A stretch of DNA of 44,203 nucleotides from Planctomycetota bacterium (GTDB lineage: Bacteria; Planctomycetota; Planctomycetia; Pirellulales; PLA5). Of the stretch, positions 1 to 44,203 are shown one piece after another (within the stretch, counting starts at the first letter, position 1; each line of letters starts with the position of its first letter). The position numbers and the translations under genes are program-made. The DNA is taken from positions 1 to 44,203 of the forward strand of contig QEVJ01000032.1 of the NCBI GenBank assembly GCA_003576845.1. The letters run 5' to 3'. Below the pieces are notes generated by a model. That model was not told the DNA's origin, ran no database searches, and saw nothing but the letters and a program-made list of their open reading frames with translations.

Positions 1-149
1 CCTTGCACGGTACCGCAAACACAAACGAAGCTCCTCGAAACGCACCAAACCCATTAACAAGACAAACCGCCAACACGCCGCTACGGCACGCCTATTAAGC
101 ACAGCATAAAACAAATGCTAGCAACCGAAATGCTAGTACAAAGCACTGC

Positions 150-184
150 CTCTAACCTCTAACCTCCAACCTCTAATCTCTAAC
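150..184. repeat. Heptad array overlapping the 3' end of proA
   Basis: Five consecutive 7-bp units are visible: CTCTAAC, CTCTAAC, CTCCAAC, CTCTAAT, CTCTAAC. The stop codon of proA (173-175 on the minus strand) and its last codons lie inside the array. The array belongs to the family of degenerate 7-bp arrays seen at about ten places in this window. Nothing gene-like is visible in 1-149. Confidence 0.85.
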
Positions 185-1432
185 TTGCCCCGTGCCGTAA
201 ACAATCCACTTATACGTCGTCAGTTCCTTCGCTCCGCACGGGCCGCGGGCGTGGAACTTGTCGGTGCTAATGCCGATCTCGGCGCCGAGGCCGAACTGCC
301 CGCCGTCGTTGAACCGCGTGCTGGCGTTGATCATCACCGCCGCCGTGTCGACTTCGTTGGCAAATCGGCGGGCGGCCGCAAGGTCGTTCGTCAAAATCGC
401 GTCCGTGTGCTTCGAGCCGTAGCGATTGATGTGCGCGATCGCCTCGTCGAGCGAACCGACGACCCGGCACGAAATCACCGGCCCCAAGTATTCCATGCCC
501 CAGTCCTGTTCGGTCGCTGCAAACGCTGTCGGCACGATCCGCCGCGTCGTCGCGTCGCCGCGAATCTCGATCCCCCGCTCGACTAGCGCCGAGGCCGCTC
601 GCGGCAAAAACGTTTCCGCCACGTCGGCATGAACCAAGAGCGACTCGGCCGCGTTGCACACGCCCAATCGCTGGCATTTCGCGTTCACCAGCACGCGCTC
701 GGCCATATCCAGATCGGCCGCGCGGTCGACGTACACGTGACAATTCCCGTCGAAATGCTTGATGACCGGCATCTTGGCTTCGGCCGTCACGCGGCGAATC
801 AAACCATCGCCGCCGCGCGGAATCGCCACGTCGATGTACTCGCTAAGCCTTAAGAACTCGCCCACCGCTTCGCGATCCGGCGTCGACACGAGTTGCACGG
901 CGTCGTCGGGAATGCCGCACTCGCGGGCCGCTTCGCCGAGGACGTCGACGATCGCCCGGCTCGAATGGGCCGCTTCCTTGCCGCCGCGCAGGATGACCGC
1001 GTTACCGCTCTTGACGCACAGCGCTGCGGCATCGGCCGTCACGTTCGGCCGCGATTCGTAAATGAAGAACACGACGCCCAAGGGCACGCGAACCTTCTGA
1101 ATCTCCAGCCCGTTCGGCCGCACCGTCGATTCGATCACTTCGCCGATGGGATCGCCCTGGGCCGCAATCTCTTCGAGGGCCGTGGCAACCGCCTCCACGC
1201 CACGCTCATCGAGCCGCAAGCGATCGATCGCCGCCGCCGTCAATCCAAACCCGGGCGCCGCCGCCAGGTCCTGGGCGTTCGCGGCGATGATGTCCGCGGT
1301 CCGCGCGCGAAGCAACCCCGCCGACCGCTTGAGCCAGGCATTTTTCGTCGCCCCACCCACGCGCACGAGCGACCGAGAAGCCGCACGGGCCCGCCGAGCC
1401 ACATCGAGACAATAACCGGCAAGATACGACAA
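173..1432 (-). CDS. proA: Gamma-glutamyl phosphate reductase (ProA)
   Basis: Cytosolic NADPH-dependent reductase that converts gamma-glutamyl phosphate to glutamate semialdehyde in proline synthesis. The aldehyde-dehydrogenase-like fold is clear: the stretch [20 protein letters not shown], the glycine-rich [13 protein letters not shown], and the catalytic-cysteine segment [15 protein letters not shown], with Cys259 in this numbering. I chose a TTG start at 1432 because a GAGGG Shine-Dalgarno (1440-1444) sits 7 nt upstream and the resulting 419 residues match the family length. The open frame continues upstream to an ATG at 1576, but that part has no ProA similarity and crosses a palindrome. 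No proB is adjacent. The last codons and the TAG stop fall in a heptad repeat array. Confidence 0.95.
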
Positions 1433-1439
1433 GCCTAAA

Positions 1440-1444
1440 CCCTC
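1440..1444 (-). promoter_or_regulatory. Ribosome binding site of proA
   Basis: GAGGG on the minus strand, 7 nt before a TTG codon at 1432. It decides the proA start, because no ATG lies near the conserved N-terminus. Confidence 0.6.
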
Positions 1445-1449
1445 AATTA

Positions 1450-1473
1450 GCCCCCGGTGAACACACCGGGGGC
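1450..1473. repeat. GC-rich perfect palindrome in the proA leader
   Basis: A perfect 10-bp inverted repeat, GCCCCCGGTG and its complement CACCGGGGGC, flanks a 4-base loop. It ends 5 bases before the proA Shine-Dalgarno, so a transcript from the upstream promoter would carry a very stable hairpin directly in front of the ribosome site. From the sequence alone it could be a REP-like repeat or a regulatory hairpin. Confidence 0.7.
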
Positions 1474-1534
1474 AATGCACTCTAACCCAACGTGTGCCTC
1501 CGCATCGCAGCGGGCACACCCCTCGGGGCCGCGA

Positions 1535-1563
1535 AGTATCGGCAAACCGCCGCCCACCGTCAA
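1535..1563 (-). promoter_or_regulatory. Predicted sigma70-type promoter of proA
   Basis: Read on the minus strand: TTGACG (1563-1558), 17-bp spacer, GATACT (1540-1535). This would give a leader of about 95 nt before the TTG start, containing the hairpin at 1450-1473. Prediction from hexamers and spacing only. Confidence 0.5.
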
Positions 1564-1631
1564 CGCCGACTGTCACCCTGGCCAGCGGTGCTAGCGACTA
1601 TTGTATTCCGGCGACACGCCCGCGGCCCGGC

Positions 1632-2201
1632 TCAAAGCCGCAGTTCGCCCGCCGCACTCCGCCGCCGCACCGCGAACGTGGCAATCGTGCGCCCCAAAAA
1701 TGCTCCCGCAAGAACCCCGGCGCCGCCCGCGAGAATCGCTCCCGCGACGATTGCCGCGGTGTCTCCAAGGACCATAGCGGCGGCCACGCCTCCAAAGAAC
1801 CCCCCGCCGATTGCCGCGAGCACGGCGGCCGTCCACATGGGAACGGCGATTCGCAAGGGCGTCGCGATCCCGCTAATCAGCCCCGCAACACCGCCAACAA
1901 CGACGCCCATCCAACCGCCCTGGAAAGCACCGAGGAACGCCCCGATAACTACCACGGCAATTGCAGGGGGCTTAGCCGCAGATTTGATGTCTGGATCGGG
2001 ATCGCGAATGTCGGAACCCGAAACGACCGCCACAAAACCTATCGTCCCAGACGTCACCCCACCCGCCGTCGCCCCGATCACCCCGCCCAAAAACATGCCC
2101 GCCAGCAACATCGCCCACGGCCGGCGCACCATCAACGGCAGCGAGTCGACATCGACCGCGGGATCGACGATCCTGGGACTCGCAAAGGGATTCTCGATCA
2201 T
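1632..2201 (-). CDS. Small glycine-rich multi-pass membrane protein
   Basis: I do not recognise a named family. The 189-residue product begins MIENPFASPRI, an opening of the NPFAS type often met in planctomycete membrane proteins. It then has four or more hydrophobic stretches full of glycine and alanine (AMLLAGMFLGGVIGATAGG, AIAVVVIGAFLGAFQGGWMG, AGAILAGGAGVLAGAFLG), resembling glycine-zipper membrane segments. The cytoplasmic N-terminus would be about 33 residues. The ATG at 2201 is preferred over the one at 2300, whose extra 33 residues are not hydrophobic and unlike the rest. It lies upstream of proA in the same direction with a gap of about 200 bp that has its own promoter candidate, so co-transcription is uncertain. 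Confidence 0.7.
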   Translation of the reverse strand: MIENPFASPRIVDPAVDVDSLPLMVRRPWAMLLAGMFLGGVIGATAGGVTSGTIGFVAVVSGSDIRDPDPDIKSAAKPPAIAVVVIGAFLGAFQGGWMGVVVGGVAGLISGIATPLRIAVPMWTAAVLAAIGGGFFGGVAAAMVLGDTAAIVAGAILAGGAGVLAGAFLGRTIATFAVRRRSAAGELRL

Positions 2202-2368
2202 AGAAAGCCAAATCGCGTTAGATTGCCCTGTATTACTATCGTCGAAACGTCTCGCAACGACCAATTTTGCGAATTCACGGCGAAGATTCACAACTGGCAA
2301 GAACGTCGTACCAGCATCCCATTCGCGCCTAAATCACCACGCAGTGGCTCCGTCCTAAGGACCGTCCG

Positions 2369-2461
2369 CTGTCCACTTCCCACTTGAAGCCGCTGCCTTG
2401 CGACCGAACCCTAAGCTACGCTCTCCCCGAACCCCGAATCCCAAATCCCGTCCCCCAAATG
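2369..2461. repeat. Degenerate heptad tracts leading to the NUDIX start codon
   Basis: Two tracts are visible. At 2369-2389 the units are CTGTCCA, CTTCCCA, CTTGAAG. At 2428-2455 they are CGAACCC, CGAATCC, CAAATCC, CGTCCCC, and the next unit, CAAATGC, contains the start codon at 2459. The first tract shares the 14-base word CTGTCCACTTCCCA with the array at 42611-42638. Confidence 0.7.
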
Positions 2462-2887
2462 CCGACCCTCGACTCCCATCCCATCGTCCGCCGCGGCGCC
2501 GTCGCGATCATCGTCCGCGAAGAACGCTGCCTGATGATCCGCCGCGCCGAAGGAATCGCGGCACCGGGCGCCTATTGCTTTCCCGGCGGCGGGATTGAGC
2601 CGGGCGAGAGCGAAGCCGACGCCCTCTGTCGCGAGCTGCGCGAAGAACTCGGCGTCGCCATCGAGCCGATCAGCCGCGTCTGGGAGAGTGTCACGCCTTG
2701 GGGCGTTCATCTCGCGTGGTGGACCGCTCGGCTCGCTGAGTCCGCCGAGCTGACCCCGTCGCCGGCCGAGGTCGCCGAAGTCCTCTGGCATCCCTGGCAC
2801 GCCATGCGCGACCTACCAGGGCTCCTCGAAAGCAACCTAGCCTTCCTCGAGGCTCTCGAACGGGGGGATTTCATCCTCGCCGATTGA
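2459..2887 (+). CDS. NUDIX hydrolase
   Basis: Hydrolyses a nucleoside-diphosphate-linked substrate, not identifiable from sequence. The complete Nudix box is at residues 44-66: G, five residues, E50, seven residues, then R58-E59-L-x-E62-E63-x-G65-V, which binds the catalytic divalent metal. The 142-residue length is typical of single-domain family members. The start at 2459 is chosen because upstream in-frame codons (from 2384) are heptad-repeat sequence. Its last 51 bp overlap the 3' end of the convergent gene at 2837-4216. Confidence 0.85.
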   Translation: MPTLDSHPIVRRGAVAIIVREERCLMIRRAEGIAAPGAYCFPGGGIEPGESEADALCRELREELGVAIEPISRVWESVTPWGVHLAWWTARLAESAELTPSPAEVAEVLWHPWHAMRDLPGLLESNLAFLEALERGDFILAD

Positions 2888-4216
2888 TCCCCGCCTCGGC
2901 TTGAAAGGCAATTGCGGACGAACCGCCCGCGGCAACGCCTCGCGCGGTCCCGGCCCGGTTTGGGGCCGCTTTGAACTCGCCGGACGCTGAAATGGCCGCT
3001 GCGGTGAGCCTTCCGGGTCCGGGCTCGCTTGCGGCACGTCGGTATCGCCGCTTCCCACGCGGCCCTGGGGAAAAAAGCGGCGATTGAATTCGTCCGGATC
3101 GTGCGGGTTGCGGGCTTCTCCGGCCGCGACGCCGTCTGGGGCAGCCACCGCTCCGTCACGACCATTTCCGAAGTGACTGGAGTTTTCCTCATGCACTGCG
3201 CGGGCGACGGGCGACTGGGCAGGCTTCCTCGCATCGTTGCCAACAACGCCGCCGGACGTGTTGCGGGTCGCCTGCGGTGCTCGGCCGCTAGGGCGGATCG
3301 TGCCGCGAATCCACGCGACGAGTTCGGCGTGCTGTCCAAGCGTCCGTCCCGCGAAGACCGCCGTCGCCATGCCGCCGTGCGGTTGGCTCGGCGCGACGAT
3401 GAGCGGGCTCGCGTTGGGCGTGTCGCGGTCGACGTACTTGAGCGCCGCCGCCAGATTGCGCTCCGTATACACGCGGCTTGGCGACCGCCGCGGATCGAAC
3501 CGCTGAAACTTCAGTTCCGCCTTCGTCGCCCCACCGTGACATCCGCCCGCGGCACACTGGTTGATCAACAGCGGTTGAATCGTCGTGACGAACGCTTCGA
3601 GCGATTCGTTCGACAGCGTCGCCGAAACGTCGACCGCCTTTGCGCCCGAATCCGCGCGATGAACCGTGTCGCGTCGCACCTCGCCCGGCGGCGAGTGAGT
3701 TTGCGCTGCGCCGGCATCCGTCGGAGCTTCGCTCGGAATGTGCGTCGCCCTTGCGTTCTCCACGGTCCGCACGGCCGATTGCAATTGCCGCATCAACAGC
3801 GCCGTCCGCGCATGGCCCGGTTGCAAGGCTTCGCAATCGGCCAGCTCCGTCGCCGCATACCCGAGCAAGTCGTGCCTCATGCACCATTGGGCGAGCGTCT
3901 GATGCCCTTCGAGATCGTCCCTGGCAAGCTGCGCACGTTGCCAGCGATAGGCGTCGTCCATGTCGGCCGCGGTCGCCAGCACTTCCCCGGAGCGCACGCC
4001 CATCTGCAACCCGTCGCGGTCGACGAAATAGTGATCGCCGGACCAAGTGATTCGCCCGGCAAGCACCTGCCCGTTCTTGAGCAGCAACACCCCGTCGCGT
4101 GGCGCCGCCGCAGCGGGGCTGCGATATTCCGGCGGATCCGCGCACAGCATCCCCGCACTTGCCGCTAAAGCGGTCAAAACCCCGAGAAACGTCAAGACGC
4201 GCGCAGTGTGTCTCAT
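2837..4216 (-). CDS. Secreted planctomycete protein with a cytochrome-like CxxxxCH site
   Basis: A 459-residue exported protein. The signal peptide is clear (RVLTFLGVLTALAASAGMLC, cleaved near residue 26). Residues about 35-70 contain LLLKNGQVLAGRITWSGDHY, a small beta-rich segment. Around residue 221 is the sequence NQCAAGGCHGG, a Cys-x4-Cys-His arrangement followed by LKFQRFDP and later SQPHGGM, resembling the N-terminal cytochrome-like modules of planctomycete cell-surface proteins. The usual haem c motif is CxxCH, so covalent haem binding is uncertain. The C-terminal 150 residues are basic and proline-rich without recognisable domain. The ATG at 4216 is chosen because it starts the signal peptide. 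It is divergent from the HAMP gene. Confidence 0.75.
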   Translation of the reverse strand: MRHTARVLTFLGVLTALAASAGMLCADPPEYRSPAAAAPRDGVLLLKNGQVLAGRITWSGDHYFVDRDGLQMGVRSGEVLATAADMDDAYRWQRAQLARDDLEGHQTLAQWCMRHDLLGYAATELADCEALQPGHARTALLMRQLQSAVRTVENARATHIPSEAPTDAGAAQTHSPPGEVRRDTVHRADSGAKAVDVSATLSNESLEAFVTTIQPLLINQCAAGGCHGGATKAELKFQRFDPRRSPSRVYTERNLAAALKYVDRDTPNASPLIVAPSQPHGGMATAVFAGRTLGQHAELVAWIRGTIRPSGRAPQATRNTSGGVVGNDARKPAQSPVARAVHEENSSHFGNGRDGAVAAPDGVAAGEARNPHDPDEFNRRFFPQGRVGSGDTDVPQASPDPEGSPQRPFQRPASSKRPQTGPGPREALPRAVRPQLPFKPRRGSIGEDEIPPFESLEEG

Positions 4217-4226
4217 GGCGGGGCGA

Positions 4227-4255
4227 AAGGTACGCAGACCGCGCCAACCGGTCAA
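4227..4255 (-). promoter_or_regulatory. Weak promoter candidate for the cytochrome-like gene
   Basis: On the minus strand: TTGACC (4255-4250), 17-bp spacer, TACCTT (4232-4227). A start site would fall a few bases before the ATG at 4216, implying a nearly leaderless message. The -10 match is poor. Confidence 0.3.
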
Positions 4256-4320
4256 GGTCAAGCCATAAGCTACGTTTGATGAGGGATTGGCCAGATCTGC
4301 GATGTCGGCAAAGCCAAACT

Positions 4321-4437
4321 GGGGAATGCAAAATGCAAAATGCAAAATGAAGAATGCTCACGCCAGCCGGAGCCCTTAATTCTTCATCCTTCATATTGCC
4401 TTTTGCATTTCCTCTGTGTCTCCGTGACTCCGCGTTT
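4321..4437. repeat. Facing heptad arms followed by a nonamer tract
   Basis: Left arm 4321-4355: GGGGAAT, then GCAAAAT three times, then GAAGAAT. Right arm 4376-4410: TTAATTC, TTCATCC, TTCATAT, TGCCTTT, TGCATTT, roughly the reverse complement of the left. The 9-bp units CCTCTGTGT, CTCCGTGAC, TCCGCGTTT follow directly (4411-4437). The same order, heptads then nonamers, occurs at 7078-7147. Confidence 0.8.
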
Positions 4438-4468
4438 CGAAGTCGTCCCGTTGACCGCACGCGCCGCC

Positions 4469-5074
4469 ATGACCGATTCCCAAAGCCGCCGCCAACTCAT
4501 CGTCGACTCGACGCTGCAAGGCGCCTTGATGGCGCGGTGCGTGTTGTACTGGTTCATGTGTCTGGTGGCCGTCTTCGTCGCGCTGCTCTGCTGGGATGCG
4601 ATCGTCGGCCCCGCGCAGCTCTTCGGCGATCGCGTCGTGAACACGTGGGTGAAGTACTCGCCCGCGCTGCTGTTCGTCGCCGCGCTCACGCCGATTATGG
4701 CCTTCGACTTCCTGCGGCTCTCGAATCGCCTCGCTGGCCCGATGATTCGTCTCCGCCGGACGATGCGCGACTTGGGCCAAGGCGAGCGCGTCGAGCCGGT
4801 CGTCCTGCGGCGGAGCGATTTCTGGCGCGACTTCGCCGACGAGTTCAACGCCGTCGTCCTCCGCGTCCGCAAGCTGGAAGCCGACCTGGCCGCCGCCCGC
4901 AGCGAGTCGGCCCCGCACAGCGCTACCGCCGAGGCGCAGCGCCGCGAACAACCGCCGCTCTCTCCCGACGCCGCGGCCACCGCCAGTGCCGACGCGACCC
5001 ACGCGGCATTGCTCGCCGCCGCCGAAGCCAAGGCCGCCGCTTTCCACGAAGCCAGCGAACTCGCCGTGCAGTAG
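4469..5074 (+). CDS. Two-pass membrane protein with a HAMP-like domain and no output domain
   Basis: The 201-residue product has hydrophobic segments at about 24-44 and 64-82. A HAMP-like linker follows at about 82-134 (RLAGPMIRLRRTMRDLGQGE, then DFADEFNAVVLRVRKLEADL). The tail is low-complexity, rich in alanine and glutamate, probably coiled coil. HAMP domains normally relay signals to kinase, cyclase or chemoreceptor output domains; none is present, and the gene ends in a clean stop. The sensor segment between the membrane passes is only about 20 residues. The start at 4469 is the first ATG after the repeat block. The partner is unknown. Confidence 0.75.
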   Translation: MTDSQSRRQLIVDSTLQGALMARCVLYWFMCLVAVFVALLCWDAIVGPAQLFGDRVVNTWVKYSPALLFVAALTPIMAFDFLRLSNRLAGPMIRLRRTMRDLGQGERVEPVVLRRSDFWRDFADEFNAVVLRVRKLEADLAAARSESAPHSATAEAQRREQPPLSPDAAATASADATHAALLAAAEAKAAAFHEASELAVQ

Positions 5075-5222
5075 CTCAACATCGATCGCGACGCGACCGG
5101 CCCGCTCGTTGTGGCCGGTCTCCCGGCCAAGCCGTGCGTGCCGCGCAGCGCCTTGCCACCGCAGCCGCGACCTGGGACAAAAGATGCTTTCGCGTTCCGC
5201 CGGCTCCTCGCGTTCGCACCCC

Positions 5223-5669
5223 ATGTCGACTCTGCACGTCATTCGCCTCCGTGGTCCGTGGGAATACGTCGTCGAAGCGCGGTTTCTCGCCGCCGCCGAC
5301 CGAGCCGCAGGCGCGACCGAATCGACGAGCGATCTGCCGCTGCCCGGCCGCGCCGCGATGCCGGCCTGTTGGGCAAACTCGCTCGGTCCGGATTTCCGCG
5401 GCCGCGTCTCCTATCGCCGCCCCTTCGGAAAACCCACCGGTATCACGCCCGCCGAACGAATCTGGCTCGTCTGCGACGGCGCCGATCCGCAGGCGTCGCT
5501 CACGCTCAACGACGAACCGCTAGGCACAATCGACGGCCCCGCATCCCCCGCCGAGTTCGACGTCACCGATCGACTCCGCGAGCGCAACGTCCTCGTCGCC
5601 ATCGTCGAGTCCGCCGACCGCGCCGGCGGGCTAACCGGCGAAGTCCGCCTCGAGATCCGCGAGTCTTAG
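5223..5669 (+). CDS. Small protein resembling a galactose-binding beta-sandwich
   Basis: A 148-residue protein starting MSTLHVIRLRGPWEYVVEAR. The pattern of a GPW-type opening strand, RVSYRRPFGKP, then IWLVCDGADPQASLTLND, LGTIDG and AEFDVTDRLRERNVLVAIVE resembles the sugar-binding jelly-roll at the N-terminus of family-2 glycoside hydrolases, here standing alone. No signal peptide is visible and there is no catalytic domain. Function unknown. The ATG at 5223 is preferred to the in-frame ATG at 5184 because the conserved strand pattern begins there. A palindromic repeat follows 7 nt after the stop. Confidence 0.65.
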   Translation: MSTLHVIRLRGPWEYVVEARFLAAADRAAGATESTSDLPLPGRAAMPACWANSLGPDFRGRVSYRRPFGKPTGITPAERIWLVCDGADPQASLTLNDEPLGTIDGPASPAEFDVTDRLRERNVLVAIVESADRAGGLTGEVRLEIRES

Positions 5670-5676
5670 CAAGAAC

Positions 5677-5706
5677 CGTAGCGGAAGTCGCCGGACTTCC
5701 GCTACG
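5677..5706. repeat. Stop-proximal palindrome, single-hairpin copy
   Basis: A perfect 13-bp inverted repeat (CGTAGCGGAAGTC and its complement) around the loop GCCG, 7 nt after the stop of the preceding gene. Longer relatives with the same arms are at 15633-15707, 17031-17108 and 24901-24977. It could fold as a transcript 3' hairpin, but no T-run follows. Confidence 0.9.
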
Positions 5707-5718
5707 AACACGTGCCGC

Positions 5719-5747
5719 GTGATTCCCGCCGCCGTCGCTGGTATACT
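5719..5747 (+). promoter_or_regulatory. Predicted extended -10 promoter of the DUF1080 gene
   Basis: TATACT at 5742-5747 is preceded by TGG (extended -10), with GTGATT 17 bp upstream at 5719-5724. The start codon is about 55 nt downstream of the expected transcription start. Confidence 0.5.
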
Positions 5748-5807
5748 TGCGCCGTCGACTCAGGCCGCAAGATCCATCGTTCGTACCTGCCTGCCATACG
5801 ATCTGCC

Positions 5808-7004
5808 ATGAACTCACGCCTTCGCTTGCTTGCTCCGTTCGTCGCGCTCCTAGTCGTGTTCGCTGTGCGACCGATCGCCGCCGCCGACCACAACACGCTC
5901 ACTCACGAAGAAATCGCCGACGGCTGGATACTCCTGTTCGACGGCGAATCGCTCTTCGGCTGGGAAGCGGCGACCAAAGCCGACTGGCGCGTCGCCGACG
6001 GCGCGATCGTCGTCTCGTCCGGCGAACCGGGCCTCCTCAACACCACCAGCCGCTTCGCCGATTACGTCCTCAAGGTCGATTTCCGCAGCGCCAAGGGCAC
6101 GAACAGCGGCGTCTTCCTCCGTACCGATAAAAAACCCAAGAACCCCAAGGAAGGCTGCTACGAGCTCAACATCGCCGACTTCGGCACGACCCCGTTCGCC
6201 ACCGGTAGCCTCGTCTCCCGCGGCGAGAAAGCCAAGGTCGCCGAGAATCTCGACAGCGCGGAATGGCAATCCTTCGAGGTCCGCTGCGAAGGCAAACACA
6301 TCAATATAAGAGTCGACGGCAAGCAGGTCCTCGACTACACCGAAGAACTCGACCCGAAGCCGTCGCTCGTCGGCCACGTCGGCCTGCAACTTAACAGCGG
6401 GAAAGTCGAGTTCCGCAACGTCAAGCTCAAACCGCTCTCGCAGAAGCCGCTCTTCAACGGCAAGAACCTCGATGGCTGGGTCCCGCATCCCGATCTCAAG
6501 AACGCCTTCTCCGTCGGCGCGGAAGGCGTGCTCCACGCCAAGGGCGGCAAGAGCCAGCTCGAATCGACCACCAAGTTCGGCGACTTCACGCTCCAACTCG
6601 CCGCCCGCGCCAATGCTCCGCGCAACAACTCGGGCCTGTTTTTCCGCTCGATTCCCGGGGAAGTGATGAACGGCTACGAATGCCAACTGCAAAACTGCTA
6701 CGGCAAGGACGACAAGCCGAACCCCGTCGACTGCGGCACGGGCGGAATCTGCCGCCGCGCGATCGCCCGCAAGCTCGTCGCCAAGGACGGCGAGTGGTTC
6801 CATCTCGCGCTCGTCGCCGACGGCCCGCACATGGCCGCCTGGGTGAACGGCTACCAGGTGAGCGACTTCACCGACACGCGCGAACCGCACGCCAACCCCA
6901 GAAACGGCCTCCGCACCGTACCCGGCACGTTCATCCTCCAAGCTCACGACGAGACCACCGACTTCTCCTTCCGCAACATTCAAGCCGCCGAATTGCCCAA
7001 GTAG
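5808..7004 (+). CDS. Secreted protein with two DUF1080 (3-keto-disaccharide hydrolase) domains
   Basis: A 398-residue exported protein. The signal peptide is residues 1-25, ending in PIAAADH. Two copies of the DUF1080 concanavalin-like domain follow. Copy one spans about 33-212 and starts GWILLFDGESLFGWEA; copy two spans about 213-396 and starts KPLFNGKNLDGWVPH. Shared landmarks are NTTSRF/ESTTKFGDF and NSGVFLRT/NSGLFFRS. The family binds or cleaves sugars and is greatly expanded in planctomycetes; some members act on 3-keto-glycosides. The true substrate is not evident. The start at 5808 follows an extended -10 promoter by about 55 nt and opens the signal peptide. Confidence 0.88.
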   Translation: MNSRLRLLAPFVALLVVFAVRPIAAADHNTLTHEEIADGWILLFDGESLFGWEAATKADWRVADGAIVVSSGEPGLLNTTSRFADYVLKVDFRSAKGTNSGVFLRTDKKPKNPKEGCYELNIADFGTTPFATGSLVSRGEKAKVAENLDSAEWQSFEVRCEGKHINIRVDGKQVLDYTEELDPKPSLVGHVGLQLNSGKVEFRNVKLKPLSQKPLFNGKNLDGWVPHPDLKNAFSVGAEGVLHAKGGKSQLESTTKFGDFTLQLAARANAPRNNSGLFFRSIPGEVMNGYECQLQNCYGKDDKPNPVDCGTGGICRRAIARKLVAKDGEWFHLALVADGPHMAAWVNGYQVSDFTDTREPHANPRNGLRTVPGTFILQAHDETTDFSFRNIQAAELPK

Positions 7005-7013
7005 GTTTTCAAC

Positions 7014-7150
7014 CGCAAAGCGGCAGAGGCGCAAAGCATCCCGAATCGCAGAATCCAACACCGCGGCCACAATCGTTCTTCATTCTGCATTCTTCATTTT
7101 GCATTCTGCCGTTCGCAATTCCTCCGCGTCCTCCGTGTCCTCTGTGTTTA
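7014..7150. repeat. Nested heptad and nonamer repeat block before the ABC-2 permease
   Basis: Heptads at 7081-7115 read CATTCTG, CATTCTT, CATTTTG, CATTCTG, CCGTTCG; three of these words recur at 36984-37011. The 9-bp units CCTCCGCGT, CCTCCGTGT, CCTCTGTGT occupy 7121-7147. The left part (7014-7037) contains CGCAAAG and GCAGAGGCGCAAAG, a rough complement of the nonamers, so the block can fold back. Confidence 0.75.
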
Positions 7151-8016
7151 AGAAACAGTCGTCGCCCCTCGCCGCCCGCCTCGCCGCGTGGTGGACGATC
7201 TTGCGCATCTCCGTCGAAGAGCGCCTCGTCTATCGCGGCGATTTCGCCTTGGGCACGCTGATGCGGTTTCTGCCGATCGTCACCCAAATCTTCCTCTGGG
7301 CCGCGATTTTCTCCGCGATCGAGAACACTGCCGAGCACCGGGCGGCCACGAGCGAGCCTGCCCGCATCGCCGGCTATCGTTATGAAGATTTCGTGGCCTA
7401 TTACTTGCTGACGATGATCAGCCGGGCGTTCTCCAGCATGCCGGGCCTTGCTTCGGGCGTCGCCCGCCAAATCCGCGACGGCGAGATCAAGAAATACTTG
7501 ATTCAACCCGTCGACATGATCGGCTTTTTGCTCTTGGGCCGCATCGCGCACAAGCTCGTCTACTACGGCGTCGCCCTCGCCCCGTTCGCGCTCGTGTTCT
7601 ACTTGTGCCGCGGGTTCTTCCCGGGCTGGCCCGCGCCGGAAGTCATGGCCGCGTACGTGGCCTCGCTCGTCATGGCCTTCTTGCTCGGCTTCTTCATGGA
7701 AGCGGCGCTCGGCCTCGTCGGCTTCTGGTTCTTGGAAGTCAGCTCGCTGCTGTTCGTCTATATGCTGTTCAACTTCTTTCTCTCGGGCCACATGTTTCCG
7801 ATCGACATGCTCCCCAGTCCGCTCGACACGATCGTCCGGCTGGTGCCGCTGCAATACCTGGCCTACTTCCCCGCCGCGGTCTTCTTGGGAAAGATCGAAG
7901 GCTCGGACCTCGCCATCGGCCTCGCCTCCCAAGCCGCCTGGGTCGCCGCCTTCATCCTCCTAAGCCGCTGGCTCTTCAACCGCGGCACAAAACGCTACAG
8001 CGCCTACGGCGGGTGA
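7144..8016 (+). CDS. ABC-2 type membrane permease, orphan
   Basis: An approximately 290-residue integral membrane protein of the ABC-2 exporter permease superfamily, closest in appearance to ABC2_membrane_6. About six membrane segments are visible, and the conserved QIRDGEIKKYLIQPVD loop is characteristic, followed by FLSGHMFPIDMLPSPLDT near the last third. Such permeases pair with an ATPase, and usually a second permease, to export polysaccharides, lipids or drugs; no ATPase gene lies in this window. The start is uncertain: a GTG at 7144 lies inside a nonamer repeat, and an in-frame ATG at 7099 lies inside heptads. The mature protein clearly includes LRISVEERLVYRGDFA. Confidence 0.82.
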   Translation: MFKKQSSPLAARLAAWWTILRISVEERLVYRGDFALGTLMRFLPIVTQIFLWAAIFSAIENTAEHRAATSEPARIAGYRYEDFVAYYLLTMISRAFSSMPGLASGVARQIRDGEIKKYLIQPVDMIGFLLLGRIAHKLVYYGVALAPFALVFYLCRGFFPGWPAPEVMAAYVASLVMAFLLGFFMEAALGLVGFWFLEVSSLLFVYMLFNFFLSGHMFPIDMLPSPLDTIVRLVPLQYLAYFPAAVFLGKIEGSDLAIGLASQAAWVAAFILLSRWLFNRGTKRYSAYGG

Positions 8017-8062
8017 GTTCCGCGATAATACCGGATGGCACGAGCTATTGAGTTGGCTCGCC

Positions 8063-8437
8063 TAACGCAGAGGGCAAAGAGTGGCGGGTGGCCACAACCA
8101 AATAACCATCCACAGATGGCGCAGACGTTTGCAGACGAGGAAGGATCGCGTCGAACGGCATTCATCTGCGGTCATCTGCGCAATCTGTGGATGAGTTTTC
8201 CTCCGGTTCGGCCGGTGGCCGTCTTGCTTCCGCATGTGTGGGACGAGAAATCTCTTCAGGATGCGAAGATTCGGACTGCTAACAGTGCAGAGGTTGCGCA
8301 GAGAAGGTCACGAAGTGGCGGCGTTCTGCCCGTGGATTGTTCCAACCGGAAGAAGCAAGTCGCGAAACCGAATCGCGTCTCGGGATCGTTCTCTTCTCTG
8401 CGACCTCTGCGAGTCCTCTGCGCCTCTGCGTTAAGAA
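8063..8437. repeat. Long nonamer-type inverted repeat enclosing a second repeat
   Basis: This is the gap between the permease and the DUF4254 gene; no gene is visible in it. Right arm at about 8394-8437: CTTCTCTGCG, ACCTCTGCG, AGTCCTCTGCG, CCTCTGCGTTAA. Left-arm pieces are TAACGCAGAGGGCAAAG (8063-8079) and GCAGAGGTTGCGCAGAGAAG (8287-8306). A different inverted repeat (8109-8192) sits between the two left-arm pieces, as if one element had inserted in another. Confidence 0.75.
8109..8192. repeat. Inverted repeat of ATCTGCG words nested in the nonamer block
   Basis: Arms 8109-8139 (TCCACAGATGGCGCAGACG...) and 8162-8192 (...CATCTGCGCAATCTGTGGA) are complementary at about 24 of 31 positions with a 22-base loop. 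The internal period is about 10 bp (CATCTGCGG, TCATCTGCGC). Confidence 0.8.
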
Positions 8438-8478
8438 GCGAACCCGCTTCACTTCGCAAACGAACCCAGCGGTGCGAA

Positions 8479-9120
8479 TCAACCAGCCTTTCGCGCCTTG
8501 TAAAGATACGGATTCAGCGTCGGGTCGTTGTACATCTTCAATTGCCGGTACACCTTCAGCCGCTTACGGCCTGCGAAAATATCCAGGAGCAGCCGCTCGA
8601 GCGCCCCCGACAAGTCGTGGCGTTGGACCCGGCAAATCGCCAGCCGTGTCGACACTTTCTGCTTGTGTTCCTCGCTCGCGTCCGTGCGCGACAGTTCTTC
8701 TTCCAGGTGAAACATCCGCAGCGCGAGAATCGACAGCCGGTCGATCGCGCTTCCCGGCGTTTCCGTGTTCGAGGGCGCGTCGTCCGGCGTCACCACGCCC
8801 TGTTCCTCGAGCGCCGCCAAGAGCAACTCGTCCAAATGCTCGATCCGGTCGTTCCGCTGCTGGTTGTGCTTGTCGATCGCCCGCTTCACCGCCGCGATCC
8901 GCTCGTCCGTCGCCTCCGGGCTACGGGCGATGTCCTCTTCGTGCCACAACCGAAAGTTGCACGCATGCTGCTCGCACACGGCGTGCAAAAACCCGCGATA
9001 CAAGTTCTCGATCGGCCCTTCGTGCCACGACGCGACCGTCTCCTCGTGCAACCGCAGAATCTCGGCCACCGAAACCGGACAACTCGAACCAATACCAGCA
9101 GCGACAGCATCGTGGGGCAT
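8479..9120 (-). CDS. DUF4254 domain protein
   Basis: A 213-residue, probably cytosolic helical protein. Family landmarks are clear: TVASWHEGPIENLYRGFLHA, CNFRLWHEEDIAR near residues 55-70, and KRAIDKHNQQRNDRIEHLDE. The C-terminal half is helical (LALRMFHLEEEL, KVSTRLAICRVQRHDLSGAL). The biochemical function of DUF4254 is not established; members are common in planctomycetes and are sometimes near glycosyltransferases. Here no such gene is adjacent. The ATG at 9120 is preferred to an upstream in-frame start at 9189, whose residues are not conserved in character. Confidence 0.8.
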   Translation of the reverse strand: MPHDAVAAGIGSSCPVSVAEILRLHEETVASWHEGPIENLYRGFLHAVCEQHACNFRLWHEEDIARSPEATDERIAAVKRAIDKHNQQRNDRIEHLDELLLAALEEQGVVTPDDAPSNTETPGSAIDRLSILALRMFHLEEELSRTDASEEHKQKVSTRLAICRVQRHDLSGALERLLLDIFAGRKRLKVYRQLKMYNDPTLNPYLYKARKAG

Positions 9121-9262
9121 GACGGCATCCTTGCAATCGGGTGAAAAACGCAAGCGGCGGATTCTAAATGCGTCCGCCCCGCCACACAAGGCAAGCTAGG
9201 CAACCCGCGCGAATTGCGAGGCACTCCAGGCGAGCAATCGCAAATCGCGGTTGACTTCAACC

Positions 9263-9332
9263 TCAATCCTCAATCCTCAATCCTCAATCCTCGCTCCTCG
9301 ATCCTCGATCCTCGATCCTCCATCCTCCGCCC
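9263..9332. repeat. Ten-unit heptad array upstream of the export-repeat gene
   Basis: Ten contiguous 7-bp units: TCAATCC four times, TCGCTCC, TCGATCC three times, TCCATCC, TCCGCCC. Changes are confined mostly to positions 2-4 while the flanking TC and CC persist, which suggests constrained drift and not random decay. It is the longest uninterrupted array in the window. The rest of 9121-9468 holds the promoter candidate below and no gene. Confidence 0.92.
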
Positions 9333-9343
9333 AAAAATTCGCC

Positions 9344-9373
9344 TTGTGGCGGGGTACGCCGTTGTGCCACAAT
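9344..9373 (+). promoter_or_regulatory. Inverted repeat overlapping a weak promoter candidate
   Basis: TTGTGGC (9344-9350) and GCCACAA (9366-9372) are perfect complements separated by 15 bases. A weak promoter (TTGTGG, 18 bp, CACAAT at 9368-9373) coincides with the arms. It may be an operator or merely a hairpin about 95 nt upstream of the start codon. Confidence 0.35.
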
Positions 9374-9468
9374 GCCGGCCGACCCGAGACGTGCGCGGCG
9401 ACCCTTTCTCGGCGTGAAACTCTTTCACGCTGCCGCGCAATTTCATTCCGAGCATGGAGGACCGGAAG

Positions 9469-12400
9469 ATGAGTTTCGCTCTGCGAACGGTTGCGTGCTG
9501 CGCGACGATCGTCGCCGCGCTGTGGCCCGCGAAAGCAATCGGCGACGAAGCCGCGCTCAAACGCACCGCGCCCGACGAGTGCATCGCCTGGTTCTCCTGG
9601 GCGGGCCTCGACGCACTCGCCAAAGACGGCGCAAAGACGAACCGCACGGAACAACTGCTCGCCGACGAAGAAGTCCGCGCGTTTCTCGATTCGATCGCCA
9701 AGAACTTGGACGGCGCGATCGACGTCGGCGACGACGATGACACGAAGCACTTCGCGCAGCTCTTCCGCGTCCTGAGCAAACGTCCCGCCGTCGCGTATCT
9801 CTCAAGAATCGCTCAAGTTAAACGCGAAGCGCCACCCAAGGCGCCGGAGCCGCCGACGACTCCGCCGCAAGCCGCTGTCCTCCAGACGAACAAGGCGTGG
9901 ATCGGTGACGATGGCTTGGAGCGCGTCGGCATCGACTTCGAAGTCCAAGCCACGGCGGGCGATGTGCCGCCTGCGCCCGCTGCAAGCTCGTCAATTGCTC
10001 CCGCAGTCGCGCCGCAACTCGAAGTGCGAGTCGGACCCGGCGGCCCGCCGAGAATCGGGCGCGTTCGCACCGTCGAGAAGAACGGCGAGAAGCGCCGCGA
10101 AGTCGAGTTGGTCTGGCCCCACGCGACCGAGTGGCGCGAGTTCGAAGTCGACGTGCCGATCAACGACGACGGCTCGTGGGGCAAGGGAAGCGACCGGCCC
10201 GTCGCCAGGGAAGAGCTTGAAACCGTTGCGTCGAACATAACACCCACTACCGCGCGATTCGGCCGCTCGCGAAAGGTCACCGTCAATGGCAAAGAGCAAA
10301 ACGAAGTCGAAGTCATCTCGCCGCATGGCAGGGAATGGGTTCGCGTCGACTTCGACCATGAATTGCAGACTGATAGTCCGACGAACCAGGATGAGCCGCT
10401 GCTTCCGGCGGCCCATATGACAGAAGTCGATAGCCTCAAGTCAAAACTATACGGAGGATTTCAAGTAGGCCAAGCGTCGCCGAACTACACGCCCGACCCA
10501 AGTTTCTCCGGCCCACCTGGTCCGGTCTTTCCGCCATCGCCATACGCCCCGCCCGTTCCTGCCATTGCCGCACAAATCTGCACCGACTGCTCAAGTTGCA
10601 CGTCGTGCGAAGCCTCGACTACCGTCTCCGTCATGCACGGCGCGGTCGTGGTCGACCTCGGCGAACACCTTGCCGAAGCGAAAACGCTCTACGACAAGCT
10701 CACGGCCGAAGGATCTGAGCTTCCCAAGCAAACGATCGCGGAAGTTGAGTTTGCGAAGCTCGCCTGGGATCAGCCGATGTATCTTGCGTTCCACGAGGCC
10801 TACCTGATCGTCGCCTTCGACGAAGCCTCCGCCGAGCAGTGCGCGAGCGGTCTCGCCGGCAAGCGCGAAGTGCCGAAGTGGCTCGCCGATGCGGAAGCGA
10901 ATTTGCCCGTCGAGCGCCCCGCTGCGCGGCTGCACGTCAATATCGACGGCATCACGAAGCTCGTCGATGAACCCTTCGAAGAACCGAGCCAGGAGTTCGT
11001 CAAGCTCCTCGGTCTCGATCAGGTGAGCGCAATCTCGTTCGTCGCTGGACTTGACGACCGCGGCACGGCGATCAAAACGTTGTTGACCGCCCGGACCAAT
11101 GGCCCAGAAATCTCGCGTAGAACCCCACGGCGTCCTCGTGATCGACAACAGGAAGTGCCAGTAGTCTTCGATTTTTTCAGCGGGTTTCTTACCCCGGACG
11201 ATCTGTCTCCGATTCCCAGGGACGCCACCATGGCGGCCGCGGGTAAGATCGACGTGAAGAAGATTCTCGGCCTAGGTCTCAAACTCGCAAAGCTGGAGGA
11301 CGACGAAGCAGAATCCGCGTGGGAAGAAGCAAAGAAGTATCTGGCCGAGCGCCTTTTTGTCGACCTTTCGAAAGACATCGTCGAAGCGCTCGGCAGCACG
11401 TGGACGCTTCATTATTCTTCGAGCGAAGGCGGACTGATGGCGACTACGTTCACGTTCACCGTCCGAGATGAAGCTCGACTGAAAACGGCACTCGAAAAAC
11501 TGGCACTCGTAGCGAATGCCGAAAACGCCTACGTGCGCAAGTTCACTTATCGCGGGCAGGACGTTTACTATTGGCAAGGTGGTGACGACGGCGGAAGCGC
11601 GGCATGGTGCATTCGCGATGGACGTCTCGTCGCAAGTTTATTGCCCCAGACAATCAAGGCCCATATCGCCCGCGGGCCACTAAAAGAAACGCTTGCCGAT
11701 GTGCCGGACGTAAGGAAACTCTTACCTGTAGGAGAAAAGCCAACATCCGGCCCGCTCGTGCTTTCTTACACTGACACGCGCGGCATCTTACAGTGGTGTT
11801 ACCAATACGGCTCGTTCCTCTTGCCGACGATCGGCCAGCAACTTGCCCAAGCCGATGAAGTCACACTCGCCTTGCACGACTTCCCGTCGCTCGCCGTGAT
11901 CGAGCAATACTTCGCCCCCAGCATCACCACCGTCTCGCGCACCGACGCCGGCCTGCTCATCGACAGCCGCCAAACCGTGCCGATGATGTCGGGCATGTTG
12001 TTCACCCTCGTCGCCGCGCGCGGCGTCGAGAGCACGATGGGCGATCCGCTCGGCCTGGCCGACGTCGCCGACCTAGCGTCCTCGGTCGTAGATCTCCCCA
12101 CGGACATCGCGGTCGCCGCCGGCGGAATCGGTGGGTCGAGCATTTCGCCCTATTGGCATAACGACGACGTCCAGTATTTCCCGGCGACGCCCGACGCACT
12201 TCCGGTGGTGCCCCTGCCCCCGAACACAGCCAGCCCTGGCGTCGGCGGGCCAGGTCCGGTAGCGCCTCCTGCGTATGCCCCACCCGGCACACCCGTTCCC
12301 TACGCGCCCAGCGTGCCCGGCCAACCCTACATTCCGCCGCCGGCAACCGCGCCGACATTTCCGCCCGCGTATTATCCGGCACCCGTGCCGCCAATGCCGC

Positions 12401-13998
12401 GGGCGCCGGTCGCCATCCCGGCACCACCGAACGTGCCGCTCAGTGTTCCCGCCGGCCTCGCGCCGCACGTCAAACCGCAGCCGGCGACACCGACGCCTCC
12501 CGCGCCGCTTCCGCCTCCTGCCGTGCTGCGCAATGTACCCGCTGGCAAGCTCTGGCAAGGCGCACCAGCCGCAGTGGCGCCCGGCACGACGGCGCCGGCG
12601 GCCTACGCCGCTCCGCTCAGTCCGCCACCTTCAACGGCGGCTTCGCCGGCAACGTACTCGGGTCCCGGTCCGAGCGTCATCGGTCCGCCACGCGATGGGC
12701 CTAACGCCGACGGTGCGCTTGACGTGCCGCATGGCGTTGGCGATCGCTATCCCAACCCGTTCGCCAACAAATTGGCGGAGGCTCCCGGTTCTGCTGATGC
12801 GGCGCCACGGGAAAAGCCTAAGGCTACTGCGCAACCGTCCGACAAAGCCAAGCCGGTCAAAGGCGTGCCGTCGGGTCGTCCATCGCGAAAACTCTTCCGC
12901 CGACGCGCGGATGCGCCAACCAATCGCACGATCGAAACGATGGACTTGCTGTCCGTCGAGTTGATTCGAGGCGTGCCGAAGCCGCCCAAGGTGATCCAGC
13001 CTGGAGATCGCCTGCAAGTCCTCGTCGAGGGCACGGATTATTCACCGCTATCGGGAGTATTCCAAATCTGTCCCGAAGGAACGTTGGGCGGCTTGGACGC
13101 GCTTCGCGTCGGCGGACTCTCGCTGGAGAAAGCGCGCGCTGCGGTCGAGGACTACCTTCGTACTCCCACGAATGACCCAAGAGTATCCATCAGCCTCATT
13201 GAATTTGCCGGTCAGGCCCAAATCTCCGGCCACCATTCGCTCGGACCCGGCGGTTACCTTCAATTTGGCCCTCGCGGCGTAAAAGTCGTAGGTCTCACGC
13301 TCGACGAAGCGAAGGTCGAAATTGAGAAGCTGCTGGGCGAGCGCTTCGAATCGCCGGAAGTCCGTCTTTCGTTTCCAACGGACGCGGTAACGGAGCAAGA
13401 TGCCAAGTCCGTCGCCGCTCGTCTCGTCGAGAATCCGAAACCGTCCAATCCCGCGGTGTGGGCCAAGAACTTTCGGCTCCAACCGAACGATGTCCTCTCC
13501 CTCGAAACGGTCTGCGTCCAGCCACAGGACTCTTACAAGCTCGCCCCAAACGACCAGGTAAGCACTTGGATCGAAAAGACAAAAGACGGTCATACGTACT
13601 GGGCATCGGGCGAAGTGCTCGATGACGGGACGTATGAAATCGGCGGCGACTTCGGCATCGTTAAAATTGCCGGACTGACGGTGTCCGAAGCACGCGAGGT
13701 GGTGCGAAAGCAAGTGCGTACTACCTCGCCGAACGCCCGCACGTCGTTCGACCTGGACCTCAGCCTCATTGAAAACAACCTCGTCAAGGGTTATTGCATC
13801 GGCGGCGACGGCCAAATTCAACTCGGTCGGTACGGCAACGTCGACGTCGTCGATTGTCCTCTGGCCGAAGCCCGCACGCGTATCGAGGCCAGGCTAAAAG
13901 AACACTTCGGCGACGCCGAGGTTCAACTCGATGCACGGCCGAGCGGCAAGATCGGCGACTCCGGCGTAAGGGTCGGTTTCAGCAAATGGGGGTTCTAG
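9469..13998 (+). CDS. Large secreted protein with polysaccharide-export-like C-terminal repeats
   Basis: The 1509-residue product opens with a signal peptide (ending near residue 25, WPAKAIGDE). The N-terminal region to about 360 includes two similar basic segments (RVRTVEKNGEKRREVELVWP and RSRKVTVNGKEQNEVEVISP), each followed by REF or REWV. A proline-rich spacer precedes a CTDCSSCTSC cluster (Cys371, 374, 377, 380). Residues about 385-890 form an unrecognised globular region, and about 905-1070 is a long Pro/Ala linker. From about 1170 to the end are three repeats resembling the Poly_export/SLBB modules of Wza-type outer-membrane proteins (IQPGDRLQVLVEG, LGGLDALRVGGLSLEKA, VVGLTLDEAKVEIEKLL, IAGLTVSEAREVV, VDCPLAEARTRIE). 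GGAGG at 9456-9460 supports the ATG at 9469. No kinase or polymerase of a capsule locus is adjacent. Confidence 0.75.
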   Translation: MSFALRTVACCATIVAALWPAKAIGDEAALKRTAPDECIAWFSWAGLDALAKDGAKTNRTEQLLADEEVRAFLDSIAKNLDGAIDVGDDDDTKHFAQLFRVLSKRPAVAYLSRIAQVKREAPPKAPEPPTTPPQAAVLQTNKAWIGDDGLERVGIDFEVQATAGDVPPAPAASSSIAPAVAPQLEVRVGPGGPPRIGRVRTVEKNGEKRREVELVWPHATEWREFEVDVPINDDGSWGKGSDRPVAREELETVASNITPTTARFGRSRKVTVNGKEQNEVEVISPHGREWVRVDFDHELQTDSPTNQDEPLLPAAHMTEVDSLKSKLYGGFQVGQASPNYTPDPSFSGPPGPVFPPSPYAPPVPAIAAQICTDCSSCTSCEASTTVSVMHGAVVVDLGEHLAEAKTLYDKLTAEGSELPKQTIAEVEFAKLAWDQPMYLAFHEAYLIVAFDEASAEQCASGLAGKREVPKWLADAEANLPVERPAARLHVNIDGITKLVDEPFEEPSQEFVKLLGLDQVSAISFVAGLDDRGTAIKTLLTARTNGPEISRRTPRRPRDRQQEVPVVFDFFSGFLTPDDLSPIPRDATMAAAGKIDVKKILGLGLKLAKLEDDEAESAWEEAKKYLAERLFVDLSKDIVEALGSTWTLHYSSSEGGLMATTFTFTVRDEARLKTALEKLALVANAENAYVRKFTYRGQDVYYWQGGDDGGSAAWCIRDGRLVASLLPQTIKAHIARGPLKETLADVPDVRKLLPVGEKPTSGPLVLSYTDTRGILQWCYQYGSFLLPTIGQQLAQADEVTLALHDFPSLAVIEQYFAPSITTVSRTDAGLLIDSRQTVPMMSGMLFTLVAARGVESTMGDPLGLADVADLASSVVDLPTDIAVAAGGIGGSSISPYWHNDDVQYFPATPDALPVVPLPPNTASPGVGGPGPVAPPAYAPPGTPVPYAPSVPGQPYIPPPATAPTFPPAYYPAPVPPMPRAPVAIPAPPNVPLSVPAGLAPHVKPQPATPTPPAPLPPPAVLRNVPAGKLWQGAPAAVAPGTTAPAAYAAPLSPPPSTAASPATYSGPGPSVIGPPRDGPNADGALDVPHGVGDRYPNPFANKLAEAPGSADAAPREKPKATAQPSDKAKPVKGVPSGRPSRKLFRRRADAPTNRTIETMDLLSVELIRGVPKPPKVIQPGDRLQVLVEGTDYSPLSGVFQICPEGTLGGLDALRVGGLSLEKARAAVEDYLRTPTNDPRVSISLIEFAGQAQISGHHSLGPGGYLQFGPRGVKVVGLTLDEAKVEIEKLLGERFESPEVRLSFPTDAVTEQDAKSVAARLVENPKPSNPAVWAKNFRLQPNDVLSLETVCVQPQDSYKLAPNDQVSTWIEKTKDGHTYWASGEVLDDGTYEIGGDFGIVKIAGLTVSEAREVVRKQVRTTSPNARTSFDLDLSLIENNLVKGYCIGGDGQIQLGRYGNVDVVDCPLAEARTRIEARLKEHFGDAEVQLDARPSGKIGDSGVRVGFSKWGF

Positions 13999-14108
13999 CA
14001 ATTCGTGGGCGCTACCAGAAGTGGCATTTTTCTGCCTCTGACGCGACAATTGGCGGCATGCGCGGCCCAGCGGTTTTTCAGCGCCGACGCGATTCTTCCA
14101 CGCCAATT

Positions 14109-14222
14109 GTGAATGGAAAATGGTGAATAGCGAATGGTGAACGAAGGCGCCGCGTCGGCGCGTGCTCCGCGCCATTCACGATTCACAATTCACCATTTAC
14201 CACTCACCATTCGCCCCCACGG
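14109..14222. repeat. Facing heptad arms before the pterin-binding gene
   Basis: Right arm 14174-14222: ATTCACG, ATTCACA, ATTCACC, ATTTACC, ACTCACC, ATTCGCC, CCCACGG, ending 5 bases before the start codon. Left arm about 14109-14143 reads GTGAATGGAAAATGGTGAAT and onward, complementary at about 28 of 34 positions. Words ATTCACC and ATTCACA recur at 27598-27632. Confidence 0.85.
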
Positions 14223-14227
14223 CAGCG

Positions 14228-15637
14228 ATGTCCGCCGACCATATCCACTTCGTCACCGGTCGCCTCGCCGAGCCGTCGCTCCGCGCGATCGTTGACGATC
14301 TGGCCAAGAAAGTCGGCTTTGCGTACTCGATCGACGTGCTGCCGATCTCGGTGGCGGCGCTGATGACGCCGAAGTGGATTCTGCGGCATTGGCATGTGCC
14401 CGCGGAGGCGACGCGGGTGATGATTACCGGCTACTGCGACGGCGAGTTGACCGAGCTTTCCGCCGCCGCGGGCATTCCCGTCGTCCGCGGCCCGCGCGAT
14501 CTGCGACAACTGCCCGAGCACTTCGGCCGCCCAAGCGCGCTCGCGGAAGACTACGGCCGCTACGACATCGAGATTCTCGCCGAGATCAACTTCGCCCCGC
14601 GGCTCGCACTGGCCGACATTCTGTGCATGGCCGAAGCCTACCGCCGCGATGGCGCGGACGTGATCGACTTAGGCTGCGATCCCGGCACGACGTGGACCGG
14701 CGTCGGCGACGCGGTCCGCGCCCTCCGCGACGCGGGCCATCGCGTCTCCATCGACAGCCTTAACGTCGCGGAAATCGCCGCCGCCGCCAACGCCGGCGCG
14801 GAACTCGTCCTCTCCGTCGACCAGTCCAATCGCTGCGCCGCCGCCGACTGGGGCATCGAAGTCGTCGCCATCCCCGACACGCCCGGCACGCTCGACGGAC
14901 TCGATGCCACGCTCGAACATCTCAGCAACGCCGGCGTCCCCACGCGGATCGACCCAATCCTCGAACCGATCGGCTACGGCTTCGCTGGCAGTCTCGGCCG
15001 GTATCTCGAAGTCCACCGCCGCTGGCCCGACGCGCCGATGCTCATGGGCATCGGAAATCTCACGGAACTGACCGACGCCGACTCGGCCGCGATCAACGTT
15101 TTGTTGCTCGGCTTCTGCCAGGAACTCGGCATCCGCAGCGTGCTCACCACGCAAGTCATCAATTGGGCGCGAAGTAGCGTCCGCGAGTGCGACCTCGCCC
15201 GCCGTCTCGTTTACCACGCGGTCACGCGCCGCACGCTACCGAAGCACGTCGAGCCGCGGCTCGTCGTGCTCCGCGACGCGCGGACGCTAGAGCACGGACA
15301 GCAAACGCTCGACCAACTCGCCGCGTCGATCAAAGACAACAACTATCGCCTCTTCGCCGAAGGCGGACTCATCCACCTCGTCACCGCCGGGTTGCACCTT
15401 GCGGACAACGACCCGTTCGTCCTGTTCGACAAGCTGCGCTCGAGCGGCCCCAGCGGCGAACCGCCCAAGAACCTCGACCCCAGCCACGCCTTCTATCTCG
15501 GCTATGAAATGGCCAAAGCCGCGGTTGCCCTCGCCCTCGGCAAAGACTATCGCCAGGACGAAGCGCTCGATTGGGGCTTCTTAACCGTGCCGGAAACGAC
15601 CCACCGGCTGAAGAAAAACCCCGACGCATCGCCGTAG
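14228..15637 (+). CDS. Dihydropteroate-synthase-related pterin-binding protein (DUF6513 type)
   Basis: The 469-residue product has an N-terminal extension (residues 1-105, VTGRLAEPSLRAIVDDLAKK) followed by a TIM-barrel pterin-binding domain. Landmarks are EILAEINFAPRLALADILCM, DGADVIDLGCDPG (strand with the pterin-site aspartate), GHRVSIDSLN, and MLMGIGNLTELTDADSAAIN. This arrangement matches the dihydropteroate synthase-related family found in methanogens, methylotrophs and planctomycetes, where it is linked to tetrahydromethanopterin synthesis, not folate. The C-terminal part (LRDARTLEHGQQTLDQLAAS onward) is family-specific. The start at 14228 follows a heptad array; the upstream in-frame ATG at 14162 lies in repeat sequence. 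The TAG stop lies within the palindromic repeat at 15633. Confidence 0.82.
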   Translation: MSADHIHFVTGRLAEPSLRAIVDDLAKKVGFAYSIDVLPISVAALMTPKWILRHWHVPAEATRVMITGYCDGELTELSAAAGIPVVRGPRDLRQLPEHFGRPSALAEDYGRYDIEILAEINFAPRLALADILCMAEAYRRDGADVIDLGCDPGTTWTGVGDAVRALRDAGHRVSIDSLNVAEIAAAANAGAELVLSVDQSNRCAAADWGIEVVAIPDTPGTLDGLDATLEHLSNAGVPTRIDPILEPIGYGFAGSLGRYLEVHRRWPDAPMLMGIGNLTELTDADSAAINVLLLGFCQELGIRSVLTTQVINWARSSVRECDLARRLVYHAVTRRTLPKHVEPRLVVLRDARTLEHGQQTLDQLAASIKDNNYRLFAEGGLIHLVTAGLHLADNDPFVLFDKLRSSGPSGEPPKNLDPSHAFYLGYEMAKAAVALALGKDYRQDEALDWGFLTVPETTHRLKKNPDASP

Positions 15638-15707
15638 CGGAAGTCGCCGGACTTCCGAGGCTTGTCGCCTGAACCGGGATCTCGGAAGTCTGGCGACTTC
15701 CGCTACG
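15633..15707. repeat. Stop-proximal palindrome, two-hairpin copy
   Basis: The left half is CGTAGCGGAAGTC-GCCG-GACTTCCG and the right half is CGGAAGTC-TGGC-GACTTCCGCTACG, with about 25 bases between. Each half is a hairpin, and the halves are also complementary to each other. The TAG of the first arm (15635-15637) is the actual stop codon of the upstream gene. Confidence 0.9.
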
Positions 15708-15720
15708 ATTTCGCGACGCC

Positions 15721-16959
15721 CTACATCGCCGCCTCGTAGATCGCGCGCAGCGAAGCTTCGTCGACCGGCCGCGGGTTGAAGGAGCCGGTCCATTGCTTCG
15801 CCGCTTCTGCCGCAAGCTCGCCGAGCGTCGCCGCCTCGACCCCGCGCTCACTCAACCGCGCGGGCAATCCGGCGTGAGCCGCAAACGCCGCCACCAACTC
15901 GGCGAGCTTCTCCGGCGCTTCGCCGATCACCGGCAATCCGTTCGTCTGCGGCGCAAGCTCCAAGAGTTCGTGATACCACCGCCGGCACTGCGGCCCGTTG
16001 AACCGAATCACGTGCGGCAGCATGAGCGCGATCGCCTCGCCGTGAACGATGCCATATCGCGCGGTGAGCGGATTCGCCAGCGCATGCGCCGCCCCGAGCA
16101 TCGAATTCTCGATCGCCAAGCCGGCAAAACACGCCCCAAGCTGCATCCCGCTGCGGGCGTCGACGTCTTGCGGCGCTTCGAGCACGCGATGATAGTTCCG
16201 CGACAACAACCGCCACGCCTCGCGGCTGAACGCGGCCGACGCCGAGTTGCGGGCCTTCGTCACGTAGCTTTCGACGGCATGAGAAATCGCGTCGATGCCG
16301 GTCAGCGCGGTGACGCGCGGCGGCTGCGTCAAGGTCAAGAGCGGATCGAGCACCGCCACGCGGAACGATGCTTTTTTGTCGCCGCAGGCCATCTTCACGT
16401 GCGTCGCGGCGTCGGAGATTAGCGCGAACGACTGCGACTCGCTCCCCGTGCCCGCGGTCGTCGGCACGGCGATCATCGGCAGCATCGGCTTCGTCGCTTT
16501 GCCGACGCCCCAATAATCCTGCACCTTGCCGCCGTTGGTGTAAACGAAGTTGATCCCTTTGGCGCAGTCCATCGAACTGCCGCCGCCCAGGCCGATCAGA
16601 ATCTCGGGATCGTACCGCCGCGCGGCGGCCACGCCCCCTTCGACGTTCGCCGTCGTCGGGTTTTCTTCCACTTCGTCGAACACGTGGGCCTCGATTCCGG
16701 CCCGACGCAGCGCCGCCAGTCCATGCTCGGTGTGCCCGGCCTCCACGATGCCGGGGTCACTGACCACCAGCGCTCGCCGCGCACCGAGTTCGCCGGCCAA
16801 TTCGCCGAGCGCGTCGATCTTGCCCGGGCCGAACACGATCCGGGTGCGCGGATAGTAGTCGAATGGAATCACGCGACGTGGCTCGGCGAGAGGGAATGCG
16901 GCGGGCTTTTCGGCGGGCTCGCAGGCGGGATGCCGAACCGGAGCGCCCTCCGTCGGCAT
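15721..16959 (-). CDS. Iron-containing alcohol dehydrogenase
   Basis: Cytosolic NAD(P)-dependent alcohol/aldehyde oxidoreductase of the group III (iron-activated) family, 412 residues. The nucleotide-binding GGGSSMD is near residue 125. Metal-ligand segments are GIDAISHAVESY (Asp and His near 220) and AHALANPLTARYGIVHG (two His near 290-303). The N-terminal stretch FDYYPRTRIVFGPGKIDALG is typical. The start at 16959 gives a 30-residue leader before the conserved fold; an earlier ATG would run through repeat DNA. Substrate unknown. It converges on the pterin-binding gene, so a role in one-carbon oxidation is possible but only inferred. Confidence 0.9.
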   Translation of the reverse strand: MPTEGAPVRHPACEPAEKPAAFPLAEPRRVIPFDYYPRTRIVFGPGKIDALGELAGELGARRALVVSDPGIVEAGHTEHGLAALRRAGIEAHVFDEVEENPTTANVEGGVAAARRYDPEILIGLGGGSSMDCAKGINFVYTNGGKVQDYWGVGKATKPMLPMIAVPTTAGTGSESQSFALISDAATHVKMACGDKKASFRVAVLDPLLTLTQPPRVTALTGIDAISHAVESYVTKARNSASAAFSREAWRLLSRNYHRVLEAPQDVDARSGMQLGACFAGLAIENSMLGAAHALANPLTARYGIVHGEAIALMLPHVIRFNGPQCRRWYHELLELAPQTNGLPVIGEAPEKLAELVAAFAAHAGLPARLSERGVEAATLGELAAEAAKQWTGSFNPRPVDEASLRAIYEAAM

Positions 16960-17030
16960 CCTGACGATACCACGGGCCGACCGCCGGTGCATCCCCACCC
17001 GAAGTAGGCTCTCAGCGGCATCGCCTCGCC

Positions 17031-17108
17031 CCGTAGGGGAATTCGCAAGAATTCCGAAGCGCTCGACGCGCAGGTAGTCCTCAGAACTCTTGGCGAGTTC
17101 CGCTACGG
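17031..17108. repeat. Stop-proximal palindrome, diverged two-hairpin copy
   Basis: The left half CCGTAGGGGAATTCGCAAGA... and right half ...CTTGGCGAGTTCCGCTACGG are near-complementary, and each half is itself a hairpin (for example GGAATTC-GCAA-GAATTCC). It ends 21 bases beyond the stop of the minus-strand transporter gene. Confidence 0.8.
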
Positions 17109-17129
17109 ACCTCCGACACGTGGCGTCGC

Positions 17130-19526
17130 TCACGTCCAATCGCGGCCCAGTATCTTTCCCCACCGCAACCGCAGCGCCAAGAACGCCGGCACGAGCACCG
17201 GCCGCACGACGCACGTATCGAGTAGCACTCCCAAGCAAACCGCAAAACCCAGCTCAACCATGAATCGCAGCGACCCGGTGACCATCGACACGAACGTCGC
17301 CGCCATAATCACGCCGCAACTCGTGATGATCCCGCCGGTGCGAACGACGGCGAACCGCAGCCCGTCGATCGGTCCCCGGCGTCGCTGTTCCTCGAACACC
17401 CGCGTCGTGAGATACACGTTGTAGTCCTGCCCGATGGCGACGAGCAACACGAACAGAAACACGGACACCTTCCAGTCAAGGCCGACGAACGTCTCGCCGT
17501 ATCCGGCGCGAAACACGAGCTCCGTCGCGCCGATCGTCACGAGGTACGTAAACACGACGGTGAGAATCAAATAACCGCAAACGACCGGCCGGCCCAGCAA
17601 TGCCAACAGCACGAACAGCACGCCGCTCACGACCAGAATCTGAATCTTGCGTTCGTCGCGCTGCGTGACGTCGACCAGATCGCGGACGCCGGCAACCTGC
17701 CCGCCATAGTAAAACGTTGCCCCGTGCCACGGGACGAGCGACAGCGCTTTGGCCGCGGTCGTATCGCCGCGGTCGCGTTGCTCCGCCATCGTGACGCTGG
17801 CCTTGCCCGCCGAAATCGCCGCCAGCCGGGCTTCGATCCGCTCGAACGTCTCGATCCCTTCCCGCGAGAACGGCGAGTACGCGAGAATCACGTCGAACCG
17901 CGCCACCTTGCCGTTGAGCTCGGGCGTCTGACTCAAATACTGTTCGCGGGCCTTCGCGAGCGCCGTCCCGGCGGACCGCTCGCTGCCGAGCACGCGGGTG
18001 GTAATCGGTTCGCCCAACGGCCGCGGAAAGCACCGCACGCTCTTGACGCCTTCGATGTTGCGCAGATCGTGCCACAGCGCGCTCATCCACAACCACAGGC
18101 CCTCCGATTTGTTGAGTCCGCCCGACTCGACATGTGCAATCACCATCAGCGGCGTCGTTTCACCGGCCGGAAAGTGCCGATTGAGCATCCGTCCGCCCAA
18201 GACGCTCGTCCGCTCGGGTCCTAGTTCTTCGAGAATGTCGTAGGTCGGTTCGCTTCGTAACGCCCCGGCCACGGCCAACGGCGCGAGTAGCGCGACCGCC
18301 GCCGCAAGCACCGTCCCCGGCCGCCGGATCGTCACCGCCGCGATGCGTTCCCAGAGCAAGCCGAACCGCCCCGCGCCCGCCACCGCTTCGTCCAGCGTTT
18401 CGTGCTCGCGCGAGCGAACGAGCTTGCCCGGCCAGAACACCCGCGGACCAAACGCGGCGAGCAGCGCCGGCGAGAACGTCACGCACGCCAAGAACGTGAT
18501 GCCCAAGCAGATCGCAATCGACGGCCCGCTGTTGCGATACTTGCCGTATTCCGCGAAGATCATCGACCCCAGGCCGACCATCGTCGTGAACGCGCTGCCG
18601 GAAAGGGCCTCGCCGACGTGTCCCAACGCGCGGATGAGCGCCGAATCGCGCCCCCGCCCGTGTTCGAGTTCTTCGCGATACCGCGAAATCAGAAACAAAC
18701 AAAAGTCCGTGCCCGAGCCGAACAACACGACGATTAGGAACACCCGCGTCGTCGTGAATACTTTGAGGCTCCACCACTCGAAGCCCGGAACGAGATTGAG
18801 CTGCGTGAGCAGGGCGATGAAATGCGTCGAGGCGACGATCGTCACGCCCATCGTCAACAGCGGCACCAACGCCAACAGCGGCGCGCGATAGACGATCAGC
18901 AAGATGACGAGCACCATCACCGTCGTAGTGAGCTCGGTATTCCGAACGCTCTCGGCCGCCGCCGAGAGCATGTCGCCGCCTACCGCGGCGGAACCGTAGA
19001 TGCCCCAGTCCAGCCCGGCCGCGTTCTCGCCCTGCTCCTCGAAGAATTCGGCCACCCGGCGCTCGACCGCCGCAAGGACTTCGATCGTCTTCGTCGCCGC
19101 AAAGTCGACGTTGAGATTCGCCACTACGAGACACGCCTGGCCGTGCTTGCTCACGGGACTTTTGAGCATCCGGCCGATCTGCGGCGTCGCGGGCGTCCAA
19201 ACGTCGGCCAGCGGCAGGGCGTCCAAATCCGCCAGCGCTTTGCCCACGGCGTCCGCGACCGCCACGTCCCGTTCGGTGAGCGGTCCACCCCGCCGTTCGA
19301 GAATCACGACGATTTCGCTCTTGGCCGACCGCTCCGGAAACGCCCGGGCCATCATCTCGCGGCCCAGTACGCTGGGCATTTTCTTGGGCAGGTAATCCAG
19401 GTCGCCGTCGCGAGCCACGTCGTTCCACGCGGGCGCGACCAGCACCAGCAGACCCGTCACGGCCACCCAAACCCCGATCACCACGGGCCAGCGGCGAGCA
19501 CAATACGATCCGACGAGCGCAAACAT
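17130..19526 (-). CDS. MMPL-family (RND superfamily) transporter
   Basis: A 798-residue inner-membrane transporter with the duplicated RND layout: one membrane helix (VVIGVWVAVTGLLVLVAPAW), a large periplasmic loop, a bundle of helices (TTTVMVLVILLIVYRAPLLA onward), then the same pattern repeated with ILVVSGVLFVLLALLGRPVV. Hallmarks are VLFGSGTDFCLFLISRYREE and VAIGQDYNVYLTTRVFEEQR, the MMPL helix-4 and helix-10 motifs with acidic residues in a Gx3D-type pattern. Family members export lipids, hopanoids or other hydrophobic molecules by proton antiport. The ATG at 19526 is chosen because GGGGGAATGG lies 9 nt upstream; an ATG at 19535 would leave no spacing. Confidence 0.9.
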   Translation of the reverse strand: MFALVGSYCARRWPVVIGVWVAVTGLLVLVAPAWNDVARDGDLDYLPKKMPSVLGREMMARAFPERSAKSEIVVILERRGGPLTERDVAVADAVGKALADLDALPLADVWTPATPQIGRMLKSPVSKHGQACLVVANLNVDFAATKTIEVLAAVERRVAEFFEEQGENAAGLDWGIYGSAAVGGDMLSAAAESVRNTELTTTVMVLVILLIVYRAPLLALVPLLTMGVTIVASTHFIALLTQLNLVPGFEWWSLKVFTTTRVFLIVVLFGSGTDFCLFLISRYREELEHGRGRDSALIRALGHVGEALSGSAFTTMVGLGSMIFAEYGKYRNSGPSIAICLGITFLACVTFSPALLAAFGPRVFWPGKLVRSREHETLDEAVAGAGRFGLLWERIAAVTIRRPGTVLAAAVALLAPLAVAGALRSEPTYDILEELGPERTSVLGGRMLNRHFPAGETTPLMVIAHVESGGLNKSEGLWLWMSALWHDLRNIEGVKSVRCFPRPLGEPITTRVLGSERSAGTALAKAREQYLSQTPELNGKVARFDVILAYSPFSREGIETFERIEARLAAISAGKASVTMAEQRDRGDTTAAKALSLVPWHGATFYYGGQVAGVRDLVDVTQRDERKIQILVVSGVLFVLLALLGRPVVCGYLILTVVFTYLVTIGATELVFRAGYGETFVGLDWKVSVFLFVLLVAIGQDYNVYLTTRVFEEQRRRGPIDGLRFAVVRTGGIITSCGVIMAATFVSMVTGSLRFMVELGFAVCLGVLLDTCVVRPVLVPAFLALRLRWGKILGRDWT

Positions 19527-19905
19527 CGCATCCATTCCCCCGGCCGCGTTTGCCGCTCGGCACTCCGTCGGCGACAGCCATAAACCCAACATCCTACCGG
19601 CCCGTCGCAGCCGCGCCTGCCGTGTCGCCTAACCGAAAACGGTCGTGGTCGTTCATCGGCATCGTCGGTCAGCGGAACCCAGCCGTGTCGGCTCGACGTC
19701 GCGATGGGGCCCCGATAAGGCACGGCGGCCAACGAAACGAGAATAGCCGCTATTCGACCGAAACCGTTTGTTGCCACGAACCTGGGGAAAATTCTCTGAC
19801 GCTTGTCAGTATCTGGACCGCAGCGGACAAGATGCAGTGGGATGGGGGGTGGCGATGATTTTGTCGCCGCCTCCGCACTTAAAAACCAGACCGCTGGAGA
19901 GCACC
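19527..19905. other. Intergenic region between divergent MMPL and PEP-CTERM genes
   Basis: No gene is visible. The region must carry both divergent promoters, but I see no convincing pair of hexamers for either. A GGAGAG motif about 6 nt before the ATG at 19906 supports that start. CTTGTC and GACAAG (19801-19831) form a small inverted repeat of unknown meaning. Confidence 0.5.
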
Positions 19906-20952
19906 ATGTTGAAGCCGTTTTCGCAGATGGCATTTGCCGTGATTATTTCGTCTGTTACCGCCGCAATGAGCCTCGGTGCAATTGATACCGGCGGCACGCT
20001 CTATTACACGACGTTTGCGGGCGGCGCTAATCTGCACAAAGTCGATTATTCTTGGACCGCCGGGGTGTTGTCGTTTTCGAACAACACGAATATCGGGACG
20101 GGTGTGGCCGGCGCCGATGGCATACTTTTTTTGCCTAACGGCAACCTAGCAGTCGGCGGTCAAGGTCGTCGCGTTCACGAAGTCGACTTACTCGGAAACC
20201 TTATCACGACTCTCTCCGTGCCCACGGACTCTTATCACTTGAGTTTGTCTCCAGGTGGGAAGGTCCTCTATTCATCGAGTATTCCCGGCACGCCAACGGC
20301 CATTACATTGAACGGTAGTGGCGGCTTAGTCGGGGCGACCGCTGCCGTATTGCCAGTTAGCGGAACGCAATCCGTGCTTGATACGATTGCTTGGGCGCCG
20401 AATGGAACGACTCTATACACAAGTTCGTTCTCTGGTGGCAATGGAGTGGTGGGCAAGCTCGCGATCGCAGGCGGACCGGAATCGCCAACTTCGGCCACGA
20501 CCTCGGCTCCTGTTGCGCTCGCAGCATCGCACGGCATGGCATACGATCCGTTCTCGGACAGCTTTATCACGATGGGTGACAACGCCATCAGCCGTTTCAG
20601 TAGCACCGGCGTGTTGCTGGAGACCATTACGTTTGCCGTGGGCACCGACTTTGACCAAGGAACCGTGGATGGACTTGGGCACATCTTTGCCGCGAATAAT
20701 GGTGGAGACCTGTTCTTGATCGATTATTCAGCAACCGGAACACTCTCCGCCGCTTCCACGATTTTTGACAGAAGGTTCTTGGCAAACGCCCTTGACGATC
20801 TTGCCCCCAAAGTTGGGCCGGGCTCCATTGACTCGATTCCCGAACCCGTCTCAATGGGTATATGGTGTGTACTCGCCGGGATCGCAGTTTTCGGCGGGTT
20901 ATCTCGCCGGCGACGAAGTCTATTGCCACTGTTCGCACGCCCCTCCGCGTAG
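19906..20952 (+). CDS. PEP-CTERM sorting-domain secreted protein, beta-propeller-like
   Basis: The 348-residue product has a signal peptide (residues 1-24, MAFAVIISSVTAAMSLGA). The middle is a series of strand-turn units of the NHL/YVTN type (DGILFLPNGNLAVGGQGRRV, LSLSPGGKVLYSSS, IAWAPNGTTLYTSSFSGG, HGMAYDPFSDSFITMGDN, DGLGHIFAANNGGDLFLID), which suggests a beta-propeller. The C-terminus from residue about 311 is a classical PEP-CTERM signal: IPEPVSMG, a hydrophobic helix, then RRRRS. Such proteins are processed by an exosortase and displayed or secreted, often with exopolysaccharide. No exosortase gene is in the window. Codon use and GC content are slightly lower than the neighbours. Confidence 0.85.
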   Translation: MLKPFSQMAFAVIISSVTAAMSLGAIDTGGTLYYTTFAGGANLHKVDYSWTAGVLSFSNNTNIGTGVAGADGILFLPNGNLAVGGQGRRVHEVDLLGNLITTLSVPTDSYHLSLSPGGKVLYSSSIPGTPTAITLNGSGGLVGATAAVLPVSGTQSVLDTIAWAPNGTTLYTSSFSGGNGVVGKLAIAGGPESPTSATTSAPVALAASHGMAYDPFSDSFITMGDNAISRFSSTGVLLETITFAVGTDFDQGTVDGLGHIFAANNGGDLFLIDYSATGTLSAASTIFDRRFLANALDDLAPKVGPGSIDSIPEPVSMGIWCVLAGIAVFGGLSRRRRSLLPLFARPSA

Positions 20953-21591
20953 CCGTTCCGTAAATTGGGATGGGGACCGGTAGGTGTTCGCTTGTGAAAT
21001 TCCGGCGCACGCAGCGTTTTCTTGTTGGCATACGTGTGCCGCGGCTCGGACGACCGCTTTGCCGATTTAGAGCTCCGGGAGAAACTCCGAGCCTTCGGCG
21101 CGCTCGGCCGCCGCATTCGTGGCATTACCCTTCGCGCCCGCTGACGGCCATACGGAAATGACACTCGATTCCTTTCCTTCCCAGTTTGCCACGAGCGTGC
21201 ATAGAATGGGAAAAGCCACCCCCGGTGCGGGTACGATTTGCGTGCGGCGACGCTATGACATCGCCCGATTGATGGTATTTGGGGAATAACGCTCCCCGGG
21301 CCGGCCGAATGTAAACGCAGACGCTTCGCCACGGACAAAACCCACCCCGCAGAGCGGATCGCGGGAAACCGTCAGGCCGCACGCTTGCCTGTCCCCCGGC
21401 GGCGCGTTAAAACAAAAAGGTGGCGAACTGTTGACGTTCTAAAGATATTTTCCTGTCACGATTTGCGACGGCCGCAGGCGATTTCGCCGCCGGCATTCGC
21501 TTTGCCCCGACCCCAAACTACCCCGCATCGACGTGCCCCGTGCGAAAACGGGCGGTGCATGTCCCGTACCTGCGACGTTGGAGACGGCGAA
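20953..21591. other. Long intergenic region upstream of the toroid protein gene
   Basis: I see no supportable gene. The region has an AT-rich stretch (21411-21455) containing TTGACG at 21431-21436 and AAAGATATTTTCC; this may be a promoter, but no -10 with good spacing is evident. The open frames on the minus strand here are arginine-rich and unconserved in appearance. Confidence 0.4.
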
Positions 21592-23610
21592 ATGGTTCAA
21601 TCCTCTTCCGATTCCGCAATTCGTCCGGCCCCCGCGCGTCAACCGCGCGTGGCACAGGCTTTGCCCGTCCGCGGTCCGGCGACGGCTCAGGCGGTCAACG
21701 CGCAGCGAAGCATGGCCGCCACCGCGGCCAACTCACCAGCGGCTGCCGAGGACGAGGAAGAGGAGGAGGGCTACGCCGAACCGAACGCCGTGGCGGTCTG
21801 GCTCGGCGATCAGGCAAGCTGGCTTACGAGCATGGTCGTCCACACGATCGCCCTATTGGTGCTCGCGCTGATTCCGCTTTCCGGCCGTGAAAAGGACAAG
21901 AAAACCATCGTCGCCACGCCGCCGGAGACGCAAGAAGAGCCGGAGGTCGAGGAAGAACCGCCGAAGGTCGAATTCGACGACAGCCAGATCGAAGACGCCC
22001 CGGTCAATGAGATGTTGCTCGAAGAGCCGGAAGCGCCGATGTCGGAACTCGACCGCGTCGATAACATGGAAGAAGGCGCGAACTCGATGTCGCAGGCGAC
22101 GCAAGAAGAGTTCAGCCCCGACAAGGCCCTCAAGAACGATCTGATCTCCGAAGGCTTCGGTCCCGGCGATAAGGAAGGCACTGGCACCGGCCGCGGCGAC
22201 AAGGGCGCCGGTTCCGGACTCGGCGGTCGCGGCACGCGCCGCTCCGGCGCGCTCGGTCGCGGCGCGACGCGCGAAAGCGAAAAGGCGGTCGACAACGCCC
22301 TCAAGTGGCTCGCCGCGCACCAACTGCCGGACGGTAGCTGGAGCTTCGACCACCGCGACGGCGTCTGCAACGGCCGCTGCAAGGATCAAGGCTCGTTCAA
22401 GGACGCCAAGGGCGGCGCGACCGGCATCGCCCTGCTCGCTTTCCTCGGCGCGGGCAAGACCCACCTCGAAGGCGAATACAAACAAACCGTCGATAAAGGC
22501 TTGAGGTTCCTTCTCGCCACGCAAAAGGCCGAAGGCATCGGCGGCGCAAGCTGGTACGAAAAGGTCGGCAACGCGACGAACTACTCGCACGGCCTGGCCA
22601 CGCTCGCCATGTGCGAGGCCTACGGCATGGCCCTCGACTTCAAGCCGGTCACGCCCAAGCCCGGCAAATCGCAGTCGGAAATGACCGAAGAAGAGCGCAA
22701 GAAGTGGCGCGAAGAACAGGAGAAGGCCAAAAAAGACAAAGAGTTCCTCAAGAACGCGATTCCGATCGCGAACTTGCAAAAATCCGCCCAGGGCGCGCTC
22801 GACTACATCGTCGCCTCGCAACACGGCGACGGCGGCTGGCGCTATCAGCCCAAACAAGCCGGCGACACGTCGGTGGTCGGCTGGATGCTCATGGCTCTCA
22901 AGTCCGGCTACATGTCGCACCTTCGCGTCAACAAGGGCACCGTCATCGGAGCGAGCAAGTTCCTCGATTCGGTGCAGGACGGCGACTACGGGCACATTTA
23001 CCACTACCTGCCCGAGAAGAACCGCCCCGCCGACGCGACGCACGCCACGACGGCCATCGGTCTGTTGTGCCGCATGTATCTCGGCTGGGATAAGAACCAT
23101 CCCGGCATCGCCGAAGGCGTGAACCTCATGGGCAACAAATGGGGCCCGGAAATCGCCGGCGGCACGAACATGTACTACAACTACTACGCGACGCAGGTCG
23201 TGTTCCACTACGGCGGCGACACCTGGAAAGAGTGGAACAAGAAGATGCGCGATCACCTCGTGAACTCGCAAGTGAAGGACGAGAAAGATCACGCCTTCGG
23301 CAGTTGGTACTTCAACGGCGACCACGGCTCGAAGTCCGGCGGCCGGTTGTATCTCACAGCCCTCTCCGCGATGACGCTCGAGGTCTATTACCGCTACATG
23401 CCGATCTACAAGAGCAAGAGCGTCGAAGACGACCTGCAAAAAGGCGTCGACGGCGACGATAAGAAGCCCGACGATAAGAAGCCCGACGATAAGAAGCCCG
23501 GCGACAAAAAACCCGACGAGAAGAAGCCAGAGGCGAAACCCGAAGCCAAGCCGGATGCGAAGCCCGAGACCAAGCCAGGCGCCAAAGGCGATCCCGACGC
23601 GAAGAAGTAG
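21592..23610 (+). CDS. Membrane-anchored prenyltransferase/squalene-cyclase-like toroid protein
   Basis: The 672-residue product has a cytoplasmic N-terminus with an acidic run (EDEEEEEGY), a single membrane helix at about 79-101 (SMVVHTIALLVLALIPL), an acidic linker with EEPEVEEEPPKVEFDDSQ, and a Gly-rich hinge (GTGTGRGDKGAGSGLGGRGT). From about 225 to 600 it has alpha-alpha-toroid repeats of the squalene cyclase/prenyltransferase fold (ALKWLAAHQLPDGSWSF, ALDYIVASQHGDGGWRYQ), and a KKP-rich tail from about 619. The toroid motifs GSW and GGWRY are structural; no catalytic DxDD motif is seen, so enzymatic cyclisation is doubtful. GGAG (21580-21583) 8 nt upstream supports the ATG at 21592. Such proteins are abundant in planctomycetes with no known role. 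Confidence 0.8.
   Translation: MVQSSSDSAIRPAPARQPRVAQALPVRGPATAQAVNAQRSMAATAANSPAAAEDEEEEEGYAEPNAVAVWLGDQASWLTSMVVHTIALLVLALIPLSGREKDKKTIVATPPETQEEPEVEEEPPKVEFDDSQIEDAPVNEMLLEEPEAPMSELDRVDNMEEGANSMSQATQEEFSPDKALKNDLISEGFGPGDKEGTGTGRGDKGAGSGLGGRGTRRSGALGRGATRESEKAVDNALKWLAAHQLPDGSWSFDHRDGVCNGRCKDQGSFKDAKGGATGIALLAFLGAGKTHLEGEYKQTVDKGLRFLLATQKAEGIGGASWYEKVGNATNYSHGLATLAMCEAYGMALDFKPVTPKPGKSQSEMTEEERKKWREEQEKAKKDKEFLKNAIPIANLQKSAQGALDYIVASQHGDGGWRYQPKQAGDTSVVGWMLMALKSGYMSHLRVNKGTVIGASKFLDSVQDGDYGHIYHYLPEKNRPADATHATTAIGLLCRMYLGWDKNHPGIAEGVNLMGNKWGPEIAGGTNMYYNYYATQVVFHYGGDTWKEWNKKMRDHLVNSQVKDEKDHAFGSWYFNGDHGSKSGGRLYLTALSAMTLEVYYRYMPIYKSKSVEDDLQKGVDGDDKKPDDKKPDDKKPGDKKPDEKKPEAKPEAKPDAKPETKPGAKGDPDAKK
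23455..23527 (+). repeat. 15-bp coding tandem repeat in the toroid protein tail
   Basis: GACGATAAGAAGCCC repeats about five times with increasing divergence, encoding DDKKP units, followed by KPEAKPDAKPE variants. It is coding repeat DNA inside the CDS and not an intergenic element. Confidence 0.85.
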
Positions 23611-23651
23611 TCGCCCCGGCAGGCCAATGCGCCCGCCCGCAAGCCAACGAG

Positions 23652-23687
23652 CAACCACGGAGTCGGCCCCGTCCGATTTCGTGGTTG
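23652..23687 (+). terminator. Hairpin after the toroid protein gene
   Basis: CAACCACG (23652-23659) and CGTGGTTG (23680-23687) pair as an 8-bp stem with a 20-base loop, followed by TTGCGTTT. It is placed 41 bases after the stop, consistent with a weak intrinsic terminator. Confidence 0.4.
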
Positions 23688-23852
23688 TTGCGTTTAGAGC
23701 TCAAGCCAACCCCGTAGGTCAGGCCAAGCGGCGCTCGCCCTAAATATTCTCGTCGTGCTCAACCCGCGCCGGCCTGACACGCCGCACCGCCACGGCCAAA
23801 CCACGGGCGCCTTCCGCCACGTCGCGTTCGCCTTTGATCGACTGCCCTTACG

Positions 23853-24887
23853 ATGAACGCAACCGGAACCGACTACGACAACAAGAACGACGGCGGTGAC
23901 ACCGCGGCAAGCCACGTGCCGTCGACCGTCGAAGTCATCGTCGCGGCAGAGCACGCCAACGTGCGGCTCGATGCGTTTCTCGCCGGGCAATTTCCCGAGC
24001 ATAGCCGCGTCCGATTGCAGGCGGCAATTTCCGACGGCGGCGCACTCGTCGACGGCCGTAAGACCGTTCGCGCATCGGAACGCCTCCAACCGGGCCAGCG
24101 TGTTGCGATTCGCCTGCCCGACGTCCCCCGCGCCGGCCCCGCCCCGGAAGATATTCCGCTCGACGTGCTCTACGAGGACGAGCACCTCGCCGCCGTCAAC
24201 AAACCGCCGGGCATGGTCGTCCATCCTGCCAAAGGACACTGGTCCGGCACGCTCGCCGGCGCGATCCAACATCGCTTTGGCAGCGTCAGCGCCGCCGGCG
24301 GACCGACGCGGCCCGGCATCGTCCATCGCCTCGACCGCGACACGAGCGGCGTCATCGTCGTCGCCCGAAACGACCAGGCCCACATGCGACTTGCGGCCCA
24401 ATTCGAGAGCCGCGGCGTCGAAAAGGAGTATTTCGCGATCGTCGCCGGCCAGCCGCGGCTCGACCGCGACCTGATCGACCGCCCCATCGGCGCCCATCCG
24501 TACCAGCGCGAAAAGATGGCGATCCGCGCCGATCATCCCACCGTCCGCGAGGCCCAAACGTTCTATGAAGTCATCGAGCGCTTCGACGGCCTGGCTGCCA
24601 TCCGCGTCTTGCCCAAGACCGGCCGCACGCACCAGATTCGCGTCCACCTTGCCAGCATCGGCTGCCCCATCCTCTGCGACCGGCTCTACGGCGGCCGGGC
24701 CAAGCTCACCCGCGGCGAACTCGCCCGCCGCTACGAAGACACGACGACGGTCCTGGAACGCCAGGCCCTCCACGCCCGCCGCATCGCCCTCGATCATCCG
24801 GCCACGAACGTGCGGATCGAGTTCACGGCCCCGCTCGCCGCCGATCTCGTGGCGGCCCTCGAAGCGATCCACCAATACCGCGGCTAA
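23853..24887 (+). CDS. RluA-family 23S rRNA pseudouridine synthase (RluC/RluD type)
   Basis: Converts uridine to pseudouridine in RNA, most likely 23S rRNA. The 344-residue length with an N-terminal S4 domain (about 28-90, VRLDAFLAGQFPEHSRVRLQ) fits RluC/RluD. The catalytic motif is HRLDRDTSG with nucleophile Asp161. Further landmarks are VLYEDEHLAAVNKPPGMVVH (motif I), VEKEYFAIVAGQP and LPKTGRTHQIRVHLASIGCP. A short acidic leader precedes the S4 domain. Which positions it modifies cannot be told from sequence. A two-hairpin palindrome follows 13 nt after the stop. Confidence 0.92.
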   Translation: MNATGTDYDNKNDGGDTAASHVPSTVEVIVAAEHANVRLDAFLAGQFPEHSRVRLQAAISDGGALVDGRKTVRASERLQPGQRVAIRLPDVPRAGPAPEDIPLDVLYEDEHLAAVNKPPGMVVHPAKGHWSGTLAGAIQHRFGSVSAAGGPTRPGIVHRLDRDTSGVIVVARNDQAHMRLAAQFESRGVEKEYFAIVAGQPRLDRDLIDRPIGAHPYQREKMAIRADHPTVREAQTFYEVIERFDGLAAIRVLPKTGRTHQIRVHLASIGCPILCDRLYGGRAKLTRGELARRYEDTTTVLERQALHARRIALDHPATNVRIEFTAPLAADLVAALEAIHQYRG

Positions 24888-24900
24888 TAACCGGAGCCTC

Positions 24901-25043
24901 GCAGCGGAAATCGCCAAGATTTCCGGGCGCAACGTGGAATTGCGGAGCATCGGAGGTCGTGGCGACTTCCACTACGGTGCATTGCCATCGAACGGCTCAT
25001 TGCTCATCATTCATCGTTCCGCATTCATCGCGCGCCGTTCGTC
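24901..25043. repeat. Stop-proximal palindrome followed by degenerate heptads
   Basis: 24901-24977 is a diverged two-hairpin copy of the stop-proximal palindrome: first half GCGGAAATCGCCAAGATTTCCG, second half ending GGCGACTTCCACTACGG. Heptads then run from 24993 to 25041 (CGGCTCA, TTGCTCA, TCATTCA, TCGTTCC, GCATTCA, TCGCGCG, CCGTTCG), so the next unit contains the start codon at 25044. Confidence 0.75.
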
Positions 25044-26276
25044 ATGCTTGCCGCCGACCTCGCCATTGTCGCGTTCGCCCTTCCCGGCCACTTGGCCCTG
25101 TGGATCGGCCGCGCGAACGCGCTGCACGCGACCGCCCTTCCCGAATGGGCAGTCCGCACCCTTTCCGCCTGTTGCCACTGCGCCCTACTTAGCGGATTTC
25201 TGGCCTTCGGCGCGTGGTTCTACTTCGGCGGCAGCCTGGTCGATCCTTCGGCCGACTGGTCGACCGGAAGAGGACTCGCCGTGGCCTACGTCAGCGTTTG
25301 TTTCGCCGTGGTCGCCGGTCCCGTGCGCACGTGGTTCTACTACCGCTTTCTCGGCCCGCCGCCGGACTCGCTGCTCTCCTCGACGAGCCAAGAAATTGAT
25401 GTCGCTGCGCTGCTCGGCCGCGTCCCGGCGCGCGGTTTTGCCGCCCAAGTCCTCCTCCGCCTGCGGCTCAACGAATCGCTGCGCCTGGAAATCACCGAGA
25501 AGCATCTCGCCGTTCCCCGGCTGCCCGCGGCACTCGACGGCCTGTCCATCGCCCACGTTTCCGACTGGCACCTCGGTTACAAAATCGCCTTGCCGTATTT
25601 CGAAGAGGTCGCCCGCCGCGTAAATGCGCTCGGCTGCGATCTCATCTGCATCACGGGCGACCTATTCGAGAAGAAAACCGGGTACGACTGGACCGCCGCC
25701 GTCTACGGCCAACTCCGCGCGGAGTATGGCGCCTACTTCTGCCTGGGCAATCACGACGCGTATTTGCAAGACACGGCCCACATTCGCAACCTGCTCACCG
25801 CGGCAGGTCTCGTCGACGTCGGTCAACGGTGCGTCGAAGTCGTCGTCCGCGGCGAGCGCGTGGTTCTCGCCGGGAACGAGCTTCCCTGGATCACACCTGC
25901 CGCCGACATGACCCACGCGGCCGCGCGCTCGAAAGCGGACGGCGGACCGCTGCGAATCGCCCTGCTGCACACGCCGGACGAAATCGTCTGGGCCCAGCGG
26001 CACGACTTCGACCTCGCTCTCGCCGGCCACACGCACGGCGGCCAGATCCGACTGCCCGTCATCGGCCCGGTGCTCGTTCCGAGCCGGCTCGACGTGCATT
26101 ACTCCGCCGGAACGTTCGACGAGCCGCCGACCGTGCTCCACGTAAGCCGCGGCATCTCCGGCAAGATGCCCCTGCGCTACGATTGCCTGCCCGAGATCAC
26201 CCGCCTCGTCCTCCAAAAAAAAGGGGACGGGAGTCTTTTTTTAATCCGACCGTCTCAACGCGGTAGTACGGCGTGA
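25044..26276 (+). CDS. Membrane-associated calcineurin-like metallophosphoesterase
   Basis: The 410-residue product has three N-terminal hydrophobic segments (within residues 1-105), then a cytosolic phosphoesterase domain from about 165. Metal ligands are visible: Asp174-Trp-His176 in HVSDWHLGY, GDLFEKK, Gly235-Asn-His-Asp238, and GHTHGGQ with His329 and His331. The layout resembles YaeI/YkuE-type phosphodiesterases acting on lipid or UDP-linked diphosphates; substrate unknown. The last 20 or so residues (KKGDGSLFLIRPSQRGSTA) come from an A8/T7 repeat element and probably are not ancestral. The start is the first ATG after the heptads. Confidence 0.87.
   Translation: MLAADLAIVAFALPGHLALWIGRANALHATALPEWAVRTLSACCHCALLSGFLAFGAWFYFGGSLVDPSADWSTGRGLAVAYVSVCFAVVAGPVRTWFYYRFLGPPPDSLLSSTSQEIDVAALLGRVPARGFAAQVLLRLRLNESLRLEITEKHLAVPRLPAALDGLSIAHVSDWHLGYKIALPYFEEVARRVNALGCDLICITGDLFEKKTGYDWTAAVYGQLRAEYGAYFCLGNHDAYLQDTAHIRNLLTAAGLVDVGQRCVEVVVRGERVVLAGNELPWITPAADMTHAAARSKADGGPLRIALLHTPDEIVWAQRHDFDLALAGHTHGGQIRLPVIGPVLVPSRLDVHYSAGTFDEPPTVLHVSRGISGKMPLRYDCLPEITRLVLQKKGDGSLFLIRPSQRGSTA
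26215..26242 (+). repeat. A8/T7-flanked GGGGACGGGAGTC element within the phosphoesterase 3' end
   Basis: Eight A (26215-26222), GGGGACGGGAGTC, then seven T (26236-26242). The A and T runs are complementary and flank a GC core. It is read in frame as part of the phosphoesterase C-terminus. Words of this kind (GGGGAC with A/T flanks) are, as far as I know, dispersed repeats in planctomycetes. It may also act as a transcription terminator, since a T7 run follows. Confidence 0.6.
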
Positions 26277-26427
26277 CGAGAAACGAAATCGTTCCCCACC
26301 AGCGGTGATAAAACGCGGTGGACGCTCGCCGCAAAACGACTTCCAGCGCCCGACCGGCCGGCGACCCCGGCAACGCGGCATTGCCGGCGCCGCCAGCAAC
26401 GCCAGCCCCAGCCGGCCCCGACTGCCG

Positions 26428-26456
26428 TTGACTCTCTGGCGGAACGTTTCTACACT
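26428..26456 (+). promoter_or_regulatory. Predicted sigma70-type promoter of the receiver-like gene
   Basis: TTGACT (26428-26433), 17-bp spacer, TACACT (26451-26456). The ATG is about 70 nt downstream of the predicted start site. This is the cleanest promoter match in the window. Confidence 0.6.
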
Positions 26457-26534
26457 CCCGCCGCCGACGGGTTCTCTGGCCGACGTCGCGCTCGCCTTAG
26501 CGCTCCTCCGTCCCCATTCGTCGCAGGTAAGCCC

Positions 26535-27515
26535 ATGTCGCTGGCAACTGCCCTCGCCGCGACGCCGCGCTCCTTGCGGCCGCACCTCGGCGGCTTGCCG
26601 GCGCGGATGCACGTGTTGCACATTGCCAACCAGCAAGGCCTGGGCGATTGGCTGGCCGAGGCATTTCTCGCCGACAGCGCCTCGGAAGTCCGGCTGGCCA
26701 AAGCGGTGGGCACGGCCGCCGGGCTTGCCCGCCTGCGGCACGACGTGTTCGACGCGATCCTGATCAGCCACCAGCCCGGCGAACTCGACGCGCTCGAAAC
26801 GGTCGAGGGCATCCGCGCGGCCCATCCCGACGTCGCGATCGTAGTCCTCGGCGCGCAGAGCGAGCAGGAGATGGCCGCGCTATGCCTCGAGGTCGACGCC
26901 GACGCCTACGTGTGCGTCCACACCGCCACGACCCGCGCCCTGTTGTGGCAAATGGCCCGAGCGATCGAGCGGCACCAACTGCTTGCCGAAAACCGCCGGC
27001 TCCATCAAGCCGAACAACACCGGCTCTCGCAAGAACATCGGGAAGTCGAGCGGCTCCTCGGCCAGCAGCGGTCGCTGATCGCAAACCTCGCGGCCATCGA
27101 CGGTTCGGCCGAGAAGTCGGCCGTGCCGGCCGTGCACACAGACGTTGACGCCACCGGCAATCGGCCGGCGCACATCGACTGCGAAGGCGAACTGCCGGAA
27201 CGGCTCGTTGCGCACTATCGCGAGTTGCTCCGCACCTACGTCATCATGGGGTCCGGCCAGTTGACCGACGAGATGAACAAGCTGGCCGATCTCCTGGCCA
27301 CCGCGGAAGTCACCGCGCGGCAAGCCATGTGGCTGCACCTGCGCGTTCTAGAAGAGTTGATCCGCGGACTCGGCAATCGCAGCGCGCGGCACGTAATGAA
27401 CCGGGCCGATCTGTTGGTCGTCGACGTGCTCGTGCATTTGACCGAGCGGTATCGCCGGCGTTATCTCGACCGAATCCGCCCGCCGCGCCAACTAACGCTG
27501 CCCGGAATAGATTAG
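26535..27515 (+). CDS. Receiver-like domain protein with a helical C-terminus
   Basis: The 326-residue product has an N-terminal Rossmann-like segment of receiver type (MHVLHIANQQGLGDWLAEAF, VFDAILISHQPGELDALETV, VAIVVLGAQSEQEMAALCLE, ADAYVCV). The phosphoacceptor position after the third strand reads ILISHQP where an Asp is normal, so it looks degenerate. A helical linker, probably coiled coil (residues about 130-185), follows, with a helical C-terminal domain (LRTYVIMGSGQLTDEMNKLA, MWLHLRVLEELIRGLGNRSA). I do not recognise the C-terminal domain. The gene is monocistronic with a good promoter upstream. Confidence 0.65.
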   Translation: MSLATALAATPRSLRPHLGGLPARMHVLHIANQQGLGDWLAEAFLADSASEVRLAKAVGTAAGLARLRHDVFDAILISHQPGELDALETVEGIRAAHPDVAIVVLGAQSEQEMAALCLEVDADAYVCVHTATTRALLWQMARAIERHQLLAENRRLHQAEQHRLSQEHREVERLLGQQRSLIANLAAIDGSAEKSAVPAVHTDVDATGNRPAHIDCEGELPERLVAHYRELLRTYVIMGSGQLTDEMNKLADLLATAEVTARQAMWLHLRVLEELIRGLGNRSARHVMNRADLLVVDVLVHLTERYRRRYLDRIRPPRQLTLPGID

Positions 27516-27590
27516 CACGCCACGCGTCATCGTAATGTGGACCGAACGGGGAATAGTGAATAAACGACAGGCCGCCGTCGGTCGCCCACA

Positions 27591-27639
27591 ATTCGTCATT
27601 CACCAATCACAATTCACCATTTACGATTCACAATTCGTT
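27591..27639. repeat. Heptad array overlapping the 3' end of the NUDIX CoA pyrophosphatase gene
   Basis: Seven units: ATTCGTC, ATTCACC, AATCACA, ATTCACC, ATTTACG, ATTCACA, ATTCGTT. The minus-strand stop codon TAA (27623-27621) and the last codons of the NUDIX gene are within it. The words match those at 14174-14201. Confidence 0.88.
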
Positions 27640-28271
27640 TCGCCTTCCGAATCCGCTCCCGCCCAAACCGCCCCCAACTCGGCAAGCATCATCGCCGTCG
27701 CACCCCACACTACGTGGCCTGCAAGGCACATCGCCGGCGCGTAAAAGCTCAGGCTCCGCAGCCCGCGCTTCACCCGTTCGCACGGCTCGACGTCGGCGAG
27801 CATCGACATCTGCAGTTCGAGAACTTCGGCGACCTCGTCGGGGTTCGGCCGGAACGCCGGCGCGGGCGCAACGACGGCAACGTGCGGCGTAATGACAAAA
27901 TCGGTAACGAAAAGGTAGAGCGACGAAAGCGTGCCGAGCGGTTCGACGCTCGCCGGATTGACGCCGATCTCCTCTTCGAGTTCCCGAAGGGCCGCGGCAA
28001 CGCTCGATTCGTCCGGCTCGACCGATCCTCCCGGCAAACTGACCTGGCCCGCGTGGTGCGTCAGGTGTGCCGGCCGGACGGTAAGCGGCACGTACCAGGC
28101 GCCATTCCGCTCGTAGAGCAACAGCATCACCGCCGCCGCCCGAGCCGACGCGGGCGCAGGACCGCAATGACGCCCGAAGGCCAGGTCCGGCTCGAAACGG
28201 GCATGGGCAGCCCGGCCCGGCAGCGGCTTGCCAAGCGCAGCACGAAATCGTTCGATGCGCCCCTCGTTCAT
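27621..28271 (-). CDS. NUDIX CoA pyrophosphatase (NudL-like)
   Basis: Hydrolyses coenzyme A or its derivatives to phosphopantetheine and 3',5'-ADP. The 216-residue protein carries the family signature LTHHAGQVSLPGG (70-82) running into a complete Nudix box at 82-104 (E88, R96-E97, E100-E101, G103). The segment VPLTVRPAHL is typical of this subgroup. The start ATG overlaps the stop of the upstream gene as ATGA (28268-28271), suggesting translational coupling. The C-terminal residues NCES arise from a heptad array. Confidence 0.88.
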   Translation of the reverse strand: MNEGRIERFRAALGKPLPGRAAHARFEPDLAFGRHCGPAPASARAAAVMLLLYERNGAWYVPLTVRPAHLTHHAGQVSLPGGSVEPDESSVAAALRELEEEIGVNPASVEPLGTLSSLYLFVTDFVITPHVAVVAPAPAFRPNPDEVAEVLELQMSMLADVEPCERVKRGLRSLSFYAPAMCLAGHVVWGATAMMLAELGAVWAGADSEGETNCES

Positions 28272-29956
28272 CGCCGCGGCTCCGGTACGATCCGGTAGAC
28301 CGAATACGAGCGGTTGCCGTGGATCTTAGGCAAATCGACGGGCGGCTCGGCCTCGGACACGATGTACTCAGCGCCGTACTTCTGCGCGACGCGAGTCAAC
28401 TCCTCCGCGCCGAGCTCGCCGAGCGTCCGCGACCAGCGCCGCGCCGGCGCCGACTTGTCGCGGTTGGCGTGAATCGTTTGCATCCGCTCCATCCACTCGA
28501 CGATGCTCGCCGCATCCTGCGGAATGTCCTTCCACGTGCCGACTTCGGGCCGTTCGGCGTGCCATTTGAACGAATGCGAGTTCCGCGGCGTAAGGACCTT
28601 GGCTGCCGGCGAGATATGCGGACGGTCACGGAAGTAATGACAGACGTCGATCCAATCGTCGGCCGCAATCACCGTCCTGCCGTCGACCGCCACGCGGCTC
28701 TTGGCGTCCGCCGGAGAGTACAGCGCGATCTCCGTTCCCGGACGGCGCTCGTACAGCAGCACCGCCAAGTGCGCGGCCGTAACGAGCATCACCGCCGCCG
28801 CAAGGTACGAGCCGCGAACCGCGTTGCGAACGTAAGCCTTTTCAATCCGCGCCGCCGCCAACAGCGTCACGGCAAGCGGCACGACAATGTCGGCCAGGCG
28901 AAACCAATAGAACCGCAGCAGGGCGGCCATCGGATCGGACGTGACGTCCGGAGCAATCGCGACCGCCATGCTAAGCACTGCGCCGACGAGGGCAATCGCA
29001 ACCGCTGCGGCGCCAAACGCGGCAATCTTGCGCGTCGCGGTGTTGAGAACCAGGCCCAACACCAAGCCGACGCCGATCAGAATCAGGACCACGAACCGCA
29101 CAATGAACTCCGGCTTCATGCCGGTGAGCACGAGATGGTGCGGCAACCGGTCGTAAACATAGATCGCGTTGGCCGCCGCGCCGGTCTGCCCGTCGCCGTG
29201 CAGATTGAGTTCGAGCGCGAACCAGACGCTCGGCGCGGCCAGCACCGCGGCGGCGATCAGCGCAGGAACCAGTCGGATCGGCGTCGGCGCAGTGCCGCGC
29301 AATAGCGCCCAAGCGATCGCCAATGCGACGAGCGACCAACCGCCGACCAGAACGTGAAATGCCGTCGCCGCTCCGAACAGGACGATCGCGGTCCGCCAGC
29401 GTTGCTGCACGAGCGAGCCGAGGCCAAACAGCACCATGGCATACGCAAAGCCCTTGGCTTCGACGCCGCCGACGATCCACTCGCCCGCCATGTGGCATCG
29501 CGCGACGAGAGCCAGAAACAGGACCGCAGTGACCACGGCCACAACGGGCCGCGGCACGACGGCCCAACTCAGCCGCCGCCACGCGATCGCCAACAGTACC
29601 CACGTCGCGAGTCGGCCGATCCACGCAACCCGATCCAGCGACAAACCGAAGCGATCGAGCGTCAGCCAGCCAAACGTCCAGTAAAAAACCTGATGGGCGT
29701 CCGCCGTCTCCAGGAAAAAGTCGCCCTGGCACCATGCGGGATTCCAATAATGCCGCGCTTTGCCGAGGTAGTGCACTTCGTTGAGGTCCGGCGGCAGCGT
29801 CGCGCCGTGCAGAAAGATCGCCAGGAACACGAGCAACGTCTCGGCGACGGCCAGCCACACGCGCGGCCGCGGCGCCGGAATCTCGTTCCCGTCGTCGTCG
29901 AGAAACTGCGGTCGAATGGGCCGCGCCGTTTCTCGATTGGATGGATTCTCGGCCAT
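28268..29956 (-). CDS. Planctomycete multi-pass membrane protein (DUF6798-like)
   Basis: A 562-residue integral membrane protein with about ten hydrophobic helices. The N-terminal part contains HGATLPPDLNEVHYLGKARH, WCQGDFFLETADAHQVFYWT and a following arrangement that resembles polyprenyl-phosphate glycosyltransferase-type (GT-C) membrane proteins, with an acidic Asp-Leu-Asn-Glu in the first lumenal loop. The C-terminal soluble part (about 430-562) includes CHYFRDRPHISPAAKVLTPR. It looks like the family called DUF6798, function unknown. The ATG at 29956 (MAENPSNRETARP) is preferred over an upstream ATG at 30271, whose 105 residues are arginine-rich. It is translationally coupled to the NUDIX gene. 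Confidence 0.75.
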   Translation of the reverse strand: MAENPSNRETARPIRPQFLDDDGNEIPAPRPRVWLAVAETLLVFLAIFLHGATLPPDLNEVHYLGKARHYWNPAWCQGDFFLETADAHQVFYWTFGWLTLDRFGLSLDRVAWIGRLATWVLLAIAWRRLSWAVVPRPVVAVVTAVLFLALVARCHMAGEWIVGGVEAKGFAYAMVLFGLGSLVQQRWRTAIVLFGAATAFHVLVGGWSLVALAIAWALLRGTAPTPIRLVPALIAAAVLAAPSVWFALELNLHGDGQTGAAANAIYVYDRLPHHLVLTGMKPEFIVRFVVLILIGVGLVLGLVLNTATRKIAAFGAAAVAIALVGAVLSMAVAIAPDVTSDPMAALLRFYWFRLADIVVPLAVTLLAAARIEKAYVRNAVRGSYLAAAVMLVTAAHLAVLLYERRPGTEIALYSPADAKSRVAVDGRTVIAADDWIDVCHYFRDRPHISPAAKVLTPRNSHSFKWHAERPEVGTWKDIPQDAASIVEWMERMQTIHANRDKSAPARRWSRTLGELGAEELTRVAQKYGAEYIVSEAEPPVDLPKIHGNRSYSVYRIVPEPRR

Positions 29957-30107
29957 CGGTCCGTCGCAGACTGACGAGGGTCGTAGTGTTTGGTCGGTGC
30001 GAAAACGCCGTAACGTACCCTCCGACCGCGTGGCACGGCAAGCCACAATCGTGCAATTGGGCGCGGGGCGGATCGCAGTCGCATTTCCACCAACCGCTCG
30101 ACCCGCC

Positions 30108-33100
30108 TCAACTCCGCCGGCGGGCTGCCCGCAGCTTCGTTGTCCGCGTCGAGCCGGACGCCGCGATATCGGCGAAATCGCTACGTGCGGCCGATGTCGT
30201 CGGCTGGTCGGCGATTCCGCGGGGCACGGCCCGCGCTCGGCCCGCGGAACGCGTGCGAATCGCAACGCCATCTTGCAGCGAAGTTCGGGTCGCGCCGAGT
30301 TGCCGCATCACGGCGTCGACGTCGCTGGCCCGCGTCCAGCGCGTCGACGCCACGATCGCCGCCGGAGCAGGCGACGGAGCAAGCGCATTGCGGAGCAACA
30401 CCGCGTCGGCGGCGCCGACTCGGCCATCGCCGTCGAGATCGCCCTGGGCCGGTGTCGCTCCCGTGAATCCGAAGAAGACGACGAGCACCGCCAGATCCGA
30501 CCGGTCGACGTCCCCGTCGCCGTCGAGATCGCCCGGCGGAGCACCGGACGTAACGTCGATCGTCAACGTGGCGGAATCGCGCCGGCCCATCGAATCTTCG
30601 ATCGTATAGTTCAGCACGAACGGCCCGACGAATTGCGCCGTCGGCACGAACGTGAATGAACCGTTCGACTGGTTCCCGGCAACGCCGTTCCAGGTAAACT
30701 GCCCGGCCGCATGATTGATCGTCGCCCCGCCCGAAAGGTCGACCCGCACGAACAGCGTTCCCTCGCCGGTGTCGTTGGCGAGGACGCCGGTCGCCGCCGG
30801 AACGACGAGCGTTTCGTTGTTCTTGACCGTATAAGCGTCGTTGAATGCCTCCGGCGGATCGTCTACCGAAGCGATGCCAATCTGCACCGTCGTCGGCGCC
30901 GACGCAATGCCGTTCGCCACCGCGACGTAATCGAAGCTGTCCGAACCGCTGTAGTTCGCGTCCGGCGTGTACACGAAGCTTCCGTCCGGATTCATCGTCA
31001 CGACGCCATTGGCCGGGTGGCGGATGACCGTCGCCTGGCCGAGCGGGTTGCCGTCCGGATCGACGTCGTTCGCCAGCACGCTCGCTCCCGGGTAAGCGGC
31101 GAGCGCGAAATCGAAGCCGGCGTCCGAACTCGTGCGCGAAACTTGATGCACCTCGACGGCGAAGGTGTTCACGCCTTCGCGAAGCAAACCGGGATCGATG
31201 CCGACGCGGAAGTATTCGTACTCGACCTCGTTGCCGTTCCCGGCAGCCAGCGTATTGGGAGTGATCGCCACGCCGGTGGGCATCCGCAGCGTCAGCGGCC
31301 GCTCGTTAAGCCAAAACACCGCGCCGTCGTCGACGAGCGTGTGGAACACGAGCCGCGTAATGCTCGCCGCGTCCTCGACCATGAACGTCTTGCGGAACAA
31401 ATACGTGTCGACCGTGTTCTGACCGGCAGGCAGCGCCGCGTTGCCGATCCCGCCCAGCGGCGTCGTGCCCGCGCCCAGGAACAGCCCGTTAATCGGCCCG
31501 GCGAAGATGCCGCGGCCCGTTTTCCACGCGCCGATCGCGGGATTGCTCGTGGCCGTGTTGAAGTCCTCCTCGAACCAACGATTGCCGAGCGAATCCGTCG
31601 GATACGCTTCCGGCGCGACGTTCGGATTGGCCTGTAGACCGTTTTGCATGTCGTCGAAATACTGCCACTCGTCGCCGAAGTCGATAAGCGGCGCGGGCCG
31701 CGTGATGGCGAGCGTTTGGTCTTCGTCGATGACGTAGAAATCGGAAACACCGATCGGCGGCAGATCGCGGGGCGTGGCTAGCACCGTAATCGTCGCCGTG
31801 GCGACGCGCGACGCCTGCGCGGGCCCGACCGGCAGGCCGTTGTCCAGCGTGCGGTACGTAAACGAGTACGTGCCGGGCGCGATCTGTCCGGAGGGCGTAA
31901 ACGTAAACGCGCCGTCCTGCTGAACCGCAAGCGTGCCAACGGCCGGCGTGAATCGGCTCTGGTCGATTACGTCCACGCGCAGTTCGCTCCCCGGGTCATC
32001 GGGGTCGGAGTCGTTGGCGAGCAAACCCTGCGTGCCGCTTCGCAGCCACAAATCGAATGCGGCGTCGGCGCCGTCCGCGTCGTGTACTTCGACGGCAATC
32101 GTGTTGCTGGTTGCCTGCAAATTCAGGCCCGCCGTGGGAATGGCGACCTCGCGAAACGTTTGCTCGGCGAGTCCGTCCGTTTCCTCGAGGCACGGCGACG
32201 TGAACCCGTGCCCATACGCCAGCGACGGCGACCGCGAAACCTCGACGCCGTTGATGTAGACGACGGCACAATCGTCGGCCAGCACGCCGAGCCGCAACAT
32301 GCTGGGAATTGGACCCGGCACGTTGAAGTTGCTGAAGAAGTAGTACGCGATCGGGTCGGCGGACAGCATCGTGGCTTCGTTGCCGTTGCCGAAACCCAGC
32401 GGCGCCGCGCCCGGCACCGTTGCCCAACCCGCGTGCGCTCCCGACGCCGGATTGAATCCCGCGGACGGCGGTCCGCGCCACGCTGGGTTCGCCGCGTCCT
32501 GGTCAGCGCCCGCGTCGCTGTAGTACCACGTCGAGCCGGGCGAGATATACGTCGCGCCGCTCGCCGCAGGAATCGACAGCGGCCCCGCTCCGACGGCAAT
32601 CGCATAGACGTCCCCTGCGGCGACCGGGGCGTCATTCACCGGATTGATCGTAAAGGTCACGTCCGCCGTGCTTGCCGTGCCCGTGATCCCGCTGTCGCGC
32701 AGCACATACCGGAATTGAGCCGTGCCGCTGTAGCCGACGCCCAAGCCCGTTAGCACCGGCTCGTAGCGAAAATCGCCCGTGGCCGGGTCGATGGTCACGG
32801 TTCCGACTACGGTCGTCCCGTCGGCCGCGAGCACGGGACCGCTCTGGGCGGTCGTCGTGAACGGATCGGCGATGCTATCCCAGTAGAAAGTATTGATCGG
32901 CGCGGTGGCGGCCGCCGTGTTGTCGTTGGCGCGCGTTCCGGCCTGTCCCCCGGCGATCGACAGCGAGACATCGAAGCCGATGTCGCTGCTGAGCGGATCG
33001 ACGTTATGAACTTCGACCGCCAGCACGTTCGTCGCGTCCGCGTGCAAAACGACGCCCAGCGCTACCAGATCGAGCGCCACCGTGGCGTACGCCGTTTCCG

Positions 33101-33725
33101 AACCGCTCGCCGTCGCAACCGTTTTCGGCGTAATCGCTCCCGCGGGAAGATTCGCGCGGTGGACTTCGCGATCGTTGAGATAGATCGCGCAGGAGTCGTC
33201 GCAGACGAATTCGAGCGTCATGGCCGTCGCTTGAGCTTCGGCAGCGGCGAGTACGAACGTCTTGCGAGCGAGGACCGTGTTCACGCGGCGCGCCGGCGCG
33301 TCGACCTGCGTTGCCGGTTCGAGCACCGTCACGATGTCGTAAGCGAAGGGCGCGTTGAGTCCCGAACCGCCCGTGCCTTCCCACGCGCCAAAACTCGGTT
33401 GTGCCGGGTCGTAAGCCCGAGAGAACCAGCGGGCCGCCTGATTCACGTCGGGATAGTCGGCCGAGCCAGGGCCGGTACTGGGAATGTCGTCGAACACCGC
33501 CCAACCGCCCTGCGACCGCCGCGGCGCGACGGCGGTCATGCCGGTTGTGAAGCCGATGTCTTCGCTCGTGACGTAATTATCGGCAACGGCGGTGACGGCA
33601 AGCACCAACCTCGGCTCAAGCGCTTCGCCCTGGAATAACTTTCGCCGGATTCTCGATCCCCGGGCATCCGATCGTCGCGCCGGCGGACGAAAAAATCGTC
33701 GCATCGGACGGCAGAACCAATTCAT
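30108..33725 (-). CDS. Giant secreted protein with LEPR motif, Ig/cadherin-like repeats and dockerin
   Basis: The 1205-residue product starts with a basic leader (RRFFRPPARRSDARGSRIRR) and the LEPRLVLA motif at 36-43, an export-type N-terminus common in planctomycete surface proteins. Bacterial cadherin/Ig-like blocks follow, opened by ADNYVTSEDI, NDAPVAAGDVYAI, IGVSDFYVIDED and DPPEAFNDAYTV. Between them are three similar modules with PDVNQAARWFSRAYDPA, and with FAVEVHQVSRTSSDAGFDFA or AVEVHDADGADAAFDLWL. Near residues 1060-1117 is a dockerin type I pair (DLDGDGDVDRSDLAVLVVFF and DLDGDGRVGAADAVLLRNAL). About 85 basic residues follow the dockerin, unusual since dockerins are normally terminal. 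The gene lies downstream of recG in the same direction. Confidence 0.85.
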   Translation of the reverse strand: MNWFCRPMRRFFRPPARRSDARGSRIRRKLFQGEALEPRLVLAVTAVADNYVTSEDIGFTTGMTAVAPRRSQGGWAVFDDIPSTGPGSADYPDVNQAARWFSRAYDPAQPSFGAWEGTGGSGLNAPFAYDIVTVLEPATQVDAPARRVNTVLARKTFVLAAAEAQATAMTLEFVCDDSCAIYLNDREVHRANLPAGAITPKTVATASGSETAYATVALDLVALGVVLHADATNVLAVEVHNVDPLSSDIGFDVSLSIAGGQAGTRANDNTAAATAPINTFYWDSIADPFTTTAQSGPVLAADGTTVVGTVTIDPATGDFRYEPVLTGLGVGYSGTAQFRYVLRDSGITGTASTADVTFTINPVNDAPVAAGDVYAIAVGAGPLSIPAASGATYISPGSTWYYSDAGADQDAANPAWRGPPSAGFNPASGAHAGWATVPGAAPLGFGNGNEATMLSADPIAYYFFSNFNVPGPIPSMLRLGVLADDCAVVYINGVEVSRSPSLAYGHGFTSPCLEETDGLAEQTFREVAIPTAGLNLQATSNTIAVEVHDADGADAAFDLWLRSGTQGLLANDSDPDDPGSELRVDVIDQSRFTPAVGTLAVQQDGAFTFTPSGQIAPGTYSFTYRTLDNGLPVGPAQASRVATATITVLATPRDLPPIGVSDFYVIDEDQTLAITRPAPLIDFGDEWQYFDDMQNGLQANPNVAPEAYPTDSLGNRWFEEDFNTATSNPAIGAWKTGRGIFAGPINGLFLGAGTTPLGGIGNAALPAGQNTVDTYLFRKTFMVEDAASITRLVFHTLVDDGAVFWLNERPLTLRMPTGVAITPNTLAAGNGNEVEYEYFRVGIDPGLLREGVNTFAVEVHQVSRTSSDAGFDFALAAYPGASVLANDVDPDGNPLGQATVIRHPANGVVTMNPDGSFVYTPDANYSGSDSFDYVAVANGIASAPTTVQIGIASVDDPPEAFNDAYTVKNNETLVVPAATGVLANDTGEGTLFVRVDLSGGATINHAAGQFTWNGVAGNQSNGSFTFVPTAQFVGPFVLNYTIEDSMGRRDSATLTIDVTSGAPPGDLDGDGDVDRSDLAVLVVFFGFTGATPAQGDLDGDGRVGAADAVLLRNALAPSPAPAAIVASTRWTRASDVDAVMRQLGATRTSLQDGVAIRTRSAGRARAVPRGIADQPTTSAARSDFADIAASGSTRTTKLRAARRRS

Positions 33726-33855
33726 TGCAACACTCCGGTTCCCAAAAGCGCAGTCGTCGCCAGTCCATGTTGCTCCCACCGCCGATTCCTCCGAGTATAG
33801 CCAGGGCGAAACCGGCCCGCCAACAAACCGCTTTCCGAACCCCGCGCCCCTCGAC

Positions 33856-36003
33856 CTACCCCACGTCGCCCAAATCCAGCGACTCGCCATACCGCGCCAG
33901 CACCATCCGCCGCAGCAGTTTGTGTTCCGGCAGCGCCAGTCCCGGGTCGGCCGCGACGAATTCCTTCGCGTCCCGCCGGGCTTCTTCGAGAATCGCCGCG
34001 TCGCGCTTCAAATCCGCGATCAAGAGCGGCGGCAATCCGTGTTGCCGCGTGCCGAGCATATCACCCGGGCCGCGAAGCTGAAAATCGATCTCCGCCAACT
34101 CGAACCCGTCGTTGCTCTTGACGAGCGCATCGAGCCGCGCGTTGCTTTCGTCGGATTTTGGCTCGGCGCCGACGCCGCAATAGCCCGGATACTTGCCGCG
34201 GCGAATCCGCCCGCGAAGCTGGTGCAGTTGGGCGAGGCCGAACCGCTCGGCGTCTTCGATCGTCATCAGCGTCGCGTTCGGCACATCGACGCCGACTTCG
34301 ACGACGCTCGTGGCGACGAGAACTTGCGTTTCGCCACTGCGGAAGGCTTCCATCGCGGCGTGCTTCTCCTCGGCAGACATGCGGCCGTGGACCAGCCCGA
34401 GCTTGAACGCCTCGAGCTCGCCGTTGGCCAGCGCTTCGTAAGCCTGGCGAACGCTCATCGCCTCGACCTCGGCCGATTCCTCGACCAGAGGCGTGATGAC
34501 GTAGCCTTGGCGGCCCTCCGACAGCTTGCGGCGGAAGAATTCCCACCACTTCTCACGCTGGTCGGGCGAGACGAGATAGGTGTGCACGGGCTGGCGGTTC
34601 GGCGGCTGCTCGCGGAGCGTCGACACGTCCAAATCGCCAAACACGGTCATCGCCATCGTCCGCGGAATCGGCGTGGCAGTCATCACGAGGTAGTGCGGAT
34701 CGCCGCCCGCTTGCCGCAACAGGGCCCGCTGACGAACGCCGAACTTGTGCTGCTCGTCGATCACAGCCAGACCGAGCTTGGCGAACTCCAACTCGCCGCG
34801 GACGATCGCCTGCGTGCCGACGATGAGGTCGATTTCGCCCGCTGCGATTTTGCGTTCGCTCTCGGCCCGTTCGGCGGCCGGAACGCTCCCCGTGACGAGC
34901 GCGATTCGCACCTGGCTGCCCGAGAGCAGTTGCGAGACGGTGGCGAAATGTTGCCGGGCGAGGACTTCCGTCGGGGCCATGAGCACGGCCTGATGACCGT
35001 GGGCCACGGCGACCAGCATCGCGTACACCGCGACCGCCGTCTTGCCGCTTCCCACGTCGCCCTGCAAAAGCCGGTTCATCGGTTTCGTCGTCGCCATGTC
35101 CGCGGCAATCTCGTCGATCACCCGCCGCTGGCCCGCGGTTAGCTCGAACGGCAACAATCGGGTGATCCGGGCGTCGATGCGGGCGGTGGCTTCGAGTGGC
35201 GGTGCGTGCCCTTCGTCGTGCGTCCGATGTCGCTTGATGGCCAGCGCCAGTTGCAACACGAACAGCTCTTGATAGATGAACCGCCGCCGGGCCTGTTCGA
35301 GACTCGCCCGATCGTCCGCAAAATGAACTTGCGGCAATGCCCGGCGGATCGGCCAAAGCTTGTGCGCTTCGAGATACGCGGCGGGGAATACTTCGTCGAG
35401 CGACTCGACGCACAAATCGAGCGCGCCGCGCGTGATCCGGCGCAATTGCTCCTGGTTCAAGCCTTCGGTGAGCGAATAAACCGGCAGCAACCTGCCGCGG
35501 GCCGATTCCTGTTCCTCCGGTTCGACGAACTGCACGCGCGGATGGGCCATCTCCCAGCGGCCGCCCATATACTTCGGTTGCCCGGAAAGCAGCACGGTCT
35601 GGCCGCGCGTGAAATGGTTCTGCATGTATGGCATGTTGAACCAGATCGCCCGCAGATACTCGCGCCCCTGGCGAAACAGCACGCCGACGACCGAGCGGCC
35701 GTTCATTGACACGCGGGAGTCGATGTCCTCGACCGTCGCCACGACGCTGGTGAGCTTGCCCTCCTCGAATTCAGCGATCGGCCGGACGTCGGTCAGGTCC
35801 TGATAGTCGCGAGGAAAGTTGAAGATCACGTCCTTGGCGGTCCGCAGGTCGAGCTTGGCGAGCAACGGCACGCGGTTGGGGCCGCCGCCGGGCAAAAACT
35901 GGACGGGCGTGGCGAGAATCTCGGCCGCGGTCTTGACCGGCCGCGCGACGGGTTCGCCGCCGGAGTTTTCGCGGGCGTTCGCGGACATCGGGTCGGTGTA
36001 CAT
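33856..36003 (-). CDS. recG: ATP-dependent DNA helicase RecG
   Basis: Branch-migration helicase that remodels stalled replication forks and Holliday junctions. The 715-residue product has an N-terminal wedge (PVQFLPGGGPNRVPLLAKLD, then VATVEDIDSRVSMNGRSVVG and GQPKYMGGRWEMAHPRVQFV). The helicase core has Walker A GDVGSGKTAVA near 310, DEQH box (AVIDEQHKFG), TATPIPRTMAM and motif VI (QLHQLRGRIRRGKYPG). The C-terminus (FQLRGPGDMLGTRQHGLPPL) is RecG-specific. Two in-frame ATGs (36003 and 35988) are possible; neither has a clear ribosome site. There is a third at 36039, probably too far upstream. Confidence 0.95.
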   Translation of the reverse strand: MYTDPMSANARENSGGEPVARPVKTAAEILATPVQFLPGGGPNRVPLLAKLDLRTAKDVIFNFPRDYQDLTDVRPIAEFEEGKLTSVVATVEDIDSRVSMNGRSVVGVLFRQGREYLRAIWFNMPYMQNHFTRGQTVLLSGQPKYMGGRWEMAHPRVQFVEPEEQESARGRLLPVYSLTEGLNQEQLRRITRGALDLCVESLDEVFPAAYLEAHKLWPIRRALPQVHFADDRASLEQARRRFIYQELFVLQLALAIKRHRTHDEGHAPPLEATARIDARITRLLPFELTAGQRRVIDEIAADMATTKPMNRLLQGDVGSGKTAVAVYAMLVAVAHGHQAVLMAPTEVLARQHFATVSQLLSGSQVRIALVTGSVPAAERAESERKIAAGEIDLIVGTQAIVRGELEFAKLGLAVIDEQHKFGVRQRALLRQAGGDPHYLVMTATPIPRTMAMTVFGDLDVSTLREQPPNRQPVHTYLVSPDQREKWWEFFRRKLSEGRQGYVITPLVEESAEVEAMSVRQAYEALANGELEAFKLGLVHGRMSAEEKHAAMEAFRSGETQVLVATSVVEVGVDVPNATLMTIEDAERFGLAQLHQLRGRIRRGKYPGYCGVGAEPKSDESNARLDALVKSNDGFELAEIDFQLRGPGDMLGTRQHGLPPLLIADLKRDAAILEEARRDAKEFVAADPGLALPEHKLLRRMVLARYGESLDLGDVG

Positions 36004-36135
36004 GCCTACAATATGCTCGCGCGCCACGCACCGCGTCAACTCAACCGGCCGCCTGTCCGATCCGGCCCCGTGGCGATATGCTGGATTCTATCGAAGCCGC
36101 CAGCTCCCCCTGCGCGCATTAGGCCGGTTCGTTTT

Positions 36136-36259
36136 TTGACGCAGAGGGCGCAGAGGTCGCGCTGAGGTCGCAGAGAGGAACGGGGATTGTAGACGGATTG
36201 TCGCACCTTTCCTCATCGCCTCTGCGTACTCTGCGAAACCTCTGCGTCCTCTGCGTTAA
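36136..36259. repeat. Nonamer inverted repeat between recG and the isochorismatase gene
   Basis: Left arm 36136-36175 (TTGACGCAGAGGGCGCAGAG...) and right arm 36220-36259 (...CTCTGCGTCCTCTGCGTTAA) are each 40 bases and largely complementary, with about 44 bases between. The right arm reads as 9-to-10-bp units ending in CTCTGCG. It fills most of the 331-bp gap, and no gene is visible there. Confidence 0.85.
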
Positions 36260-36334
36260 AGAAGTACCGACCCGTTTCGCGCGAAGAGCCAGGAGCTTCG
36301 GCAAGTTCCCGACCTGCCAGCCATCGCGCGACCG

Positions 36335-36934
36335 ATGCCCGAACCTCTGCCGCTCGTTCGTAGTCCTGAACTGTTGTCGGTGGCCGACAGCGGTTTGCTC
36401 GTCGTCGACGTGCAAGAAAAGCTGATTGGCCTGTTGCCGGAGCATCGCCGGATCGTGTGGAACATCGGCCGACTTCTCGACGGGGCACGAACGCTGGGCG
36501 TCCATGCCGCGGCGACCGAGCAGTATCCCCAGGGACTCGGCCCGACGGTTTCGGCACTGGCGGGGCGGTTCACGCAAGCCGGTGAACCGCCGCTGCCGAG
36601 CAAAGTGATGTTCAGTTGCCGCGGTTGCGAGGGGACGTTTGCCGCCTTTCGCGAGCGGGGACTGTTCAAGCTGCTCCTCGTCGGCATCGAAACACACGTT
36701 TGCATCCAGCAGACGGCGCTCGACGCGATGGCCAACGGGTTTCGCGTGTACCTCGCCGTCGACGCGGTTGGCGCGCGATTCGCCATCGACCACGACACGG
36801 CCCTCCGCCGCCTGGAAGCCTCCGGCGCGACGCTCACCACGACCGAATCGGCCTTGTTCGAATGGTGCGAAGTGGCCGGCACCGCAGAATTCAAAGAAAT
36901 CAGCCGCATCGTGCGGCAACCGATGCCAGGGTAA
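36335..36934 (+). CDS. Isochorismatase-family cysteine hydrolase
   Basis: A 199-residue cytosolic hydrolase. The catalytic triad is visible: Asp25 (VVDVQEKL), Lys90 (LPSKVMFS) and Cys123 (ETHVCIQQTA). The preceding GIETHV and the following DAMANGFRVYLAVDA are standard. Members of this superfamily hydrolyse isochorismate, nicotinamide or other amides, and the substrate is unclear. The start at 36335 has no obvious ribosome site. Its TAA stop directly abuts the inverted heptad array. Confidence 0.88.
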   Translation: MPEPLPLVRSPELLSVADSGLLVVDVQEKLIGLLPEHRRIVWNIGRLLDGARTLGVHAAATEQYPQGLGPTVSALAGRFTQAGEPPLPSKVMFSCRGCEGTFAAFRERGLFKLLLVGIETHVCIQQTALDAMANGFRVYLAVDAVGARFAIDHDTALRRLEASGATLTTTESALFEWCEVAGTAEFKEISRIVRQPMPG

Positions 36935-37037
36935 ATGAAGAATGCAAAATGAAGAATGAAAAATGTTCGGGAAGCTGCGTCGGCATTTTTCATTCTTCAT
37001 TTTGCATTCTGCATTCCCCCAGCCCCCAGCCCCCAAC
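36933..37037. repeat. Near-perfect 33-bp inverted heptad arms in front of purB
   Basis: Left arm 36933-36965 and right arm 36984-37016 match as reverse complements at 31 of 33 positions, with an 18-base loop. The right strand reads CATTTTT, CATTCTT, CATTTTG, CATTCTG, CATTCCC, then CCAGCCC twice, and the next unit is CCAACAT, which includes the purB start codon (37038). The isochorismatase stop codon (36932-36934) touches the left end, so the element also links two genes. Confidence 0.95.
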
Positions 37038-38465
37038 ATGTCCCACGACCGCTACGAAAACCCGCTCGTTGCGCGGTATGCCTCGCGCGAGATGACTGCG
37101 CTGTGGAGCGACGATCGCAAGTTTCGCACGTGGCGCACGCTGTGGGTTGCGCTGGCCGAGGCGGAAGCGGAGTTGGGACTCGAAATCGCGCCGGCGCAGA
37201 TCGCGGAGCTAAAGGCCCACGTCGACGACATCGACTTTGAAGGGGCGGCGAATTACGAGCGGAAATTACGGCACGACGTGATGGCGCACGTACACGCTTA
37301 CGGCGACGTCTGTCCGACGGCTCGGCCGATCATCCACCTGGGCGCGACGAGTTGTTACGTCACGGACAACACGGATTTGATTTTGATACACGAGGGACTG
37401 CAAATGATCGCCGCGCGGCTCGCTGCGGTGATCGACCGGCTCGCAGCGTTTGCGTCGCAGCAACGCGCCACCGCGTGCCTGGCGTTTACGCACTTGCAGC
37501 CGGCCCAACCGACCACCGTCGGCAAACGGGCGTGTCTCTGGGCCTACGATCTCGTGCAGGACCTCGAAGAAATCGAACGCCGCGCCGCCGGACTCAAGGC
37601 CCGCAGCGTCAAGGGCACGACCGGCACGCAGGCCAGCTTTCTCGAACTGTTCGCGGGCGATCACGAAAAGGTCCGCCGCCTCGAACGCCGCGTGGCCGAA
37701 AAAATCGGCTTTGATAGAACTTACGCGGTGACGGGCCAAACGTATTCGCGCAAAGTCGACTCGCAAGTCCTCGACGCCCTCTCCGGCGTGGCCCAAAGCG
37801 CTCACAAAGCGGCCACCGACGTGCGGATTCTCTCGCACCGCAAGGAAATCGAGGAACCGTTCGAGAAGGATCAGATCGGTTCGTCGGCGATGGCATACAA
37901 GCGCAACCCGATGCGGAGCGAGCGGATTTGTGCTCTCGCCCGCTACGTGATGAGCCTTCCGGCAAACGCGGCGGCGACGCTCGCGACGCAGTGGATGGAG
38001 CGGACGCTCGACGACAGCGCGAACCGGCGAATTACGATTCCGCAGGCGTTTCTCGGCGTCGACGCCATCTTGCAGCTTTACCAGAACGTCGTCGAAGGTC
38101 TGGTCGTTTATCCGCGGGTAATTTCAAAACACTTGCAGGCAGAACTTCCGTTCATGGCGACGGAGAACATTCTGATGGCGGCCGTGGCGGCGGGAGGCGA
38201 TCGCCAGGACTTGCACGAGAGGATTCGGCAGCACAGCGTCGCCGCAGGCCGCGTCGTCAAGGAAGAGGGCGGCGAGAACGACTTGCTCGCGCGGCTCGCT
38301 TCCGATCCGGCATTTGCGAACGTGAATCTCACCGAGCAACTCGACGCGAACAAGTTCGTCGGCCGCGCTCCCGAGCAGGTGGACGAGTTCGTCGCCGAAG
38401 TCGTCGAGCCGATCCGCAGCCGGTATCGCGATTCGCTCGCAACCGCCGCGGAGGTCCGGGTCTGA
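37038..38465 (+). CDS. purB: Adenylosuccinate lyase (PurB)
   Basis: Cleaves SAICAR and adenylosuccinate, releasing fumarate, in purine biosynthesis. The 475-residue protein shows the fumarase/aspartase signature [14 protein letters not shown] with Lys288 and Asn290, and the usual landmarks: [40 protein letters not shown] with the conserved Gln, [13 protein letters not shown]. The start at 37038 opens with [16 protein letters not shown]; an ATG at 36963 lies inside the repeat. The heptad array ends exactly at this ATG, so ribosome access may involve the hairpin. Confidence 0.95.
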
Positions 38466-38489
38466 CGTCAACGCGCCGCCGGTCGCAAG

Positions 38490-39245
38490 TTACGACGCGC
38501 CGCTCGCGTCGGGGCAAATCTGCTGCATCAGCCAACGGTCGACGTCGCCGAGCATGACGGGAGCAATCTCGTCGCCGAACGGATACAGGCGAAGCGTGAC
38601 CGCAAAGCCCGCCGAATGGAGCAATCTCAGATCGTCGTTGACGCGAGGCTGCGGATAACGCCCGCTCTCCAATCCCGCCATCAGCAGCAACGGCAGGCTG
38701 CGGGCTTCATTGATCTTGGCCAGTGGAGCCAGGCCCCGCGGCAGCTCGCCGCCGATCGACAGCGCGCCGGCAAACGCTCCGGGATTCGCTAACGCGAGAC
38801 GCAACGCCATCGTGCCGCCGCAGCCCGCGCCGGCGAGAAACACCCGCTCCCGCTTGACGTGAAACTTCCTGCATGCCACGTCGACGCAATCGAACACGCG
38901 CCGCTCGGCCAGGAAGATGTGGTCCTGGTGCTGGGCCCATGCAAAGCCGGTTCCTCCGCAATCGGCATCGTCGTCGAGGACGTGCGTCCCGCGCGGGGCG
39001 ACCGCTACGTAGTTCCTCATGCTCAACTGCGGCATGACGCGCCGCAATTGCCGTTCGTCGGCGCCGGGCGCGTGAAGCCAGACCAGAAGCGGATAGGCGT
39101 AGTTCCGCTCGTAATGGAGCGGGGCGAACAGCGCGTGGGGGAATGCGTCGCCGCGCTGCGTGCAAACTGCGGCGGCCACCGAATGCGTCGGGGCCGAAAG
39201 GATATCTTCTTGCAGCGTCGGCTGCGTATGAAGTCGATTCATCAT
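38490..39245 (-). CDS. Alpha/beta-hydrolase (esterase) fold protein lacking catalytic residues
   Basis: A 251-residue protein with the alpha/beta-hydrolase order YPLLVWLHAPGADERQLRRV (oxyanion loop), VAVAPRGTHV, VFLAGAGCGGTMALRLALAN (nucleophile elbow) and LPLLLMAGLESGRY. In active family members the elbow reads GxSxG. Here it is GAGCG, with Gly141 in the serine position. The catalytic-histidine segment reads YPFGDEI, with Asp225 where His is expected. Both changes make it likely to be a pseudoenzyme or a changed-function protein. The family resemblance is to phospholipase/carboxylesterases. An ATG pair at 39245/39242 is the likely start. Confidence 0.75.
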   Translation of the reverse strand: MMNRLHTQPTLQEDILSAPTHSVAAAVCTQRGDAFPHALFAPLHYERNYAYPLLVWLHAPGADERQLRRVMPQLSMRNYVAVAPRGTHVLDDDADCGGTGFAWAQHQDHIFLAERRVFDCVDVACRKFHVKRERVFLAGAGCGGTMALRLALANPGAFAGALSIGGELPRGLAPLAKINEARSLPLLLMAGLESGRYPQPRVNDDLRLLHSAGFAVTLRLYPFGDEIAPVMLGDVDRWLMQQICPDASGAS

Positions 39246-39906
39246 TTGCGGGTGGTGGGTCAAATGAAGTCGGCGGGTAAAGGAAACGGCAGGATTCGAG
39301 GCGGGTCACGAATCGAGCGGAAGGCGACCGCGGCGCGACGTTTCGCCGCCGCGGCCGATGCACCGTCCGCGCGCACGAACGACGCGCCGGCGATATAGCG
39401 AAAGCGTTGCCACGGTGCAGAGCGGCGAACCTCGTTCGCCCGCGACGATCGGAAGAGAAGCGGCGTGTTCGCCGCCCCTTGTGCAAGCCGTCGGATCCTC
39501 GATCGCGAAGCGGTGCATTTCCGATTGTTCCGAGAAGTATGCCGGCCGCGTGCGCCGGCTCAGAGTTGGCTTGTCCGACTCTACTTGCGGTCGGCAAATG
39601 TGTCAATGCCGCGAGCGCCGCGGCCGCCGAGGAACGTCACGCTGCGCACTCTGCCGAATTGACGGAGGATGCGTGCGTTGGACAAGCGCTGGACAATTCG
39701 CGGCCGCGTTCGCGGTTTGCGGGCGCTACTCGCGGAAGAACCTCGGGCGGCGCCGGGCAAGGATCGGCGTGCTAGCAGTGCTGGCAACGCGGGTGCGCGG
39801 CGCTTGCCAGCAGCGCCGGCATTGCGGTATGCTATGCCCATCGTTCGGCGCGATTTCCGTGTGCCCCCACGTTGCGTTTCCCGTCCCGTCAAGGATGCAC
39901 TTCGCC
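39246..39906. other. Long gap before floA
   Basis: I find no supportable gene in this GC-rich stretch. A promoter candidate lies at its end (TTGCCA at 39804-39809, 18-bp spacer, TATGCT at 39828-39833), about 70 nt before the floA start. Two short ATG codons with a purine-rich upstream sequence occur, but the resulting frames are arginine-rich and unlike proteins. Confidence 0.45.
39804..39833 (+). promoter_or_regulatory. Promoter candidate for floA
   Basis: TTGCCA, an 18-bp spacer and TATGCT. Expected start of transcription is near 39840. Hexamer-based prediction only. Confidence 0.4.
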
Positions 39907-40926
39907 ATGCTCTCGCACATTCCGTTGATCCTGGCTCAAAACCCGGCGGCAAAAAAGGCCGCTCAGGACGACAACTTCCTGTGGTGGGCGATCATCATCG
40001 GAATTCTCTTTCTGTTGTTCATCGCCTTCTTACTGGTGGTGAGCTACGGCAAGATATGGTTGCAGGCGTACATGTCGCGGGCGCGGGTGAGCATCTTCAG
40101 CCTGATCGGCATGACCTTTCGGCAGGTAAACTCGCGGCTGATCGTCGAAGCCAAGATCAAAGCCATGCAAGCCGGCATCGGCACCGATCCGCACACGGGC
40201 ATCACGACGCAGCGACTCGAGGCCCACTATCTGGCCGGCGGCAACGTGATCGGCGTCATCAACGCGATCATCGCGGCGCATCGCGCGAACATCGACCTCG
40301 ACTTCGACCGCGCCGCCGCAATCGATCTCGCCGGACGCGACGTAATCGACGCGGTGCGGACGAGCGTGTATCCCAAGGTGATCGATTGCCCGGCGACGGG
40401 CGGGACGCTCAGCGCGATCGCCAAGAACGGCGTCGAACTCAAGGTGCGTGCCCGCGTCACGGTGCGGACGAACCTCGAACAACTCATCGGCGGGGCGACG
40501 GAAGAGACAATCATCGCCCGCGTCGGCGAGGGGATCATCACGTCGATCGGTTCGGCGAGCAGCCACTTGGAAGTGCTGGAAAACCCGAACCGGATCTCGA
40601 AGGCCGTGCTCGAACGGGGCCTCGACGCGCATACCGCGTTCGAAATCGTGTCAATCGACATTGCCGACATCGAAGTCGGCGAGAACATCGGCGCGCGGTT
40701 GCAAGCCGATCAAGCGGAAGCCGACACGCGCGTGGCTCGGGCGCGTGCGGAGCGCCGCCGTGCCGACGCGATCGCCCGCGAGCAGGAAATGAAGGCGAAA
40801 GTGGCCGAGAACCGTTCCCGCGTGATTCTGGCCGAGGCCGAAGTTCCGCTCGCGATGGCCGATGCTTTTCGCAGCGGCAATTTCCACGGGCAAAACGGCG
40901 AAGGCGGGCGGGGCGTCTTGGCGTAG
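39907..40926 (+). CDS. floA: Flotillin-like protein FloA (UPF0365)
   Basis: A membrane-microdomain scaffold. The 339-residue protein has a single membrane helix at about 25-48 ([20 protein letters not shown]) followed by the flotillin-like SPFH-type domain. Landmarks are [60 protein letters not shown] and [20 protein letters not shown], whose last part is a coiled coil. The C-terminus ([16 protein letters not shown]) is short. AAGGA (39891-39895) supports the ATG at 39907; an ATG at 39895 is the alternative. The usual partner NfeD-type gene is not adjacent, as in many FloA loci. Confidence 0.9.
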
Positions 40927-41333
40927 TCGTCGTCTCGCGCCGTCGCTGTGGCTATCGCTGCCAGCATCGCATTCTGTCAAAACGGCACAACGTGCGCGTC
41001 ACACCTGCGCACAATCTGTCGTATCGCTGTCGGTAATTCGGTTGCGCGACTTGACCGAATTCGTACTATTTGCGTGGCCGAAACGCGGTTCGTTTGCGGA
41101 TATACCGAGCGAACGGCAACGGCGGCAGTGGAATTGGCACGGCGGTTGCTTTTCGCGACGCCGGCAAATCCACGCCTGTCCGTTTCGACCCTTTGTCGCC
41201 GTGGTTGGCAATGCCCGGGGGGGCCAGGCAACACGGGGCTCGGCTGTGTGGAGCCGCCGGGCCTAAGCAGCGGCGTCGGCGTGGCGCCGGTTGCCAAACA
41301 ATTTCCCATTTTCCCGCAAATGGAGGTGCCCTC
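40927..41333. other. Gap between floA and csrA
   Basis: No gene is visible. A weak promoter candidate is TTGCGC (41042-41047), 16-bp spacer, TACTAT (41064-41069), which would give csrA a leader of about 260 nt. Confidence 0.35.
41322..41328 (+). promoter_or_regulatory. Strong ribosome binding site of csrA with GGA core
   Basis: GGAGGTG ends 5 nt before the csrA ATG at 41334. Its GGA core is what CsrA recognises in RNA, so autoregulation is possible, as in other bacteria. The in-frame codons upstream of the ATG are rejected because this site decides the start. Confidence 0.65.
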
Positions 41334-41558
41334 ATGTTAGTTCTCAGCCGTAAACCGGGCGAACAGATTCGCGTCGGCGACAACATCACCATTACGGTCG
41401 TCGAGGTCCGCGGCAATCGTGTGAAGATCGGGATCGAAGCCCCCCGCAGCGTGGGCGTCGTCCGCAGTGAACTTGAGTTGCACACGGCCGCCGTTGGACA
41501 CGGCGCGGCCAACTCGGTCGAAAACGAGTCATTCGACCTGCTCTGCTGCGGACACTAA
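41334..41558 (+). CDS. csrA: Carbon storage regulator CsrA (RsmA)
   Basis: RNA-binding homodimer that blocks translation by binding GGA motifs near ribosome sites. The 74-residue protein starts MLVLSRKPGEQIRVGDNITI and continues VVEVRGNRVKIGIEAPRSVG, the canonical beta-strand arrangement. RSELEL follows, where typical CsrA has R-E-E-L/V-x. The usual Arg44 equivalent is in SVGVVRSEL. The C-terminal tail of about 20 residues (HTAAVGHGAANSVENESFDL, ending LCCGH) is longer than in Escherichia coli, with two adjacent Cys. In flagellated bacteria FliW binds CsrA; no fliW gene is in the window. Confidence 0.93.
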   Translation: MLVLSRKPGEQIRVGDNITITVVEVRGNRVKIGIEAPRSVGVVRSELELHTAAVGHGAANSVENESFDLLCCGH

Positions 41559-41618
41559 CCGACGCGCTTGCCGCCGCCGGAGAGCAATAAGCACCAGCCG
41601 CCCATGATAATTTTTGGA

Positions 41619-41686
41619 GGAGGCTAGAACCCGCCGACGCACGCGCCCAGTCGCGGCGAACCGGTCGTCGGCAGGTTTTAGCCTCC
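41619..41686. repeat. Long hairpin between csrA and the creatininase gene
   Basis: Left arm 41619-41638 (GGAGGCTAGAACCCGCCGAC) and right arm 41667-41686 (GTCGGCAGGTTTTAGCCTCC) match as complements at 18 of 20 positions, with a 28-base loop. TTTTT precedes the left arm. It could be a terminator for csrA or a dispersed palindromic repeat. Confidence 0.85.
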
Positions 41687-41769
41687 CGCTTTCGTTGCGC
41701 GGCGATTATGCTGGCATTGCCATCTCCGGCTTGCGAACCAAGTGTCCAGTTCACGATTACGAGCCAGCC

Positions 41770-42549
41770 GTGCGTCCCTGGATTCTCGCCGAAACGAACT
41801 ACGCCCACGTCCTTTCGGCGGGCTATGAGGTCGCCGTCCTCCCGCTGGGAGCGACCGAACCGCACAACTTGCACCTGCCTTACGGCACGGACACATTCGA
41901 GGCCAACGCCATCGGCGAGCGAATTTGTCAGGCAGCTCACGAACGCGGTGCACGGGTCGTGCTCTTGCCGACGATTCCCTACGGCACGGAAACGAACCAG
42001 CAAGCGTTTCCGCTGTCGATGAACCTCAATCCGGCCACGGTCGCGCAAGTCATCGCGGATCTGGTCGAAACGCTCGCGAACAGCGGCGTGCGCAAGGTGA
42101 TGCTGCTCAACTGCCACGGCGGCAACGACCTCAAAGGGGTGCTGCGAGGGCTTTACGGCAAAGCCGACGCGACGCTATTCCTGTGCAACTTCTATACGGT
42201 CCTCAGCGACGTGTACCACGAGATCTTCGCCGAGCGCGACGACCACGCCGGCGAGATGGAGACGTCGCTCGCGTTGACGTACTTTCCGCATCTCGTAGCG
42301 AAAAACGCGGATGGATCGCTCGCCGCGGACGACGGCACGATGGCCAAGACGCGGTTCGATGCCGTGAATCGCGGCTGGGTCTCCATCACGCGGCCCTGGC
42401 ACTTGCTCACCAAAAACACCGGCGCGGGCAATCCGCACCAGGCGTCCGCCGAAAAAGGCGAGCGGTGCATGAAGCTTCTGGTCGAACGTCTTTCGACGTT
42501 TCTCGTCGAGCTTTCCGCCGCAAAACGCGACGAGCGGTTTCCGTACTAA
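41770..42549 (+). CDS. Creatininase-family amidohydrolase
   Basis: A 259-residue cytosolic metal-dependent amidohydrolase. Metal and active-site segments are visible: LGATEPHNLHLPYGTDTFEA near residues 27-46, NCHGGND near 116, and DDHAGEMETS near 158. The family includes creatininase, mycofactocin system and FAPy deformylase-like proteins; the real substrate is not indicated. I set a GTG start at 41770 (MRPWILAETNYAHVLSAGYE) because the frame upstream runs through the csrA-proximal hairpin and has no family similarity. Confidence 0.85.
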   Translation: MRPWILAETNYAHVLSAGYEVAVLPLGATEPHNLHLPYGTDTFEANAIGERICQAAHERGARVVLLPTIPYGTETNQQAFPLSMNLNPATVAQVIADLVETLANSGVRKVMLLNCHGGNDLKGVLRGLYGKADATLFLCNFYTVLSDVYHEIFAERDDHAGEMETSLALTYFPHLVAKNADGSLAADDGTMAKTRFDAVNRGWVSITRPWHLLTKNTGAGNPHQASAEKGERCMKLLVERLSTFLVELSAAKRDERFPY

Positions 42550-42610
42550 AGGTACGGCGTCGGTCGTTCCGAGCCGGATGCCTCCCGAGATGCGTGGCGG
42601 AAAAGTCAAA

Positions 42611-42638
42611 CTGTCCACTGCCCACTGTCCACTTCCCA
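42611..42638. repeat. Heptad array before the MFS/acyltransferase 3' end
   Basis: Four units: CTGTCCA, CTGCCCA, CTGTCCA, CTTCCCA. The word CTGTCCACTTCCCA is shared with 2369-2382, about 40 kb away. It lies in the gap between two convergent genes. Confidence 0.85.
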
Positions 42639-42699
42639 TTCAAGCTGGACCTTGGTTGCGGCCAAAGGCCTTGCTATGCACATCGGCGGCATCTGTGGA

Positions 42700-44203
42700 T
42701 CACTCTACCGGCTCAGACGCCAGCGAGGCTCGCGTCGTCGGTCCGAGAGCGACTAAGGCGGCGCGGATTTCTTCGAGCGACGCCGCCGCGGGGAGCAGTT
42801 CGCCGAATCGGATCGTCACGCGGTACGGCCAGCGCCGCGGCCACTTCCACAACACGCGACCGCCTTCGTAGCTGAACAGGCTGCCCCAAAGCTCGTCGAG
42901 ATAGGCCGGCACGATCGGCACGTTGGCCTCGCGGGCGAGCTGCGTTGCGTCGTGCGCGAAGGGTTGGAGTTCGCCCGTGCGGGTAATGGTCCCTTCGGCG
43001 AAGATGCACACGACCTGACCGGCGCGGAGGGCTTCGACAACCGCTCGGCGGGCGGCGACATCGGTTTCGACCGGCGACTTCGCCGGAATCACGCGCACGA
43101 TGCGTCCCAGCAGTCGCCAGCAGGCGTTGCCCAGATGCGTGCGATCGACCACCAGCCGCAGCGACCGCGACGAACTGATCAAGAGGAACAGTCCGTCGAG
43201 CCACGTGACGTGATTGGCGACGATGATCGCGGCGCCGAGTTGCGGCAGGGCCTCGCGATTCTCTACGCGCAGGCGGTAAATCGTGTGCGCGAGCAGCCAG
43301 ACGGAGAGCCGCGTCGTCGCCCACGGCAGTAACACGAGGACGTAAAGCAGCACGGGCAGCGTCGCCACGCCCGTTGCAAGGAATATGTCGGTCGCGTCCA
43401 GCGCGAGCGTTCCGTGCAGCACGTAAAAGACCCCCGAAACGGCCAGCATTCCCGCGAACGACAGAAAGTTGCCCGCGGCGAGAATGGCCCCGCGCGATTC
43501 GCTCGGGCTGCGGTCCTGCATGTACGCCGCCAATGGCACGCTGAACGCTCCACCGCTCGCGCCGAGCAAGAATAACCAGACCAGGTATCCCTGGCTGAGG
43601 AAATTGAGCAACATCGCAAACAGCGCCACGCCCGCCGCGCCGAGCGGGACGAGGCCCAACTCGACCTTGCCGCCGCTCAAGTACCCCGCGAGCACGCTGC
43701 CGGCGCCGACGCCGATCGCCAACACGGCCAGCGCCGTGGCGACGGAGGTTTGCGGTTTGCCGAACTCCTCGACGACGAGGGCGTCGACGTTAAGCTGTGC
43801 CAGCGACGCGACCGACCAGAAGAACGCCGTGCCAAGCGCGACGCGGAATAAACCTGGATACCGCGCGAGGAAAACGAGGTCGCTCCACGCGGAACGAAGC
43901 AGATTCTTGGGAAACGCGCGCTGCGGCGCGGCGGCCGCGGCAGGTGCGATCAACAAACTCGTGAGCCAACCGACGACGGCGACGCCGATCAGTGCGCCGC
44001 CGCACGCGGCGATGCGAAACACGGTCGAATCGGCGGTGGAAACGAACAGCACGCTGCCCAACCCGGTGCCGACGACGGTGGCCAGGATCGTGACCAGGCC
44101 CATTACACCGTTGGCCGCGGAAAGGTCGCGCGGTGGAAGCATTTCGGGCATCGCGCCGAGTTTCGCCGGGCCGAAGAGCGCGCTCTGCGTGCCCATCGCG
44201 AAC
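42700..44203 (-). CDS. MFS transporter fused to 1-acylglycerol-phosphate acyltransferase, 5' partial
   Basis: The N-terminal part is missing because the window ends; the visible protein starts within a transporter loop (MGTQSALFGPAKLGAMPEML, a lysophospholipid-transporter-like motif). About eight membrane helices follow. The C-terminal 200 residues carry an acyltransferase domain with NHVTWLDG (HxxxxD catalytic motif) and VCIFAEGTITRTGELQPF (the FAEGT block that binds the phosphate). The same order, LplT-like transporter then acyltransferase, occurs in natural fusions thought to import and reacylate lysophospholipids. The stop at 42700 is intact. Function assigned by domain order. Confidence 0.85.
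   Translation of the reverse strand, partial: FAMGTQSALFGPAKLGAMPEMLPPRDLSAANGVMGLVTILATVVGTGLGSVLFVSTADSTVFRIAACGGALIGVAVVGWLTSLLIAPAAAAAPQRAFPKNLLRSAWSDLVFLARYPGLFRVALGTAFFWSVASLAQLNVDALVVEEFGKPQTSVATALAVLAIGVGAGSVLAGYLSGGKVELGLVPLGAAGVALFAMLLNFLSQGYLVWLFLLGASGGAFSVPLAAYMQDRSPSESRGAILAAGNFLSFAGMLAVSGVFYVLHGTLALDATDIFLATGVATLPVLLYVLVLLPWATTRLSVWLLAHTIYRLRVENREALPQLGAAIIVANHVTWLDGLFLLISSSRSLRLVVDRTHLGNACWRLLGRIVRVIPAKSPVETDVAARRAVVEALRAGQVVCIFAEGTITRTGELQPFAHDATQLAREANVPIVPAYLDELWGSLFSYEGGRVLWKWPRRWPYRVTIRFGELLPAAASLEEIRAALVALGPTTRASLASEPVE

Follow-up and report, generated by a model that had tools for sequence, protein, structure and literature searches.

The window analysed here, a stretch of 44,203 nucleotides, is contig C236 of a Pirellulales-type planctomycete genome of 7.05 Mb in 289 contigs. 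It carries purB (37038-38465), which encodes adenylosuccinate lyase with the Pfam domains ADSL_C and Lyase_1 and has its nearest relatives in Pirellulales and other Planctomycetota, at no more than 74-77% identity. A genome of the same genus, G001, is ~67-83% identical to the window in the longer pieces of DNA that align, and no plasmid relatives were found for the purB region or its hairpin. Among the other genes on the plus strand, 26535-27515 encodes a protein of 326 aa, whose N-terminal half is receiver-like and whose C-terminus matches the KaiA C-terminal domain (PF07688, 25.0 bits against a cut-off of 22.2), and to which KaiA chains in the PDB align weakly at 219-309 (E ~0.004). Judged from its sequence, this protein would have the layout of cyanobacterial KaiA, here in a planctomycete; KaiB (PF07689) was not found in this genome. 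A further plus-strand gene (9454-13998) encodes a 1514-aa protein, whose sole recognised domain is Poly_export (polysaccharide export) near residue 1200.

Between the genes of the window lie tandem arrays of degenerate 7-bp words, several of which adjoin a start or a stop codon (Table 1). The arrays were detected by a lag-7 self-matching score, with order-1 shuffles of the window as controls. At a score of at least 12, the window holds 11 arrays against a mean of 0.05 in the shuffles (maximum 1), and at a score of at least 14 it holds seven against none. Arrays called weak in Table 1 score 8-9, a level at which shuffles yield up to 2.7 per window, and two of them, 4375-4410 and 14112-14141, are the more credible for the strong facing arm with which each of them pairs. 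The original prediction, made from the sequence of the window, placed degenerate heptads at about ten loci, and nine of the 11 sites it listed proved solid by lag-7 scoring. The site at 24993-25043 fared less well, its score of 8 being within reach of the shuffles, and 2369-2389 was rejected as an array, as it has no 7-bp periodicity of its own. The sequence said to be shared between 2369 and 42625 is a 14-mer match, which by our estimate is expected by chance a few times per 44 kb. The start codons that arrays were said to reach or nearly reach (ATG 2459, 14228, 25044 and 37038) were all chosen independently by a codon-usage caller, and ATG 37038 is also the point where purB homology begins. 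The hairpin at 36934-37016 pairs 31 of 32 positions, with an RNA fold of -43.2 kcal/mol (z -7.8). No Rfam family was found in the window at gathering score.

Table 1 Heptad arrays and the 9-bp repeat hairpin in the window. Spans in the fourth column are those of the lag-7 call.
Feature	Position	Strand	Lag-7 call	Score	Context
(CTCTAAC)n on plus strand	149-184	-	solid, 149-183	20.5	GTTAGAG outward from minus-strand gene 173-1366 at its stop; TRF period 7
(CCCCGAA)n	2425-2449	+	solid, 2425-2449	13	Ends ~10 bp 5' of ATG 2459, a start independently chosen; sense strand C-rich
AATGMAR class, first, G-rich hairpin arm	4325-4356	+	solid, 4325-4356	20	Between divergent genes; fold z -4.7; missing from the orthologous region of G001
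Second, C-rich arm of the 4325 hairpin	4375-4410	+	weak, 4375-4410	9	Paired in fold; followed by CTCTGTGTCTCCGTG 9-bp repeat tail
AATGMAR class, C-rich strand (CATTCTG)	7073-7109	+	solid, 7073-7109	15	35 bp 5' of ATG 7144
(TCAATCC)n grading into (TCGATCC)n	9261-9328	+	solid, 9261-9328	51	Longest array of the window; one of six exceptions to paired-arm polarity
GTGAATG class, first hairpin arm	14112-14141	+	weak, 14112-14141	8	Pairs with 14174-14215 in fold, z -5.0
(ATTCACC)n, second hairpin arm	14174-14215	+	solid, 14174-14215	17.5	Ends 12 bp 5' of ATG 14228
TCATTCA, strongly degenerate	24995-25043	+	weak, 24995-25019	8	Runs into ATG 25044
(ATTCACC)n on plus strand	27591-27636	-	solid, 27591-27636	14	GGTGAAT outward from minus-strand NUDIX gene at stop 27621
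9-bp repeat hairpin	36140-36256	+			CGCAGAGGT arm 36140-36178, CTCTGCGTA arm 36220-36256; G-arm first; TRF
AATGMAR class, first arm	36934-36965	+	solid, 36934-36965	12.5	Begins at the stop codon of gene 36335-36934
AATGMAR class, second arm	36984-37016	+	solid, 36984-37035 with next row	16	
(CCCCAGC)n, second word class	37016-37035	+	solid, see previous row	13	2 bp 5' of purB ATG 37038
GRCAGTG class, C-rich strand (ACTGTCC)	42610-42638	+	solid, 42610-42633	12	Between convergent genes

The arrays are not confined to the window. A first sample of 1.12 Mb, comprising the window and 60 further stretches with 783 genes from our own codon-usage caller, was scanned at lags 4-30. At a score of at least 14 it contained 84 lag-7 arrays in intergenic DNA (45 per 100 kb), 14 in coding DNA (1.5 per 100 kb) and none in shuffled intergenic DNA, and the only other lags that rose clearly were 14, 21 and 28. 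Some of the coding arrays probably lie in miscalled frames. A joint sample of 1.96 Mb, which adds 0.84 Mb chosen round known word hits, gave 188 intergenic and 48 coding arrays (odds ratio 19, p ~4e-99), although densities and word counts are biased upward here, because of that choice and because the first long contigs also came from a hit list. The autocorrelation scan against shuffles thus gave a strong lag-7 peak, and in the 1.96 Mb such arrays are roughly 19-fold denser in intergenic than in coding DNA. Neither an absence of periodicity nor an equal density inside genes was seen, and the heptads first noticed in the window are therefore real and genome-wide. Both marks of Mrazek-type LSSRs or STRRs are present, namely tandem 7-nt units far above chance and their concentration in intergenic DNA. 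A looser score cut-off yielded the 337 intergenic arrays considered below, which make up 11.6 kb of the 332 kb of sequence between genes.

When each is read on its G-richer strand, the 337 arrays comprise 75 distinct consensus words in at least seven classes, which bears out the earlier impression of many words, some common to several sites. The main words are AATG[AC]A[AG], GGGATTC with GGGGTCG and GGGGCTG, GAGGTT[AG], GTGAATG, GGATTGA, TGATGA[AG] and G[AG]CAGTG. Where the word switches within an array, the 7-bp step is kept, as at C8:120728-120790 and C77:13768-13819. In the AATG class, the word set in which AATG is followed by AAG, CAA, AAA or CAG is common to ~50 loci, these four endings accounting for 263 of the ~280 units counted. 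Succession of CAA by AAG is over-represented (40 versus 22.8), as expected from a 14-bp ancestral unit that slippage has reshuffled and that has mutated little. The classes differ in placement, since a start is no more than 15 bp away from 45 of 86 GGGNNTN arrays, but from only five of 100 AATG arrays. Four GGG tracts occur in 59 of the 337 arrays and are absent from the other 278.

The common property of all arrays is their orientation relative to the gene end, not their word. Within 50 bp of a gene end, the G-rich strand points outward in 220 of 245 arrays (220:25), compared to only ~60% outward polarity at array-free gene boundaries; as gene ends come from our own caller, called starts may be off. 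Polarity does not depend on the word, being 101:8 for words with GGG, 68:9 for those with GG only and 51:8 for those without GG, and it is equal between convergent genes. Among unpaired arrays, outward and inward orientations stand at 89:11 up to 15 bp from the gene end, 22:6 at 16-50 bp and 13:14 beyond 50 bp, so that the rule is tied to the gene end rather than to pairing or a palindrome. Unpaired arrays within 30 bp of one gene end and at least 120 bp from the other point outward 31:0 at starts and 18:3 at stops, and those within 50 bp of a start in divergent spacers do so 20:0. Unpaired arrays also crowd at gene ends, with 60% lying within 15 bp as opposed to 27% (sd 3%) under random placement. 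The arrays had been described as often in phase with a start codon; they do adjoin starts, but they adjoin stops about equally often. An outward G-strand means that the RNA just before gene entry is G-poor and C-rich, and that the RNA just after exit is G-rich. When an array lies within 12 nt of a start, an SD-like 4-mer is found in one of 58 genes, compared to 449 of 1320 other genes.

A second repeat, with a 9-bp unit (ACACGGAGG / CCTCCGTGT and variants), occurs in the window at 36140-36256, 8396-8430, 7120-7147 and 4411-4438, as well as at many other loci. It can fold into hairpins by itself, and in places it adds an outer stem to AATG heptad hairpins; of 47 AATG stems, 16 are flanked by it on one side or both. 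Dimers of this repeat (C[AG]C[AG]GAG and variants) number 173 in intergenic and 12 in coding DNA, with an outward polarity of 135:4.

Arrays facing each other had been noticed in the window, and genome-wide about half are indeed paired, 174 of 337 having an inverted partner in the same spacer while shuffled partners gave 0 of 673. What had been missed is the fixed order of the arms and the same polarity in unpaired arrays. The G-rich arm comes first in 166 paired arrays and second in six, most of these exceptions belonging to an AAGTCTC/AAGGTTC-like class, and neighbouring arrays within one spacer follow the order G then C in 73 cases and the reverse order in one. The distinct hairpins number 113, with a median stem of 29 bp. 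Facing pairs are rarer in divergent (7/226) than in co-directional spacers (62/660; p 0.0014) and are not enriched between convergent genes. Read in the mRNA sense, stem mismatches in co-directional spacers comprise 62 G.U and 71 A.C; there being no excess of G.U, pairing is not kept through wobble and selection at the RNA level is unsupported. Facing arms share a word class (word distance 1.6 versus 2.8 at random), and in the AATG class an arm pairs with its own partner no better than with swapped ones (p 0.95), the p values for GTGAAT and GGGATTC being 0.67 and 0.09. An origin of the arms as local inverted copies was thus rejected for the AATG class. Loops and flanks appear unrelated between hairpin copies.

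Between related genomes, the arrays differ in number and detail. Pattern counts in this genome and in G001 are 279 and 48 for GGGATTC, and 131 and 14 for AATG. Orthologous spacers in G001 often retain the class but differ in heptad order, arm length and loop (L280:1698-1902, C119:83725-83887, L253:1014-1172), and elsewhere an array is present in only one of the two genomes (L260:13243-13373, C192:122663-122709, C236:4151-4468). Among 80 other planctomycete loci, arrays stand 5' of purB in six, with the words CTCCAAA, GCCACTA, TGCCTTC, CCTGACT, ACCAAGA and GCCACGA, all of which have more C than G in the sense strand. Of the planctomycete genera sampled, 16 of 210 have the AATG pattern, a patchy distribution over unrelated families. 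Heptad words identical or similar to those of the AATG class recur in genomes G329, G228, G221, G137 and G249, which belong to families unrelated to that of this genome, and are absent from most other families.

Heptameric repeats have been noted to outnumber other long simple repeats in many bacteria, and to our knowledge neither their unit length nor their function has been explained so far; in the best-studied case they were taken for a G-quadruplex element. For the cyanobacterial STRRs, to which the arrays had been likened, we know of no definition that includes polarity or gene-end position. The arrays share with STRRs the heptanucleotide unit and the presence of more than one word per genome; for Calothrix PCC 7601, three STRR heptanucleotide words are cited in PMC4692102. 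The kinship holds in that both are of the same general kind, but the closest case is the GGGNATC repeats of Xanthomonas and Nostoc, which have the same position and polarity (PMC4692102). Rehm et al. 2015 described GGGAATC heptamers in Xanthomonas campestris and X. axonopodis and GGGGA(C/T)T heptamers in Nostoc PCC 7120, and interpreted them as G-quadruplexes (PMC4692102). Like the present arrays, these have a 7-bp unit and many intergenic copies that vary in length between relatives and are fewer in divergent spacers, and their G-rich strand is antisense if a start follows within 50 bp or sense if a stop precedes within 50 bp. The Xanthomonas repeats also share the convergent inverted pairs, of which Nostoc has few. 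Of the features that mark GGGNATC-type repeats, outward polarity (220:25) and convergent inverted pairs (166:6) were thus found here, whereas a G4-forming word is not general, only 59 of 337 arrays having four GGG tracts; instead of one G4-forming word type per genome there are ~75 words, many without GG, and a 9-bp class, all with the same polarity. The TAACTGA direct repeats of marine Beggiatoaceae, Cyanobacteria and Bacteroidetes, for which MacGregor 2015 proposed a translational role, likewise adjoin start codons with few canonical ribosome-binding sites and are patchily spread across lineages, but TAACTGA is a single word, nearly always direct, and related heptamers are rarely repeated (PMC4679880). 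REP/REPIN elements are also abundant intergenic palindromes and known in Planctomycetes, but REPs are fixed palindromes of 20-40 bp with GTAG or CGTC tags and no tandem heptads (PMC3733652).

Several explanations have to be weighed against these observations. The word classes common to many loci, the class-matched facing arms and the AATG arms that fit their own partner no better than those of other hairpins could suggest dispersing elements, in which a transposase, reverse transcriptase or other copier spreads word-specific hairpins and slippage then scrambles the arms. The 9-bp repeats flanking 16 of 47 AATG stems, the patchy distribution among genera and the presence or absence at orthologous spacers would also fit. 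Yet, loops and flanks appear unrelated between copies, single arrays with strict gene-end polarity are not the residue of a transposon, and Y1/REP-type transposases do not track the repeats (four in G000, none in G001 and 13 in G007, which has no GGGATTC repeats), so that dispersal is an unlikely account. A REP/RAYT system in particular was rejected, as words and loops vary and counts of PF01797 (Y1_Tnp) do not follow the repeats. About equally unlikely is a role at the RNA level, in which facing arrays would be transcribed intercistronic stem-loops that protect, process or terminate mRNA both ways, the purine-first, pyrimidine-second order leaving the second arm with a weak RNA-DNA hybrid whichever strand is transcribed. 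The 113 hairpins with their long stems and folds of z -4.7 to -7.8 argue for such elements, as does the scarcity of facing pairs in divergent spacers; but half of the arrays are partnerless and keep the same polarity, pairs are not enriched between convergent genes, and the window holds no Rfam family. A structured RNA with compensatory or wobble changes was discarded, given the balance of G.U and A.C mismatches and the equal pairing of own and swapped AATG arms.

The G-quadruplex or i-motif proposed for the Xanthomonas and Nostoc repeats is a very improbable explanation here, even though the GGGNNTN class is common (86 arrays classed) and 59 arrays have four GGG tracts. The other 278 arrays do not, and since the rule holds for words without GG (51:8), which also keep the position, and for the 9-bp repeat (135:4), G-quadruplexes are not its basis and were rejected as a common one. 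Least probable is a telomere-like or template-directed process, in which G-strand heptads would be added to the 3' ends left where a spacer breaks, and the ends then joined. It would yield a G-arm first, unrelated loops and independent arms, and thus agrees with the 73 to 1 order per spacer, with arms that are independent within a class and with a 7-nt step fixed whatever the word. No enzyme was identified for it, though, and polarity is tied to the closeness of a gene end, which break repair could not know. The cleanest units are not distal either (0.96 versus 0.76 mismatches), and directional growth of the arrays has little in its favour, the 5' unit being slightly cleaner than the 3' unit.

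The explanation we prefer, at a probability of about 0.42, is that 7-nt slippage arrays are tolerated only outside genes, and that selection sorts them at gene ends by the composition of their strands and not by the word. The arrays would arise by tandem duplication in 7-nt steps through polymerase slippage, which Mrazek proposed as the source of bacterial heptamers, as cited in PMC4679880 and PMC4692102. Upstream of starts, the filter would be translation initiation, as an array in the opposite orientation would place SD-like GGAG or start-like AATG in the sense strand. Downstream of stops, C-rich, G-poor untranslated RNA would recruit Rho, a putative filter, while antisense RNA that enters the gene with this C-rich strand may be harmless or useful. 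Two genes with a Rho RNA-binding domain were seen, at C289:81496 (frame of 564 aa) and C147:73526 (445 aa; more divergent). Facing pairs could reflect a short spacer filled from both ends together with dispersal of successful words, and an RNA hairpin, if any, would be a by-product. The restriction to period 7 and to intergenic DNA, the word-independent polarity, the crowding of unpaired arrays at gene ends, the dearth of SD words and the purB words that all have more C than G support such sorting by composition. So do the G001 spacers that retain the class with another heptad order and loop, the absence of a G.U excess in stems and the two Rho genes. Against it, slippage alone leaves the sharing of words by ~50 loci and the recurrence of classes in distant families unexplained, and the equal polarity at convergent genes, where Rho should matter less, counts against the putative Rho step. 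Arrays are densest at gene ends, though a filter that only removes would thin them there; gene ends are therefore favoured, or arrays are created there. With the density at ends and the spread of the same words over the genome unexplained, there is still room for dispersal or for an active process. Such a process might be a word-independent punctuation of gene ends, an improbable reading in which the cell maintains arrays at hundreds of gene ends that share only the outward orientation of the G-strand, with words made uniform within the genome and exchanged for others from lineage to lineage at the same ends. If true, some process would have to recognise gene ends or the direction of transcription and renew the arrays.

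Whichever way they are maintained, the arrays are of the same kind as the Xanthomonas and Nostoc repeats, now in a planctomycete, and what they add is a rule independent of the word, of the ability to form G4 and even of the period. This genome and six relatives each have their own words at purB. With the word separated from the rule here, the question becomes why the G-poor strand must lead into the gene.
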